Of a stretch of DNA of 56,887 nt, positions 1 to 56,887 are shown piece after piece. The notes beneath the pieces were generated by a model. It saw only the letters and a program-made list of their open reading frames with translations, searched no databases and was not told the DNA's origin. This stretch comes from Acidobacteriota bacterium. Lineage in GTDB: Bacteria > Acidobacteriota > Terriglobia > Terriglobales > Acidobacteriaceae. Position numbers and translations under genes: made by a program. Within the stretch, counting starts at the first letter, position 1. Each line of letters opens with the position of its first letter. Location: NCBI GenBank assembly GCA_003225495.1, contig QIAJ01000091.1, positions 1 to 56,887 of the forward strand. The letters run 5' to 3'.

Positions 1-1
1 G

Positions 2-2674
2 CAGTTGATCGGCGGCATGGTGCTGCACGAAGGCAAGATCGCCGAAATGAAAACCGGCGAAGGAAAAACACTCGTCGCAACCCTCCCTGTCTATCTGAAT
101 GCCCTCGGTGGACGCGGCGTCCACGTTGTCACCGTGAACGACTACCTCGCCAAGCGCGATTCCGAATGGATGGGCAAGCTCTACAAATTTCTAGGACTTA
201 GCGTTGGCGTCATTGTGCACGATCTGGATGACGAAGAGCGCCGCGAAGCCTATGCTGCCGACGTCACCTACGGGACTAACAACGAATTCGGCTTCGATTA
301 CCTCCGCGACAACATGAAGTTCGATCTGCGCGATTGCGTGCAGCGAGTGCACAACTTCGCTATCGTCGACGAAGTCGATTCCATCCTGATCGACGAAGCG
401 CGCACGCCGCTCATCATCTCAGGCGCGAGCGAAGAGTCGACCGACAAGTACTACAAAGTTAACCGCATCATTCCCAAGCTCGAAAAAGGCGAAGAGGTGG
501 ATACCGCGCCGGGCGAACCGAAGATACTTACCGGTGACTTCGTGGTAGACGAGAAACACCGCAACATTACCGTCACCGAAGAAGGCTGGGAGAAGGTCGA
601 AAAGCTGCTCGGCATCGGCAACATCGCGGACCCGGAGAACTGGGCATTAAAACATCACGTCGACACAGCTATCAAGGCCCATGCCATCTATCGCAAGGAC
701 GTTGAGTATGTCGTGAAGGACGGCGAAGTCATCATTGTCGATGAATTCACGGGCCGCCTCATGCCGGGGCGCCGCTGGTCCGATGGCCTCCACCAAGCCA
801 TCGAGGCCAAAGAGAACGTCAAGATCGAGCGCGAGAACCAGACCCTAGCGACCATTACTTTCCAGAACTATTTCCGCATGTATCAGAAACTTGCCGGTAT
901 GACCGGTACGGCGGAGACCGAAGCCCCGGAATTCGACAAGATTTATCGTCTCGAAGTAACAGTCATCCCGACCAACCGCGAGCTGCTGCGCAAAGAGAAT
1001 CCGGACATCGTCTATCGTACCGAGAAAGAAAAATACTTTGCAGCGGCGGACGAAATCCAGAGACTTCACGACACCGGACAGCCCGTCCTGGTCGGCACCA
1101 CGTCGATCGAAAAATCGGAGCGCCTTTCCGAACTACTGAAGAAGAAGGGAATTAAGCACGTCGTCCTGAACGCGAAGTATCACGAGCGTGAAGCCGAGAT
1201 CGTCGCCCAGGCGGGAAGAAAAGGCATGGTCACCATCGCCACTAACATGGCGGGCCGCGGTACCGACATCCTGCTCGGCGGCAATCCTGAATTCATCGCC
1301 AAGCAGGAATGCGTGAAAAAAGGAATCGCCCAGCCTCTGCGCGCCGCTCAGGGCAAAGTCGGCGCCGACGTGGACAACTCCAACCGCACGCTCTGGTATT
1401 ACGCAGGCAATGAATACTCGGTCCCCACCGACCAATGGAGTGAAATTCTATCCCGCTACGAAGCCGACACGGCTCGCGACCATGACGAAGTTACCGCCGT
1501 CGGCGGGCTGCATATTCTTGGTACCGAACGCCATGAAGCGCGCCGCATCGATCATCAGCTTCGTGGACGCGCGGGCCGCCAGGGCGATCCCGGCTCCTCT
1601 CGATTTTATCTCTCGCTCGAAGATGACTTGATGCGCATTTTCGCCAAGGAGTGGGTCTCAACCTTGCTTCAGCGTCTCGGCATGGAAGAAGGCGTGCCGA
1701 TCGAATCGCGAATGATTACGCGCCGCATCGAGGCCGCGCAAAAAGCAGTCGAAGGTCAGAACTTCGAATCGCGCAAACACCTGCTCGAATACGACGACGT
1801 CATGAACAAGCAACGCGTCGCCGTGTATGGCCTGCGTCGTCGATTGCTCGAAGGTCTCGACCAGAAAGACCTCATCATCGAGGACTACGTCTCCGCTATC
1901 CTTGGAGACCTGATCCAGCAGTATTGTCCTGAGAAGTCTCACGTTGACGACTGGGATCTCAAGGGTTTGAAAGAAGCCATTTTCACGAAGTTTGGCGTGG
2001 ACATCTACGCCGAAGGCATCAAGCCCGAGGAAATGAACCGGCAGGAACTGGGCGATGCCATCTTCGACAAACTCAAAGAACGCTATGACGCGAAAGAGAA
2101 ATTAATCAGCGCCGATGCCATGCGCTACCACGAGCGCACCATCATGTTGAGCGTGATTGACCAGCAATGGAAAGATCACCTTCTCAGCATGGACCACCTG
2201 AAGGAGGGCATCGGTCTGCGAGGATACGGCCAGCACGATCCTCTAGTCGAGTACAAGAAAGAGTCCTTCGAGATGTTCGAAGACATGATGCAGCGATTCC
2301 AGGAAGAGACCGTCCGCATTCTTTACCTGATGCAGATCCTGGAGCGCCCGCCCAATTCCGGCACCATGCCCGGTGGCCATCCCGAAGACCCTAGCGGCCA
2401 GGGACCCGAATCGGGCGTGCCCTCGCTAATCAGTGGAGGACGAGGCGGCGGCAACGGACGCCCGCCTCGCCAGATAGCGACGTCCGTCGACGATATTGAA
2501 GAGGCTTTCCAGCGCAAGAAGAAACGTGAACTCGAACAGGCCCGCATGGCCGGAGCCGGCGACATGCAGACGGTTCAGCAGATCGTCCGTTCCGGCGATA
2601 AGATCGGCCGCAATGATCCTTGCCCCTGCGGCAGCGGCAAGAAATACAAGAAGTGCTGCGGTTCCGGCGCCTGA
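2..2674 (+). CDS. secA: Preprotein translocase ATPase SecA (5' truncated by window edge)
   Basis: SecA is the cytoplasmic motor ATPase that drives unfolded preproteins through the SecYEG channel. The frame is already open at the first bases ([16 protein letters not shown]), so the N-terminal part, roughly 80 residues, lies outside the window. Visible in order: Walker A (MKTGEGKT), Walker B-type [15 protein letters not shown], the preprotein cross-linking region, the second nucleotide-binding fold with [18 protein letters not shown], a helicase-like motif [13 protein letters not shown], and the scaffold/wing region. It ends in the SEC-C zinc motif [13 protein letters not shown] that binds SecB or ribosomes in the family. 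A glycine-rich linker precedes the zinc motif. Its stop is 1 nt from the stop of the convergent gene on the other strand, leaving no room for a dedicated terminator. Identity is certain. Confidence 0.98.
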
Positions 2675-2675
2675 A

Positions 2676-4286
2676 CTAATCGTTAATGTGTTTACACTGC
2701 GGCAGTGACGGCTTTCGGCTGCAAATTCCCAATTGCTCCGGTTCCGGTTTTCCCTGCGGTCTCTTCTTACAATGTGGTGGCCGCTTGGTTGATTCCTCTT
2801 GCCACCAAACAAGGTAAACCGCTTTGAAGTGTCCCTGCGCATTTATCTTCACTTGAACATGCAATTGCGTCGGATCACAAGGGTCGACCTCGACGACGTG
2901 CGTGTTAACGGTCGCTATATCGGTGAAGCGATCGTCCACAATTTCCCGGAAACGAAGCTGCGAATAGTCAGTCGGAGGCGCGGGAGGTTGCGCCGGTATG
3001 TCCATATCAACAGCGGTTGGAGTCTGGCCCCGTCCATTGTCACAAACCTGAAGTACCTGTGGATGCTTGCGCACGAGCGGTGGTGGCACTCGACGAATCG
3101 AGTCGAGTGGATGAATTTCCAGCCAGCCGCCATGGCTCTTGTAGTGGTCGTCCCAGCAGGTGCTTCGCCAGTACTCAGGGGTGTGCGGGGTGTCCTCGTG
3201 TAAATGGCCCGAGTCTTCGACCAGCGCGCCGGACAGGATGACATAATCATCAGCTTGAAGGTCGGATGTGAGATTAAACGGTCGTTGTACATCAAATGGC
3301 CACACAATATCCGGAGCGGCCGGATCGGGATTGGGAATCCAGCCCGGCGGAGTTTGGCCAGCATGGCTGGACTTGTGCCAGGCATTCAACTCCACATTCA
3401 TGTTGTCCGCGGCATGTCCTACCGTTAGAAAAGTCCCGGCGTTTGGAGCGGCGCCACCGGTCAGAGGAATGGGCTGTTTCGGATGTATGACATTATCGCC
3501 CCAGGTGTACCAGCGGCCCGGCATTGATGCAGTGTTCAGCCCGTCTGTGGTCGCCTGGTAATTTCTTTCGATGAAATCGTTGTCGAGCCAGATTCCGTAA
3601 TGGAGATCCTCAGCATCGTTGCTGCCGGCAGGGAGCGGTGTCGAGACAAGCCAACCAGCCAAAGTTATATGATCGAGGATCAAAGCGCGATCTGGGCCAT
3701 CCCGAGGATGTTTTTGATCGGGAATCGTGTTCCCGGCGGGAAAGAGAACCGTGCTCGGCTGGGCGGTCGGATTCGGCAAGCGAAGAATGCTAAACGCCGC
3801 TGGCTTCGCTATTTTTTGTGTGCCGGTCAGATTCTGGTCTTGAGAGATATTCGCAATGGAGATGGTGTAGTTCACCGCACCCTGTTGAGCCGCGGGCAGA
3901 ATTACCAAAACACGCCAGAAGAAATTTGGATCCGGGGCTGACACCGGTACCGTATCTTGGACATGAAAGTAGCCATCGAGTTCGGGATGAGCGGCAGTGT
4001 CTGAAACCTGAGTCAGCATTTGCGTGTCGATGCCGACACCGACATTCGTCGGATAAGGCGCCCGAAAGCGCAGCTCAATCCTTCGTCCTGGCAACATCTG
4101 GAATACTCCAGCCGGACCAAATGGAGCGATTGCACTATGGTCGATGTCGAGAATTGTTTCCAGGATTGGCGTTTGGGCCGCAGGGAGCGTTATCTGCACC
4201 GGAGTCGGACACTGTGAAATAAATGAGCAAAATAACGTTAAGGAAAAGGTGCCTACCAACGACGGCCGGAACCAGGAGGAGAGCAT
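2676..4286 (-). CDS. Secreted protein of unknown function, 536 aa
   Basis: I do not recognise a named family. ATG at 4286 is chosen because GGAGG sits 8 nt upstream; the frame stays open to a TTG at 4301. The N-terminus is a hydrophobic signal (about residues 10-26) followed by a Cys; the -1 residue is Gln, so a lipobox is doubtful. The body is rich in Pro, Asp and His and looks like beta-sandwich domains. Around residue 390 there is a Cys/His/Trp-rich stretch containing CWDD and HGGWLEIHPLDSI, a WEIHP-type motif seen in other secreted proteins of unknown role. The C-terminus is Lys/Arg/Pro-rich with several Cys. Probably extracytoplasmic. Its 3' end abuts secA head-on. Confidence 0.75.
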   Translation of the reverse strand: MLSSWFRPSLVGTFSLTLFCSFISQCPTPVQITLPAAQTPILETILDIDHSAIAPFGPAGVFQMLPGRRIELRFRAPYPTNVGVGIDTQMLTQVSDTAAHPELDGYFHVQDTVPVSAPDPNFFWRVLVILPAAQQGAVNYTISIANISQDQNLTGTQKIAKPAAFSILRLPNPTAQPSTVLFPAGNTIPDQKHPRDGPDRALILDHITLAGWLVSTPLPAGSNDAEDLHYGIWLDNDFIERNYQATTDGLNTASMPGRWYTWGDNVIHPKQPIPLTGGAAPNAGTFLTVGHAADNMNVELNAWHKSSHAGQTPPGWIPNPDPAAPDIVWPFDVQRPFNLTSDLQADDYVILSGALVEDSGHLHEDTPHTPEYWRSTCWDDHYKSHGGWLEIHPLDSIRRVPPPLVRKHPQVLQVCDNGRGQTPTAVDMDIPAQPPAPPTDYSQLRFREIVDDRFTDIATVNTHVVEVDPCDPTQLHVQVKINAQGHFKAVYLVWWQEESTKRPPHCKKRPQGKPEPEQLGICSRKPSLPQCKHIND

Positions 4287-4446
4287 TGACTGAGCCTCCA
4301 AACCAAACGGTCATTCAAGAGCCTGGGAAATCCCGAGGAAGAAGAAGTACGAGTTTAATGCGCGGCGCGCACAGGATGTCACAGGGAAGCGTGGGCCACG
4401 ATAGCATCCGGAAAATCGAGAGTCAATAGCGTGCTGGAGACGGTGT

Positions 4447-5001
4447 TCAGCGCACTGCGAGAAAAGTCATTTCTCTAGCTGCACTGCCCGTGCGCTTCTT
4501 CCATTCGAAAAAGAGTCCAGCATAAGTCTCGGTGATATAGTCCGCGCGGCTGATTCCAAGTGAGCGAGCCGTCCGGTCAATCCATCGCGCAGGACCCTCG
4601 ATCTCTCCGAGGGCGCCTATCGGAGTTCGATCCACCACTACATGTCCCTTGCCGTCGCTCCACTCCGCCCGATATTTCTCATAGCGGAACACAGGCGCAA
4701 ATCCCAGTGCGCGGAGAATTTCATCCATCTGCTTCCCATCCTCGACCCGCGTCTCGTGCTCTACCCGAACCTTATGCCGACCTGCCGTTCCCTTGGCTTT
4801 GTGAGTGAGAGTCCATTTCTCGCCATACTGGCGCAGCCGCAGCAAGTCCCCTCGCTTCCGCAATTTCTTGCCAGGAAGATCGTACAGTGTGTTCATCTCG
4901 TGAGTTGAAGCGGTGATCTGCCGGAAACCGGCCTGTTTCAACGCGCGCGTGAGTGCCCGTTCATCGCTGATATGGAACTTGATCTCGACTTCCTTAGCCA
5001 T
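4447..5001 (-). CDS. CYTH domain protein (class IV adenylate cyclase / CyaB-thiamine triphosphatase superfamily)
   Basis: The protein begins MAKEVEIKFHI, the ExExK signature that opens the CYTH triphosphate tunnel. Further charged strands expected of the fold are present: RLRQYGEKWTLTHKAK, RVEHETRVED, FRYEKYRAEW and LGEIEGP. CYTH enzymes bind triphosphate substrates through metal ions held by these acidic residues. The family includes class IV adenylate cyclases, thiamine triphosphatases and inorganic triphosphatases, and sequence alone cannot separate these. Length (184 aa) is normal for a single-domain member. Start is the ATG at 5001; no strong ribosome site is seen. It stands alone, in the same direction as the XdhC gene. 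Confidence 0.88.
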   Translation of the reverse strand: MAKEVEIKFHISDERALTRALKQAGFRQITASTHEMNTLYDLPGKKLRKRGDLLRLRQYGEKWTLTHKAKGTAGRHKVRVEHETRVEDGKQMDEILRALGFAPVFRYEKYRAEWSDGKGHVVVDRTPIGALGEIEGPARWIDRTARSLGISRADYITETYAGLFFEWKKRTGSAAREMTFLAVR

Positions 5002-5012
5002 ACTGAAATCTT

Positions 5013-5034
5013 AAAACCGCAGAGAACGCCGAGG
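5013..5034. repeat. Mini-repeat of the CCGCnGAGnACGC type (copy 1)
   Basis: The stretch AAAACCGCAGAGAACGCCGAGG lies just upstream of the CYTH gene. It is an inverted, diverged match to the stretch forming the 3' end of the XdhC gene about 110 bp away. Both resemble the widespread CCGC-GAGGACGC-GAG mini-repeats of bacterial genomes. Function unknown. Confidence 0.45.
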
Positions 5035-5113
5035 CCGACGGGAAAAGTGGAAAAGAGGTTTCACTTACGAAGTGCAAGTGCCCGCGAGAACTACTGAGCC
5101 GAGACATCTTAAA

Positions 5114-5977
5114 TCAAGTTTTCTTTGCGCTCTCAGCGTCCTCGGCGGTTAAAGGTTTTGACCCTTGCCCTCGCTGCTGGAACCAGCTCATGTGGGGCAA
5201 CTTCCGCTCTACGTTCCGCCTCTTCGCAATCAATTCCGCCGTGATCGCCACCGCGATTTCTTCCGGAGTGATAGCGCCGATATCAAGTCCCACGGGCGCC
5301 TGCACGCGGTCGAAGAGCTCCGCTGCGAGCCCTTCTTTCTGAAGTTCTTTGAAGATGGTGATCGTCTTTCGCTTCGATCCGATCATCCCGATGTAGCGCG
5401 CCGGAGTCTGCACTGCCCAACGCAAGACCCGCATGTCATCGCGATGCCCGCGCGTCACAATCACAACATATGACGACTCGTTCAACTGGAGTCGCGCTGT
5501 GACTTTGTCAAAGTCGTCGGCGATTACTTCCTGCGCCTCGGGAAACCGTTCGCGGCTGGCATAGACCTCGCGGTCGTCGATCACCGTGATGTCAAATCCC
5601 GCGATTCGCGCCACTTTGTAAAGGCTTGCTGATACGTGGCCTGCGCCAAATATGTAAAGTTTCGCTGGAGGTAGCACCGGCTCCACGAAAATGTCGAGTG
5701 TGCCGCCGCACACCAGGCCAGTATCGTACTTCGGATCCTGATTTAGGTCGAAAGTCAGCGTTCGCGGCTTCTCCGATTCCATCACCTCACGAGCCGCCTG
5801 CCAAACTTCAGCCTCAACGCAACCGCCGCCAATTGTTCCCGCTATCGATCCATCGTCGCGCACTAACATTTTTGCCGTCTTGAACGAAGGAATCGATCCA
5901 CGTACGTTGACGATAGTCGCTACCGCCCCCCGCCGTCCCGAACGCCGTAGCCGAACAATCTCTTCGTAAATATCCAC
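5114..5977 (-). CDS. XdhC/CoxI family protein (molybdenum cofactor insertion factor)
   Basis: XdhC-family proteins bind molybdenum cofactor, help sulfurate it and deliver it to xanthine dehydrogenase-type or CO dehydrogenase-type enzymes. The N-terminal XdhC/CoxI domain shows VRGSIPSF, KMLVRDDGSIAGTIGGGCVEAEVW and a Cys-containing GLVCGGTLDIFVEP. The C-terminal Rossmann-like domain starts with LYIFGAGHVS and contains VIVTRGHRDD and YIGMIGSKRK. I prefer GTG at 5977 (protein begins VDIYEEIVRLRRSG, as is usual in the family); the frame is open to a TTG at 6013. The last residues, PLTAEDAESAKKT, are encoded by a dispersed mini-repeat and are probably not part of the fold. No xanthine dehydrogenase subunit genes lie nearby. 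Confidence 0.9.
   Translation of the reverse strand: MDIYEEIVRLRRSGRRGAVATIVNVRGSIPSFKTAKMLVRDDGSIAGTIGGGCVEAEVWQAAREVMESEKPRTLTFDLNQDPKYDTGLVCGGTLDIFVEPVLPPAKLYIFGAGHVSASLYKVARIAGFDITVIDDREVYASRERFPEAQEVIADDFDKVTARLQLNESSYVVIVTRGHRDDMRVLRWAVQTPARYIGMIGSKRKTITIFKELQKEGLAAELFDRVQAPVGLDIGAITPEEIAVAITAELIAKRRNVERKLPHMSWFQQRGQGSKPLTAEDAESAKKT
5119..5154 (-). repeat. Mini-repeat forming the C-terminal tail of the XdhC-family protein (copy 2)
   Basis: On the minus strand the stretch reads TTTAACCGCCGAGGACGCTG followed by AGAGCGCAAAGAAAAC. It encodes the tail LTAEDAESAKKT. Tails of the TAEDAE type recur on unrelated proteins in many genomes because this repeat family inserts at gene ends. The diverged inverted copy is at 5013-5034. 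Confidence 0.55.
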
Positions 5978-6132
5978 AGCAGTGATTATGGGTCGGTAAG
6001 CAGGATAGGTCAATCAGGGCAAGACCAAAGCCTGGGATCATCACGCCGGGGCTACAAAGGAATACCACCGTGTCTCAGGCTCTATGGTTAAGAACTTTCA
6101 TTCTTTATGCTAGTTTGAGAGTCGCAGAGCAT

Positions 6133-7155
6133 ATGAAAGCTGTCCGCATCCATCAATTCGGAGGCCCAGAAGTCCTCACCTACGAAGAGGTCCCGGATCC
6201 TCGGCCCCGCAAGGACCAGGTCTTAGTCCGTGTCCGCGCCTGCGCCATGAATCATCTCGACCTCTTCGTCCGCAAGGGACTACCCGGCGTAAATCTGCCA
6301 CACATTCTCGGCAGCGACATCGCTGGGGAAATTGTCGAAGTTGGTGAATACGTCACCGGCCTGAAGTCCTGCCAGCGTGTCCTCCTGGCCCCCATGCACT
6401 TCTGCAATCACTGTCCCAAGTGCGTCGCCGGACTACAGAACCAATGCCGCGAATTCACGGTTCTCGGTAACGGCGTCGACGGCGGTAACTGCGAGCTGAT
6501 TGCTGTCCCGGGGGTCAGCGTGATTCCTATTCCCGCCTCCCTCGATTTCAACCAGGCCGCCAGCGTTCCCCTCGTATTTGTAACGGCCTGGCACATGCTC
6601 ACCGGACGCGCCGCCATCCGCCCCGGCCAAACCGTACTCATTCTTGGCGCAAATTCAGGCGTAGGCATCGCCGCCATCCAGATCGCTAAGATGTTCAACG
6701 CGCGCGTCATCACCACCGCCGGCGATGACCGCAAGATGGCAGCAGCCCGCGAACTGGGCGCCGACTTCGTTATCAACCACTACCAGCAGAAGATTTCGCA
6801 GGAAGTGCGCAAGATTACGAACTTCGAGGGAGTGGATATCGTCCTTGAGCACGTCGGCGCCGCCACTTGGGATGAGAGTGTGAAATCTCTCAAATCCGCC
6901 GGTGCGCTAGTCACCTGCGGAGCAACTACCGGACCGAAGGTCGAACTCGATCTCCGTTTCCTGTTTTCGCGCCAGCTCTCGCTGATCGGTTCTTACATGG
7001 GCACAATGAGCGAGCTCCATGAAGTTCTAGGCCATGTGTTTGCCGGACGTCTCAAGCCGGTAATCGACCACATCTTCCCGTTGAAGGATATTCGCAGCGC
7101 TCATGAATACATGGAGAAAAGCCAGATGTTTGGCAAGATCGTACTGAATCCATGA
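6133..7155 (+). CDS. Zinc-type alcohol dehydrogenase / quinone oxidoreductase (MDR superfamily)
   Basis: This is a medium-chain NAD(P)-dependent dehydrogenase. The start MKAVRIHQFGGPEVL at 6133 is typical of the family; the frame extends upstream to 6070 but that part has no family likeness. The GroES-like domain includes HILGSDIAGEIVEVG. A structural zinc site, four Cys in CNHCPKCVAGLQNQC, is present. The Rossmann domain has the nucleotide loop LGANSGVGIAAIQIAK. The position where the catalytic zinc Cys would sit reads AMNHLDLFVRKG, so a catalytic zinc is uncertain and a quinone reductase or enoyl reductase activity is equally possible. It diverges from the XdhC gene; substrate cannot be inferred. 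Confidence 0.93.
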   Translation: MKAVRIHQFGGPEVLTYEEVPDPRPRKDQVLVRVRACAMNHLDLFVRKGLPGVNLPHILGSDIAGEIVEVGEYVTGLKSCQRVLLAPMHFCNHCPKCVAGLQNQCREFTVLGNGVDGGNCELIAVPGVSVIPIPASLDFNQAASVPLVFVTAWHMLTGRAAIRPGQTVLILGANSGVGIAAIQIAKMFNARVITTAGDDRKMAAARELGADFVINHYQQKISQEVRKITNFEGVDIVLEHVGAATWDESVKSLKSAGALVTCGATTGPKVELDLRFLFSRQLSLIGSYMGTMSELHEVLGHVFAGRLKPVIDHIFPLKDIRSAHEYMEKSQMFGKIVLNP

Positions 7156-7214
7156 TGTTGCGTTCCGTGTATTCTTGCTGAAGCCCTTTATCGTGCTCGT
7201 GTTGAGCTGTTTGC

Positions 7215-7220
7215 TAAAAT
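7215..7220 (+). promoter_or_regulatory. Candidate -10 element giving a leaderless nuoB transcript
   Basis: TAAAAT ends 6 nt before the nuoB ATG, so transcription would begin at or next to the start codon. No Shine-Dalgarno sequence lies between. No good -35 hexamer is visible at 16-18 nt, so this is only a candidate. Confidence 0.35.
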
Positions 7221-7226
7221 AGTTCT

Positions 7227-7799
7227 ATGCCCAGCGAAATCAGCTACGGCCCATACGTCGACATTCAAGATGGCAAGCGTGTCGTCCGGGAACTCACCTT
7301 CGGCGATGCGGTGCCCGAAGGCATTGTTCTCACCACTCTCGATTCCACCGTCAACTGGATGCGGAAGAATTCCATCTGGCCCATGGCGTTTGGCTTGGCC
7401 TGCTGCGCGATTGAGATGATGTCCATGGGCGCATCACGCTTTGACATAGCCCGCTTCGGCGCGGAAGTTTTTCGTCCTTCGCCCCGCCAGGCCGACTTGA
7501 TGATCATTGCCGGCCGGGTCTCGCAGAAAATGGCGCCCGTAATCCGACAATTGTGGGAGCAGATGCCCGAACCCAAGTGGGTTATTTCAATGGGAGCATG
7601 CGCGACGTCGGGTGGAGTGTTCAACAACTACGCGCTGGTTCAGAGCGTCAATCAGGTCATCCCGGTCGATATCTACGTTCCCGGATGCCCGCCGCGTCCT
7701 GAGCAACTGATTTACGCTATCACCCTGCTGCAAGACAAGATCATGACCGAGCGCGGCACTATCAAGAAAGCCCTAAATCTCGTTCCCGCCGCCGAATAG
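7227..7799 (+). CDS. nuoB: NADH-quinone oxidoreductase subunit B (complex I 20-kDa subunit)
   Basis: NuoB holds iron-sulfur cluster N2, the last electron carrier before quinone, at the foot of the peripheral arm of complex I. All four cluster ligands are visible: the adjacent pair C59-C60 in [12 protein letters not shown]125 in [10 protein letters not shown] and C154 in [10 protein letters not shown]. Length (190 aa) is normal. It is flanked by a dehydrogenase upstream and a convergent zinc-ribbon gene downstream; none of nuoA, C or D is adjacent, so it is separated from any nuo operon. It could be the sole copy acting with subunits encoded elsewhere, or a second copy. Confidence 0.97.
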
Positions 7800-7823
7800 T
7801 AGGGAATTGATCACCCAACCCTT

Positions 7824-8969
7824 CTACTGGATCTTCGTTGCCAGCTGCCGCTCCGGTGGCGTCATCTGATTCCACAATGACCGTAGATTCTGCTCTACGA
7901 TCGCATTGTTTGGATCCGCCTGTAGCGCCAATGCAAACCAGTGGTACGAACTGGGCAGATCTCGCGGGACGCAGTGTCCAGTCGCATACATTGTTCCCAT
8001 CGCGCTACGCGCCTTGGCATGCTGTTTGTCGGACGCCATTTTCAAGTACTTGATTGCATTGGCGCAGTTTCCCGCTCCGCCGCGTGCGTACAAATAACCC
8101 TCGCCCTGCCGGAAGTACGCGTCGCCGGAATCAGCCGCCTTCGCAGCAGGAACGCGCTCCGCGTTTACTTCATGCCGCACTGGAGCAGGAGCCGGCGTGG
8201 CTGCTTTCGGTTTATTTTCGAGCTCAGCAGCAGCCGTTTTGGTGTCGGTGGTTTTGGCATCAGCCGTCTTGGCGTCGGCAAGCTCCGACTTCGTGACAGG
8301 CGGCTTTTCTTCAGTCGGAGCAGCGGCCTTGTCGGCCGGATTCTCCGACGCTCCCGGTTGGGCAGCCGCCTTCTGCTCGCTGGACTTTTCGTCCGGCCTT
8401 GCTGCAGGAGTTTCCGGCTGAGCAGGAGTGCTGGTAGTGTCGCTTGCGGGCGCAGTCACTTGCGCTGCCGGCTTTCTGGACGTCACGCCGATGTAATTCT
8501 TGTAGGTCCACCAGCCTGCTCCGCCAAGCGCCGCTAGCAATAGGATCGTCAGCAGAGCTTCTTTCCCGGCCGATCTCGGTTCCTCAGGTTGAGCATACGA
8601 AGCGAGCCCGGAAAAAGCCCGCTCCCGCAGAACGTCCAAATTGCCTTGATCCAGGCCGAGCAGGGAAGGGCCGCTTATGGAGGGAACTGACTCAGGCTCT
8701 TCAGCCACCCTCGGGGGTGCTACGTGCGGAGGTGGCGTCGGCATAGGCGCTGGGGGAGTCACGATGCCATTACTCGCGGTCGAAATCGTCTCTGTCGTTC
8801 TCGGCGTGTGAACGACAACAGGCCCCGCTGCTTTCCTGGCTGGCTCCAGGATCGTGCCGCACATCCCACAAAATAGGAAGTTGCTCGAATTGACCTCGCC
8901 ACACTTCGGACAGATCACTTGCGCTTCTCCGCTTCCTGTATTCCTAGAGTGTAACTCTGAAGATGCCAT
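7824..8969 (-). CDS. Zinc-ribbon membrane protein with C-terminal Sel1-like repeats
   Basis: ATG at 8969 is preferred (MASSELHS); the frame runs up to a TTG at 9029. An N-terminal zinc ribbon is visible (CPKCGEVNSSNFLFCGMCG, about residues 19-37). A Pro-rich linker follows, then one transmembrane helix (about residues 152-172, LLTILLLAALGGAGWWTY). A long low-complexity Ala/Lys/Thr/Glu segment comes next, and last two Sel1-like TPR units (GDAYFRQGEGYLYARGG; AMGTMYATGHCVPRDLPSSY). The ribbon should be cytoplasmic and the Sel1 repeats extracytoplasmic. Sel1 repeats usually mediate protein contacts. Exact role unknown. Confidence 0.82.
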   Translation of the reverse strand: MASSELHSRNTGSGEAQVICPKCGEVNSSNFLFCGMCGTILEPARKAAGPVVVHTPRTTETISTASNGIVTPPAPMPTPPPHVAPPRVAEEPESVPSISGPSLLGLDQGNLDVLRERAFSGLASYAQPEEPRSAGKEALLTILLLAALGGAGWWTYKNYIGVTSRKPAAQVTAPASDTTSTPAQPETPAARPDEKSSEQKAAAQPGASENPADKAAAPTEEKPPVTKSELADAKTADAKTTDTKTAAAELENKPKAATPAPAPVRHEVNAERVPAAKAADSGDAYFRQGEGYLYARGGAGNCANAIKYLKMASDKQHAKARSAMGTMYATGHCVPRDLPSSYHWFALALQADPNNAIVEQNLRSLWNQMTPPERQLATKIQ

Positions 8970-9073
8970 GAAGTTGAAAGATGCCCTTGCGGGTATCAGC
9001 GTTGTACTCCCCGGGGTCCGCTGGGCCAATGGGAAGGCCCAATCCGTATTAAAATTTCACGGCCGAGCAACCT

Positions 9074-9778
9074 ATGGCCAAGCCCTCCAAGACAGTTAAG
9101 CCTATCGTCAAGTCCTTTTCCGCACCTCTGGAGCATCTGCGCTCTGGATTAGGCTGGGTGGTCGCCTACGTGCCATTCGACGCGGTCGCAGTGTGGGGCA
9201 GCGGCCGCCGCCCCAAGGTTAAAGGTGAAATCAACGGCTTCGCCTTCCGCACATCTCTGTTTCCAACCAGCGACGGTCGGCAGTTTTTGCTGATTAACAA
9301 GCGGATGCAAAAAGAGGGCCACGCATTTGCCGGCGCTAAAGCCAGCTTTCGTCTGGAGCAGGACACAGAGGCACGCACGGTCACGATTCCCGCAGAACTG
9401 AAACGCGCGCTCGCCGAAGATCGCTCAGTCCTTCGTTGGTTCGAGAAACTGAACTACTCGATCCGCAAGTGGATCGTGGACTGGATCACCAACGTGAAAT
9501 CGGCCGACGCACGCGTCCGCCGTTCCGAGCAGGTTGCCGAACAATTGATGTCCACCATGGAGGCCGAACGCGAACTGCCTCCGATGCTGCAACTTGCTTT
9601 TGCACGCAATCCCCGTGCCCGCGAGGGGTGGGAGCGAATGTCCGCCACCCGCCGTCGTGCACAACTGCTTGCCATTTTTTACTACCGCACTCCTGACTCG
9701 CGCGCCCGGCGCTTAGCCAAAGTCGTAGAAGAGGCCGCCGCACTTGCCGAGAAGAAAGCCGCCAAACGAAACGAATGA
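9074..9778 (+). CDS. YdeI/OmpD-associated family protein with DUF1905 domain
   Basis: The N-terminal half (about residues 12-100) matches DUF1905, a small beta-barrel (WVVAYVPFDAVAVWGSGRRPKVKGEINGF split over the barrel strands). The C-terminal part contains the YdeI-type helical segment, with AFARNPRAREGWERMSATRR and RTPDSRARRLAKVVEEA. Family members have been linked to protection against bacteriocins or to outer-membrane stress in enterobacteria, but the biochemical role is not known. Its stop overlaps the next start in ATGA at 9775-9778, so the two genes are probably translationally coupled. Confidence 0.85.
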   Translation: MAKPSKTVKPIVKSFSAPLEHLRSGLGWVVAYVPFDAVAVWGSGRRPKVKGEINGFAFRTSLFPTSDGRQFLLINKRMQKEGHAFAGAKASFRLEQDTEARTVTIPAELKRALAEDRSVLRWFEKLNYSIRKWIVDWITNVKSADARVRRSEQVAEQLMSTMEAERELPPMLQLAFARNPRAREGWERMSATRRRAQLLAIFYYRTPDSRARRLAKVVEEAAALAEKKAAKRNE

Positions 9779-10758
9779 CCGATCATTTGGGCAAGAACCT
9801 GCTCTACCTTTCGCAGTCCGACGTGGCCGCTGCCAGCCTCAACATGTCAGAAATCATCGCCGCTCTCGAACGTATGTTCCGGGAAAAAGGCGAAGGGCGA
9901 GTGGAGATGCCGCCCAAGATCGGCATCCATCCTGCGCCTGACGCCTTCATTCACGCCATGCCTGCGGCGATCCCCGCGCAGAAAGCGGCCGGCATAAAGT
10001 GGGTGGGCGGATATCCCGGCAACAGCGCACGAGGCCTACCCTACATCAGTGGCCTGATCGTCCTCAACGATTTCGAAACCGGCATCCCGCTCGCGCTCAT
10101 GGACGCCACCTGGATCACAGCCAAACGCACCGGCGCCGCCACCGCGCTCTCAGCGAAATATCTCGCGCGTCCTGACTCCGCCACTGTCGGCATTCTCGGC
10201 TGCGGCGTGCAGGGACGAAGCAACCTGGAAGCACTCAAGATTCTATTCCCAATAAAGAAGGTCTATGCCTACGATACGCACGCCGATCGCGGTGCCCGCT
10301 ACGCCGAGGAGATGTCCGCTCAGTTGGGAATTGAAGCAGCCTCTGTACCCGAACCGATGCAGGCCATCGTCAATAGCGACATCGTGGTAACCGCCGGCCC
10401 AATCCTTCGGAAGCCGCACGCAACCATTCAGCGCGGCTGGCTACAGAGAGGCGCTTTCGCCTCACTCGTGGATTTCGATTCTTACTGGCATTCCGATGCC
10501 CTTCACGAGTCCGACAAATTCTGCACCGACGATGTTCCCCAGCTGCACCATTACCGCGACATCGGATACTTTCAGAACATTCCTCCTATCCATGCTGATC
10601 TCGGCGAGTTAGTCACTGGCCGAAAGCCCGGCCGCGAGAAGCCCGACGAACGCACTATGGCCTGCAACCTCGGCCTCGCTCTTGATGACATGACAACCGC
10701 ACCGCTGATTTATCGGCGCGCGCTGGAGAAGGGAATTGGAACATGGTTAGCGCTTTAG
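9775..10758 (+). CDS. Ornithine cyclodeaminase / mu-crystallin family NAD(P)-dependent enzyme
   Basis: Length (327 aa) and motifs fit the family: the substrate-binding IKWVGGYPGN with the conserved Lys, the helix LMDATWITAKRTGAATALSAKYLAR, the Rossmann loop GILGCGVQGRSN, and LVDFDSYW near the active site. Members catalyse ornithine cyclodeamination, imine reduction or alanine/lysine dehydrogenation, or serve as ketimine reductases. The substrate cannot be assigned here because no amino-acid catabolic genes flank it. It overlaps the preceding YdeI-family gene by 4 nt and likely shares its mRNA. Confidence 0.9.
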   Translation: MTDHLGKNLLYLSQSDVAAASLNMSEIIAALERMFREKGEGRVEMPPKIGIHPAPDAFIHAMPAAIPAQKAAGIKWVGGYPGNSARGLPYISGLIVLNDFETGIPLALMDATWITAKRTGAATALSAKYLARPDSATVGILGCGVQGRSNLEALKILFPIKKVYAYDTHADRGARYAEEMSAQLGIEAASVPEPMQAIVNSDIVVTAGPILRKPHATIQRGWLQRGAFASLVDFDSYWHSDALHESDKFCTDDVPQLHHYRDIGYFQNIPPIHADLGELVTGRKPGREKPDERTMACNLGLALDDMTTAPLIYRRALEKGIGTWLAL

Positions 10759-10858
10759 AATTTGAATCGAGGCTGCAGCATTGAGTTGCGGCACAATTCT
10801 GACCATCGACTTGCCGGAAGCGAGAGAGTCGAAGGGTGAGATTACCAAGCACCCGTAG

Positions 10859-11698
10859 TCAGGATTGAGAGGACTTCCGTTCCATGCACTGGATCAGGTC
10901 CTGCGTCGTTACCGATCGGTCGAGGAAAGTAAACTGGCCTCGGTCATTGACTTCGCGCGCAGCATCAAGCAGTCCTGTCATGGCCGCGCGATAGAGTGAA
11001 GTCGCGAGGCTGATGCGCTTGACTCCGGCCTCGGCGAGTTCACTCACCGAAAATGATTTTCCTTTGATGCCCACCATGAAATTGACCGGCTTCGACACCG
11101 CCGCACAGACGGCTCGTACCGAAGCAATATCCGACAGTCCGGGCGCAAACAGAACATCAGCCCCAGCTTTTTCAAACGCCTGAAGGCGACGGATGGTGTC
11201 ATCCAGGCGCGGATTCGCAAACATAAGATTGTGCGCCCGCGCGGTCAGGATAAAGGGAAAAGGGAGCGCCCGTGCCGCTTGGGCGGCAGTTGCAATCCGT
11301 TCGACGGCCAGGCGATCATCGTAAAGGGGATTCTCCTCGTCGCCGGTTGTGTCTTCAATTGTGCATCCAACCAGCCCCGCGTCGGCTGCCAGTCGGATCG
11401 TCGTTGCCACAGCTTCTGGAGAGTGGCCGAATCCGTTTTCGAGATCGGCCGAGACAGGCAAGTCGGTCGCATCGACAATCATGCGAGAGTGCGTTAGAGC
11501 CTCATCCCGCGTAAGGAGGCCATCGCGTCGGCCGATCGCACAGGCCGAGGCGGCGCTCGATGTAGCCAATGCCTGGAAGTTCAGCCCGGCGAGAATGCGC
11601 GCAGAGCCGATATCCCAAGGATTGGGAATGACGAACGCGCCCGGCCTTTCATGAAGTGCTCGGAATCGTTCTGCCTTTTCTGCCTGCGTAAGCTTCAT
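10859..11698 (-). CDS. Isocitrate lyase / PEP mutase superfamily protein
   Basis: The protein (279 aa from ATG 11698, MKLTQAEKAERFRALHE) is a TIM-barrel of the ICL/PEPM superfamily. Visible are NPWDIGSARIL near the N-terminus, the acidic metal-binding strand LPVSADLENGFG, and GCTIEDTTGDEENPLYD. Also present are the barrel strands FILTARAHN and GADVLFAPG, and the late VNFMVG strand. The Cys-His catalytic loop of true isocitrate lyases is absent, so it belongs with the 2,3-dimethylmalate lyase, oxaloacetate hydrolase or carboxyphosphonate mutase-like members. Specific reaction undetermined. An in-frame extension to 11800 lacks family features. It diverges from the S9 peptidase gene. Confidence 0.9.
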   Translation of the reverse strand: MKLTQAEKAERFRALHERPGAFVIPNPWDIGSARILAGLNFQALATSSAASACAIGRRDGLLTRDEALTHSRMIVDATDLPVSADLENGFGHSPEAVATTIRLAADAGLVGCTIEDTTGDEENPLYDDRLAVERIATAAQAARALPFPFILTARAHNLMFANPRLDDTIRRLQAFEKAGADVLFAPGLSDIASVRAVCAAVSKPVNFMVGIKGKSFSVSELAEAGVKRISLATSLYRAAMTGLLDAAREVNDRGQFTFLDRSVTTQDLIQCMERKSSQS

Positions 11699-11832
11699 GA
11701 AAGTACTTGAATGATCAAATCTCCACAATGCTACTCCGTCGCGGCTGGCGATGCAGGTTTGGGCGACACTCTGTTTGACACGTCCCGCTCTGAGTAGCAC
11801 AATGCCGATTCACTACACGTCACGAGGCCAGG

Positions 11833-14067
11833 ATGAAATTTCGTTTTTCCGCCATCATCATCGCGCTGGTAATTACCTCTTATATTTCCGCTCAGAATTC
11901 TTCCGGAAAGCGCTCCATCACTGAAAAAGATCTTTTCGATTTCGTGTGGATCGCCAACCCACAGGTTTCGCCGGACGGTTCCCGCGTCGCTTTTACGCGT
12001 GTTGTTGTCGACGAAAAGCGCACCGGCTACGAGACTTCGATCTGGAGCGTTGCCACCTCCGGCAGCGATTCTCCCGTTCGCCTCACCACCGGGAAGCACG
12101 ATGGGCAGCCTCGTTGGTCGCCGGACGGCAAGCGTCTCGTTTTCGTTCGCGGTGGAGAGAAAGACGACGCCGGTAAACCCAAGCCGGCGCAGCTCGCGAT
12201 TCTCTCCCTCGCGGGAGGGGAAGCCCGCATCATCACCGATCTGCCCAAAGGCGCGTCCGGCCCCCTCTGGTCGCCCGAGGGCAAGCGCATCGCTTTCTCC
12301 AGCTCCACCACGCCCGAGGACGTCGAAAAAGCCGAGCGCACGAAACAAGCCACCAAGCCTGGCGACGCAGTTTCCAAACCCGATTCAGCCAAAGACGCAC
12401 ATCTGGACAACGACCATGAGTCCGACGTCCACATCATCAGCCGCGCCATATATCGCGACAACGATGAGGGTTATCTCGATGCCAAACGTCACCAACACAT
12501 CTGGGTCATCGAGGTACCCGCAGGGTCCGATGAACGGACCAAGCCCATTCAACTCACGAGCGGCGACTACGATGAAGGCGAGGCCCGCTGGACGAACGAT
12601 GGTGCGCGCCTTTATTTCCTCACGACACGCATCGACGAGCCTTACTACGAAAACGGGGTCACGGACATCTACTCCGTCTCCTCCACTGGCGGCACGCCCG
12701 AAAAGCTCACCACAATTAAGATGGACATCGGCGACCTCACCCTTAGCCCCGACGGCCGGCGTCTCGCCTTCCACGCTTCTGCCTCGGAGCCTGTCCGCTC
12801 CTACTCGCAGCCCGATCTCTGGGTCATGGACATCGCTCCTAACGCGCAGCCCCGTAATCTCACCGCCAACTATGACTTCGACATGGGCGACTCCGTCTTC
12901 GGCGATAATGCCGCGCCGCGCGGAGGCAATGGACGAACTCTCCATTGGGCGCCGGACAGCAACTCTCTCTTCGACCTGGTTGCGAAGCAGGGCCGTACGC
13001 CAATCGTTCGCGTCGATGCGCAATCCGGCGGCGTCACCGAGATCACCCACGGAGAGCAGGCAGTACTCGATTACTCGACTACGCCCGACGCCCGCACCAC
13101 TATTGCCCTGGTCTCGACACCGGTCATGATCGGCGATCTCTATGCTGTCTCTGCCGATGGTGCTCAAACTCGACTTACTGATCCCAATAAGGCTCTCTGG
13201 TCACAGCTCAACCTCACCGCACCCGAAGAAATCAACTATAAAAGCTTCGACGGCAGGAATATCCAGGGATGGATTCAAAAGCCGCCTGCCTTCGATCCCA
13301 ACAAGAAATATCCTCTGATTCTCGACATACACGGCGGCCCGCATGCGGCGTATGGCTGGGTTTTCGATCATGAATTTCAATGGATGGCCGCGAAAGGCTA
13401 CGTCGTCCTTTACGTTAACCCTCGCGGATCGACCAGCTATGGACAGGACTTCGGCAACATTATTCAGTACCACTATCCCGGGGACGACCACCGTGACCTC
13501 ATGATCGGAATCGACGAGGTTCTCAAGCGGGGTTATGTCGATCCGAAAAAGCTTGCGATCACCGGAGGCAGTGGTGGAGGTGTTCTCACGAACTGGGCCG
13601 TTACCCACACCGACCGCTTCGCGGCCGCCGTTTCGCAGCGCGACATTTCGAACTGGGCCTCGTGGTGGTACACGGCCGATTTCACGCTCTTCCAGGCAAA
13701 GTGGTTCAAAGCTCCGCCCTTCGAGGATCCTCAGGACTACGCCAACCGCTCCGCCATCACGTTTGTGAAAAACATTCACACTCCCATCATGTTCGTTCTG
13801 GGCGACTCGGATTACCGCACTCCGCAAGACTCCGGCGGCGAGCAGTTATTCCGCGCTCTGAAGTATCTCAAGCGTCCCACCGCCATGGTCGTCTTCCCAC
13901 GCGAGACGCACGAACTCTCGCGCTCGGGCGAACCCTGGCACCGGATCGAGCGCCTCGAACATATCGTGGGGTGGTTCGACAAATACCTGATGGGAGTGCC
14001 ACACTCCGAGTACGATGTGCGTCCCGGGAAGTCCGATGTGAAAACCGGATCACCGTCGACCGATTGA
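11833..14067 (+). CDS. Secreted S9 family peptidase (acylaminoacyl-peptidase/prolyl oligopeptidase type)
   Basis: A signal peptide (MKFRFSAIIIALVITSYISAQ) leads into a beta-propeller with WD40-like PD40 blades. Recurring strands include NPQVSPDGSRVAFTR, QPRWSPDGKRLVFVR, PLWSPEGKRIAFSS and TLSPDGRRLAFHA. The C-terminal alpha/beta hydrolase domain has the oxyanion strand LDIHGGPH. The nucleophile is in GGSGGG (Ser580), the Asp in GDSDYRTP (about Asp660) and the His in ETHELSRSGEPWHR (His693). Length (744 aa) is normal. Such enzymes cleave short peptides in the periplasm; the propeller excludes folded proteins. A monocistronic gene with an AGG-type ribosome site. Confidence 0.94.
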   Translation: MKFRFSAIIIALVITSYISAQNSSGKRSITEKDLFDFVWIANPQVSPDGSRVAFTRVVVDEKRTGYETSIWSVATSGSDSPVRLTTGKHDGQPRWSPDGKRLVFVRGGEKDDAGKPKPAQLAILSLAGGEARIITDLPKGASGPLWSPEGKRIAFSSSTTPEDVEKAERTKQATKPGDAVSKPDSAKDAHLDNDHESDVHIISRAIYRDNDEGYLDAKRHQHIWVIEVPAGSDERTKPIQLTSGDYDEGEARWTNDGARLYFLTTRIDEPYYENGVTDIYSVSSTGGTPEKLTTIKMDIGDLTLSPDGRRLAFHASASEPVRSYSQPDLWVMDIAPNAQPRNLTANYDFDMGDSVFGDNAAPRGGNGRTLHWAPDSNSLFDLVAKQGRTPIVRVDAQSGGVTEITHGEQAVLDYSTTPDARTTIALVSTPVMIGDLYAVSADGAQTRLTDPNKALWSQLNLTAPEEINYKSFDGRNIQGWIQKPPAFDPNKKYPLILDIHGGPHAAYGWVFDHEFQWMAAKGYVVLYVNPRGSTSYGQDFGNIIQYHYPGDDHRDLMIGIDEVLKRGYVDPKKLAITGGSGGGVLTNWAVTHTDRFAAAVSQRDISNWASWWYTADFTLFQAKWFKAPPFEDPQDYANRSAITFVKNIHTPIMFVLGDSDYRTPQDSGGEQLFRALKYLKRPTAMVVFPRETHELSRSGEPWHRIERLEHIVGWFDKYLMGVPHSEYDVRPGKSDVKTGSPSTD

Positions 14068-14291
14068 ACTGACTCTCAGAAGTTGCTATCGCGGCGTCGC
14101 CCACGCCTTCTCACATATTTTTGCCATGCGTGAGCCAATTCCTCTGCGCTTGTCGCATGTCTAGATAGCGGCTGGATCAGTCCGCCTGCCGTGGAATCCC
14201 CGTCCCGGTGTTCTTGCAAGCTTTTCAGTGTTTTTTGCAGTTCTGCTTCCCTACGTCAGTACCTAGTCTCTCAATCGCTCAGGAGGAACCA

Positions 14292-15089
14292 ATGTCGCAC
14301 TCAACTACAAAACATGTTGTTATTGCCCTGGCACTACTCACGCTGACCCTATTCCTGGCATCCGCAGCTCAGGCGCAGGCTACCCTGACGATGGGACTTG
14401 CACTGGGCTCGGATCCGAACGGCGAGCCGATGTACACCGCATCTGTCACCAACACCAGCGGACTGGACGCACCGAATCTCACCGTTACTTACACGTTGCC
14501 GGCCGCCGAACTGCCGATATCTCCGTCGCCCAGCGGGGGCTGCCTCTTCACTCCTGGACCGTCGCATTTAACGGTGGTCTGCCAAATCCAAAACCTTAAC
14601 CCGAATCAGACCCACAATTTTGTGATCGCCGTGCATCCCACCGATACTTCGCCACAGGATGTCACCGCCGTAGCGCACGAGGATGGTGGCGGTAGCGCCA
14701 GCGCCTTCATCACGAGTCAGATCACGGGCGTCGGGCTCACCGAGATGCAGGTTACGATGATCTCCACCAACCCTGGCAAAGTCGGCGAGGCGCTCGTCTA
14801 TACCGTTACCGTGACCAACATCCAGGACGACGACGCCCGGAATGTCTTTGCGCTTCTGGCATTGCCGAAATTTACAACCTTCGTTTCCGCGACCAAAGGA
14901 TGCACCCATGGAATTCTGGTCAATTGCAAGCTTGGCCAGATGTCACCTGGCACCAGTAAGAGCGTTACCATTACCGTGCTTCCGACAGTCTCAGGATGGA
15001 CCCAGGCCACCGCCGGAGTCCGCCTCACCACGCCGGATCGCGACTTTACCAACAACAGCGCTGCCAACAGCGTCTGGATCAATCCGTAA
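14292..15089 (+). CDS. Secreted DUF11-repeat protein
   Basis: AGGAGG at 14281-14286 places the start at the ATG at 14292. The 265-aa protein has a clear signal peptide (VIALALLTLTLFLASAAQAQA) and two DUF11-type Ig-like domains. Each carries the diagnostic VTNTSGLDAPNLTVTYTLP or VTNIQDDDARNVFALLALP strand, a Cys-bearing GC segment and a closing strand. DUF11 domains are surface or extracellular beta-sandwich modules, often in adhesive or structural proteins. Four Cys could form two intra-domain disulfides. It is followed by a good terminator and stands alone. Confidence 0.85.
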   Translation: MSHSTTKHVVIALALLTLTLFLASAAQAQATLTMGLALGSDPNGEPMYTASVTNTSGLDAPNLTVTYTLPAAELPISPSPSGGCLFTPGPSHLTVVCQIQNLNPNQTHNFVIAVHPTDTSPQDVTAVAHEDGGGSASAFITSQITGVGLTEMQVTMISTNPGKVGEALVYTVTVTNIQDDDARNVFALLALPKFTTFVSATKGCTHGILVNCKLGQMSPGTSKSVTITVLPTVSGWTQATAGVRLTTPDRDFTNNSAANSVWINP

Positions 15090-15103
15090 CGTAGTTCCTG
15101 AAT

Positions 15104-15144
15104 CCCCTCCCTCGATTCCTGTTTGGGGGAGGGGCTTTCTCTTT
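15104..15144 (+). terminator. Rho-independent terminator after the DUF11 gene
   Basis: CCCCTCCC (15104-15111) pairs perfectly with GGGAGGGG (15127-15134) across a 15-nt loop and is followed by CTTTCTCTTT. It lies 15 nt after the stop codon. Confidence 0.7.
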
Positions 15145-15201
15145 GGCAACCTCGGAGCGATTTGCTTGCGACGGGCCAACCTTCGCGGGTCTCGCGCATC
15201 T

Positions 15202-15360
15202 ATGCTCGCCATGTCCGGTCCAAATTTTCCCGATCCTAGTCCCATGCCCCCACCCGAACCTGCAATCCCACCCGTTAGAGAACCGCCCGACGATGCGCCA
15301 CGGATGCCAAGATCTCCCGCTATCGATCCCGATGATCCGTCCGAGCCGAACCGAATCTGA
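15202..15360 (+). CDS. Small acidic proline-rich protein, 52 aa
   Basis: The frame beginning at ATG 15202 (or ATG 15211) encodes a peptide made largely of Pro, Asp, Glu and Arg, with PDPSPMPPPEPAIPP, VREPPDDAPRMP and the end DPDDPSEPNRI. The regular PDP/PPEP/DPDDP pattern is unlike a random frame, and similar short Pro-rich proteins ending in EP-x-R-(I/Y) are common in bacteria. No ribosome site is evident. No function can be given. Confidence 0.4.
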   Translation: MLAMSGPNFPDPSPMPPPEPAIPPVREPPDDAPRMPRSPAIDPDDPSEPNRI

Positions 15361-15424
15361 GAGCAGCCTTTCTTATTGGCCCTTCGTGAAGATTCACTCG
15401 ATCCGTTAGGGGGAAAGCATGCAG

Positions 15425-15443
15425 CCCACGGCATAACCGTGGG
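15425..15443. repeat. Intergenic palindrome (REP-like)
   Basis: CCCACGG, loop CATAA, then CCGTGGG. It lies in the gap between the Pro-rich small gene and the convergent FKBP gene and has no T-run, so it looks more like a dispersed palindrome than a terminator. Confidence 0.4.
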
Positions 15444-15526
15444 TGCAGGTTGGAAGGATTAGCCCCGAGCGGAAGGGAATGGAGCGCCCCGGCTACCTTC
15501 GCCAGAACGCACTTGCACTCCGTAAA

Positions 15527-16390
15527 TTACTTCTTCTCTTCAGTCGTCGGTTTCGCCGAATCGTTTTTCGGCTGAATGGACATCAACTCCACTTCGAAGA
15601 TCAACGTGGCGTCCGGTCCGATATCTGCTCCAGCGCCCCGCTCGGCATAGGCGAGGGAAGAGGGAATGAATAATTGCCATTTCGATCCCACCGGCATCAG
15701 TTGCAGCGCTTCGGTCCAACCCTTGATTACGCCGTTGACAGGAAACGTTGCCGGCTGGCCGCGCTTGTAAGAGCTATCGAATTCTGTACCGTTGATGAGA
15801 GTCCCGCGATAGTTGCAAACGACAGAATCGGTTGCGGCTGGTTTTGGTCCGTTGCCCGCTTTCAGGATTTTGTACTGGAGGCCGCTGGGCAGTGTAACAA
15901 CTCCCTCTTTTCCCTTGTTGGCAGCTAAAAACGCTTCGCCTTCCTTCTTATTCGCCTCTCCGGCTGCCTGCATCTTCTCCTGCTGCTTTTTCATCATGTC
16001 GGTCTGCACTTCCTTCAGCAAAGCTTGTGCCTCTTCTTGCGTCATCAGGGTCTTGCCGTTTGCCAGGGAAGTCCTCAAACCTTGGGCTACAAGATTCGGA
16101 TCGAACTCGACCGACTGCTTGCGCAGGCTGGTTCCCAGGTTCGCGCCAACATTCATTCCGAGCGCATAGCTGAATTTGTCTTTTTTGGTCTTGAGGAGTG
16201 CTGCACCGGCAACCGGAGCCTTAGTCGCGCCGGTCTTGGTCGCCGGAGCCTTCGGCTTTGCGGGCGCAGCCGGTTGCGCCTTTGCAGGAGCTGATTCAGT
16301 TTTTGCCGCGGGCGTTTCCTGCGCTTTTGCACTCCCAAGCAACATCATGCCTGCGGCCAATATCGGTAGGACTCGTGTGAAATTTCGCAT
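15527..16390 (-). CDS. Exported FKBP-type peptidyl-prolyl cis-trans isomerase (FklB/Mip type)
   Basis: A signal peptide (MRNFTRVLPILAAGMMLLGSAKAQ) precedes an Ala/Lys/Pro-rich linker. The FKBP N-terminal helical dimerisation domain follows (about residues 70-165: FSYALGMNVGANL, then a long charged helix with TDMMKKQQEKMQAAGEANKK). The C-terminal FKBP catalytic domain shows LPSGLQYKILKAGNG, VCNYRGTLINGTEFDSSY, VIKGWTEALQLMPVG, and the AYAERGAGADIGPDATLIF region. It catalyses prolyl isomerisation during folding of periplasmic proteins. Length and domain order match Mip/FklB proteins; the Ala/Pro-rich linker is longer than usual. It is upstream-adjacent to the aminotransferase gene in the same direction (41 nt gap). 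Confidence 0.95.
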   Translation of the reverse strand: MRNFTRVLPILAAGMMLLGSAKAQETPAAKTESAPAKAQPAAPAKPKAPATKTGATKAPVAGAALLKTKKDKFSYALGMNVGANLGTSLRKQSVEFDPNLVAQGLRTSLANGKTLMTQEEAQALLKEVQTDMMKKQQEKMQAAGEANKKEGEAFLAANKGKEGVVTLPSGLQYKILKAGNGPKPAATDSVVCNYRGTLINGTEFDSSYKRGQPATFPVNGVIKGWTEALQLMPVGSKWQLFIPSSLAYAERGAGADIGPDATLIFEVELMSIQPKNDSAKPTTEEKK

Positions 16391-16431
16391 GGATCTATTG
16401 TCCCATGCACCCGCTGCTCCGCAAAGTGTCG

Positions 16432-17577
16432 CTACATCGACATTTTGGAATTCGGCATCAGGTCCCAGACCCGCCAGAATTCTCTCATCGCTGCCGGCGT
16501 GCCCAGCGAAACTCGAACGTGATGGGTAAGAGGAGGGAAGTGTCGTCCGATCCGAATCTTGTTCTTTCGGAAATGATCAATGATGTCGTCGGCCGGCTGA
16601 TGTGCGTCCATCATCACAAAATTTGCGTGCGAATCGATAGGCTTCAACATGCGCGCCATCGCCTGGTTGAAGAATTCCTGCCGATCGTCCATGTTGCGTT
16701 TGACAAAATTCCTGACGCTTTCGGAATCGGCCAGTGCCGCTTTGCCGGCGGCTACCGCCGCACAATTCAGGTCGACGTCCGTGAGTAGACTACGCATTTT
16801 TTCCGCAAGGACGTGCTCTGTTACCCCATAACCAAGTCGCAGGCCCGCCATCGCGTAAACTTTCGAAAACGTTCGTATCACGATTACGCGCTCATTTCCC
16901 GCCGGCTGATCAAGAAATGAAACATAGCGTGCAGACGCATTCACGTAGTGGTGATAAGCCTCATCGATCAGGACGTACACGGTTGGCGGCAGCTTCCCCA
17001 GAAATGATTCGATGTCCGCTCGCGGAGTGAGACTGGCCGTGGGATTATTCGGATTGCAGATGTATACAAGCGCCGTTTTGGAATCCACCTTCGCCAGCAT
17101 CGCGTCGAGGTCGTGAGCAAAGGTCGGCGTCAGCGGCGCGGTGATGATCTCTGCCCCGATCGCCTTCGAGTATGTTGCCAGATCCTCATAGGTAGGCGAT
17201 GCCGTGATGACTGTTTTGCCAGGGCCGAGTAACGCGGCTGCGGCCAGTCGCAGAATGTCGGTGGATCCGCAACCGAGCACAACTCGATTCGACTTCACGT
17301 TATGAAGACGAGCGATGTCTTCCGTAAGCGAATCATAGTCGCGGAATGGATAACGGTTCGCCCGGCTGAGGGATTCCTGCACCGCCCACATCACTTTCTC
17401 CGACGGCCCGTAGGCGTTCTCATTGCTATCCAGCAGTAGAACTCCTTCCCGATCTCTCTCGGGACGCGCCGCCAATGTTGCCGCCTCGACGAGGGCGTCT
17501 CCAGCCCAGCCTGCAACCGATCCGGCAACAGTTCCAGCCGTCAGTGTGCGCAGAAATCCCCTGCGAGAAACAGGCAT
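16432..17577 (-). CDS. Tat-exported histidinol-phosphate-aminotransferase-like PLP enzyme
   Basis: A class I/II fold-type I aminotransferase with the HisC pattern. DSNENAYGPS opens the fold; GCGSTDIL is in the phosphate-binding region; CNPNNPT (174-180) and DEAYHHY (205-211) bind PLP. The Schiff-base Lys239 sits in RTFSKVYAMAGLRLGY. The N-terminus carries a twin-arginine signal, SRRGFLRTL, followed by a hydrophobic Ala/Gly stretch, so the holoenzyme should be folded with PLP in the cytoplasm and then exported. This is unusual for an aminotransferase of this type. No his genes are nearby, so histidine synthesis is unlikely; an amino-acid or modified-wall substrate in the periplasm is possible but is inference. 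Confidence 0.9.
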   Translation of the reverse strand: MPVSRRGFLRTLTAGTVAGSVAGWAGDALVEAATLAARPERDREGVLLLDSNENAYGPSEKVMWAVQESLSRANRYPFRDYDSLTEDIARLHNVKSNRVVLGCGSTDILRLAAAALLGPGKTVITASPTYEDLATYSKAIGAEIITAPLTPTFAHDLDAMLAKVDSKTALVYICNPNNPTASLTPRADIESFLGKLPPTVYVLIDEAYHHYVNASARYVSFLDQPAGNERVIVIRTFSKVYAMAGLRLGYGVTEHVLAEKMRSLLTDVDLNCAAVAAGKAALADSESVRNFVKRNMDDRQEFFNQAMARMLKPIDSHANFVMMDAHQPADDIIDHFRKNKIRIGRHFPPLTHHVRVSLGTPAAMREFWRVWDLMPNSKMSM

Positions 17578-17720
17578 TTCGCCCTCCTGAAGTTAATGCT
17601 GAACGATGATTGTGGCTCAACCGCGCAATGCCGGGCAATATCTTGCAAGGCGCGGACACGAGGGAATTCGAACTAGAAGATGAGCTGTCCCAGTCGCAAC
17701 AGCTCACCACAAAGAACTTC

Positions 17721-20402
17721 TCACTGGACCGTCAGTACCAGAGTCCCAGTCTTCGAAAGTTGTCCGCTTCTTCCGGTCACGCGTAAGGTGTGCTTTCCGC
17801 GAGGCATGCTGCCATCGACGTTCACTGTCAAAGTGGAGGTGCCGTTTGCTCCAACCGAAACCGGATCCAGACTCGCTGTGATGTGATTGCCTGTGCCACT
17901 GACGGAAAGATCGACGGTCCACAGAAAACCTTTCTGCGGCGTTATGGTTACCGTGTAAATGGACGTCGAGTTACGCGTAACCGCCTGTGATCCCGGCGTG
18001 ACTGCGATCGTAAATGTTCCCTGCACGAGAACCGTCAATGTCGCATTGGCATTGTGTTCAAGCGACCCGCTCACCGCCGTGATTAGGAACGGATACGCTC
18101 CGGGCGGGACTGAAGCGTCCACATTTACATTCAAAGTGGAATTCCCACTCTTCAGTACGGGAGAGCTAAAAACGGCGGTTACGCCGGTTGGCAGTCCGCT
18201 CACCCCTAGCGTAATCGCATCGGAAAAGCCATTTTGTGGCGTGACGGTTGCCGTCCAGGATGTGCTCTTGCCCTGAATTACTTTTCGTAGAGCAGGAGTC
18301 ACCGTCACAGCGAAATCGGGGGCGGCCTGCACCACGAGAGTGGCCCCGGTGCTGTGGGTGATGGCTCCACTAATCCCGCTAATCGAAAATGGGTATGAAC
18401 CCGGCGCTACCGCACTTCCGACGAGCACGTTGAGAGTTGAGTCTCCGCTGGTCACAATGGGCGGGCTGAAACTTGCACTTATGCCGGAAGGCAGCCCGCT
18501 GACTCCGAGGGTCACCGAATCCGTGAATCCACTTTGCGGCGTCACGGTAGCAGTCCAGAAAGTGCTGCCACCTTGGATCACGTTCCGTGAGGCCGGCGTG
18601 ACTGTAACGGTGTAATCACCAGCAGCGCGAACATCCAAACTGGCATTGAAACTATGAGTCAACGTTCCACTTGTGCCGCTAATCGTGAAGGGATACGTTC
18701 CCACCGCTACCGAATTGCTGACCGTGACGCTGAGTGTCGAATCTCCGGCAGTTAATACAGGCAGGTTGAAGGATGAACTAACGCCCGTGGGAAGGCCGCT
18801 GGCCGCCAGATTCACGGTCCCGGTAAAGCTGCTTTGAGGTGTCACAGTCGCGGTCCATGATGTGCTTCCGCCTTGCGAGACTTGCTGCGAGAAAGGCGTT
18901 GCAGTCAACGAAAAATCAGAAGCCAGCACCTGCACCCAACTTGCCACCGAAGGGACGCCGGCGACGTTTACCACAAACAGCATGTAATATCCTGGCGGCG
19001 CAAGATTGCCATTCACCGGAGCATTCAACAGCAACGTTCCATTTCCCTGATCGGTGAAACTCAAGCCGACCATACGCTGATCCCTATCGAATGCATGCGT
19101 TGCCGCGCCGGCGCGCATTAGCGATACTGACTTCAAATTGCTCTCATCCGGAGAGCTGATCGTAAGAGCCGAGCCATAGGCCATTGTGGCCGGAGCGCTC
19201 CCAATTGTCGGCCGGGTTGCAGGAATCGCGTGTCCCTGCCCGTCGGTCGTGAACAGGTAGGCTGGCTGATAGATTTCCATCTGGGGTTGATACGTCCCAC
19301 GCGTAGGATTCCCACCTGCCACCCAGACGGTAGCGTCCGGCAAAAGCAGAGCCACCGAGTGATACAGTCTCGGAAAGCTATTCGCCCCAGCGGAAGAAAA
19401 AGTGTTGGCGACCGGATCGTACAAATCTGCATTCAGACTCGCCGAACTATTTTGTTCATCATTCAGCGATCCGCCCAGCGCCAGTACGCCCCCGGTTGGC
19501 AACAGAACCGCACTCATTTCGATCCGAGGTTGGGACATGCTCGGAGCAAATTGCCACGCGGGCGTTTGCTGCGACAGATCGATAATCTCGGTCGTCGCCG
19601 TCGAGGGATTAGCGCCGCCCATAATCATCACGCGCGGCGAATAGTTGTTCGCAGGCGTCAATGGCAGCAGCACCGAACTTCCGTATCCCCGGCCTCCGCC
19701 GTATTTCGTCTTCGCGTAATTCTGGCTCCAGATCTGCGTGGCTGGATCGAACATCGCTGAATTCGATCCCGGTCCCGAATAAAAGACTTTCCCATTCGGC
19801 AGCAAATTCATTCGCGGATAGAGCGGCGGCGTCCAGGGCGCGCTTACTGGAGCGCTCCATCCTGTGCCGGTCGTAAAGAACTGCACCACCGGCGTAGTGC
19901 CGCCGTTCACATCAAGCCCCGAAAACGCCATCACGCGCCCATCCCCCATCACCGTAGCCGTCGGATACCACCGTCCGACCGCCATGGGCTGTACGTTCGT
20001 GAAGTTGTTAGTCGCCGGATCGTACACGGCAGCTCGCGTTTCGCCATGAAAGGGATCGTACTGAATTGTTCCGCCCACGATCAGCGGCCGACCGTCAGGC
20101 AAGATGACCATTCCGTTGCAGAACATGTCCCACGAGATCGGCTGGGTCGAGACCAGACCGGTCGCAGGATCAAAGATGCCGGCTTGATAATTTGTAATGC
20201 CGGGCACATTGCCCGAGCCGGAGACAACCAGTACTTTGCCGTTGTGAAGCATGGCCACGTGCACCGGGTTGATCGGCATGGATGTAGGCAGGGTGGTCCA
20301 TTGCCCAACGACGTTCGCCTGCCCGCTCACGAAGACTACTGCGGACACGCATAGCAAAAAGACCAGCACGAGCTGGCGAGCTCGCGCGACGAAGCAGCGC
20401 AT
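17721..20402 (-). CDS. Secreted galactose/glyoxal oxidase-like copper radical oxidase with four Ig-like repeats
   Basis: A signal peptide is followed by a kelch beta-propeller and a DUF1929-type all-beta domain, the architecture of galactose oxidase and glyoxal oxidase. Active-site residues line up with the known enzymes: Cys95 (WDMFCNGM) and Tyr146 (GRWYPTAT) for the Cys-Tyr cross-link, Tyr347-His348 (RLYHSVALLLPD), and His436 (ATHAFDRDQR). The closing GYYMLFVVNVAGVPSVASWV is also characteristic. Residues 496-893 form four about 100-aa Ig-like repeats, each with VTPxxxxVxxGxST, WTATVTPQxxF and GxYPFxISGxSG. Expected chemistry is oxidation of an alcohol or aldehyde to give hydrogen peroxide. 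The tandem repeats may bind cell wall or carbohydrate. Confidence 0.9.
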   Translation of the reverse strand: MRCFVARARQLVLVFLLCVSAVVFVSGQANVVGQWTTLPTSMPINPVHVAMLHNGKVLVVSGSGNVPGITNYQAGIFDPATGLVSTQPISWDMFCNGMVILPDGRPLIVGGTIQYDPFHGETRAAVYDPATNNFTNVQPMAVGRWYPTATVMGDGRVMAFSGLDVNGGTTPVVQFFTTGTGWSAPVSAPWTPPLYPRMNLLPNGKVFYSGPGSNSAMFDPATQIWSQNYAKTKYGGGRGYGSSVLLPLTPANNYSPRVMIMGGANPSTATTEIIDLSQQTPAWQFAPSMSQPRIEMSAVLLPTGGVLALGGSLNDEQNSSASLNADLYDPVANTFSSAGANSFPRLYHSVALLLPDATVWVAGGNPTRGTYQPQMEIYQPAYLFTTDGQGHAIPATRPTIGSAPATMAYGSALTISSPDESNLKSVSLMRAGAATHAFDRDQRMVGLSFTDQGNGTLLLNAPVNGNLAPPGYYMLFVVNVAGVPSVASWVQVLASDFSLTATPFSQQVSQGGSTSWTATVTPQSSFTGTVNLAASGLPTGVSSSFNLPVLTAGDSTLSVTVSNSVAVGTYPFTISGTSGTLTHSFNASLDVRAAGDYTVTVTPASRNVIQGGSTFWTATVTPQSGFTDSVTLGVSGLPSGISASFSPPIVTSGDSTLNVLVGSAVAPGSYPFSISGISGAITHSTGATLVVQAAPDFAVTVTPALRKVIQGKSTSWTATVTPQNGFSDAITLGVSGLPTGVTAVFSSPVLKSGNSTLNVNVDASVPPGAYPFLITAVSGSLEHNANATLTVLVQGTFTIAVTPGSQAVTRNSTSIYTVTITPQKGFLWTVDLSVSGTGNHITASLDPVSVGANGTSTLTVNVDGSMPRGKHTLRVTGRSGQLSKTGTLVLTVQ

Positions 20403-20632
20403 GTAAGGTCTCTCTCTTCGGGAGACTCAAAGTCTCGGGACGCGCACTAAGGCCAGAGCGGTACCGCAGTCCTCAAAACCCGTACCCAGGAGTCTTAAAA
20501 AGGGGGAATTTCGCAGGCCAGGGGAGCCCGCGAAACTGCCGTGAGTATCGCGTGCGCGGAAGGAGAAGTCAAGGCAATAACGCCCATGCTGTTCATATAG
20601 ATAGAGGAGGTCCCTGACATCCTTACTTGAGA

Positions 20633-21001
20633 TTAAAAACTCGCCAACCTGCGGTCGGACGCTCTCGTGAAGTACGAGACAGCAAGCATCGCCAGCAGCA
20701 CGACGGGGGCCACGGCTTTTACTCCGTCGCCAGCCGAATAGTGGGCAATGGTCGCGAGGATCCACGCAAAAGTAAAGCCCGCGTATGCCCATTCCTTCAG
20801 CAGGCCAACGCCCGGAATGATGAGCACAATTGCCCCGACCAGTTTCGCAATGCCAAGAAAGATCCGCAATTGCTGCGGATAGCCAAGATGATTAAATCCT
20901 TCCACCGCCGCCGCCGCGCCGCCTAAGTAAAGAGCCGCGTCGAAAAGCATAAATAAAACGATAATCGTGGTGGTAACCCAGTATCCGATCTTTCGTCCCA
21001 T
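20633..21001 (-). CDS. DoxX-like integral membrane protein
   Basis: A 122-aa protein with four predicted transmembrane helices (about residues 8-28, 45-65, 70-90, 97-113) and the DoxX-like pattern: first helix TTTIIVLFMLFDAALYL, then LGYPQQLRIFLGIAKLVGAIVLIIPG and LKEWAYAGFTFAWILATIAHY. Family members are small inner-membrane proteins with loosely defined redox or sulfur-stress roles. It is alone on its transcript; the 230 bases to the oxidase gene's start and the gap downstream show nothing else coding. Confidence 0.88.
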   Translation of the reverse strand: MGRKIGYWVTTTIIVLFMLFDAALYLGGAAAAVEGFNHLGYPQQLRIFLGIAKLVGAIVLIIPGVGLLKEWAYAGFTFAWILATIAHYSAGDGVKAVAPVVLLAMLAVSYFTRASDRRLASF

Positions 21002-21174
21002 TCATTCCTCTAACGTTCGACGAGTTCAGTAGTTGCACTTGTTTGCGGCTTAGCTAGTCAAAACGAACATTCTCGCGAGGCACCGCATAAAGCAACGCTC
21101 GCCCTGGTGCGCGCCACCCCTCGAATGTCCCATCGAACAATCGAGGGGCGCGCCCTGGTTGTTCGAAGACGCTC

Positions 21175-22374
21175 CTAGTTTGGAGGCTTGCTCCGGTCCG
21201 GCGGTGGCTGTTTGTTCTGTTTCTGCGGTGGCCGCTGCTTCTGCTCCATCTGCCGCTGCTGCTGCTCGTGCTTTTGCTGCAATTGCTGCGTCTGCTGCTG
21301 ATGGCGCTGCTCCACCTGCTGTCTTCTCGCGTCATCGGCTTTCTGTTGGGCTGCTCGCTGGTCTTCCCGGTCCTGCTTTTGCTGGAGCTTCTGTCTTTCC
21401 TGTTCCTGCTTTGCGAATTGCTTTTCTTGTTGCTGCTGGTACTTCTGATCTTGCTTCGCGTTGCCTGTATTTGGAGGACTTGGACGTTCAGCAGGAGAAA
21501 TGTCGCGAGCATGGACAGGCGGGTTGGGCCGAGAAGCGTTTCTGTCTGGACGGTTGTTGTTTGCAGGACGGTCGTTCGGACGGTTCGCGGGAGGGTTTTC
21601 GCGCGCCTGATTCTTGCCACGATTAGGTGGAGGCGTATAAGGTCCGCCTGACGCTTTGGCCGGTACAACACCACGCTCTTCAATGGCTCCAGGTTTTGGT
21701 GTGGCCGCGACGGGTGGCTTGCCCATGTTGGCGGAAGCCCTGAGGTCGGGGTGGGTCCGTGCAACTTGCACATGCTCCCTTTGAACCGGCACCGGCGGAA
21801 TATGTCTTGCTCGTGCCGCCGCCAGCTCTTCAGGCTTCGGAGGACGGTTGATTCCACCGTTGCCGCCGTGATAGCTGACGCGTGGGGGCGTCGACTCTGT
21901 TCTCACGGGAGCGTTGTAGACGTTGTGAATCTCAGTGATATTAACGTTATTGACCGTGGTGTTATAGAAAAAGCGATCGTGGTCCCAGCGCCCGCCTTCG
22001 TAACCTTCACCGAAATAGCCAAAACCGTAGAAGATCCCGCCGTAAAAACCTACCTGCGGCCCCCAATATCCATCATAGAAAACGTACCTATCCTCATTCC
22101 ATTCCCAATAGCCTGGCGTCCATAGGAAACCGACCTCCGGAGCTAGCACCCATGTGCCCGGCACCCAGTAGTAATCGTCGAAGTCGTCACCATACGCCCA
22201 GTAGCCTGGAGTCCAAATGTAGTTTTCGCCCGGACAAAGAGGCTGATCATAGATGGGCAGTGGGGGCGGAGCGATCGTAATGACGACTCCCATTCTCACT
22301 TGCCCGAACATTGCTGCCGTCATCAACAGCAGGATCGTTCCGACAATTACCGCGCGAACAAAACCGATATGCAT
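21175..22374 (-). CDS. Exported YXWGXW-repeat protein with Q/K-rich C-terminus
   Basis: An N-terminal signal helix (VIVGTILLLMTAAMFGQ) is followed by aromatic repeats of the YXWGXW/WXPGXW type: YIWTPGYWAYG, YYWVPGTWVLAP, FLWTPGYWEWN and YDGYWGPQVGFYGG. The middle is Pro/Asn/Arg-rich. The last about 100 residues are almost entirely Gln, Lys, Glu and Arg and should form a long charged helix or coiled coil (for example QQQEKQFAKQEQERQKLQQ). YXWGXW proteins are secreted and often abundant in soil bacteria; function unknown, possibly wall- or matrix-associated. Length 399 aa. Confidence 0.85.
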   Translation of the reverse strand: MHIGFVRAVIVGTILLLMTAAMFGQVRMGVVITIAPPPLPIYDQPLCPGENYIWTPGYWAYGDDFDDYYWVPGTWVLAPEVGFLWTPGYWEWNEDRYVFYDGYWGPQVGFYGGIFYGFGYFGEGYEGGRWDHDRFFYNTTVNNVNITEIHNVYNAPVRTESTPPRVSYHGGNGGINRPPKPEELAAARARHIPPVPVQREHVQVARTHPDLRASANMGKPPVAATPKPGAIEERGVVPAKASGGPYTPPPNRGKNQARENPPANRPNDRPANNNRPDRNASRPNPPVHARDISPAERPSPPNTGNAKQDQKYQQQQEKQFAKQEQERQKLQQKQDREDQRAAQQKADDARRQQVEQRHQQQTQQLQQKHEQQQRQMEQKQRPPQKQNKQPPPDRSKPPN

Positions 22375-22780
22375 CGCACTTCCTTTTGCCAGTCATCCCT
22401 CGCTTTGCCTGATGGTGCATGCTGTCCAGGCTGCGTGGAGAGAGGCCCATTTCATCCTGGTCACAAATGGCCCTTATCTCACTACCATCTACAGTTCAAG
22501 AGTGCTAGCACGATGCGGCGTTTGGGCGAGCTGTGAAGGATCGCCTGTCGCGAAGATATAAACGAAGGCCGTGAAACAATCTGTTTGCCAATTGTCTTTG
22601 CGGCCGATTTCCGTGGCCCACAGTTATGTCCTCAACAAGCGTGGATAAGCGACCAGTTTTCCGCAATCAGGTTCAGGCAGGAGTTCCATCGGAAAATCGA
22701 TGTACGACTTGAGTCGCGCCATATCTCGAGCGGCCGGTCCTAGCGCGACAGGGAAAGGGAACGCAACGTTTCAGGGAAAA
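22375..22780. other. Non-coding stretch, 406 bases
   Basis: The region upstream of the YXWGXW gene and downstream of a small Cys protein gene. Open frames here have no protein-like features. It presumably holds the promoter of the YXWGXW gene; I see no convincing hairpin, repeat or operator. Confidence 0.5.
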
Positions 22781-22975
22781 TCAGGAAGCCTTTATTCCAG
22801 ACCGCTTGGCAGCATATGGGAGATTGTAGTCATGGACCTTGCCACAAGTCGGGCAGACCGCGTCGGGATTGAATTCCGCAAGCTGTTCCGCATTATGTGC
22901 AGCCATTTTTTCCAGAAAGGCCGCAAACGTTGGGCAGTTGTCCTTGTTCAAGTCGTCAACATTCTCGTCGTTCAT
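22781..22975 (-). CDS. Small CxxC protein, 64 aa
   Basis: ATG at 22975 (MNDENVDDLNKDN) is preceded by GGAGAGCAAGAG, supporting it over the in-frame start at 23020. The protein has an acidic helical first half (CPTFAAFLEKMAAHNAEQLA) and a CPTCGKVHDYNLPY knuckle near the C-terminus. One CxxC plus an upstream Cys and a His could bind a metal. No family name recognised. Codon use and ribosome site support a real gene. Confidence 0.65.
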   Translation of the reverse strand: MNDENVDDLNKDNCPTFAAFLEKMAAHNAEQLAEFNPDAVCPTCGKVHDYNLPYAAKRSGIKAS

Positions 22976-23171
22976 AATTTGTTTCTCTTGCTCTCCACAG
23001 TAGATGCCGAATCGAGGCACTGGTTGCTAAATCCTGCTGGGCGCAACAGGAGGGGCGCGTCCGACCTTAAGGTTTACGGAAAAACATCAATCGGTACTGC
23101 TGACAGCGCCCCTCGAAGCCGATCGAAAACACTCCTCAACTCTCGCGCCGACCCGCATGGAGAGATCGCCG

Positions 23172-23504
23172 TTAAGCGGCTTTCTCAACACTTCGCGATG
23201 GCAGTTTCGCTGCCAGCACTTCGAGCTTTTCGATTTTCGGTGGCTCGGCGAGCAACTCGGAGGCTTTGGCCATCAGGGCCTTTGCGACCGCTCCGTCGAG
23301 ATGCGCTTGCCGTCCTGCCTCATCCGGGAAGACGTCAAAGATGCCATACATCGACGGACCAAGCTTGAGGGCGAACCAGGCGGTCGTCGCGGGCTCCTGC
23401 TGGACCAATGCCAGGCCGCTCTTCAGAAAACTCTCAACTGCTGCCTCTTTTCCAGGCTTGGCGTGGAGGGGAACCCATAGGGCTGTTCGAACTGTGTCAG
23501 ACAT
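23172..23504 (-). CDS. Antibiotic biosynthesis monooxygenase (ABM) domain protein, putative quinol monooxygenase
   Basis: The protein starting at ATG 23504 (MSDTVRTALWVPLHAKPGKE) is a 110-aa dimeric ferredoxin-like fold. ABM-type features are the first strand LWVPLHAKPGKEAAVESFLK, the central TTAWFALKLGPSMYGIFDVFPDEAGRQAHLDG region, and a closing LAEPPKIEKLEVLAAKLP strand. Members include cofactor-free quinol monooxygenases and heme-degrading proteins. The AFD-type F-D-V-F-P-D segment is typical of the YgiN-like group. Specific substrate unknown. The frame runs to 23549 but the extension is not family-like. Confidence 0.88.
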   Translation of the reverse strand: MSDTVRTALWVPLHAKPGKEAAVESFLKSGLALVQQEPATTAWFALKLGPSMYGIFDVFPDEAGRQAHLDGAVAKALMAKASELLAEPPKIEKLEVLAAKLPSRSVEKAA

Positions 23505-23787
23505 GAGGTGAGCCTTTCTGGACGAGCTGCAACTGAGATCGCAGCTCATACACTAGCTTTGGATGTTGAAGCCTGATCCAAAGTGCCGCAAAAAAAAGGC
23601 GCGAACCGCTAGCTCCAGCAATCGAAAGGGCAGTTCCCAACCGCCAATGCAAAAAGCAGGCCCGCAGCCTTGTTCCGCGCGCTCTGGGAGGTCTGCGGTA
23701 AAATCGACGCCGCTTGCCACGTCTCGCGGCAACGTGTTAACCTCGAAGACGTTACCAAACGAAAATCAACAGGAGAGCAACAGGTTA

Positions 23788-24054
23788 GTGCTAGCCAGAG
23801 AGCAAAAGCAGTCCGTCATTGACACCTATCGCACGCACGCCACCGATACCGGTAGTCCCGAGGTTCAAATCGCGCTGTTGAGCGAGCGTATCGGTCAGTT
23901 GACGGAGCATTTCAAAGCGCACCAGAAAGACCACGGCTCGCGCCGCGGACTTCTCATCCTGGTCAGCAAGCGGCGTCGTTTGCTGAACTATCTGAAGAAG
24001 TACGACTCCGAACGGTATAAAACCGTCATTTCGAAGCTCGGCATCCGCAAGTAA
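23788..24054 (+). CDS. rpsO: 30S ribosomal protein S15
   Basis: S15 binds 16S rRNA at the central-domain three-way junction and nucleates platform assembly. The 88-aa product begins at GTG 23788 ([20 protein letters not shown]); AGGAGAG at 23771-23777 fixes this start and the longer upstream frame is spurious. The signature [28 protein letters not shown] and the basic [23 protein letters not shown] are intact. Length is exactly that of the family. It is followed by a hairpin and then pnp, the conserved rpsO-pnp order. Confidence 0.98.
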
Positions 24055-24060
24055 GCGCGA

Positions 24061-24084
24061 CCGGCTCCGTGTGGAGCCGGTTAT
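24061..24084 (+). terminator. Hairpin between rpsO and pnp (attenuator or processing site)
   Basis: CCGGCTCC (24061-24068), loop GTGT, GGAGCCGG (24073-24080), then TTAT. The stem is perfect but the T-run is short, so it may act as a leaky terminator or as an RNase cleavage site, as the rpsO-pnp spacer does in enterobacteria. Confidence 0.55.
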
Positions 24085-24196
24085 ACACTCCAAGAGCCTC
24101 AACTAAAGTGCGTTTTCCAACCCCGAGCCACTGGCATCCGCCTACCCGCGAACTCCGCGCCGCGTGCGCGGCCTCCTGCCCGAAAAGGATTGACCT

Positions 24197-26629
24197 ATGA
24201 AGCCTGAACCCACCATTGCCCACGTTGAACTCGCGGGCGGCAAAAACATCTCTTTTGAAACCGGAAAACTGGCCAAGCAGGCCCACGGATCGGCCGTCGT
24301 CCGCATGGGCGAAAACGTAGTGCTGGCGACCGCAGTCGCGAATCCTGAGCCCCGCGAGGGCATCGACTTTTTCCCGCTCACGGTTGACTACCGCGAATAT
24401 ACCTATGCCGGAGGACGCATCCCCGGCGGCTTTATCAAGCGCGAAGGACGCATGAGTGAGCGCGAAGTGCTCACCAGCCGCCAGATCGACCGGCCTGTGC
24501 GCCCCATGTTTGCCGACGGTTTCAAGTGCGAAACCCAGATCATCGCCTTCGTGCTGTCCGCTGACAACGAAAATGATCCTGACGTTCTTGGCATTAATGC
24601 CGCTTCCGCCGCACTTACTCTTTCTGACATTCCATTCCTTGGACCGATCGGAGCGGTACGCGTTGGACTGGTCAATGGCAGCCTGATCGCCAACCCCACC
24701 TACGCCGAGATGAATGAGAGTCTGCTCAACATCATGGTGGTAGGGACCTCCGATGCCATCGTGATGATTGAATCCGGAGCGAAAGAAGTAAAAGAAGAGA
24801 CGGTAGTGGACGCGATTGAATTTGCGCACACGGAGATCAAGAAAATCTGCGCGGTAATCAATGAATTGCGCGCCAAGGTAGGCAAGCCGAAACGCGCCGT
24901 CACGGCTCCGGAGTTTGACGATAGCTATTACAAAGACCTGGAGAAAAAGATTGGGGAGCGTCTGTCCGATGCACTCGATACCCAGAAGCATCCGAAGGCG
25001 GAAAGCTACGAACTGGTTCGCTCGCTGAAAAAAGAGTTAGTCGCGGCACTTCCTGCCGACGATGAAAAAGCGAAGTCGAAGTTCGAAAAATACTACGAAG
25101 CTCTCCGCGAGCGGATTTTCCGCGACCAGGTCATCAACAACAAGCGCCGTCCCGACGGTCGCGCTTTCGATCAGGTCCGCGACATCTGGGTTGAGGCAGG
25201 CGTCCTGCCCCGTACGCACGGCAGCGCCATCTTCACTCGCGGCGAAACGCAGGCGCTGGTCACCACCACTCTCGGCACCAGCGATGACATGCAGCGCCTC
25301 GAGGGCTTCCAGGGCGAATCCAAAAAGCGTTTCATGCTTCACTACAACTTCCCGCCGTTCTCGGTGGGCGAAGTTGCATTCATGCGCGGCGCGGGCCGTC
25401 GCGAGATTGGCCATGGAGCGTTGGCCGACCGCGCCATCTCAGCCGTATTGCCCACTGAAGACAAGTGGCCGTATGCGATGCGGGTTGTTTCGGACATTCT
25501 GGAATCGAATGGTTCGTCGTCGATGGCGACGGTTTGCGGAGCTTCGATCTCTCTGATGGACGCGGGCGTTCCTTTGAAGGCTCCGGTCGCGGGGGTTGCG
25601 ATGGGACTGGTGAAGGAAGGTGACTCTTACGCGATTCTCACTGACATTGCGGGCGCGGAAGATCACTACGGCGATATGGACTTCAAAGTTGCCGGCACTC
25701 GTGATGGCATCACCGCTTTACAGATGGACATCAAAGTAGCTGGCATCACTTCGCAGATCATGCGCGAAGCGCTCGCCCAGGCGCAGCGGGGGCGGCTGCA
25801 CATCCTCGACAAAATGAGCGAGGTGCTGACCGAAGGCCGGGTCAAGGTTTCAGCTTATGCTCCACGCATTTACACCCTGCAGATTCCAGTGGATAAGATC
25901 CGCGATGTGATTGGGCCCGGTGGCAAGATGATCCGCTCGATCATCGAGCAGACCGGCGTCAAGATCGACGTCGAAGATACCGGCAAGGTCAATGTTGCCT
26001 CGAATGATGAAGTCTCGGCCAACAAGGCCCTGCAAATTATCCGAGATCTGACCGCAACCGCCGAAGTAGGGAAGACCTATCTCGGCAAAGTCACACGGCT
26101 GGCCGAGTTCGGAGCCTTTGTTGAAATAATCCCGGGCACTGATGGTCTGTTGCACATCAGTGAAGTTGCCGAGCACAGAATCAAAGACATTAAGGACGAA
26201 CTCAAGGAAGGCGACCAGGTGCTGGTCAAAGTTCTGGCCGTCGAAGGCAATCGCATCAAGTTGTCTCGCAAGGCAATTTTGAAAGAGCAGAGGGCCAAGA
26301 TGGGCGGCGCACCGCCTCCTCCGGAAGAGGAAGGTGGAACATCGGAAGCGAGACCCTACGTAGCGCCGGTTGCTCACGGCGAACCGACTGCGGTGATCGA
26401 GGGCGGCGCCGATTTCGACGCCGACGACGAACCGAACTTCAATCGCGTGGAAGGTGAACCCGCACCCGCGGGCGCAGGACGTCCGGAGGGTGGACGCGAT
26501 GCTAGCCGAGGTGGCGATCGCAATCGCCGGCGTGGTGGCGGTGGTGGAGGCGGTCGAGGGCGACGCGGTCCGGGTGGCGGCGGTGGTGGCGGACACCATG
26601 GTGGTGGCGGTGGACGTGGAAGACGGTGA
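24197..26629 (+). CDS. pnp: Polyribonucleotide nucleotidyltransferase (PNPase) with Gly/Arg-rich tail
   Basis: PNPase degrades RNA 3' to 5' by phosphorolysis and can add tails. Two RNase PH domains flank a helical linker; the first carries YTYAGGRIPGGFIKREGR and the second the catalytic core with FMRGAGRREIGHGALADRA and the DAGVPLKAPVAGVAMGLV strand. A KH domain (DVIGPGGKMIRSIIEQTG) and an S1 domain (VGKTYLGKVTRLAEFGAFVE, LLHISEVAEHRI) follow. After about residue 700 the protein continues with an acidic segment and then a tail of Gly and Arg runs, much longer than in E. coli. Ribosome site AAGGA lies 10 nt upstream of the ATG. The gene forms an operon with rpsO. Confidence 0.98.
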   Translation: MKPEPTIAHVELAGGKNISFETGKLAKQAHGSAVVRMGENVVLATAVANPEPREGIDFFPLTVDYREYTYAGGRIPGGFIKREGRMSEREVLTSRQIDRPVRPMFADGFKCETQIIAFVLSADNENDPDVLGINAASAALTLSDIPFLGPIGAVRVGLVNGSLIANPTYAEMNESLLNIMVVGTSDAIVMIESGAKEVKEETVVDAIEFAHTEIKKICAVINELRAKVGKPKRAVTAPEFDDSYYKDLEKKIGERLSDALDTQKHPKAESYELVRSLKKELVAALPADDEKAKSKFEKYYEALRERIFRDQVINNKRRPDGRAFDQVRDIWVEAGVLPRTHGSAIFTRGETQALVTTTLGTSDDMQRLEGFQGESKKRFMLHYNFPPFSVGEVAFMRGAGRREIGHGALADRAISAVLPTEDKWPYAMRVVSDILESNGSSSMATVCGASISLMDAGVPLKAPVAGVAMGLVKEGDSYAILTDIAGAEDHYGDMDFKVAGTRDGITALQMDIKVAGITSQIMREALAQAQRGRLHILDKMSEVLTEGRVKVSAYAPRIYTLQIPVDKIRDVIGPGGKMIRSIIEQTGVKIDVEDTGKVNVASNDEVSANKALQIIRDLTATAEVGKTYLGKVTRLAEFGAFVEIIPGTDGLLHISEVAEHRIKDIKDELKEGDQVLVKVLAVEGNRIKLSRKAILKEQRAKMGGAPPPPEEEGGTSEARPYVAPVAHGEPTAVIEGGADFDADDEPNFNRVEGEPAPAGAGRPEGGRDASRGGDRNRRRGGGGGGGRGRRGPGGGGGGGHHGGGGGRGRR

Positions 26630-26674
26630 ATCGCCGCTAGTCGTTAGTCGTAGTCGTCAGCACAAACAACATTC

Positions 26675-26705
26675 AAGGGCCGCAGCGATGCGGCCCTTTT
26701 TGTTT
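26675..26705 (+). terminator. Rho-independent terminator after pnp
   Basis: AAGGGCCGCA (26675-26684), tetraloop GCGA, TGCGGCCCTT (26689-26698), then TTTGTTTG. A strong 10-bp stem with a T-rich tail, placed 45 nt after the pnp stop. Confidence 0.9.
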
Positions 26706-26741
26706 GCTCCACCTGCTAACCACAAACGACAAACGACCGCT

Positions 26742-27128
26742 CTACATTTTCTCCGCAATCGTAATCGTGTAGCCATCCTGATCTTCGAAGGCGAATTCTT
26801 TCATGCCGTAGAACTGTTCGGTAACGGGCATGGAAATCTTCGCGCCTGCTTTCTCTACGCGGTCGAGAACCGCCCGCAAGCTGTCCACCTCCATGTAGAG
26901 GGTAAGGCTGGCTCCGATGGTTCCGGCCAGCCTGGGATACTCCTTGGCGACTACTTTCTGATCATTGAAGAAAATTTCGATCGTGCCGTTCGTGACCGAC
27001 GCGAACACGTAGGGCGGCTGTTCCGGAACAGTCATCCCCGTCTCTAGTTGAAGGACTTCGCGATAAAACTTCAGGCTGGCTTCAACACTGCGCACAACCA
27101 GGTTGGGCGTGAGTTTCTTGATTTGCAT
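26742..27128 (-). CDS. VOC (glyoxalase/bleomycin-resistance) superfamily protein
   Basis: AGGAGAG just upstream fixes the start at ATG 27128 (MQIKKLTPNLVVRSVEASLKF). The 128-aa product has the two beta-alpha-beta-beta-beta units of the vicinal oxygen chelate fold: TPNLVVRSVEASLKFYREVLQL, then LTLYMEVDSLRAVLDRVEKAGAK, and the closing GMKEFAFEDQDGYTITIAEK with the acidic ligand position. Members range from dioxygenases and lyases to antibiotic-binding proteins; nothing here points to one substrate. Confidence 0.9.
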   Translation of the reverse strand: MQIKKLTPNLVVRSVEASLKFYREVLQLETGMTVPEQPPYVFASVTNGTIEIFFNDQKVVAKEYPRLAGTIGASLTLYMEVDSLRAVLDRVEKAGAKISMPVTEQFYGMKEFAFEDQDGYTITIAEKM

Positions 27129-27459
27129 GTTCTCTCCTCTGAATAGAGGTGCGCCGGGCTGAAGGATGATGGCCAGCACACCTCGAAGTGTGCTCGCATC
27201 TCCTCCATCCACGATCTCTGCGAGGAAGAACGTAGGTAGGGACCCTCATTGTAGGTGGCGCTGACGAGTCAGCGCGCGGGCCCCGCGAGGTACGAGCAAG
27301 AGGATAACACAGAGAACTGCTCGCTTGTCTATCACCCCGTGTCGGGGTGTTCCCGCCAAGGCGGCGGATTGGGGCAGTACAATGCCAACCCGAAAATGCG
27401 AGCGCCCACTATCGCTTGAGCCTGTTGCGGCATCCAAAACGCACTTACGGAGGCCTATT
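27129..27459. other. Non-coding stretch with a palindrome, 331 bases
   Basis: No gene is seen. CACCCCG-TGT-CGGGGTG at 27333-27349 is a perfect 7-bp hairpin, followed by a GCC-AA-GGC mini-palindrome. These look like dispersed repeat material, not a terminator. Promoters for the divergent VOC and GlsB genes must lie here. Confidence 0.5.
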
Positions 27460-27711
27460 ATGCACTGGCTTTGGGTAATTTTGATTGGACTCGTGATCGG
27501 AGCAGTGGCGAAGCTCCTTATGCCGGGGAAAGATCCTGGCGGGTTCATTGTGACGATTCTCCTGGGCATTGGCGGATCAATAGTCGCGACCTGGCTCGGT
27601 CAGCTCGTCGGTTGGTATCAGCAGGGGGAATCGGCCGGTTTTCTGATGTCGGTTCTCGGGGCCGTCCTGTTGCTCGGTATTTATCATCTCGTAAAAGGGC
27701 GTACACCATGA
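27460..27711 (+). CDS. GlsB/YeaQ/YmgE family membrane protein (transglycosylase-associated protein)
   Basis: Start at ATG 27460 behind GGAGG; the longer frame upstream is not protein-like. The 83-aa protein is nearly all membrane: helix 1 MHWLWVILIGLVIGAVAKLL, the signature MPGKDPGGFIVTILLGIGGSIVATWLG, and a third helix SVLGAVLLLGIYHLV. These small glycine-rich proteins are stress-associated in many bacteria; the transglycosylase label is historical and there is no catalytic domain. Confidence 0.93.
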   Translation: MHWLWVILIGLVIGAVAKLLMPGKDPGGFIVTILLGIGGSIVATWLGQLVGWYQQGESAGFLMSVLGAVLLLGIYHLVKGRTP

Positions 27712-27910
27712 CCTCTACTGAAGTGTTCGCGTTCCTATTTCAGCTCATTGGGAATGGGCACCACACCAAAGGTTACTCGTTGTGTAGGGCGCATTACATA
27801 GTGTCGGGCGGGTTTGTATTGACACGGTAGGCGAAAGCCTTAATCATGGTGACTCCCCCTGCCAGAACTCCGCAGGCGATTGCGCCGTTGCGGAACGAGG
27901 AGGTGTTCTC

Positions 27911-28102
27911 ATGGCCAAGGACAACCTGCCTAATCCCGAAGACTGGCGCCAACTGGCGCAACAAATCCAGGAAGAGACCGATCCGGAGAAGATGATCGAA
28001 CTGGTGCGGGAACTTATTGCCAAATTCGACGAGGAAAAGTTGCGAAAGAGTCTGATGCCCTATCGGCGGACGCAACCCGGCCCGGGATTCACCAAACCCT
28101 AA
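27911..28102 (+). CDS. Small helical protein of the E-T-D-P-E-K type, 63 aa
   Basis: GAGGAGG at 27897-27903 gives a firm start. The product is one charged, helical unit: NPEDWRQLAQQIQEETDPEK followed by MIELVRELIAKFDEEKLRKS, with a basic Pro/Gly tail. The pattern W/L-[RK]-x-L, then E-[TL]-[DN]-P-x-K, then an amphipathic helix recurs in three other small proteins of this window (28099-28305, 38377-38639, 43784-44017). I recognise it as a recurrent small-protein type but know no function. Its stop overlaps the convergent neighbour by 4 nt. Confidence 0.75.
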   Translation: MAKDNLPNPEDWRQLAQQIQEETDPEKMIELVRELIAKFDEEKLRKSLMPYRRTQPGPGFTKP

Positions 28103-28305
28103 TTCGGGCGGCGTTCTTCCGGGTCGTCCTCAACGATGCGTGTCAGTTCTTCCAGAACAGCCCTGATTTTTCCTCGATCCGTCTCAAACATCAAACGCTT
28201 GACCAAGGCGCGAAGAGTTTGTAACTCGGCTTTTGAGAGTGGGTGAGTCCGTTGAGCAGCGACCACGGGTACGCTCCAATGTAGTCCACGATACCATTGG
28301 GGCAA
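28099..28305 (-). CDS. Small helical protein of the E-T-D type, up to 68 aa
   Basis: The frame contains SKAELQTLRALVKRLMFETD followed by RGKIRAVLEELTRIVEDDPE, matching the 43784-44017 product (LRVLIKRMLTETNPDKL) and more distantly the neighbouring convergent 27911 gene. The only listed start, TTG at 28305, has no good ribosome site, and the residues before about position 22 are not family-like, so the true start is probably an internal GTG or TTG. Convergent with and overlapping by 4 nt the 27911 gene; two members of one family end to end is notable. Confidence 0.55.
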   Translation of the reverse strand: MPQWYRGLHWSVPVVAAQRTHPLSKAELQTLRALVKRLMFETDRGKIRAVLEELTRIVEDDPEERRPN

Positions 28306-28425
28306 ATGCGTTGTCGTTACGGCAAATCCTGTACCGTAGAGCGATCACGGATGACTTCTCCGCACAGGCTGAATGGTGCGAGCCACCCACTGCTGGGGCG
28401 AAATTAGTAAAAGAATTGCCTTCAG

Positions 28426-30201
28426 CTAGTGTGCATCCGAGGGAGTTTCGGCTTTGTCATACATCTCATCGATAAGGGCTCGGTAACGATCTTCGATGCC
28501 GCGCCGGCGAACTTTCATGGAGTGAGTCAAGGTGCCGGCCGATGCGGAAAACTCTTCGGACACGAGCAGGACCCGTTTCAGCTTTTCAAAGCGCGCCAAG
28601 GACTTGTTCGATTCTTCAACAACTCTCTGGTAGAGCTCTTGAACCCTTGGGTTTGCGACTAGTGCTTGGCGCGACGCAAACACAATCTGGTTCGCGCGCG
28701 CCCAATCTTCAAGAACCGGAAAATGGGGCGAGATCAACACCGCTGGGAATTTGCGCCGGTCGCCGAGCACCACCGCGGTACCGATCAGCGGATTCAACTT
28801 CAACGAACTCTCGATCGGCTGGGGGGCGATGAATTTTCCACCAGAAGTCTTGATCAAATCTTTTTTTCGGTCAGTGATGGAGAGATATCCTTCGGCGTCG
28901 AGATTCCCGATGTCGCCGGTCTTGAACCAGCCGTCCACAAAAGCTTCCTGCGTCTCCTGGGGACGATTCCAATATCCCTTGAAGATCGACGGACCGCGCA
29001 CCAGGACTTCACCGTCGTCGGCAATTCGCACCTCCACGTTAGGAAGCGGCTTGCCGACGGTTCCAAGTTTGTGGGCGCGCGGAGTATTCACGGCAATCAC
29101 CGGCGAAGTTTCGGTCAGTCCGTATCCCTCATGAATCCTGATTCCGATATCGGCATACCATTCCGCGAGTTCGCGGCCGAGCGGAGCGCCCCCGGAAATG
29201 AACAGATCGGCCTTCCCGCCCATTCCGGCGCGCACTTTTGAGTAGAGGAGTCGGTCGGCCAGCGACCATGCAAGGGAGCCGGGACTGGTTCCAGCGAGAG
29301 TTTCGTCTCGATGCGCTCGGCCTACAGAGAGCGCCCAACGATAGATTGCACTCTTTGGAAAATCGGCAGTCTTAACAATCACCTGGCGCCGTATCTTTTC
29401 GTATACACGAGGAACGCCTACGAAAATCACCGGCTGAACTTCCGCCAGGACCTCCTCCAGTTTCGACATATCGGGACAATACGCGAGCGCAACACCGCGA
29501 TAGAGAAGCGCAAAGTCTACGTGTCGAGCCGTGACATGTGAGAGGGGAAGAAACGAAATGCTGACCTCGTCATCAGCGAGTCCAAATCCATCCAGAGAAC
29601 ACGAGATGTTAGAGGCCATGTTGCCATGGGTCAGCATGGCGCCCTTGGGGTTCCCAGTGGTGCCGGAGGTGTAGATAATCGTGGCCAGGTCGTCCGGAAG
29701 GATCGCCCGCGCGCGATTTTCGAAATCCACATCAGGCCTCGTCGGACCGTTCAGGAGTAACGGCTGCATCTGCACTGCATGAGCAGTATCGATCGCATCC
29801 ATCACAAGAACGTGCTCAACAGGTATTTGTTGCCGGACCGCCATTATCTTTTCCAATTGAGCCTGCGTCGAGACGGCGATGACGCGCGCGCCACTGTCAT
29901 TGAGAATGAAGGCAGTTTGTTCCGCGGTCTGCGTTGAATAGATAGGGACAGTAACCGCGCCCAGGCTCAGCGTTGCGAAGTCGGTCATCGTCCATTCAGG
30001 ACGATTTTCGCTCAGAATGGCGACTCGGTCGCTTTTGCGAATCCCCCACGAGTCGAGCACCCGAACCAGGCCGACGACATTGCGGTACAGTTCGGACGAT
30101 GAGATCGGTAGCCATCCAGGAGCCTTTCGCTGCATCATGACGCGATCGCGGGAACGCGAGCAAACAGCCAACAGGATGTCGTTCAGAGTTTCCAGGCTCA
30201 T
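28426..30201 (-). CDS. Long-chain fatty acid-CoA ligase (AMP-forming, FAA1/FadD15 type)
   Basis: The 591-aa protein activates fatty acids to acyl-AMP and then acyl-CoA. Motifs in order: the P-loop-like IIYTSGTTGNPKGAMLTHGN, the adenine-binding HEGYGLTETSPV, FKTGDIGNLDAEGYLSITDRKKD with the hinge, and the C-terminal Lys region SGGKFIAPQPIE. The shape of the N-terminal lid and the SDRVAILSENRPEW start are those of the long-chain family found in actinobacteria and acidobacteria. It is divergent from the selenoprotein-like peroxiredoxin gene with about 150 bases between starts. Confidence 0.95.
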   Translation of the reverse strand: MSLETLNDILLAVCSRSRDRVMMQRKAPGWLPISSSELYRNVVGLVRVLDSWGIRKSDRVAILSENRPEWTMTDFATLSLGAVTVPIYSTQTAEQTAFILNDSGARVIAVSTQAQLEKIMAVRQQIPVEHVLVMDAIDTAHAVQMQPLLLNGPTRPDVDFENRARAILPDDLATIIYTSGTTGNPKGAMLTHGNMASNISCSLDGFGLADDEVSISFLPLSHVTARHVDFALLYRGVALAYCPDMSKLEEVLAEVQPVIFVGVPRVYEKIRRQVIVKTADFPKSAIYRWALSVGRAHRDETLAGTSPGSLAWSLADRLLYSKVRAGMGGKADLFISGGAPLGRELAEWYADIGIRIHEGYGLTETSPVIAVNTPRAHKLGTVGKPLPNVEVRIADDGEVLVRGPSIFKGYWNRPQETQEAFVDGWFKTGDIGNLDAEGYLSITDRKKDLIKTSGGKFIAPQPIESSLKLNPLIGTAVVLGDRRKFPAVLISPHFPVLEDWARANQIVFASRQALVANPRVQELYQRVVEESNKSLARFEKLKRVLLVSEEFSASAGTLTHSMKVRRRGIEDRYRALIDEMYDKAETPSDAH

Positions 30202-30352
30202 CCGAAAATTCTTGGTCCGCTGTCATTGTACAGAGCGAGGTTGGGTCCGCAGCCCGAAACTGTCAGATGATAGGAACGCAAGGCCAGCGACGAATTACTT
30301 TGACCTCTGCGAAGCATCCAAGTTAGCCTAAGCAAATGTGGGGTGGTTTGCA

Positions 30353-30928
30353 ATGAAGCAGAAGACGATGGTGACGATCATGGGCGCGTGGTTGCTGACA
30401 GCGATGCTGGTGTCGTCAGTTCTTGTTCAGCCGCTCAGGGCTGAAAATCCTTCGGGTCCTATGAAGCTCAAAGTCGGCGACCAGGCGCCCGATTTCAAAC
30501 TTCAATATTTTGATGGGCACGATCTCAAAGATGTTTCTCTGGAACAGTACCGGGGAAAGAAAAACGTCGTGCTGGCGTTTTATATTTTTGCCTTCACCGG
30601 TGGTTGAACGGCACAAATGAAGGCCTTCCAGCAGAGTCTGCAAAAGCTGGAAGCCGCCGACACCCAGGTTCTGGGTGTGAGCATGGACAGTCCCTTCGCC
30701 AACAAGGCTTTTGCCGACTCGATCGGCGTAACCTTCCCGCTTCTGAGTGATTGGGGCGGGGACATCACGCGCCAATACGGCGTATACCTCGACAAGTACA
30801 AAGCCGCCCGACGGATCAACTTCCTGATTGGCAAAGATGGAAAGATCTTGGAAGAACAGTTGGACAGCGCAGCCATTGATCCGACGAAGATTGTGGATGC
30901 GTGCGAGCGGAAAAAAATAAACCGGTAA
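30353..30928 (+). CDS. Exported peroxiredoxin (AhpC/TSA fold) with TGA at the peroxidatic position: putative selenoprotein
   Basis: Read through one TGA (30605-30607), the frame gives a single 191-aa peroxiredoxin. It has a signal peptide (residues 1-30, ending PLRA), then LKVGDQAPDFKL, VVLAFYIFAFTGG-U-TAQMKAF, LGVSMDSPFANKAFADSIGV, FPLLSDWGGDITRQYGVY, and RINFLIGKDGKILEEQ. The TGA falls at residue 85, exactly where thioredoxin-fold peroxidases have the TxxC peroxidatic Cys. Both halves are in the same frame and well conserved, with a SECIS-like hairpin just downstream. Selenocysteine is therefore the best reading; the alternative is a nonsense mutation in a Cys enzyme. A single Cys near the C-terminus (DACERKK) might resolve. 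Start ATG 30353 follows GGGGTGG; an in-frame GTG lies at 30338. It should reduce hydroperoxides in the periplasm. Confidence 0.85.
30622..30655 (+). promoter_or_regulatory. Candidate bacterial SECIS element (SelB-binding hairpin)
   Basis: CTTCCAGC (30625-30632) pairs with GCTGGAAG (30646-30653), extended by GG/CC past a bulged C. Within the loop, GCAG-AGT-CTGC can form the apical part, closely resembling the GCAGGTCTGC apex of the E. coli fdhF element. The apical loop starts 28 nt after the TGA and has a G among its first two bases, as bacterial SECIS elements need. Confidence 0.65.
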
Positions 30929-31062
30929 TCTGGCGCGAAGTTGAAACTAGCGCCCGTTTAGCACCTCGCGCGAGTGAGAGTAAAGGCAGCTGTTTTGTGG
31001 CATCGGTCGCGATTATCCGATCGGTCGTTTGACCCTCCACCACCGCACTGATATGATTTTTC

Positions 31063-31139
<77 letters not shown>

Positions 31140-31206
31140 ACCTTTTCAATCGGTTACGTCCTTTCGGTACAGCCCATCCGCTCACAATTGACTCACAAAG
31201 CCTTCG

Positions 31207-31710
31207 CTATGCGGTCGCCGTCGCTACAATCGGTTCACTTAAAAGCATTTGTTCAACAATTCTGGCGTTTGCCGCTCTCTTCTGCTCAGACACTGCCTGG
31301 GTGTAAATCTGCAAGGTGGTCTGCACATTCGAGTGCCGTAGAAGTTCCTGTTGCACTTTGATGTCAGTACCGTTTGCCTGTAACAGAGTGGAGTAGGAGT
31401 GTCGCAGACTGGGGCAGCTGATTAGTTTCGTGATCTTCGCTCGTACCGCAGCAGGTTTCACGACTTTCGTCAGCAGACTGTCAGGCCAGCATGGTTCGGC
31501 ACCATCCTCGTACTCGCTGGCGAAAACCCAGTCAGAGTCTGCCCTGTACGGTGTTTTTATGCGCCAATGCTCTAGAACCCTGATGAGTTCAGGTGCGAGT
31601 GGTACTGGCTTGTGACGTCCATTGTCTTAAGTGTTGCCGGCGTGATTGTTGACCACGCCACGCTGAACTGTGAGGCTCTGATCTGCCCAATTGAAATCCG
31701 ACCACTTCAG
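31207..31710 (-). pseudogene. Decayed tyrosine recombinase (phage integrase family), C-terminal catalytic domain
   Basis: On the minus strand one frame reads LKWSDFNWADQSLTVQRGVV, then an in-frame TAA at 31627-31629. It continues DNGRHKPVPLAPELIRVLEHW, DSDWVFASEYEDG, SLRHSYSTLLQANGTD and VQQELLRHSNVQTTLQIYTQ. These are the conserved integrase segments, including the Arg-x-x-His box and the nucleophilic Tyr in QIYTQ. The core-binding N-terminal domain is missing, an internal stop is present, and the usual GWHSLRH is changed to SCPSLRH, so the enzyme is dead. It points towards the adjacent tRNA-fMet gene, the usual arrangement for an element integrated at a tRNA. No matching att repeat is seen. 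Confidence 0.85.
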
Positions 31711-31937
31711 GGAAATTGTGAATGCGAATCGCCAGTTTACGATCGTCTTCTCACGCATGATGAATGGGTGGGCAATAATCGATTCTTTGAGAAGAGTCAG
31801 CTACGCAGGGATACCGTATGCAAAACACGTAGTCGCGGCACAGGATAGATCACTCGTTGCCGCACTCATTTCCTCAGGAGACTTGGAGAAATTGGTCATT
31901 GGCATCAAAGATGAAGGTGACTATTCTCCGCTGCGCC

Positions 31938-33587
31938 TTAGACAGTCAGAGGAATGCTTGGCAGGAACATGGGTTTCTGGCGGGCCTTGGTCAGTTGCTC
32001 GAACGCATGGGCGATCTTGAGCAGCGACGGTTCGCTCCACGCGCGACCGAAGAATGAGATGCCGACCGGCAGGCCGTAGAGAAATCCTCCGGTTACATTG
32101 ATGTTGGGATAGCCTGCGACCGCAGCCGTGTTGGAACTGCCGCCCGACGAGTGATCGCCATTGATGAGATCGGTCAGCCATGCGGGCCCACCGGTAGGTG
32201 CGACCAGCGCGTCCAGTTTGAACTTGTCCATGACGAAGTCAATGCCATCGGCGCGCGTCAGCTTGCGATTGTTCGCCAGTGCATCGAGATATTCTTTCGT
32301 CGTGAGAGGCCCTTTCTCCTGCGACTTCAGGAAAAGATCCTGTCCGAAGTAAGACATTTCTTTCGTTTTGTTTTTCTCGTTGAAGTCGATGACATCTTTC
32401 AGGGACTTTACGGGGGCAGTATCGCCGAGGCGTGCGAAGTAGGCAGCGAGATCGGCTTTCAGTTCGTACATGAAGACCAGCAGTTCGGTGTCGTCAAATT
32501 TTCCGATCGTCGGGATGTCGGCAGGATCGGTAATCTCAGCGCCTGCGCGCTTCATCTCGTCAATCAGATTGTTCATAAGCTGATCGACGGCGTCGTTGAA
32601 TCCGAAATATTTCCGCACTACGCCGATGCGCGCACCTTTCAATCCATTTGGATCGAGAAACTTTGTGTAGTCGGACTCAATCTTGCCTGCACTGGCGGAG
32701 GTGGCTTTATCGTCCGTGTCGGCACCGGCCATTGCACCGAGCAGGATTGCGACATCGCGCACCGTGCGCGCCATCGGCCCGGAAGTATCCTGGCTGTGAG
32801 AAATTGGGATTATTCCGGTGCGGCTGACGAGGCCAACAGTCGGCTTCATACCAACCAGTCCATTCGCAGACGAAGGGCATACCACGGAGCCATCCGTTTC
32901 GGTGCCAACTCCCGCAGCACACAAGTTTGCCGAGACCGCGGCGCCTGTTCCCGAACTGGATCCGCACGGATTGCGATCGAGTGCGTAAGGGTTGCGCGTA
33001 AGTCCGCCGCGCCCGGACCAGCCACTGGTCGAATGAGAGCTGCGAATGTTGGCCCACTCGCTGAGGTTGGTCTTGCCGAGAATCACCGCGCCCGCCCTGC
33101 GCAGTTGCGCGGCAACGAATGCGTCGCTCGGAGGAGTCGAGCCCAGCAGTGCCAGCGATCCGGCCGTTGTGTTCATGCGGTCGGCGGTATCGATGTTGTC
33201 CTTGATGAGAAGAGGGATTCCGTGAAGCGGTCCGCGCGGTCCTTTTTCTTTACGTTCGCGGTCAAGCCCCTCGGCAATTTCGAGAGCTTCTGGATTGACC
33301 TCAATGACGCTGTTGATCCGAGGGCCGCCCTTGTCGATTTCCTGGATGCGAGCGAGGTATTTTTCGGTAAGACTGCGCGAAGAATATTTGCCCGCCTGCG
33401 TTGCTTGTTGGAGGTCGTCGATGGTGAGCTCGTCAAGTTCGAACTCGCGTGCAATTACGTCCGAACTCGGCGACTGGTCGGCCACACGGGCTGCGCCCAA
33501 TGCGGGATAAGCGATCGAGGCAGCGGTGGTGACGAGTCCGGCGCGCAGGAAATTGCGGCGGGAATTCGAGGGGGAGTTCTTAGACAT
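31938..33587 (-). CDS. Tat-exported amidase (amidase signature family)
   Basis: From ATG 33587 the 549-aa protein begins with a twin-arginine signal (NSRRNFLRAGLVTTAAS). The amidase-signature catalytic triad is visible: Lys129 in PLLIKDNID, the cis-Ser in NPCGSSSGTGAAVSA (about 210-211), and Ser234 in GVGTETDGSVVCPSS. Enzymes of this family hydrolyse amides, N-acyl amino acids or peptidyl amides; a Tat-exported form acts in the periplasm on an unknown substrate. The frame continues upstream to 33737 through the antisense of tRNA-Gly, which is not coding. Confidence 0.93.
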   Translation of the reverse strand: MSKNSPSNSRRNFLRAGLVTTAASIAYPALGAARVADQSPSSDVIAREFELDELTIDDLQQATQAGKYSSRSLTEKYLARIQEIDKGGPRINSVIEVNPEALEIAEGLDRERKEKGPRGPLHGIPLLIKDNIDTADRMNTTAGSLALLGSTPPSDAFVAAQLRRAGAVILGKTNLSEWANIRSSHSTSGWSGRGGLTRNPYALDRNPCGSSSGTGAAVSANLCAAGVGTETDGSVVCPSSANGLVGMKPTVGLVSRTGIIPISHSQDTSGPMARTVRDVAILLGAMAGADTDDKATSASAGKIESDYTKFLDPNGLKGARIGVVRKYFGFNDAVDQLMNNLIDEMKRAGAEITDPADIPTIGKFDDTELLVFMYELKADLAAYFARLGDTAPVKSLKDVIDFNEKNKTKEMSYFGQDLFLKSQEKGPLTTKEYLDALANNRKLTRADGIDFVMDKFKLDALVAPTGGPAWLTDLINGDHSSGGSSNTAAVAGYPNINVTGGFLYGLPVGISFFGRAWSEPSLLKIAHAFEQLTKARQKPMFLPSIPLTV

Positions 33588-33704
33588 CGACGCTCCTGAA
33601 GATTGCGAATGCAGTGCTGAGCGTGCAATCTTACGAGAGAGGTTGCGGCGATGGCAAACAATTGTTGCACACGACAATGTAATAAGGGACTGCAGAAGGA
33701 AGAA

Positions 33705-33779
33705 TGGAGCGGGAGACGGGGATCGAACCCGTGACATCCAGCTTGGGAAGCTGGCGTTCTACCGCTGAACTACTCCCGC
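33705..33779 (-). tRNA. tRNA-Gly (CCC)
   Basis: Minus-strand cloverleaf: acceptor GCGGGAG/CTCCCGC, D-arm GTTC-AGCGGTA-GAAC, anticodon stem-loop CCAGC-TTCCCAA-GCTGG with anticodon CCC, T-arm ACGGG-TTCGATC-CCCGT, discriminator T and encoded CCA. It lies 117 bases upstream of the amidase start in the same direction. Confidence 0.95.
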
Positions 33780-33846
33780 ATCAACCGCTTTAGACTACCA
33801 CTCGATATCGAGGTAGGCAACGCAGGGTGGATCCGGAGGGCGCAGG

Positions 33847-33987
33847 TTACCTTCCTGCGGATGCAGAGGACGAACTCTTCATCTGCATAACGCCGATACC
33901 CAGCCCACCGATAGCGACGGCAAGAATCCCCAGCAGGATCAACACGGGAATTTTTTCGATGAGAGAAGTCCGGAATTCCTGTTTCAT
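33847..33987 (-). CDS. Small single-span membrane protein, 46 aa
   Basis: ATG 33987 (MKQEFRTSLIEKIP) is preceded by GGGGGCG. One transmembrane helix (VLILLGILAVAIGGLGIGVM) is followed by a short polar Ser/Ala tail. A longer in-frame start at 34134 exists but that extension looks non-coding. No family recognised; small one-helix proteins of this kind are common in acidobacterial genomes. Confidence 0.5.
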   Translation of the reverse strand: MKQEFRTSLIEKIPVLILLGILAVAIGGLGIGVMQMKSSSSASAGR

Positions 33988-34207
33988 CACGCCCCCAGTC
34001 ACACGTTTTCCAACCATCAGTCTAGCATTCGCGATTCCATCCGCCGCCTCTGTGCGTTCCCGCAAGCTGTTGAAGTGGCTGAATGGAGAGAGAAGCGCAG
34101 ATCGGCGGCCGCTGGCTTGTGAACAGTTTTTCACTTACGAGAGTGCATCCGGTCGACGAAAACGCCTTTGCCACCCTATGATGAAATGAGATTGTTTGAG
34201 GTCTTCG

Positions 34208-34465
34208 ATGACAGAACCTACCTATGAAGAGTTGAAAGCGCGCCTGGCGACACTTGAGAAACAGGCGGACAAGAAACGCAGCGGAACGCTGGAATTCCGC
34301 GTCGGCGAGAAGGGCGGCGTCAGCGTGTACGGTCTGGGACGATTTCCTGTGACCCTCTATTACGAGCAGTGGAACCGGCTGCTGGATGCCTCTCCTGACC
34401 TGAAGAACTTCCTCGAAGAAAACAAAAGCAAGCTGAAGTTGAAGGACAGCTCAGGGCAAGATTGA
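34208..34465 (+). CDS. Conserved small protein of unknown function, 85 aa
   Basis: It begins with a short coiled-coil (MTEPTYEELKARLATLEKQ) and continues with a compact beta-rich unit, LEFRVGEKGGVSVYGLGRFP, VTLYYEQWNRLLDAS, and a charged Lys-rich tail. The VSVYGLGRFPVTLYYEQW portion has the look of a conserved fold but I know no assigned function. GAGG lies upstream of the ATG. The alpha/beta hydrolase gene starts 3 nt after its stop, so the two are one operon. Confidence 0.75.
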   Translation: MTEPTYEELKARLATLEKQADKKRSGTLEFRVGEKGGVSVYGLGRFPVTLYYEQWNRLLDASPDLKNFLEENKSKLKLKDSSGQD

Positions 34466-34468
34466 AGC

Positions 34469-35239
34469 GTGTCTGCCGAAGACATCCTCAGCCAGCCGCA
34501 GCCGCCGCCGGATCAGCGGGTGGCATATGGCAGCGATCCCAACCAGTTTCTCGAAGTGCGCTTGCCGTCCGGCAAAGGGCCGCACCCCGTTCTGCTAAAT
34601 ATTCACGGTGGCTTCTGGCGCGCCAAGTATGGCCTCGCGCATGCCGGACATCTTTGCGAAGCGCTGCGCGGAGCGGGTGCGGCAGTTTTCAATATCGAAT
34701 ACCGCCGAGTCGGCAATGACGGCGGAGGCTGGCCGGGCACTTTCGCGGATATCCGCGCAGCATACGCCTACGTACGTCAGGAGTACTCCCGATTCCATCT
34801 CGATGTAAAACGCCTGGCGGCGATGGGACACTCCGCCGGCGGACAATTGGCACTGTGCCTGGCTGCGCATGAGAGCTCTCTCTCACAAGCGATCTCGCTC
34901 GCGGGAGTTGTGGATTTGAAGAAGGCGTTCGCTCTGCACTTGAGCAACGACGCGGTCGTGGAATTTTTGGGAGGCAAGCCCAGCGAAGTGCCCGAACATT
35001 ATCGCGAGGCTGATCCGATGGAGTTCAGCGTTGCCCGCTCGCGGCAGTGGCTGCTGCACGGCGCTGACGATGACACGGTGCCGCCCGCGTTCAGTCGAGA
35101 GTACGCCGAACAAAAGAAAAAACGTGGGGAGCGAGTTGAGTTGGTCGAGATCGCAAACGCCGGCCACTATGATCTGATTGATCCGCGCTCAGAAGCATTC
35201 AAAAAGGTGAAAGCCGCGGTCTTTTCCGCCCTGGGCTGA
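34469..35239 (+). CDS. Alpha/beta hydrolase (BD-FAE/hormone-sensitive lipase-like esterase)
   Basis: A 256-aa cytoplasmic esterase from GTG 34469. The oxyanion-hole motif HGGFW (46-50), the nucleophile elbow GHSAGG (Ser122), the acid in HGADDDTVPP, and His233 in NAGHYDLID are all in place. The EYRRVGNDGGGWPGTFADI segment is characteristic of carboxylesterases related to kynurenine formamidase and feruloyl esterase. Native ester or amide substrate unknown. Co-transcribed with the 85-aa protein gene. Confidence 0.92.
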   Translation: MSAEDILSQPQPPPDQRVAYGSDPNQFLEVRLPSGKGPHPVLLNIHGGFWRAKYGLAHAGHLCEALRGAGAAVFNIEYRRVGNDGGGWPGTFADIRAAYAYVRQEYSRFHLDVKRLAAMGHSAGGQLALCLAAHESSLSQAISLAGVVDLKKAFALHLSNDAVVEFLGGKPSEVPEHYREADPMEFSVARSRQWLLHGADDDTVPPAFSREYAEQKKKRGERVELVEIANAGHYDLIDPRSEAFKKVKAAVFSALG

Positions 35240-35343
35240 CGGTTTGCCGCGCCGTTACGGCGGTAATTAGGCCTCCGGAACGATCCCTTCTAGAATTTTC
35301 CCATAACCTCGAAGTTTTTTTGGCCGATCGCGGAGTTGCCGTC

Positions 35344-35805
35344 ATGAAGTGTCTGTGTGCGGGAGCATTGATTCTGGTTTGTGCCATCGTGGCCGGCGCT
35401 CAGGCGCCGAATCACGATTCGAAGGCGGATCGCAGCATGATCATCGCGCTCGAAAATGCCTGGAACCAGGCCCAGATTCATCACGATGGAGAAGCCTTGA
35501 ACCGCCTTGTCACGGATATGTTCGTCTACACCGACTGGGACGGAACGGTTCTCAACAAGGCAAAATTCATCTCCGACAGCAAAGATCCTGCAACGGAGAT
35601 GTCGCTCGTGGCCAATGATGACGTGCACGTGTACTTCTATCCCGGAGTCGCGATTGTGACCGGGGCATACCACGCCAAAGGAACGAGTCAGGGTAAGGCC
35701 TTCGACCATTATGGCCGCTTCACGGACACCTGGATTCCATCCGATGGGCAATGGCGGTGCGTCGCCAGCCACACCAATCTCACCAGGAAGCCGGGCGCGC
35801 ACTAG
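35344..35805 (+). CDS. Exported NTF2-like (DUF4440/SnoaL-type) protein
   Basis: Start ATG 35344 (MKCLCAGALILVCAIVAGAQA) gives a signal peptide with cleavage near AGAQA. The mature part, about 130 aa, has the cone-shaped NTF2-like fold pattern: an initial helix IIALENAWNQAQIHHDGEAL, FVYTDWDGTVLNKAKFISD, then strands VHVYFYPGVAIVTGAYHAKG and the final FTDTWIPSDGQWRCVASHTN. Proteins of this family bind small ligands or act as isomerases; many are of unknown role. Confidence 0.87.
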   Translation: MKCLCAGALILVCAIVAGAQAPNHDSKADRSMIIALENAWNQAQIHHDGEALNRLVTDMFVYTDWDGTVLNKAKFISDSKDPATEMSLVANDDVHVYFYPGVAIVTGAYHAKGTSQGKAFDHYGRFTDTWIPSDGQWRCVASHTNLTRKPGAH

Positions 35806-36069
35806 CTTCGCAGCTGCTAAAGAGGCCGAAATTCTATGGACCTCTAACTTCCAGTTGTAAACATTTTTAGGCCACCACATCGAGTGACGCTGCGCAGCCA
35901 GCATCTCTTACGATTTCTTCTCCCGCTTGTCGTTCTTTCCTTCCGATTTGCGATATCTCGGGTAGCGACCAATAGTTCAAACCCGGCATAACGCGCGTAG
36001 GAGCAAAGGCGCGCATTACGGTGAACGACTGGCCCATTCGAATGAAGTGAAAGACTAGGAGATATTGTC

Positions 36070-36891
36070 GTGAAAAAACTTGTCACTGTTAGTGTCATTG
36101 CCCTTGGCGTCCTGATTCTGTCTGCGCTCAGCTTCGCGCAAGATTCGAAATCGAAAACTGCCGATCCCAATGCTCCCCAGCCGAGCATTAATTGCTTATT
36201 TACTTTCACAGGAGGAGCCCAGAATACCTTCCTGAGATATTGCGTGACCGATGGCGGCAACATTCTCGGACTCGAAAGCCCACAAGGCCACTTTCTGGTT
36301 CCCGACAACCGGGAAGGCTATGGCATCTGTGACGAGGGCACCGGGGTCTCCTACTTCGACTACGGAGCTTTTGGCGCCAGTTCAAACTGGGGCCCGGTCA
36401 ACGTCGTGTCGCACTCCGCAAAGTCAGTCAAAATGACGCGCAATACCAGCGACGGAATCTGGACGCTGACGCAGACCTTCACTCTGATTGCCGGTACCAC
36501 CCCAATGGTGAAGAACGTCATGACCCTCAAGAACAATACAGCCGCTTCCCGGCTTGCCTTTCTCTTGCGGTACGCGGACACGGACATTGATGGCGATGTC
36601 AGCAACAACCTCGATGCAACCAATGAAAGCGCATCTTCGTGGAATTCTGTCTCCACTCCCAACGAGAATGCGACAGCTCATGGTCTGATGCTGCAGAATG
36701 TTGGCATAGCCCGAGTGACGCATCAGGCACTGGCTCAGAACACCCCCTCCGGCCCGAACCCGTGCAATCCGTTTGCAGTGTTCCCGCAGGCGCCCCTGGT
36801 GCAGGTCGATGGATCAATCGCGCTCATCTACCAGGCATTTGTGGGTGGAGGCACGTCGGCCATTGCGACGATTGGATACCGCGGTTTCTAA
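36070..36891 (+). CDS. Secreted protein of unknown function, 273 aa
   Basis: GTG at 36070 is preceded by AGGAG. A signal peptide (VTVSVIALGVLILSALSFAQ) is followed by a beta-rich domain with four Cys in the mature part, INCLFTFTGGAQNTF, RYCVTDGGNILGLESPQGHF, GYGICDEGTGVSYFDYG, and WTLTQTFTLIAGTTPMVKNVMTLKN. An acidic D-rich loop, RYADTDIDGDVSNN, could bind calcium. I know no named family. It is followed by a strong terminator and stands alone. Confidence 0.8.
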   Translation: MKKLVTVSVIALGVLILSALSFAQDSKSKTADPNAPQPSINCLFTFTGGAQNTFLRYCVTDGGNILGLESPQGHFLVPDNREGYGICDEGTGVSYFDYGAFGASSNWGPVNVVSHSAKSVKMTRNTSDGIWTLTQTFTLIAGTTPMVKNVMTLKNNTAASRLAFLLRYADTDIDGDVSNNLDATNESASSWNSVSTPNENATAHGLMLQNVGIARVTHQALAQNTPSGPNPCNPFAVFPQAPLVQVDGSIALIYQAFVGGGTSAIATIGYRGF

Positions 36892-36913
36892 TATCGCAGT
36901 CTATTCGGAAGTC

Positions 36914-36940
36914 ACCGGCCTCCTGCGAGGCCGGTTTTTT
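36914..36940 (+). terminator. Rho-independent terminator
   Basis: ACCGGCCTC (36914-36922), loop CTGC, GAGGCCGGT (36927-36935), then TTTTTC. A perfect 9-bp stem just after the 273-aa secreted protein gene. Confidence 0.92.
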
Positions 36941-37039
36941 CTGGGGGTCACGAGCCTGCACCTGACGAATGCAGATCCGCCAGCGACGAGACTCAGCGGG
37001 GCGCGCCAGTGAGCGGATCGATGATAAAGTTACAAGAAC

Positions 37040-37116
37040 GGCTCCGTAGCTCAATTGGATAGAGCATCAGACTTCGGATCTGAGGGTTGGGGGTTCGAGT
37101 CCCTCCGGGGTCGCCA
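37040..37116 (+). tRNA. tRNA-Arg (TCG)
   Basis: Acceptor GGCTCCG/CGGGGTC (two G:T wobbles), D-arm GCTC-AATTGGATA-GAGC, anticodon stem-loop TCAGA-CTTCGGA-TCTGA with anticodon TCG, T-arm GGGGG-TTCGAGT-CCCTC, discriminator G, encoded CCA. The 3' half (37078-37116) is repeated at 38046-38084, as expected of a tRNA used as an integration target. Confidence 0.93.
37078..37116 (+). repeat. Direct repeat, left copy: tRNA-Arg 3' half (attL-like)
   Basis: Thirty-nine bases from the anticodon stem to CCA, 37 of them identical to 38046-38084. The two differences are T to C and G to A in the variable region/T-stem. Confidence 0.85.
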
Positions 37117-37266
37117 TTCGTGAACAGTTGTCCTCTGTCACGCGGCGCCTCCGTCTTCAATTACTCGAGCGGACCGCGCAACTCGTCCACCGTCTCCACG
37201 TCGTAGACATCCATGACACTCTGGTTTTTTCAATAAGCTAAGCAGGGAACGTTTCGTGATTGTGAA

Positions 37267-37578
37267 TTGAGTGGCCGAGAATCTACTGCACAGAAAGTCT
37301 TTGCGTGTGTTGTTTGCATCTTCGGATTCCTCACAGCAATTGCGAACATTGGGACTTCGCTGTACTACCTTGCTGTGATGCCTCGCCTACCCGAACCAGT
37401 GACCGGAAGAATTTATCTCGCTGGAGTCGCCTTCAATACCGGCGTTTACGTCAACAAAGGCGAGTTTGCTTGGCTGAATTTTCTCCACTACGACATGATC
37501 TGCGTAGTTGGCATATCGGTTGTTCTTTTGGCGATTTTTGTCATCATACCCAAAGCCCGACGTAAAGGGCGCTTGTGA
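37267..37578 (+). CDS. Small two-span membrane protein, 103 aa
   Basis: Inside the putative island. Two hydrophobic helices are visible (VFACVVCIFGFLTAIANIGTS and MICVVGISVVLLAIFVIIP) with a polar loop containing PRLPEPVTGRIYLAG, and a basic tail KARRKGRL. The only good start is TTG 37267, so the true start is uncertain. No family recognised. Confidence 0.5.
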   Translation: MSGRESTAQKVFACVVCIFGFLTAIANIGTSLYYLAVMPRLPEPVTGRIYLAGVAFNTGVYVNKGEFAWLNFLHYDMICVVGISVVLLAIFVIIPKARRKGRL

Positions 37579-37657
37579 ACACTCCCCTTCTGCAAATCTG
37601 AACTGTCCTCTTTGCTGACGTATACAGCGATTTCACTCATTGATCAAGCGAAGCAGA

Positions 37658-37969
37658 CTATCGGCGAAGGAAAACGTAACGAATCAGGACGGCCGAAAAT
37701 ACGTAGTAGCACCCAAACAGGAATGGTTCCGCGATGAGCCACTGTTTGGCGTCGCCCCGGCCGTTAGACCTTCGCAGCAAGTACGCTCCCGTAGTAGATG
37801 CAACGCAGACTAGTACACCTGCAACCGCAAGCCACAGAATATTGCGCGTTGCGATTACGAGCAAACCTGCAAACCACGGCAAAAGCCCGGAGAAGAGCGC
37901 TAGAAGCATGGAGCTTGTGGATTTCGACGACTTAATCTGGTTCATCATTCTGTCGGTGAATGATGACAC
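37658..37969 (-). CDS. Small membrane protein, 103 aa
   Basis: Inside the putative island, convergent with the 37267 gene. Three hydrophobic segments: SMLLALFSGLLPWFAGLLVIA, ILWLAVAGVLVCVASTTGAY and FLFGCYYVFSAVLIRYVF, with a basic loop RRSNGRGDAKQW and a basic end RR. I know no family and see no ribosome site that decides the start. Confidence 0.5.
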   Translation of the reverse strand: MSSFTDRMMNQIKSSKSTSSMLLALFSGLLPWFAGLLVIATRNILWLAVAGVLVCVASTTGAYLLRRSNGRGDAKQWLIAEPFLFGCYYVFSAVLIRYVFLRR

Positions 37970-38045
37970 TTGGCGGCCCTAACTGTCGACCTGGCCGACC
38001 GCTGTAGAGTCAATGGTTTAAGCGTTTGTCAAAGTACCGTTCTGT

Positions 38046-38084
38046 ATCTGAGGGTCGAGGGTTCGAGTCCCTCCGGGGTCGCCA
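38046..38084 (+). repeat. Direct repeat, right copy: orphan tRNA-Arg 3' half (attR-like)
   Basis: Matches 37078-37116 at 37 of 39 positions including CCA. Upstream of it there is no tRNA 5' half, so it is not a second tRNA gene. Confidence 0.85.
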
Positions 38085-38205
38085 CATCAACAACTTGCAG
38101 CGGCCTTCATAACATCGCATAACGTTCGGCGGACCGGATCTGCAAGATCCGCTGCGTCGACGTGTATGTACACGTCCATCGGTGGCGCAGGTCGAAGGGT
38201 GAGGG

Positions 38206-38367
38206 TCACGCGCACTTACGGTGATGAGGGTTAAGCGCAACCACGAGATCAGCGATGGATGCTCCTGAGTCTATCAACACAATCAGATCGTCGATGGTTA
38301 TTCCGTGGACTTCGGCCAGCAGGATCAGCTTCTCCACCGCGTTCTCAAGCGCAGTTCGTTCTGCCAT
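38206..38367 (-). CDS. Small acidic helical protein, 53 aa
   Basis: ATG at 38367 with GAGGAAAG upstream. The product starts MAERTALENAVEKLILLAEV and continues HGITIDDLIVLIDSGASIAD then LVVALNPHHRKCA. It has regular amphipathic helices of Leu, Ile, Val and acidic residues, an unlikely composition for a random frame. It begins 9 nt after the stop of the 38377-38639 gene and is probably co-translated with it. No function known. Confidence 0.6.
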   Translation of the reverse strand: MAERTALENAVEKLILLAEVHGITIDDLIVLIDSGASIADLVVALNPHHRKCA

Positions 38368-38376
38368 ACACTTTCC

Positions 38377-38639
38377 TCAACCTATTCTCTGACGCGGCTC
38401 GCCGAACGGCTGCACTCGACGTTGGTGCTCCTGGTGAAGGACTCGCAAGCCGTTCAGGGCGTCGGTGAGCTCTTGACTCTCGTGATAGTCGCGAGCTTTC
38501 GTGACCGTCTCCGCGACCTTGTTTAGAATCGCGTTGCGAGCTTCAGTGATTCGCTGCGGTAGCTTTGCGGGATCCAGTTCAACTACTGCAAGTTGGTAGA
38601 GCTCTTTCCAATCCGAGGGGGGGCGCCGTCGGTGCTCAT
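38377..38639 (-). CDS. Small helical protein of the E-L-D-P-A-K type, frame broken at a C7 tract near the start
   Basis: The conserved frame reads PPSDWKELYQLAVVELDPAK and continues LPQRITEARNAILNKVAETV, in line with the DPEK family found three more times in this window. The natural start ATG 38639 (MSTDGAP), behind GAGGGATTTT, is in a different frame. The two frames meet at a run of seven C on the minus strand (38617-38623); eight C would give MSTDGAPPSDWKELY. So the gene is either phase-variable by slippage, mutated, or affected by a sequencing error. Otherwise it would have to start at a GTG far upstream (VVSRT...). It overlaps nothing and precedes the 53-aa gene. Confidence 0.6.
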
Positions 38640-38850
38640 AAAATCCCTCAACGAGGAGTAGAATTATTGTCCTCGAAACCACCGACAATTGTATGCACGC
38701 TGGCGCACGCAGTTGAGTGCCGCACCGGATGCGAAGTGCCGGAAAACTAAGATCTCCAACCTTGCACCGGTGTCTCGGTTCCATCCGAGTTCGCTGCGAA
38801 AACCCGATAATCGAACACAGTTTGCGCGTTTCGGGAGATTCGCGCTTCGA

Positions 38851-39609
38851 TCACACGCGTTCCTTATTTTTCCAGGTCGCCGGGTGGAGGACTACGGTCT
38901 GTCCGACTCTCAGCTGACCGGTGCGCGTGACTGCGCCGTAGATTCCGGCAGTGTTCTGGTTCGTACTAACGACCGCCTTGAGCATTTCTGGAGCAGGACT
39001 TGCTGAGTCGGGATCAAGATTGACCATCGAGCAGCGGACATCGCGCATGGTGACGGTAATCGCGGGGGAGTCGTCCCCCTCGCCGAATGAAAGCACGCCG
39101 CCTACCCACTTGTCCTCCTGAAAGGGGGCGGATCGCAGCGAACGAACCACAATATTTGGGCGAAATCGTCGCACGTCGGGGCTGCGTCCTGCTAATCGCG
39201 CGATCTCGACGACAGTGTCGGAGGCGATCACGGAGATGCTCGCTTCGTCGAAGATGCCGTGATTCAACTGCATCATCTGGACAGGAGCTCCGTAGCGACG
39301 TCCGACTTCGGCGGCTAACTCCTCCCCGAATACGGGCAGATCTTCGCCATCCGGCGTGCGAATGTGCGTGACAAGATCTTTCTGAGCGCCTTCACGGCGG
39401 TGCGGAGTGAACAGGACTAGGGCGGGAAGCGTGCCGGCTGTTAGCCATGGGAACCCGCTGCGGTCATCAATCCCAATCCGCCGGAATGCCAGGCGCCTGT
39501 CCCCCTCGAGGCCATGCCAGCCCAGGTGGGCGATGTCGAGTTGTTCGCCTGCCATCGACTTCACGGGATACCGGAAGATGGCCTCCACGTGTCCGATTTC
39601 TATGAGCAT
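38851..39609 (-). CDS. MOSC domain protein (MOSC N-terminal beta-barrel plus MOSC)
   Basis: From ATG 39609 the product (252 aa) begins IGHVEAIFRYPVKSMAGEQL, the typical MOSC_N strand, then DIAHLGWHGLEGDRRLAFR. The MOSC core carries RFRPNIVVRS, EDKWVGGVLSFG and the conserved Cys in VTMRDVRCSMVNLDPD. It closes with GIYGAVTRTGQLRVGQTVVL. MOSC proteins bind molybdenum cofactor or carry sulfur for its maturation, or act in N-hydroxylated base reduction. Sits alone; the window's other Mo-cofactor protein is the XdhC family gene 33 kb away. Confidence 0.92.
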   Translation of the reverse strand: MLIEIGHVEAIFRYPVKSMAGEQLDIAHLGWHGLEGDRRLAFRRIGIDDRSGFPWLTAGTLPALVLFTPHRREGAQKDLVTHIRTPDGEDLPVFGEELAAEVGRRYGAPVQMMQLNHGIFDEASISVIASDTVVEIARLAGRSPDVRRFRPNIVVRSLRSAPFQEDKWVGGVLSFGEGDDSPAITVTMRDVRCSMVNLDPDSASPAPEMLKAVVSTNQNTAGIYGAVTRTGQLRVGQTVVLHPATWKNKERV

Positions 39610-39678
39610 GCTCGCGCAACCTCTGTCAGAACAGACCTCATCCGGCAATCTATCGTAAGATGAACCCAGGGCGTGCCC

Positions 39679-39822
39679 ATGGAAACCTTCTTCAAGATTC
39701 TCGCTCCACTGCTGGCGACGATGTTCGTGATTGGGGCGGCGGGATGTGTGATTGTGATTCCGGTAGTGGCGGTCAAACTGTTCAGCGTGCTCCTGGAGCC
39801 GGACACGCCCGACGAGCAGTAG
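39679..39822 (+). CDS. Small single-span membrane protein, 47 aa
   Basis: ATG 39679 (METFFKILAPLLATMFVIGA) continues AGCVIVIPVVAVKLFSVLLE and ends PDTPDEQ. One or two tightly packed hydrophobic segments with a Gly-Cys and a short acidic tail. Composition is clearly membrane-protein-like; no ribosome site is obvious and no family is known to me. It is divergent from the MOSC gene. Confidence 0.5.
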   Translation: METFFKILAPLLATMFVIGAAGCVIVIPVVAVKLFSVLLEPDTPDEQ

Positions 39823-39840
39823 CGGCGCTACTCGCCAGTA

Positions 39841-40152
39841 CTACCGCGGATGAATGGCGGGAGGGCCGCCGATTCCGTTACCTGCAGATTCCTTCGACTC
39901 TCTCATCTCTAAATCTCTCTGGCGCGCATCGGTGGCCTGGGCAGGATCCATGCCGGCGCGCAAACCTGTCTTTTCCAGGAAGAATCGCCAGCCTTCGTGG
40001 GCGTCCGGCGAACTCTGACGGTTCTGGTATTCACGCATGACGGCTTCGGCATTTTGCCGGCCTTGAATGACTTCAACCACTCCAGCGGAGACGTAGGTTC
40101 GAATGTTGTGGCGGATGAGGACGTAGGAAGATTTCGAGTCGTCGTGGGTCAG
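39841..40152 (-). CDS. Small conserved-looking protein, possible CTG start, 103 aa
   Basis: The first standard start is GTG 40080, but the frame stays protein-like above it: HDDSKSSYVLIRHNIRTYVS, then AGVVEVIQGRQNAEAVMREY. No ATG, GTG or TTG lies between the upstream TAA and 40080. A CTG at 40152 has GGAGAG 4 nt upstream and would give LTHDDSKSSY at the N-terminus. Downstream it continues SPDAHEGWRFFLEKTGLRAG and MDPAQATDARQRDLEMRES, ending in a Pro/Gly tail. Function unknown. Confidence 0.5.
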   Translation of the reverse strand: MTHDDSKSSYVLIRHNIRTYVSAGVVEVIQGRQNAEAVMREYQNRQSSPDAHEGWRFFLEKTGLRAGMDPAQATDARQRDLEMRESKESAGNGIGGPPAIHPR

Positions 40153-40203
40153 AGAACTCTCCGTGATGCGGTTGGATTTTGGTTAATCTAAAGATCGCGC
40201 AGG

Positions 40204-40240
40204 GTGCCCGTCCTGGACCTTCCAGTTTTCGGACGGGCAC
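40204..40240 (-). terminator. Hairpin downstream of the cold-shock gene
   Basis: GTGCCCGTCC (40204-40213) and GGACGGGCAC (40231-40240) pair perfectly over 10 bp; the loop contains a smaller CTGGA/TCCAG hairpin. No T-run follows on the minus strand, so it may stabilise the mRNA 3' end more than terminate. Confidence 0.45.
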
Positions 40241-40263
40241 ACGCTGCGTGCGAGAGTCTGCGC

Positions 40264-40467
40264 CTAGAGCGGGCGGACATTCTCAGCTTGCCAGCCTTTG
40301 GGCCCCTTGGTTACGTCGAACTCCACCGTCTGGCCCTCCTGGAGGCTCTTGAAGCCGCCTGCCTGGATTGCCGAGAAGTGCACAAATACATCTTCGCCAG
40401 TCTGACGGCTGATAAAGCCGTAGCCTTTAGCATCGTTAAACCACTTTACTGTTCCTTGTTCTGCCAT
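40264..40467 (-). CDS. Cold-shock protein (CspA family)
   Basis: A 67-aa single OB-fold. RNP1 (KGYGFISRQ) and RNP2 (DVFVHFSAI) are intact, as are the opening [14 protein letters not shown] and the closing [17 protein letters not shown]. Csps bind single-stranded RNA and melt secondary structure at low temperature. About 170 bases of non-coding leader lie upstream before the kinase gene's stop, which would allow the long structured 5' UTR typical of the family. Confidence 0.97.
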
Positions 40468-40651
40468 TTGGTTCGGGTGTTCCTTTCGATCGATTTACGC
40501 TGGAAGGGATTCGGAAATAACGAGGGCAGGCGCTAGCTGGTTGGCACGAGGCTGCTCTACAACCGACTCTGTTCAGACGCTCCACAACCATATCAGAAAA
40601 AGCCAGTTAAAGCCATAGCAATGAAGAGGACTGGTTACCCCCAAACCGGAC

Positions 40652-43321
40652 TTACCGCGTGGCAGCGGGCGCTTCCACTCCCGAAACGCCATCCGCCACG
40701 ACTAAGCTGCGCGACGGTTGCGTGTAAGAGACCACGATTTTCTGGCCGTCGGGGGTAATGTGAAAGGTCTCGATGGCGAGATCGGGGGAGGCCGGTACCA
40801 GCGTTTTTACGGCCGCTCCCGCGGTAGATGGAAAATTCTGGCGAACGATCTGCTGCCCTTTTTCGCTGATATAGACGATAGATTTGCCGTCCCCGGAAAA
40901 TCGGCCCCGCTGGCCGCGGGCTTCAAACTCAACGGGCCCGCCGTCGGCAAGCCGGACTACTCGGATTTTGGCGCGGAGCGCGCTGCTCACGATGTGATAA
41001 AGAGCATACTTGCCGTCGGGACTTACATCCGGCCACGCGATCCCCCCTGACACGACCAAGGTAGTATTTGTGCCATCAAAATGGGTTTTGTAGAGGCCGG
41101 GATGCGCGGGGTTGCCGGAGGCATAGACCACCCATCCATCCGATGTTGCCACGGGATTCTCGGCGTCATATCCATCCTGTGTGACCTGCCGAGGTGAGCT
41201 GCCATCGCGCTCGGCGGTCCAGATTTCAAAGGGGCCGCTGCGATTGGAACTCCAGAGCAGATGTTTGCCGTCGGCGGTAACGAATGGATCCCAGTCCGAA
41301 GCGGGATGATCGGTAAGCCTGCGCACAGAGTTCGACTTGGTCGAAACTTCCCACAGATCCACGTCGCCACTGCGGGAGGAAGAGAAAATCACCGATTCGC
41401 CATCGGGAGAGTAGTAAGGCTGCCGGTCGATACTATTGCCGCGTGTGAGCCAATGACCTTCCGGCGGCGCTCCCGGCGCGCTCGAAAATTCCTTCAGACT
41501 ATTGCGCTGGGTGAGCGAGTCGAAGATCAGTCGGCCCGACCCGGCTATTTCGATTCGTGATACAGGCGCCTGCACTCCAAACAACGTCCGAACCTTTCCG
41601 CTCCGCACGTCCTGCATCAGCACGTGCCCTGCGGATCCGACCGTCGTCGTAAGCGCGCCGCCTGAGTCCGCGGCGGATTCCGGCAATTCGTAGATCAAAC
41701 TTTGGCTTCCGTTAGTCCAAGCCGCCGCCGAAAGTTCTCCGCCCAGTAACGGACACCTCAGTTCCCGAACGGTTTGCCCATCGGCAGAGACGAGGATCAC
41801 CTCGCGGGCGGGAGTGCCAACGCTTCCCGCGCGCTGCTGCACCAGCGCGATCGTGCTGCCATCCGGAGACCAGGCAGGAGCACGCAGCGTCTGATTTTCA
41901 AAATGATGAACGACGCGCGAAGTTCCATCCTGGACCGAAGCGATCCCGAGATTCGAAGCGATTTTCGGGCCGTCGGTTTCATAGCGGAGAAAAGCAATCT
42001 CGCGCCCGTCCGGCGACCAGCCTGCATGGTCGACGTTGTCGAGAATCCTGCGCGGTTCTCCGCCGAGCGAGGGCACGCGATAGGCCGCGCGGTTGTGAGT
42101 GAAAAGAATCCAGGCCCCATCCGACGAGAAGCGCGGCGAATCATCATCAGGCCCTGGTGTGAGGACGGTCTCGCTGCCACTCTCAAGCTGCTTGAGCCAG
42201 ACGCGCAGCGTGCCATCGCGTCCGGAGATGAAGGCGACGGTCCGTCCGTCGGGCGAGATGCTGGGTGCAAAGTCATTGCCGGAGAATGTGAGATAGCGCA
42301 GCGTGGCCGAGGTCTCCTGCGCTGGCGGCCGCAACCAATACATCAGCGCTCCCCCGAGCATCAGCCCCGCCAGAGCTATGAGCACAGGCGTCATCCATTT
42401 CGGACGCTGCGCACTGGGCGCCGCCTGCGCAATCTGCGCGGAAGTGGTAGCTTCCGACAGATGATCGCGGATACTCTGCAAATCGCGCGCGAGGTCGCGG
42501 GTTGAGGTGTAACGGTCTTCGGGATCTTTAGCGAGACAGCGCTCGATGATCCAGCGCAGCGGCGTAGGGGTTTTAGGATTCGCATCCGCGACCGGCTGGG
42601 GATCGTCTTCGATAATCGCCGTCAGCGTCTGCGCCGTGCTCGCGCCTTTGAAGGGCTGCCTGCCCGCGACCATTTCATACAACATCGAGCCAAATGAAAA
42701 AATGTCCGAGCGGTAGTCAACGTTCCCGCCGCGCGCCTGCTCCGGAGACATATACCCAGCAGTCCCCATCATCATGCCAGGATGGGTGCCCGGCACTGCG
42801 AGCGTCATTGTCTCCGAGGAGCTGTCTGAGCCATTGACTGAAGGCAGCAGCTTCGCCAGCCCGAAGTCGAGAATCTTCACAAAGCCGTCGCGCGATACCA
42901 TCACATTTTCCGGCTTCAGGTCGCGATGAACGATTCCCGCCGCATGCGCCTTCGCCAGCCCGTCGGCGATCTGGGTGGCAATGTGGAGAGTTCTCTTGAT
43001 CGGAATCGGGCCCGCCTCAAGGAGCGCGCGCAAAGTCTTGCCGTCGACTAGTTCCATCGCGATGTAGGCGGTTGAATTCTCGCGCCCGACATCGTAGATC
43101 GAAATGATGTTGGGATGATTGAGCGCCGACGCCGCGCGCGCCTCCTGCTCGAACCGCCTCAGCCGCTCCGGATCCAGCGCCGAAGCCGAAGCCAGAACTT
43201 TGATCGCCACCTGCCGTCCGAGACTGCTCTGCGTGGCGGAGTACACCTCTCCCATCCCACCCGCGCCCAGCGGAGACTGGATTTCGTAAGGTCCAAATTT
43301 TGAGCCGGAGGTGAGAGACAT
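40652..43321 (-). CDS. Transmembrane Ser/Thr protein kinase with PD40/TolB-like beta-propeller
   Basis: An 889-aa eukaryotic-type kinase. The N-terminal kinase domain has the G-loop GAGGMGEVY, Lys41 in VAIKVL, the catalytic HRDLKPEN (Asp134), DFG 152-154, and the APE-type GYMSPEQARG. A juxtamembrane segment leads to one transmembrane helix (about 314-332, VLIALAGLMLGGALMYWL). The outside part consists of PD40 blades: APSISPDGRTVAFISGRDG, SPRFSSDGAWILF, HAGWSPDGREIAF, QPYYSPDGESVIFSSSR and others, probably a six-blade propeller. This combination is very common in acidobacteria. The propeller likely senses a periplasmic ligand or protein. Confidence 0.96.
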   Translation of the reverse strand: MSLTSGSKFGPYEIQSPLGAGGMGEVYSATQSSLGRQVAIKVLASASALDPERLRRFEQEARAASALNHPNIISIYDVGRENSTAYIAMELVDGKTLRALLEAGPIPIKRTLHIATQIADGLAKAHAAGIVHRDLKPENVMVSRDGFVKILDFGLAKLLPSVNGSDSSSETMTLAVPGTHPGMMMGTAGYMSPEQARGGNVDYRSDIFSFGSMLYEMVAGRQPFKGASTAQTLTAIIEDDPQPVADANPKTPTPLRWIIERCLAKDPEDRYTSTRDLARDLQSIRDHLSEATTSAQIAQAAPSAQRPKWMTPVLIALAGLMLGGALMYWLRPPAQETSATLRYLTFSGNDFAPSISPDGRTVAFISGRDGTLRVWLKQLESGSETVLTPGPDDDSPRFSSDGAWILFTHNRAAYRVPSLGGEPRRILDNVDHAGWSPDGREIAFLRYETDGPKIASNLGIASVQDGTSRVVHHFENQTLRAPAWSPDGSTIALVQQRAGSVGTPAREVILVSADGQTVRELRCPLLGGELSAAAWTNGSQSLIYELPESAADSGGALTTTVGSAGHVLMQDVRSGKVRTLFGVQAPVSRIEIAGSGRLIFDSLTQRNSLKEFSSAPGAPPEGHWLTRGNSIDRQPYYSPDGESVIFSSSRSGDVDLWEVSTKSNSVRRLTDHPASDWDPFVTADGKHLLWSSNRSGPFEIWTAERDGSSPRQVTQDGYDAENPVATSDGWVVYASGNPAHPGLYKTHFDGTNTTLVVSGGIAWPDVSPDGKYALYHIVSSALRAKIRVVRLADGGPVEFEARGQRGRFSGDGKSIVYISEKGQQIVRQNFPSTAGAAVKTLVPASPDLAIETFHITPDGQKIVVSYTQPSRSLVVADGVSGVEAPAATR

Positions 43322-43485
43322 GCTTCGGTATGGATTATAGCGGGGAGAGGAAGGAGAACGGATTCGGAGCTCCGTTATCTCGAAACCGGTCCTAGGGCGA
43401 GAAAAGCCGGTTGCGACCGCGGAGTCTAGCGGGGAATCAGAAATAGCTACGTTTCAGGAGCAATGACGCTCGGCCGGCTCTACGT

Positions 43486-43653
43486 TCACACGCGTCGCCC
43501 CGCGGCATAGAGTTGAACCAGATGACATTGCGGGCACTCGTAGATGTGGACTGGGAATGAGATTTCCCGGAAGCCCGCAGAAATCGGCACAAAGGCATCG
43601 GCCCCGGATTGCATGGGTGTGGAACAATTTGGGCACATTTTTTCGTCTGCCAT
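43486..43653 (-). CDS. Small zinc-ribbon protein, 55 aa
   Basis: ATG at 43653 preceded by AAGGAG. The product starts MADEKMCPNCSTPMQSGADA and ends HIYECPQCHLVQLYAAGRRV. Two CxxC knuckles (CPNC, CPQC) about 30 residues apart form a classic zinc ribbon, with FVPISAGFREISFPV between them. Only this minus-strand frame has the two knuckles and a matching ribosome site. Role unknown; such ribbons often bind nucleic acid or serve as structural modules. Confidence 0.75.
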   Translation of the reverse strand: MADEKMCPNCSTPMQSGADAFVPISAGFREISFPVHIYECPQCHLVQLYAAGRRV

Positions 43654-43783
43654 GTGTCGCGCTCCTTCTTGAGTGAAGTAGTTTGCCGTGTTATTTGGAA
43701 GGATAACGCACTCCGGGAGAGCGTCGGCGAGGCAATGGCCGAAGAAACAAAGTGCAGTAGCTAAATTGGGATCCTGGAATCGT

Positions 43784-44017
43784 TCAGGCTGCTTTACGGC
43801 TTAGTTCCACGTCGCTATTAGCATTAGCGATGCGTCTGATTTGCTGGGTAAGCAACTCGAGTTTGTCAGGATTGGTTTCTGTCAACATGCGCTTAATGAG
43901 GACGCGGAGCATTTGCAACTGTTGCAATGGCAACGACTGTTCGGATATGTCCGTGATCATGGCTGAAACGGTGTCATTTTGCATGCGGATATTCAATACA
44001 TTACGGACCTTGAACAC
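43784..44017 (-). CDS. Small helical protein of the E-T-N-P-D-K type, 66-77 aa
   Basis: Core: PLQQLQMLRVLIKRMLTETN then PDKLELLTQQIRRIANANSD. It matches the 28099-28305 product closely (LRALVKRLMFETD...K) and the other two members more distantly. Start is uncertain: GTG 44017 or ATG 43984 (MQNDTVSAMITDIS), neither with a clear ribosome site. Predicted as two amphipathic helices, cytoplasmic. Function unknown. Confidence 0.65.
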   Translation of the reverse strand: MFKVRNVLNIRMQNDTVSAMITDISEQSLPLQQLQMLRVLIKRMLTETNPDKLELLTQQIRRIANANSDVELSRKAA

Positions 44018-44084
44018 CTGAGGAGATTGCTGTAGGCGGTTTCTATGGATACGATTCGCGGTCTGAGACGGAAGGATCCCAGAG

Positions 44085-44543
44085 CTACTTGAACACCACG
44101 AATACCGTTCCGCCGGCCTGGTTGCACTGGGCGTCCAAGGTGCGGTCAGAGTTCAGTTTGAGCTTACACTCGCCCCCGCCCGCGCCGCTGACCATCACTT
44201 GCGGCGAGTCGGGCGTCACAATCGCAGACTTGTGAGTATTGTCCACCGGCATAGAGAGGATTGCTAGCATGAATCCAGGATACGTATGCGAGTGTTGCGG
44301 GCCGATGATGGGCAGCGTGTCCACCTGCGTGCCGGAACGAGGTTCGGCAAACCGGACGTCCGCGCTCCGCAGCGCGGCCGGCGCTGGCGCCGAGGGTCCC
44401 GACTCAACCAGGCAGTTGACCGACTTAACAATAGCCCGCATCGTGGCCGGCGTCTGGGTAGTGGTCTTAACCTTCGGGCAAGGCTGAGCGAGGGCGACCG
44501 CGCCAGCCAGAATGGAGAAAAGGGCAATTTTGGGCAGTTTCAT
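44085..44543 (-). CDS. Secreted protein of unknown function, 152 aa
   Basis: ATG 44543 gives MKLPKIALFSILAGAVALAQ, a clean signal peptide; the frame above it to 44726 is not protein-like. The mature part contains four Cys (AQPCPKVKTTTQ, VNCLVESGPSAP, GGGECKLKLN, DAQCNQAGGTVFVVFK) and beta-rich segments with GPQHSHTYPGFMLAI. Two disulfides in the periplasm are likely. No family recognised. It is divergent from the TPR kinase gene. Confidence 0.7.
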   Translation of the reverse strand: MKLPKIALFSILAGAVALAQPCPKVKTTTQTPATMRAIVKSVNCLVESGPSAPAPAALRSADVRFAEPRSGTQVDTLPIIGPQHSHTYPGFMLAILSMPVDNTHKSAIVTPDSPQVMVSGAGGGECKLKLNSDRTLDAQCNQAGGTVFVVFK

Positions 44544-44844
44544 GACCCTGCTATGGTGGCTTGCAAAGGAGTCGGAATCTACGTCACGGGAGTACGAGAA
44601 AATCCGTGCCGGCAGGACAGGACCGAAAGAGCAGGTGGCCGCTGGCAGACGGTAGCGGGCAGGAAAATCTCCCGGCATCCGCTGTCTCGCGCAGCATGCT
44701 GACAGCGTTCGCGAAACTCGATGCATTTCCTGAGGGCCAAAAATTGAGCTGTCCCCTGCGATCTGCCACCTGCGGCCTGCCCTGTTGACCCCGCTTCTGT
44801 CGTCGGCCTAACATAGCGGCCTGACGGAATCCGAGGGCCTCCGG
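44544..44844. other. Non-coding divergent region, 301 bases
   Basis: It lies between the starts of the secreted 152-aa gene and the TPR kinase gene. Frames crossing it show no protein character. It should contain both promoters; I see no clear -35/-10 pair, palindrome or operator. Confidence 0.5.
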
Positions 44845-47244
<2,400 letters not shown>

Positions 47245-47309
47245 ATCGCGGCCTTTGTCGTTAGACTCAATCGATCATTTATCCTGTCTTGTAAGTCCAG
47301 TTGTGTCTC

Positions 47310-48527
47310 ATGAATCTTCGAACAATACTTCGGCAGGCGGCCAGGGCATTGAGCCGCAACTGGATCCAGAGCGCACTCTCGGTGCTGGGGATTGCGGTGG
47401 GCGTGGCGGCGTTTATTTGCGTGGTCGGGATCGGCAATGCCAGCACTAGCGCGGTGGAGGATCAGCTCAAGAGCTTGGGCGACAACTTCATCTGGATTGA
47501 AGCGGGCAGCCGGAGCCGGAACGGTATCCGGATGGGTTCCCGCGGAATACGAACGCTGGTGCTGGGGGATGTCGAGGCGATCCGGACACAGGTGCCGCTT
47601 ATCAGGCTTCTCTCGCCGAACGTGGATGGCGCGGTGCAGGTGGTGAATGGCAACGCCAACTGGGCGACACAGTATCGCGGGGTGACGCCGGATTTTCTGG
47701 AAATCCGGCGTTGGCAGGTGGATGAAGGCGTTTTCTTCAGCGACTTGGACGTGGAGTTGGCGGTACCGGTGTGTGTGATGGGAAAGACCGTGGCTGACAC
47801 CTTGTTCGGGGACCAAAGTCCAGTGGGGCAGACGGTGCGCGTGAACAAGCTGCCTTGCGTAGTTGTTGGTGTGCTGCATCCGAAGGGGATTTCGGCGACC
47901 GGACAGGATCAGGATAATTTCATCGTGATGCCGTACACGACAGCAATGAAGCGGCTGACCGGCACATTCTGGCTCGATGATATTTTTTGCTCGGCTGTGT
48001 CACAGGAGTCGATGCGCAATACGACCAAGCAGATCGTCGGGTTGCTGCGGGAGCGGCATCATCTTAATCCCAAGGAGGATGATGACTTTAATATTCGCAG
48101 CCCAGAAGATGTGATCAAGATGCAGCTCTCGATGCAGAAGACGATGCGGATGCTGCTGGCCAGTATCGCGTCGCTGTCGCTGATTGTGGGCGGGATCGGG
48201 ATCATGAACATCATGCTGGTTTCGGTGACGCAAAGAACGCGCGAGATTGGGATCCGGCTGGCGGTCGGCGCGACGGAGTGGGATGTGCAATCGCAGTTCT
48301 TGGCGGAGGCGATGACGATTGCGATTCTCGGAGGCCTTCTGGGAATGATGTTGGGATATTTCAGTTCGGGCGCGGTGCAGTCATTGTTTGGCTTCCCGAC
48401 CTTGTTGACGCAGTCAGTGTTTGCGGTCGGCGCGGGATTTGCGGCGGCGGTCGGGATATTGTTTGGGTTTTATCCGGCGCGGAAGGCTTCGCAGCTGGAT
48501 CCGATTCAGGGGTTGCGGTATGAGTGA
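47310..48527 (+). CDS. ABC transporter permease, MacB/FtsX type
   Basis: From ATG 47310 (MNLRTILRQAARALSRNWIQ) the 405-aa product has a first transmembrane helix with SVLGIAVGVAAFICVVGIG and a large periplasmic MacB-type domain. Three C-terminal helices of the FtsX module follow: LLASIASLSLIVGGIGIMNIM; the cytoplasmic RTREIGIRLAVGAT, and the two last helices ending in FYPARKASQLDPIQGLRYE. The end matches MacB permeases closely. The ATPase and membrane-fusion partners that normally accompany it are not in the window; family members can act in lipoprotein or macrolide transport or in mechanotransmission. Confidence 0.93.
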   Translation: MNLRTILRQAARALSRNWIQSALSVLGIAVGVAAFICVVGIGNASTSAVEDQLKSLGDNFIWIEAGSRSRNGIRMGSRGIRTLVLGDVEAIRTQVPLIRLLSPNVDGAVQVVNGNANWATQYRGVTPDFLEIRRWQVDEGVFFSDLDVELAVPVCVMGKTVADTLFGDQSPVGQTVRVNKLPCVVVGVLHPKGISATGQDQDNFIVMPYTTAMKRLTGTFWLDDIFCSAVSQESMRNTTKQIVGLLRERHHLNPKEDDDFNIRSPEDVIKMQLSMQKTMRMLLASIASLSLIVGGIGIMNIMLVSVTQRTREIGIRLAVGATEWDVQSQFLAEAMTIAILGGLLGMMLGYFSSGAVQSLFGFPTLLTQSVFAVGAGFAAAVGILFGFYPARKASQLDPIQGLRYE

Positions 48528-48563
48528 CGCAGGATCTAAAGCCCGTTAAAGCTATCGTTTAAC

Positions 48564-48586
48564 GCCGGCCTGAAGGCCAGCTTTTT
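48564..48586 (+). terminator. Terminator after the ABC permease gene
   Basis: GCCGGCC (48564-48570), loop TGAA, GGCCAGC (48575-48581), then TTTTT. One C:A mismatch in the stem; placed 37 nt after the stop. Confidence 0.65.
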
Positions 48587-48633
48587 CACCGTCGACGCTT
48601 TGTTCTTTAATCCAAGGGAACAATCCCCGCGGA

Positions 48634-48649
48634 GACGGGCAAGCCCGTC
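48634..48649. repeat. Intergenic palindrome between the permease and murA genes
   Basis: GACGGGC-AA-GCCCGTC, a perfect 7-bp inverted repeat without a T-run, lying just past the murA stop. Similar GACGGGC palindromes are common dispersed elements. Confidence 0.45.
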
Positions 48650-48672
48650 ACTTTATGCGTGTCGCTTCTGCT

Positions 48673-49974
48673 CTACGGGCGGCTGGGAGCGGCGGCTTTT
48701 TTGGGGAGGATGTTTCCTACGCGGCGGATTGGAGCGCCTACGCTTTTTAATTTCTCTTCGATGTTTTCGTAGCCGCGGTCGAGGTGGTAGACACGGTCGA
48801 TGATGGTCTCGCCGTCGGCAACCAGGGCGGCTAACACAAGAGAGGCGGATGCGCGCAGATCGGAGGCGAGGACGGCGGCGCCGCTCAGCGGAGTCTTCCC
48901 GCGGACGATCGCGCGACGGCCTTCGATCTTGATATTCGCGCCCATGCGGACAAGTTCCTGCGCGTGCATGAAGCGGTTCTCAAAAATATTTTCCGTCACA
49001 ATCGAAGTGCCTTCGGCTTGCGTGGCGAGGGCCATGTATTGCGCCTGCATGTCGGTGGGAAAGCCGGGATACTCTTCGGTGTTGAGGTCGGCGCCGCTAA
49101 GAGGCTGATCGCCCATGACGCGGACGGCGTCGGCTTTGATTGCGGTCTTGACACCGGTCTCTTTTAATTTTTGGAGAATTGCGGTCAGATGTTTTGGCTC
49201 GCAGGCGGTGACGTTGAGGTCGCCTCCCGTAAGAGCGCCGGCGATGATGAAGGTGCCGGCTTCGATGCGGTCGGGAATGACGCGGTGGCGAGCGCCGTGA
49301 AGTCTGGTAACGCCTGTGACTTTAATCGTTGAAGTGCCGGCGCCTTCGATCTTCGCGCCCATGGCATTGAGGAGAGCAGCGAGGTCGGCGACTTCGGGCT
49401 CGCGGGCACAGTTCTGCATGATGGTTTCACCGTCAGCGAGAGTTGCGGCCATGAGCAGGTCTTCGGTGCCGGTAACGGTGATTTTGTCGAAGACGATTTC
49501 GGCGCCGCGCAGGCGGTCGGCAGCGGCTTCGACGTAGCCGTGCTCCTGCGTGATCTTCGCGCCCAGGCTCTCGAGACCTTTTATGTGCAGGTCGATGGGG
49601 CGTGCGCCGATGGCGCATCCGCCTGGAAGGGAAACGCGGGCGCGTCCGCAACGCGCTACGAGCGGGCCGAGTACGAGCGTGGACGCGCGCATGGTCTTAA
49701 CCAATTCGTAGGACGCTTCGGGAGCTGTGAGATTTTTCGCGCAGATGGTGGTGCGGTGCTGGGCGCGTCCGAAACCGAGTTCGACTTCGGCGCCCATGGC
49801 CGCGAGCAGCTTGCGCGTGGTTTCAATGTCGCGGACTTGTGGAATGTTTTCGAGGATGACGGGCTCATCTGTCAGGAGCGCGGCCGCCATGCAGGGGAGG
49901 GCGGCGTTCTTGGAGCCGCTGATGCGGATCGTCCCCAACAGGGGTTCACCGCCGCGTATTACTAGCTTGTCCAT
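48673..49974 (-). CDS. murA: UDP-N-acetylglucosamine 1-carboxyvinyltransferase
   Basis: MurA transfers enolpyruvate from PEP to UDP-GlcNAc, the first committed step of peptidoglycan synthesis, in the cytoplasm. The 433-aa protein shows the invariant Lys22 in [10 protein letters not shown] and the catalytic Cys120 in [16 protein letters not shown], so it is predicted to be fosfomycin-sensitive. It also has the [20 protein letters not shown] strand and [15 protein letters not shown] near the end. The Lys/Ala/Pro-rich last residues exceed the usual C-terminus slightly. It is read in the same direction as murQ and the AmiE-like gene, about 100 bases separating it from murQ. Confidence 0.98.
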
Positions 49975-50079
49975 GATTCAGATTCGTAGAGTGCTTGAGC
50001 GCTTGGTTCATTTTAACGGGGAAGGTGCGAGGGGCGGGATTCTTTTGAGCGGAAAAGTTTCTTTTGTAACGGAGAATTC

Positions 50080-50112
50080 TTAACCACGGCGGACACGGAA
50101 GTCACGGAGAAC
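50080..50112. repeat. Mini-repeat at the 3' end of murQ
   Basis: TTAACCACGGCGGACACGGA followed by AGTCACGGAGAAC on the plus strand; related to the common ACCACGGAGACACGGAG mini-repeat family. It supplies the stop codon and last residues of MurQ. Confidence 0.5.
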
Positions 50113-51018
50113 AGCTAGTTCGATTGCTTTGCGGACATGGCCCTGGGATTTTTTCAGAGCGGCGGTAGCGGCAGCGCGGCTCACACCTGCTTTCGACATC
50201 ACTAATGCAACTGGCACGGAGTGTCCGGCGGCGGCCAGAAGTTTGCTGGCTTGGATGCGGTCGAGATCGGTGGTTTTCTCGAGGATATTGACTCCGCGCT
50301 CGCGGAGCTTGGTGTTCTTCAGGTGGAGGTTGACCATCAGGTTGCCGTAGATGTATCCGAGACGAGTCATGGCGCCGGTGGAGAGCATATTGAGGATCAT
50401 CTTTTCGGCCGAGCCGGCTTTCATACGGCTGGAACCGGCCACGACTTCGGGACCAACGTCGGCGACGATTTCTATGTGGGCGGCCTTTCCCAGGCGCGAG
50501 TTGCGGTTGCAGGTTACGGCTACGGTTTTGGCTCCGCGCGAGCGCGCGTATTCAAGGGCGGCGATCGTGAATGGAGTGCGCCCGCTGGCGGCCATCCCGA
50601 CTACGACATCGTGCTTGCCTGGCTTCTTTTTGGCCATTTCCTTGCTGCCTAGTTCGCGAGAGTCCTCGCTGGCTTCGGTGGCGGTTGCTAGCGCTTTGGA
50701 GCCGCCGGCGATGATGAACTGCACCATGCGCGGACTGGTATCGAAGGTCGAAGGAATTTCGCTGGCGTCGAGTGCGCCGATGCGTCCACTGGTGCCGGTG
50801 CCTACGTAGATGAGGCGTCCGCCGTGGGAGAGCGCGGCGGTGATCAGGTCGATGGCTTGCGCGATTTGAGGCAGCGCGCGCTGGACTGCGGGAGCGACTT
50901 TGGCGTCTTCAGCATTGATGATGCGGGCGATTTCGAGGGATGATTTGCGATCGAGATCGGCGGAGGAGGAGTTGGACTTTTCTGTAGTGAGTCGGCTCAG
51001 GTCGGGGGAGCGCTTCAC
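50080..51018 (-). CDS. murQ: N-acetylmuramic acid 6-phosphate etherase
   Basis: MurQ cleaves the lactyl ether of MurNAc-6-phosphate to give GlcNAc-6-phosphate and D-lactate during wall recycling. The SIS domain is visible: GGRLIYVGTGTSGRIGALDASEIPSTF (catalytic Glu in DASE), VVVGMAASGRTPFTIAALEYAR, and AVTCNRNSRLGKAAH. The MurQ signature VVAGSSRMKAGSAEKMILNMLSTGAM is also present. A UBA-like C-terminal helix pair (VMSKAGVSRAAATAALKKSQGHVRKAI) follows. The last residues LRDFRVRRG derive from a mini-repeat spanning the stop. Its neighbours, the AmiE-like hydrolase and the AmiE-NamZ fusion, are both muropeptide-recycling proteins, which supports the assignment. Confidence 0.97.
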   Translation of the reverse strand: MKRSPDLSRLTTEKSNSSSADLDRKSSLEIARIINAEDAKVAPAVQRALPQIAQAIDLITAALSHGGRLIYVGTGTSGRIGALDASEIPSTFDTSPRMVQFIIAGGSKALATATEASEDSRELGSKEMAKKKPGKHDVVVGMAASGRTPFTIAALEYARSRGAKTVAVTCNRNSRLGKAAHIEIVADVGPEVVAGSSRMKAGSAEKMILNMLSTGAMTRLGYIYGNLMVNLHLKNTKLRERGVNILEKTTDLDRIQASKLLAAAGHSVPVALVMSKAGVSRAAATAALKKSQGHVRKAIELAVLRDFRVRRG

Positions 51019-51210
51019 GCGAGTGGCTCCGCATAGGGGGTCTGCAAACTGGTAAAGGTGTCACCTCCTGCGGAGTTACGTGCTCGCGAAGGGAAGCAGT
51101 TGCTGAGTCTGGGGAACTCCGAGACGAAGTCAGTTTCCGCAACACAGTGGAGGATCTCCCCCACATGAGCACAGGGAGAATTCCCTGACGCGATGGGGAT
51201 GCTGCGAACT

Positions 51211-51280
51211 TCGCGGGCGTCCTTCGACTCCGCGAGAACCTCCCCTTCGCGGATGTTCTCGCTTCGCTCAGGATGACAGC
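51211..51280. repeat. CHPERSE-type dispersed repeat
   Basis: The segment with CCTTCGACTCCGCGAGAACC and, at the end, CTCGCTTCGCTCAGGATGACA is the widespread element that gives false GCHPERSE-type reading frames. It contains GCGAGAAC (51232-51239) paired with GTTCTCGC (51255-51262). It lies between murQ and the AmiE-like gene. Confidence 0.7.
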
Positions 51281-51301
51281 CTTTAGAAGTGATCGGTATT
51301 T

Positions 51302-52453
51302 TCATGGGATGAGTCCGTTGGATTGGAGCGCTTCAATCACTGCGTCGTGGAATGCGGGGCGTACTTGTTTGATGGACTGGTTCTGGCAATCAGGCCAAGT
51401 GCGGTTAGTGAGAAACGTGATTGAAAGTTGACGATCGGGATCAATCCACAAAGATGTGCCGGTATAGCCGAGGTGGCCGTAGCTGCGCGGGCCGAAATAT
51501 CGTCCGGATTGTGAAGGGACGGAGGACGTGTCCCAGCCGAGTGCGCGCGAGGTGCCTTCAGGGCTGGATTCCCGGCGGGTGAAGAGGTTGATGGTTTCGG
51601 TGCGGAGGATGGGGCGTCCGCCATTGAGCAATGTGTGGGCGAAGATGGCGATGTCTTCTGCGGGGGCGAAGAGGCCGGCGTGTCCGGCTACGCCGCCGAG
51701 AATGCTGGCATTTTCGTCCTGGACTTCGCCCTGGATTATTCTGCCGCGACAATTTGTCTGGCTTGGCGGAGTCAGCGATTCGCGGGCGGGGGCGCCAGCC
51801 CCACATTCATCGATTCCGGATTCGTCGGCGGTGGGGACGATTTTATCTTGCCAGGATTTCGGTGGATTGAATGTGGTGTGGGACATGCCTAGCGGGCCGA
51901 AGATTTCACGCTGGCAGAAGGTGTCGAGTGGTTCGTCGGCGAGGCGCTCGAGAGCATTGCCCAGGACGATGAAGCCGATGTCGCTGTATTCGGCGCGCGT
52001 GCCGGGATCGGCAGCGAGATCGGTGGTGAAGGCGGCGGCGAGGACTTCTTCGCGCGTCTTCGAGCTGAGGAACAATTTCTTGTAAGCGGGCAAGCCGGAA
52101 GCAGGGGTCAGAAGCATGCGCAACGTCACGTTGCGACGACGCGGGTCGGCGGTCGCAAACTCGGGAATGATGGCGGTGACGGGCGCATCGAGATCGAGCA
52201 GGCCGCGCTCGTAGAGGATCATTGCTGCAGTCGTAGTGGCGACTGCTTTGGTGATCGATGCCAGATCGAAGATGCTGTCGGCGGCGACGGGCGATGATGA
52301 TGGGTCATAGGTGAACTGGCCGAAGGCGTGGTGGGCGATGAGCTCTCCGCGCAAAGTGACGGCGAGGGCGCAGGCCGGGAAGGCGTGGGCGAGGTTGCGT
52401 ACGAGGAAAGAGAATCCGGGATGCGAATTTTGAGGCGCGGTCAAATGAGCCAC
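51302..52453 (-). CDS. Serine hydrolase of the class C beta-lactamase fold, AmiE/YbbE-like
   Basis: The 383-aa protein has the penicillin-binding-protein/class C fold motifs: nucleophile S66-x-x-K69 in FDLASITKAV, the second motif Tyr-Ser-Asp in RAEYSDIGFIVLG, and the third as HLGYTG in YGHLGYTGTSLWIDPD. The IQGEVQDENASILGGVAGHAGLF segment is characteristic of YbbE/AmiE-like proteins, which in Bacillus remove peptides from muropeptides beside MurQ and NamZ. No signal peptide is seen, so it may be cytoplasmic. An insert of about 20 residues with CGAGAPARESLTPPSQTNC interrupts the family pattern just before IQGEVQDEN. It is divergent from the fusion gene. Confidence 0.92.
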   Translation of the reverse strand: MAHLTAPQNSHPGFSFLVRNLAHAFPACALAVTLRGELIAHHAFGQFTYDPSSSPVAADSIFDLASITKAVATTTAAMILYERGLLDLDAPVTAIIPEFATADPRRRNVTLRMLLTPASGLPAYKKLFLSSKTREEVLAAAFTTDLAADPGTRAEYSDIGFIVLGNALERLADEPLDTFCQREIFGPLGMSHTTFNPPKSWQDKIVPTADESGIDECGAGAPARESLTPPSQTNCRGRIIQGEVQDENASILGGVAGHAGLFAPAEDIAIFAHTLLNGGRPILRTETINLFTRRESSPEGTSRALGWDTSSVPSQSGRYFGPRSYGHLGYTGTSLWIDPDRQLSITFLTNRTWPDCQNQSIKQVRPAFHDAVIEALQSNGLIP

Positions 52454-52588
52454 TCGGAAGGACTGATCGGGTTATAGCAAAGGCGGCGGGTCGAGGCAAA
52501 CATTGGTGCATCAGGAGTTACTACAGGGGCGCAATCGGGCTGCAATTGCTTGAGGGGCGTCTTGGGCGTCGTGTAGAGTCACAGCAGA

Positions 52589-54958
52589 GTGAACAATCCC
52601 TCAAGAATTCTTCTGATCTGCGTACTGCTTTCGTCCGCGTTGACTTTCGCGCAGGCTCAGCGGAATCCCCGGCTGGGAGTTCTCGACTCCATTATTAATG
52701 ATGCGATCGGGCAAAAGCAGATTCCAGGTGCGGTGATGATTGTCGGGCACGACGGTCATGTGATCTTTCGCAAGGCTTATGGGAGCAGGGCGATTGAGCC
52801 GCGTAGAGAGGCGATGACGGCTGCGACGGTGTTTGATTGCGCGTCGCTGACGAAGGTGATCTCGACGACCATCGCGGTGATGCAGTTGTGGGAGCGTGGG
52901 AAGTTCCGGCTGGCTGATCCGGTGGGGAAGTACATTCCGGAGTTCGCACAGAGTGGGAAGCAGGATATTACGATCCGGCAATTGCTGATTCATTACTCCG
53001 GGCTGGCGCCGGATCTGGATTTATCAAAGCCTTTCTTGGGAAAGGAGGCGGCGTATCGGATGGCGTTTGAGGAGGCGCCGGAATGGCCGCCAGGATCGCG
53101 GTTCGTTTACAGCGACATAAATTTCGAGGTGCTGGGAGCGCTGGTGGAACGGCTGTCCGGGGAATCGCTGGACGTTTACGCACTGAAGCATATTTTTAAT
53201 CCGCTGAAGATGAATCAGACACGGTATTTGCCGCCGCGGGCGTGGGTTCCACGAATCGCGCCTACTGAAGAAGATGAAAATCATCACATGCTGCGTGGGG
53301 TCGCACATGATCCGACGGCACGCCGCATGGGTGGAGTCGCCGGACACGCGGGAGTGTTTTCGACGGCCGACGATCTTGCGAAATTTGCGCAGGCGCTGCT
53401 GGATGGAGGACGTGGAGTGTTGACGCCGCCGACGGTCACGAAGATGATTTCGCCGCAGCAGCCGGCGACGGGAACGGCGGTGCGCGGATTTGGGTGGGAT
53501 ATTGATTCTCCGTTTTCGACGAATCGGGGCGAGTTGCTGCCGGTAGGATCCTTCGGGCACACCGGATATACGGGCGTGTCGCTGTGGATCGATCCGGCGA
53601 CGAAGACTTACATTGTGCTGATGACGAATTCCGTACACATGAAAGAGAAGGGAAGCGCGGTCTCGCTACGCACGAAGGTCGCGACAGCGGTGGCGGCGGA
53701 GTTGGCACTGCATCCGAGCGAGGCCGAGAAACTGCGGATCTCGACAACGACGGGTTACAACGAGATGCAGAGCGCGGCGCGCAAGCTGGCGGTCCGGAAT
53801 GGGGCCGTCAAAAACGGGATCGATGTGCTCGAGGAGAGTAATTTTGCTGCGCTGAAGCCGAATGAAGCAACACCCAGAAAGATCGCGCTGTTGACGAATC
53901 AGACCGGAATGGACTCGGAGGGGAGGCGGACGCTCGACGTGCTTTCCCATGTGCCAGGAATTTCGCTGGACACGATTTTCAGTCCGGAGCATGGCGTGAC
54001 TGGGGCGCTCGACACTACGGACGTCGGGAATACCAAGGATGCTTTGACAGGCATCACCGTGTTGAGCGTGTATGGTGCGACTGATGCGGCGAGGCGTCCG
54101 GCGGTGGACGATCTGAAAAAGTTGGATGCGGTGGTGATCGATCTGCAGGACGTAGGCGTCCGGTATTACACGTACGAGACGACGGTCGGCTATTTTCTCG
54201 AAGCCGCGGCCAAGGCGGAGATTGAAATCATTGTGCTGGACCGGCCGAATCCCATTACCGGATCGTTTGTGCAAGGTCCGGTCTCAGACGTGGGGCGGGA
54301 GAATTACAACAATTATTTCCCGGTGCCAGTGCGGCATGGCATGACGCTCGGCGAACTGGCAAAGATGTTCAATGTGGAGCGTGGCATCGGGGCTCGTTTG
54401 ACGATCGTGCCGGCGCAGGGCTGGCAGCGCGGGGACTGGTTCGACTCGACTGGGCTGCAGTGGATCAACCCATCCCCGAACATGCGGAGTTTGACGGAGG
54501 CGACGCTCTATCCGGGAGTAGCGCTCATCGAGGGCACGAATGTTTCGGTGGGGCGGGGAACAGATACGCCGTTTGAAGTGTTGGGTGCTCCGTGGATAAA
54601 GGGGAAAGATCTGGCGGCTTACTTGAATCAGCGCAGCATTCCGAGCGTGCGCTTTGTGCCGGTGACGTTTACTCCAGCATCCAGTAATTTTGCGGGGCAG
54701 AATTGCGAGGGCGTGAACATCCTAGTGCAGGATCGGAATACTTTCGACGCGCCGGAATTGGGAGTGGAACTGGCGTCCGCGCTGCACAAGCTCTATGCGA
54801 ATGACTTCAAGATGGACCGGATGACTGAACTGCTGGTGAATCAGGCGACGTTCGATGCGATCGTCGCGGGGCAGGATCCGAGACGGATTTCGGAGGAGTG
54901 GGAAGAGCGGCTGGGGACATTTATCGCGATGCGGGAGAAATATCTGCTGTATAAGTAG
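52589..54958 (+). CDS. Secreted fusion: AmiE-like serine hydrolase plus NamZ (DUF1343) exo-beta-N-acetylmuramidase
   Basis: One 789-aa polypeptide with a signal peptide (MNNPSRILLICVLLSSALTF). Residues about 30-375 form a class C beta-lactamase-fold hydrolase: S86-x-x-K89 in FDCASLTKV, Y174-S-D, RGVAHDPTARRMGGVAGHAGVF, HTGYTG. Residues about 408-789 are a complete NamZ/DUF1343 domain: VKNGIDVLEESNF, LLTNQTGMDSEGRRTLDVL, SPEHGV, DLQDVGVRYYTYETT, VLDRPNPITG, VRHGMTLGELAKMFN, WINPSPNMRSLTEATLYPG, EGTNVSVGRGTDTPFEVLGAPW. NamZ releases MurNAc from muropeptide ends. Start is GTG 52589; alternative starts not evident. Joining peptide removal and MurNAc release in one exported enzyme would feed MurQ after uptake. 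Order and fusion replace the separate ybbE and ybbC genes of Bacillus. Confidence 0.94.
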   Translation: MNNPSRILLICVLLSSALTFAQAQRNPRLGVLDSIINDAIGQKQIPGAVMIVGHDGHVIFRKAYGSRAIEPRREAMTAATVFDCASLTKVISTTIAVMQLWERGKFRLADPVGKYIPEFAQSGKQDITIRQLLIHYSGLAPDLDLSKPFLGKEAAYRMAFEEAPEWPPGSRFVYSDINFEVLGALVERLSGESLDVYALKHIFNPLKMNQTRYLPPRAWVPRIAPTEEDENHHMLRGVAHDPTARRMGGVAGHAGVFSTADDLAKFAQALLDGGRGVLTPPTVTKMISPQQPATGTAVRGFGWDIDSPFSTNRGELLPVGSFGHTGYTGVSLWIDPATKTYIVLMTNSVHMKEKGSAVSLRTKVATAVAAELALHPSEAEKLRISTTTGYNEMQSAARKLAVRNGAVKNGIDVLEESNFAALKPNEATPRKIALLTNQTGMDSEGRRTLDVLSHVPGISLDTIFSPEHGVTGALDTTDVGNTKDALTGITVLSVYGATDAARRPAVDDLKKLDAVVIDLQDVGVRYYTYETTVGYFLEAAAKAEIEIIVLDRPNPITGSFVQGPVSDVGRENYNNYFPVPVRHGMTLGELAKMFNVERGIGARLTIVPAQGWQRGDWFDSTGLQWINPSPNMRSLTEATLYPGVALIEGTNVSVGRGTDTPFEVLGAPWIKGKDLAAYLNQRSIPSVRFVPVTFTPASSNFAGQNCEGVNILVQDRNTFDAPELGVELASALHKLYANDFKMDRMTELLVNQATFDAIVAGQDPRRISEEWEERLGTFIAMREKYLLYK

Positions 54959-55054
54959 CGCTTTGGCTGACCGGAGGCCAGCTGAAAACAGGAAAAATCA
55001 AAGCGTAGCTCGCACAACATTCCTCGGATACAATGGCGCTTCAGGTTTTGAGCC

Positions 55055-55324
55055 ATGGCTGATTCCGAACCTTTTACTCCAAATCCATTTCACCGTTGTG
55101 CGGGGCCGAATTGCGGTTTGGTCAAGGGCGTCAACAATCGCTGGTGGGTCATGTGGTCGTCTTTTGGCGAGTACGAAGCTCCCGTTTTGCATTTGTCGCC
55201 GTGGGACGAGACCCTCATCGCTAAAGAAGGGGCGCTTCCGGTTTGCGGAGAAGGCTGCGCGCAGAAACTGCAGTCGCAATTCATGGGAAATCTGCGGGAG
55301 AATGAAGAGCGACGACGCGCATAG
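55055..55324 (+). CDS. Small Cys-containing protein, 89 aa
   Basis: Begins MADSEPFTPNPFHRCAGPNC, then GVNNRWWVMWSSFGEYEAPV, LHLSPWDETLIAKEGALPVC, and GEGCAQKLQSQFMGNLREN with an Arg-rich end. The pairs CAGPNC and CGEGC at either side of an aromatic core suggest one metal site. No signal peptide, so cytoplasmic. No family known to me. An ATG start without a strong ribosome site. Confidence 0.72.
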   Translation: MADSEPFTPNPFHRCAGPNCGLVKGVNNRWWVMWSSFGEYEAPVLHLSPWDETLIAKEGALPVCGEGCAQKLQSQFMGNLRENEERRRA

Positions 55325-55456
55325 ACGCGGTGCTTAAGGGTGATTCGTGACGGGCGATCCTGCCGTTGACCCTTGATTCCGGATAACTTGCCCTTCGGGT
55401 GACTGCATCAGAGTTTACAGGCCTGATTTCGAATCATCCCAACGAGGTGAATTCCC

Positions 55457-56236
55457 ATGTGGACCCGTGTAATAGGAGCCCTCTTAATGGCGGGGTGCGC
55501 GGTGGCGCAGGCTCCGGCTGGTTCGTCCGCGCAATCGCCAAATGTGGAATTGCCGGCCACGCAACCATCGACTCCTCAGTCGAGTCCTGCGACCGCAGCT
55601 TCGAGTCCGGCGGTTAGCGCTCGGCCTGTGTCTTCGACGACGCTGGTCATTCCTTCCGGAACCAAGGTGCCGCTGGCGTTGAAGCAAGCGATCTCTACGC
55701 GTAACGCGAAGGAAGGCGACCCGGTTTATTGCGAGACTACGTTTCCCTTCGTGGTGGAAGACCGGATCGTGATTCCGGCCGGAACGTATGTGCAGGGGAA
55801 GATCAGCCGGGTGCAACGTCCGGGAAGGATCAAAGGGCGGGCGGAATTGCTCATGCACTTCACATCGATGATTTATCCCAGCGGGTACACGGTAATGCTG
55901 CCCGGGTCGCTGGACAATGTTCCGGGAGCGGAAAAGACATCAATCAAGGGCTCGGAAGGGACTATTCGGCAGGATAGCGACAAGGGAAAAGACATTGGAA
56001 CAGTCGCGAGCACGGCCTCCACCGGTGCGGTCATTGGAGGACTGAGCGCTGGCGGCAAAGGTGCGGGCATCGGAGCGGCGGCGGGAGGCTTGGCTGGGCT
56101 GGCGATTGCGATGATCTCGCGCGGAAGCGATGTGAGGCTGGAGCCGGGGACGTCAATTGAGATGATTATCCAGCGTGAAGTGAACGTGGATGCGAATAGG
56201 GTTACGTCTCGGCGAGAGGTTGTGGTTCGGGATTAG
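55457..56236 (+). CDS. Exported protein with glycine-zipper membrane segment, 259 aa
   Basis: The start MWTRVIGALLMAGCAVAQAP is a signal peptide, with AGC that could be a lipobox (LMAGC), then a long Ser/Pro/Thr/Ala linker. A beta-rich module follows: LVIPSGTKVPLALKQAISTR, VIPAGTYVQGKISRVQRPGR, GRAELLMHFTSMIYPSGYTV. The IPAGT/VxGxI pattern resembles small beta-barrel domains of secretion-related proteins. Then a Gly-zipper hydrophobic stretch, GAVIGGLSAGGKGAGIGAAA and GGLAGLAIAMISRG. Probably an envelope lipoprotein; role unknown. Confidence 0.75.
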   Translation: MWTRVIGALLMAGCAVAQAPAGSSAQSPNVELPATQPSTPQSSPATAASSPAVSARPVSSTTLVIPSGTKVPLALKQAISTRNAKEGDPVYCETTFPFVVEDRIVIPAGTYVQGKISRVQRPGRIKGRAELLMHFTSMIYPSGYTVMLPGSLDNVPGAEKTSIKGSEGTIRQDSDKGKDIGTVASTASTGAVIGGLSAGGKGAGIGAAAGGLAGLAIAMISRGSDVRLEPGTSIEMIIQREVNVDANRVTSRREVVVRD

Positions 56237-56243
56237 TTCGGCC

Positions 56244-56294
56244 GGGGCTGAAGCCCTGATCCTTCAACGGACTTATGTGGCCCTGAAAGGCCCC
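56244..56294. repeat. Paired short palindromes (REP-like)
   Basis: GGGCT-GA-AGCCC at 56245-56256 and GGCC-CTGAAA-GGCC at 56279-56292, in the gap between two genes. GGGGCTGAAGCCC elements are typical dispersed palindromes in acidobacterial genomes. Confidence 0.5.
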
Positions 56295-56394
56295 TCTTCC
56301 ACGAGCTGCCGGAACGCTGTTCTCGCGACCGGGAGGAAAAAACAGCTGCTGACCCGCGGTCGGCGGCCGCAAGTTTCTAGAGTAGACTTGCCCG

Positions 56395-56763
56395 ATGATT
56401 CGTCAGATCGTGCCTCTATTCTTCACCATGGACATTCCCGGCACCCTTGCCTATTACGAAGCTAAGCTTGGCTTCAAGTGTTTGGGCACGTGGCAGGACC
56501 CGCCGGTTTATGCCATCCTTGCGCGCGACCAGCAGGCGATTCACTTCCGCTGTGCCGAACCTCCCACAGCCAACCCCGACAAATATTCGGACGAACTGCT
56601 CGACGCGTATGTATTCGTCGAAGATGCGGACGCGCTCTATGCCGAGTATGCAGCTCGAGGCGTCGAATTCATGCGCGGACTTGCCAACATGCCATGGCAC
56701 TCGCGTGAGTTTGTAGTGAAGGATTGCGATGGCCGTCTGCTAGCCTTCGGCGCGAACTTATAG
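56395..56763 (+). CDS. VOC (glyoxalase/bleomycin-resistance) superfamily protein
   Basis: A 122-aa protein with the bleomycin-resistance-like arrangement. MIRQIVPLFFTMDIPGTLAY starts the fold, then YEAKLGFKCLGTW, QQAIHFRCAEPP with the His-x-Arg ligand strand, DAYVFVEDADALYAEYAARG, and the end REFVVKDCDGRLLAFGANL with the acidic position replaced by aliphatic residues. Family members bind antibiotics or act as dioxygenases. Not closely alike to the other VOC protein in this window. The gene's stop is 124 bases from the window end. Confidence 0.92.
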   Translation: MIRQIVPLFFTMDIPGTLAYYEAKLGFKCLGTWQDPPVYAILARDQQAIHFRCAEPPTANPDKYSDELLDAYVFVEDADALYAEYAARGVEFMRGLANMPWHSREFVVKDCDGRLLAFGANL

Positions 56764-56844
56764 TCTGGTTTTGGTTGTCCCGCCCCAAATAACGACTCTG
56801 GACGGTTCGACTCATGCTTTTAGTGCCGCGTCAGCCACCTGTGG

Positions 56845-56866
56845 ACACGGGGCTTCATCCCCGTGT
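56845..56866. repeat. Intergenic palindrome at the window end
   Basis: ACACGGGG-CTTCAT-CCCCGTGT, a perfect 8-bp inverted repeat without a T-run, of the GGGGCTTCAxCCCC dispersed type. Confidence 0.5.
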
Positions 56867-56887
56867 GGCCATAGCGAGAATTGAGAC

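Follow-up and report, generated by a model that had tools for sequence, protein, structure and literature searches.

A predicted exported selenocysteine peroxiredoxin of Acidobacteria with a putative two-part decoding signal displaced about 60 nt from its UGA codon

Introduction

PrxU of Eubacterium acidaminophilum is a selenocysteine (Sec) peroxiredoxin of the AhpC/TSA family with a TxxU motif at its peroxidatic residue, while the solved sequences nearest to the gene described here are AhpE/Bcp-type peroxiredoxins (PDB 2ywn, and Rv2238c, PDB 1xvw, which we take to be the protein named AhpE), with Cys at the same TxxC position. In the accessible text of PMC13188914, peroxiredoxins with TxxU count as an established selenoprotein family and the peroxiredoxin active-site motif is given as PxxxTxxC/U. 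In the bacterial SECIS model of the same text, the hairpin has a loop of 3–9 nt with a G within its first two positions, the loop lies 16–37 nt from the UGA, and the energy is -7.5 or lower. For the E. coli-type SECIS, U17, G23 and U24 are non-varying positions (accessible text of PMC8659212). Since PMC13188914 states in its accessible part that some bacterial SECIS elements fall outside the model, outliers as such are already known. The 2006 survey credits the Acidobacteria with four selenoproteins in three families (accessible text of PMC1794560), and a Sec peroxiredoxin from this group may already be within its list.

Here we analyze one gene in a window of 56,887 nt, positions 1–56,887 of contig QIAJ01000091.1 from an Acidobacteriota genome (assembly GCA_003225495.1). 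A reading of the letters alone, the original prediction, had described the gene as an exported peroxiredoxin with TGA at the peroxidatic cysteine and as a likely new selenoprotein. The word ‘new’ is too strong, because selenoproteins of the TxxU peroxiredoxin family have been described before; the unexpected feature is where the decoding signal appears to lie.

Results

A peroxiredoxin frame interrupted by a conserved TGA

The gene translates into 191 residues with a single internal stop, a TGA at residue 85, and a final TAA codon, which confirms the earlier description of two same-frame halves parted by TGA alone at the peroxidatic position. ORF calling divides the gene as had been foreseen, with one ORF ending at 30607 and a second, of 103 aa, starting at 30617. 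With Cys placed at residue 85, the PF00578 AhpC-TSA domain spans the break from residue 41 to 165 (E 5.6e-35; 120.4 bits against a cut-off of 26). The peroxidatic Cys of solved peroxiredoxins aligns with the TGA codon, so that the gene has an in-frame UGA at the Cys position of its homologues, as is characteristic of selenoproteins.

Table 1. Features of the window gene and its surroundings, and other genes with in-frame TGA in the source genome
Feature	Location	Strand	Basis or remark
Predicted Sec peroxiredoxin gene	30353..30928	+	191 residues, Sec at 85; frame translation, PF00578, TGA conservation
Putative signal peptide, residues 1–30, ...VQPLRA|EN	30353..30442	+	Cleavage site read by eye
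Active-site motif TGGU, UGA (Sec) at 30605–30607	30596..30607	+	TGA in 55/56 and 30/30 loci; T at -3 in 82/82
Candidate spacer stem (stem 1), CUUCCAGC/GCUGGAAG, 13-nt loop	30625..30653	+	93.1% of cells paired; constraint on arms
Alternative proximal hairpin, GCAG-AGU-CUGC	30631..30641	+	27 nt from UGA; present in the window, without conservation across the family
Distal SECIS-like hairpin (hairpin 2), ACACCCAG-GUU-CUGGGUGU, apical loop 30668–30670	30660..30678	+	60 nt after UGA
C184, sole Cys after Sec85, likely resolving Cys	30902..30904	+	Conservation of Cys position
AMP-dependent (acyl-CoA) synthetase-like gene, divergently transcribed	28426..30201	-	Identified by eye
SelD, motif KAAGU	Source genome contig C160 (L019)		In-frame TGA
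Peroxiredoxin, motif DTPGU	Source genome contig C27 (L079)		In-frame TGA
Peroxiredoxin-like protein, motif WUPAC	Source genome contig C88 (L081)		In-frame TGA
Peroxiredoxin, motif WTPTU	Source genome contig C174 (L082)		In-frame TGA

An independent scan of genome contigs found TGA at codon 85 in 55 of 56 loci. These 55 come from records titled as Acidobacteria, or as Terriglobia, Terriglobales, Sulfotelmatobacter or Korobacter, which we take to be lineages within the Acidobacteria, and the sole exception is a distant, non-acidobacterial gene from the Kosmotogaceae with TGT and 41% identity. Further loci carry TGA in 30 of 30 cases, 22 of them new sequences. Across 150 genomes of the order to which the source belongs, every one of the 43 matches at E<=1e-31 carries exactly one TGA, as do 5 of the 15 weaker matches; across 297 genomes of the phylum, each of the 45 matches at E 2.2e-28 or better contains one TGA, and beyond that value the weaker matches among those listed are mixed. 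Close relatives thus carry TGA and not TGC or TGT, and since the same base recurs across independent genomes, the TGA is not a sequencing error.

The genome search that the original prediction had proposed, for selA, selB, selC (tRNA-Sec) and selD, found all of them in the source genome above their curated cut-offs: tRNA-Sec, with anticodon TCA, at 65.9 bits, SelB at 365.9, SelA at 541.9 and SelD, which has an in-frame TGA of its own, at 357.9. At a threshold of 1e-60, SelB is present in 61 of the 150 order genomes and in 41 of the 43 among them that carry the UGA gene; the other two (G118 and G126) have tRNA-Sec and SelD. Together with the TGA of close relatives, this machinery supports the earlier reading of the product as a selenocysteine peroxidase. 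The source genome contains four more genes with in-frame TGA, SelD and three that are peroxiredoxin-like (Table 1); several Sec peroxiredoxins are thus predicted for this one genome.

Were the UGA a genuine stop, the locus would be a pseudogene or would encode an exported fragment of 84 residues, and UGA does double as an ordinary stop here, with 37 of the 56 reading frames ending in it. This is nevertheless highly improbable given the recurrence of UGA at the same catalytic codon (55/56 and 30/30 loci), the single in-frame TGA with a conserved second half in all close matches of both genome scans, the 106 codons that follow the UGA in 53 of 56 loci, and the presence of the Sec machinery. The frame would also stay open if the UGA were read as another amino acid, by a recoded stop or as Trp, but genes here terminate in that very codon, and the site is the catalytic Cys position in a genome with tRNA-Sec, SelA, SelB and SelD; we give this reading almost no credence. 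On these grounds, pseudogene, sequencing error and other UGA reassignment were all rejected. That the gene encodes an exported selenocysteine peroxiredoxin, a protein of known kind, is on these comparisons nearly certain.

Export signal and active site

By a crude heuristic test, the N-terminus is signal-like in 55 of 56 genes, the window gene among them, which supports the extracytoplasmic product that had been proposed. Downstream of the Sec there is exactly one Cys, at the same C-terminal place, in all 82 main-family genes, in all three orthologues of family f26 and in all 29 other orthologues. This single conserved Cys indicates a Sec–Cys pair, in which C184 is likely the resolving partner of Sec85. 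The Thr three residues ahead of the Sec is invariant in the main family. A conserved active-site Arg is a feature of AhpC/TSA peroxiredoxins, and R153 and R154 are invariant in our 19-row alignment A4, with the pattern RR..[FYL]L found in 77 of 82 main-family genes.

The gene shares with PrxU the AhpC/TSA family and the TxxU at the peroxidatic residue. Four residues before the Thr, where the PxxxTxxU motif has Pro, 80 of the 82 main-family genes carry Ile or Val (I 48, V 32, F 1, P 1); the 29 other orthologues have V 22, P 5, I 1 and L 1, and the Sec forms of a paralogue described below have Pro in 22 of 25. The signal peptide and the conserved C-terminal Cys also set the window gene apart from PrxU, as judged from the side of the window family alone, and the NCBIfam PrxU model NF040737 gives it 78 bits, far below the cut-off of 270. 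Compared with the AhpE/Bcp-type peroxiredoxins, the family has Sec in place of Cys and an export signal. Ser (AGC) occupies the peroxidatic position in the peroxiredoxin relatives L167, L168, L169 and L181, the last on contig C47 of the source genome.

Gene neighborhood

Among 12 loci read by eye, a divergent acyl-CoA synthetase-like ORF similar to that of the window lies upstream in 10. We regard this neighbor as conserved but probably no functional part of the peroxiredoxin system. Downstream, no gene is common to the 12 loci, although two of them share one. In the window a tRNA-Met gene lies at 31063–31139, followed at 31207–31461 by a short minus-strand ORF that by eye resembles the C-terminus of a tyrosine recombinase and is possibly a remnant of an element inserted beside the tRNA-Met. 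A longer recombinase-like ORF, also recognized by eye, is found downstream in the relative L022.

A constrained hairpin 60 nt from the UGA

We applied the SECIS model (as given in the accessible text of PMC13188914) with our own script to the 82 main-family genes. Within 16–37 nt of the UGA, a fit is found in only 4 of 82, the window gene included, one of the four at 27 nt. At 50–66 nt, by contrast, all 82 genes have a fitting hairpin, at 60 nt in 71 genes, 59 nt in 10 and 56 nt in one. This distal hairpin (hairpin 2) resembles the bacterial SECIS consensus in being stable, with a small apical loop beginning G-U and a stem of 7–8 bp in most genes, but it differs in lying 59–60 nt from the UGA, outside the canonical spacing, with a conserved stem (stem 1) in between. 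The original prediction had invoked a hairpin right after the codon; the window does have a small one there, which is not conserved, whereas the hairpin conserved in the family lies about 60 nt downstream, behind stem 1. In 63 of 82 genes, hairpin 2 has exactly the sequence ACACCCAG-GUN-CUGGGUGU; its loop starts with G-U in all 82 as well as in all 25 Sec forms of the paralogue.

The paired cells of an 81-sequence alignment amount to 98.9% for hairpin 2 and 93.1% for stem 1, and RNAalifold recovers both stems from the 81 rows, with a covariation term of only -0.1. Covariation within hairpin 2 is thin: 2 of 8 pairs show a double change, each in a single sequence, and 6 of the 81 sequences do not form the closing pair. 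Because the main family is too uniform for covariation alone to suffice, we turned to synonymous constraint, to codon shuffling and to differences between subfamilies. Same-codon identity, defined as the share of gene pairs with the same amino acid that also use the identical codon, was computed for 53 of the 56 genes; it has a median of 0.52 over 12-codon windows and reaches 0.83 in the one starting at codon +14. Constraint peaks at the arms of stem 1 (codons +7 to +9 and +14 to +15) and at the distal hairpin (codons +17 to +25, with a dip at the loop codon +21), and isolated codons outside the element, such as -1, +33 and +36, also rise above background. Under codon shuffling at the codon usage of the family, 5.7% of genes would be expected to have a hairpin of 7 bp or more at the distal site, and 60 of 60 have one; a scan of the rest of the gene in three-codon steps gave such a hairpin in 19 of 53 genes at best. 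The distal hairpin is held by synonymous-site constraint and is no by-product of the protein sequence. A fold of 59 nt around and after the TGA, a stretch that stops short of the distal hairpin, gave z = -1.55, and an Rfam scan of the gene returned no relevant family, with two chance-like matches below threshold.

The same measurements bear on a different assignment within a Sec peroxiredoxin, in which stem 1, or the GCAG-AGU-CUGC hairpin of the window, would be the SECIS and the distal hairpin an accessory, for example a pause or stability element. Stem 1 is conserved and starts near the canonical position, and the window has its model match at 27 nt. However, the 13-nt loop of stem 1 exceeds the 3–9 nt of the model and is little constrained (same-codon identity 0.32 at codon +11), codon shuffling alone yields a stem of this kind 51% of the time against 59 of 60 observed, and the constrained G-U loop belongs to the distal hairpin. 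A proximal match is also confined to the four main-family genes noted above, and among the phylum orthologues that we fetched (f26 and the other families) proximal and distal hairpins hardly ever occur together. We consider a proximal SECIS unlikely and favor hairpin 2 as the candidate SECIS.

Placement of the signal in orthologues, a paralogue and SelD

For the phylum orthologues, 29 loci were examined, covering the best phylum matches only. Outside families f1 and f26, a proximal hairpin is present in 20 of 21 orthologues and a distal one in none of the 21; 18 of the 20 proximal hairpins lie at 22–23 nt, mostly with an AUCA-GGC/GUC-UGAU-like core. In contrast, all three f26 orthologues have the distal hairpin at 60 nt, one of them with a strong proximal match as well. 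Seven f2 genes together with G077 have the proximal hairpin in 8 of 8 cases, with an additional distal match at 65–66 nt in 3 of 8. With the signal proximal in the other families and distal in f1 and f26, the decoding signal appears to have moved by about 37 nt within one orthologous gene.

The distal placement recurs in a paralogue, a divergent Sec peroxiredoxin with the motif WTPTU that is about 39% identical and has its source-genome copy on contig C174. All 25 of its Sec forms have the distal hairpin with a G-U loop at 60–61 nt; 20 of the 25 reach an energy of -7.5 or lower and so count as stable, where codon shuffling led us to expect 8.4%, and the other five retain a CCAG-GUN-CUGG core. 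Of 18 Cys forms, two have a stable distal hairpin, which in one of the two lies in a different register, and none of 4 Ser forms has one. Base 3 of codon 18 and base 1 of codon 24 form a C-G pair in 75 of 82 main-family genes and another standard pair in six, and fail to pair in one. Among the paralogue Sec forms these two bases are always paired, as U-A in 22 and as C-G in three, and 5 of 18 Cys forms have a standard pair here. Fisher values computed for this pair take no account of relatedness, and we do not read them as probabilities. The SECIS model itself discriminates poorly for the paralogue, because 14 of 25 Sec forms match in the proximal zone and the Cys forms match in both zones (7 of 18 proximal, 10 of 18 distal) at scattered positions. 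As Cys forms are less similar overall, part of the contrast between Sec and Cys forms may reflect ancestry. Three Cys-form WTPTU genes, L150 (the same gene as L106, in G090), L154 (G099) and L155 (G125), equal some Sec forms in their similarity to the query. L150, the Cys form nearest to the query, still has the distal hairpin, which may be left over from a change from Sec to Cys. Within the matched region of another WTPTU match, L139 (G146:C3), there is a single TGA along with a single TAA.

SelD was compared at 31 loci, the best 30 of the order and that of the source genome. Its 20 TGA forms all match the model in the proximal zone, mostly as GUCCGGC-GGY-GCUGGAC at 19–20 nt, and two of them match in the distal zone as well. 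The match count is weakly specific since Cys forms match too (9 of 11 proximal, 1 of 11 distal); the hairpin sequence common to most Sec forms is the better guide. One SelD with TGT, L219 (G124), shares the proximal hairpin of the Sec forms and is a candidate for a recent change from Sec to Cys. In the source genome, the WUPAC gene L081 has its hairpin at 17 nt. With the hairpins of SelD and L081 proximal, the displaced signal looks specific to particular genes and does not look like a genome-wide shift, in which case one SelB would have to serve both placements.

Discussion

We propose that SelB would deliver Sec-tRNA-Sec at the UGA at 30605, letting the chain run on to 191 residues, and that the product would then lose its signal peptide and be exported. 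Sec85 would reduce peroxide and most likely be resolved by C184 as a selenenylsulfide. Recoding would be directed by a two-part RNA element, stem 1 followed by a SelB-binding hairpin 2 with a loop of GUN or G-GU-N. Stem 1 spans 29 nt (columns 21–49 of alignment A3), and with it folded the path from the UGA to the distal loop shortens from 60 nt to about 31 nt, within the usual 16–37; stem 1 could thus act as a spacer that lets SelB on the distal hairpin reach the ribosome. Translation through the UGA, passage out of the cytoplasm, catalysis by Sec85 with its resolution, and recognition of hairpin 2 by SelB are steps that we infer from the comparisons above. Taken as a whole, this account of an exported Sec peroxidase with C184 as resolving residue, recoded by means of a spacer stem and a distal SelB-binding hairpin, seems to us likely to be right. 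Viewed by itself, the displaced two-part SECIS is probable on the sequence evidence.

In full-text searches of an open-access library, we found no description of a SECIS displaced to about 60 nt, nor did we find one in the accessible portions of PMC13188914, PMC9312934, PMC5029168, PMC1794560, PMC1088965, PMC12013277 and PMC8659212. More likely than not, the element represents a distinct class of bacterial SECIS, with its SelB-binding hairpin 60 nt off and brought into range by a spacer helix; it would have been relocated within one orthologous gene and would be common to a second Sec-peroxiredoxin subfamily while SelD keeps the ordinary form. If so, SelB would measure folded and not linear distance. 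If the distal hairpin works in this way, the accepted distance rule for bacterial Sec insertion changes. A natural experiment is also at hand, since the signal occupies either of two sites among orthologues of a single gene.

For genome annotation, ordinary gene calling loses genes of this type by splitting them at the UGA, and a SECIS finder limited to 16–37 nt would miss 78 of the 82 family members, as counted with our own implementation of the model. Acidobacteria are a group common in soil. The product of this gene would be an exported selenoenzyme, tying the use of selenium in these bacteria to extracytoplasmic peroxide defence.
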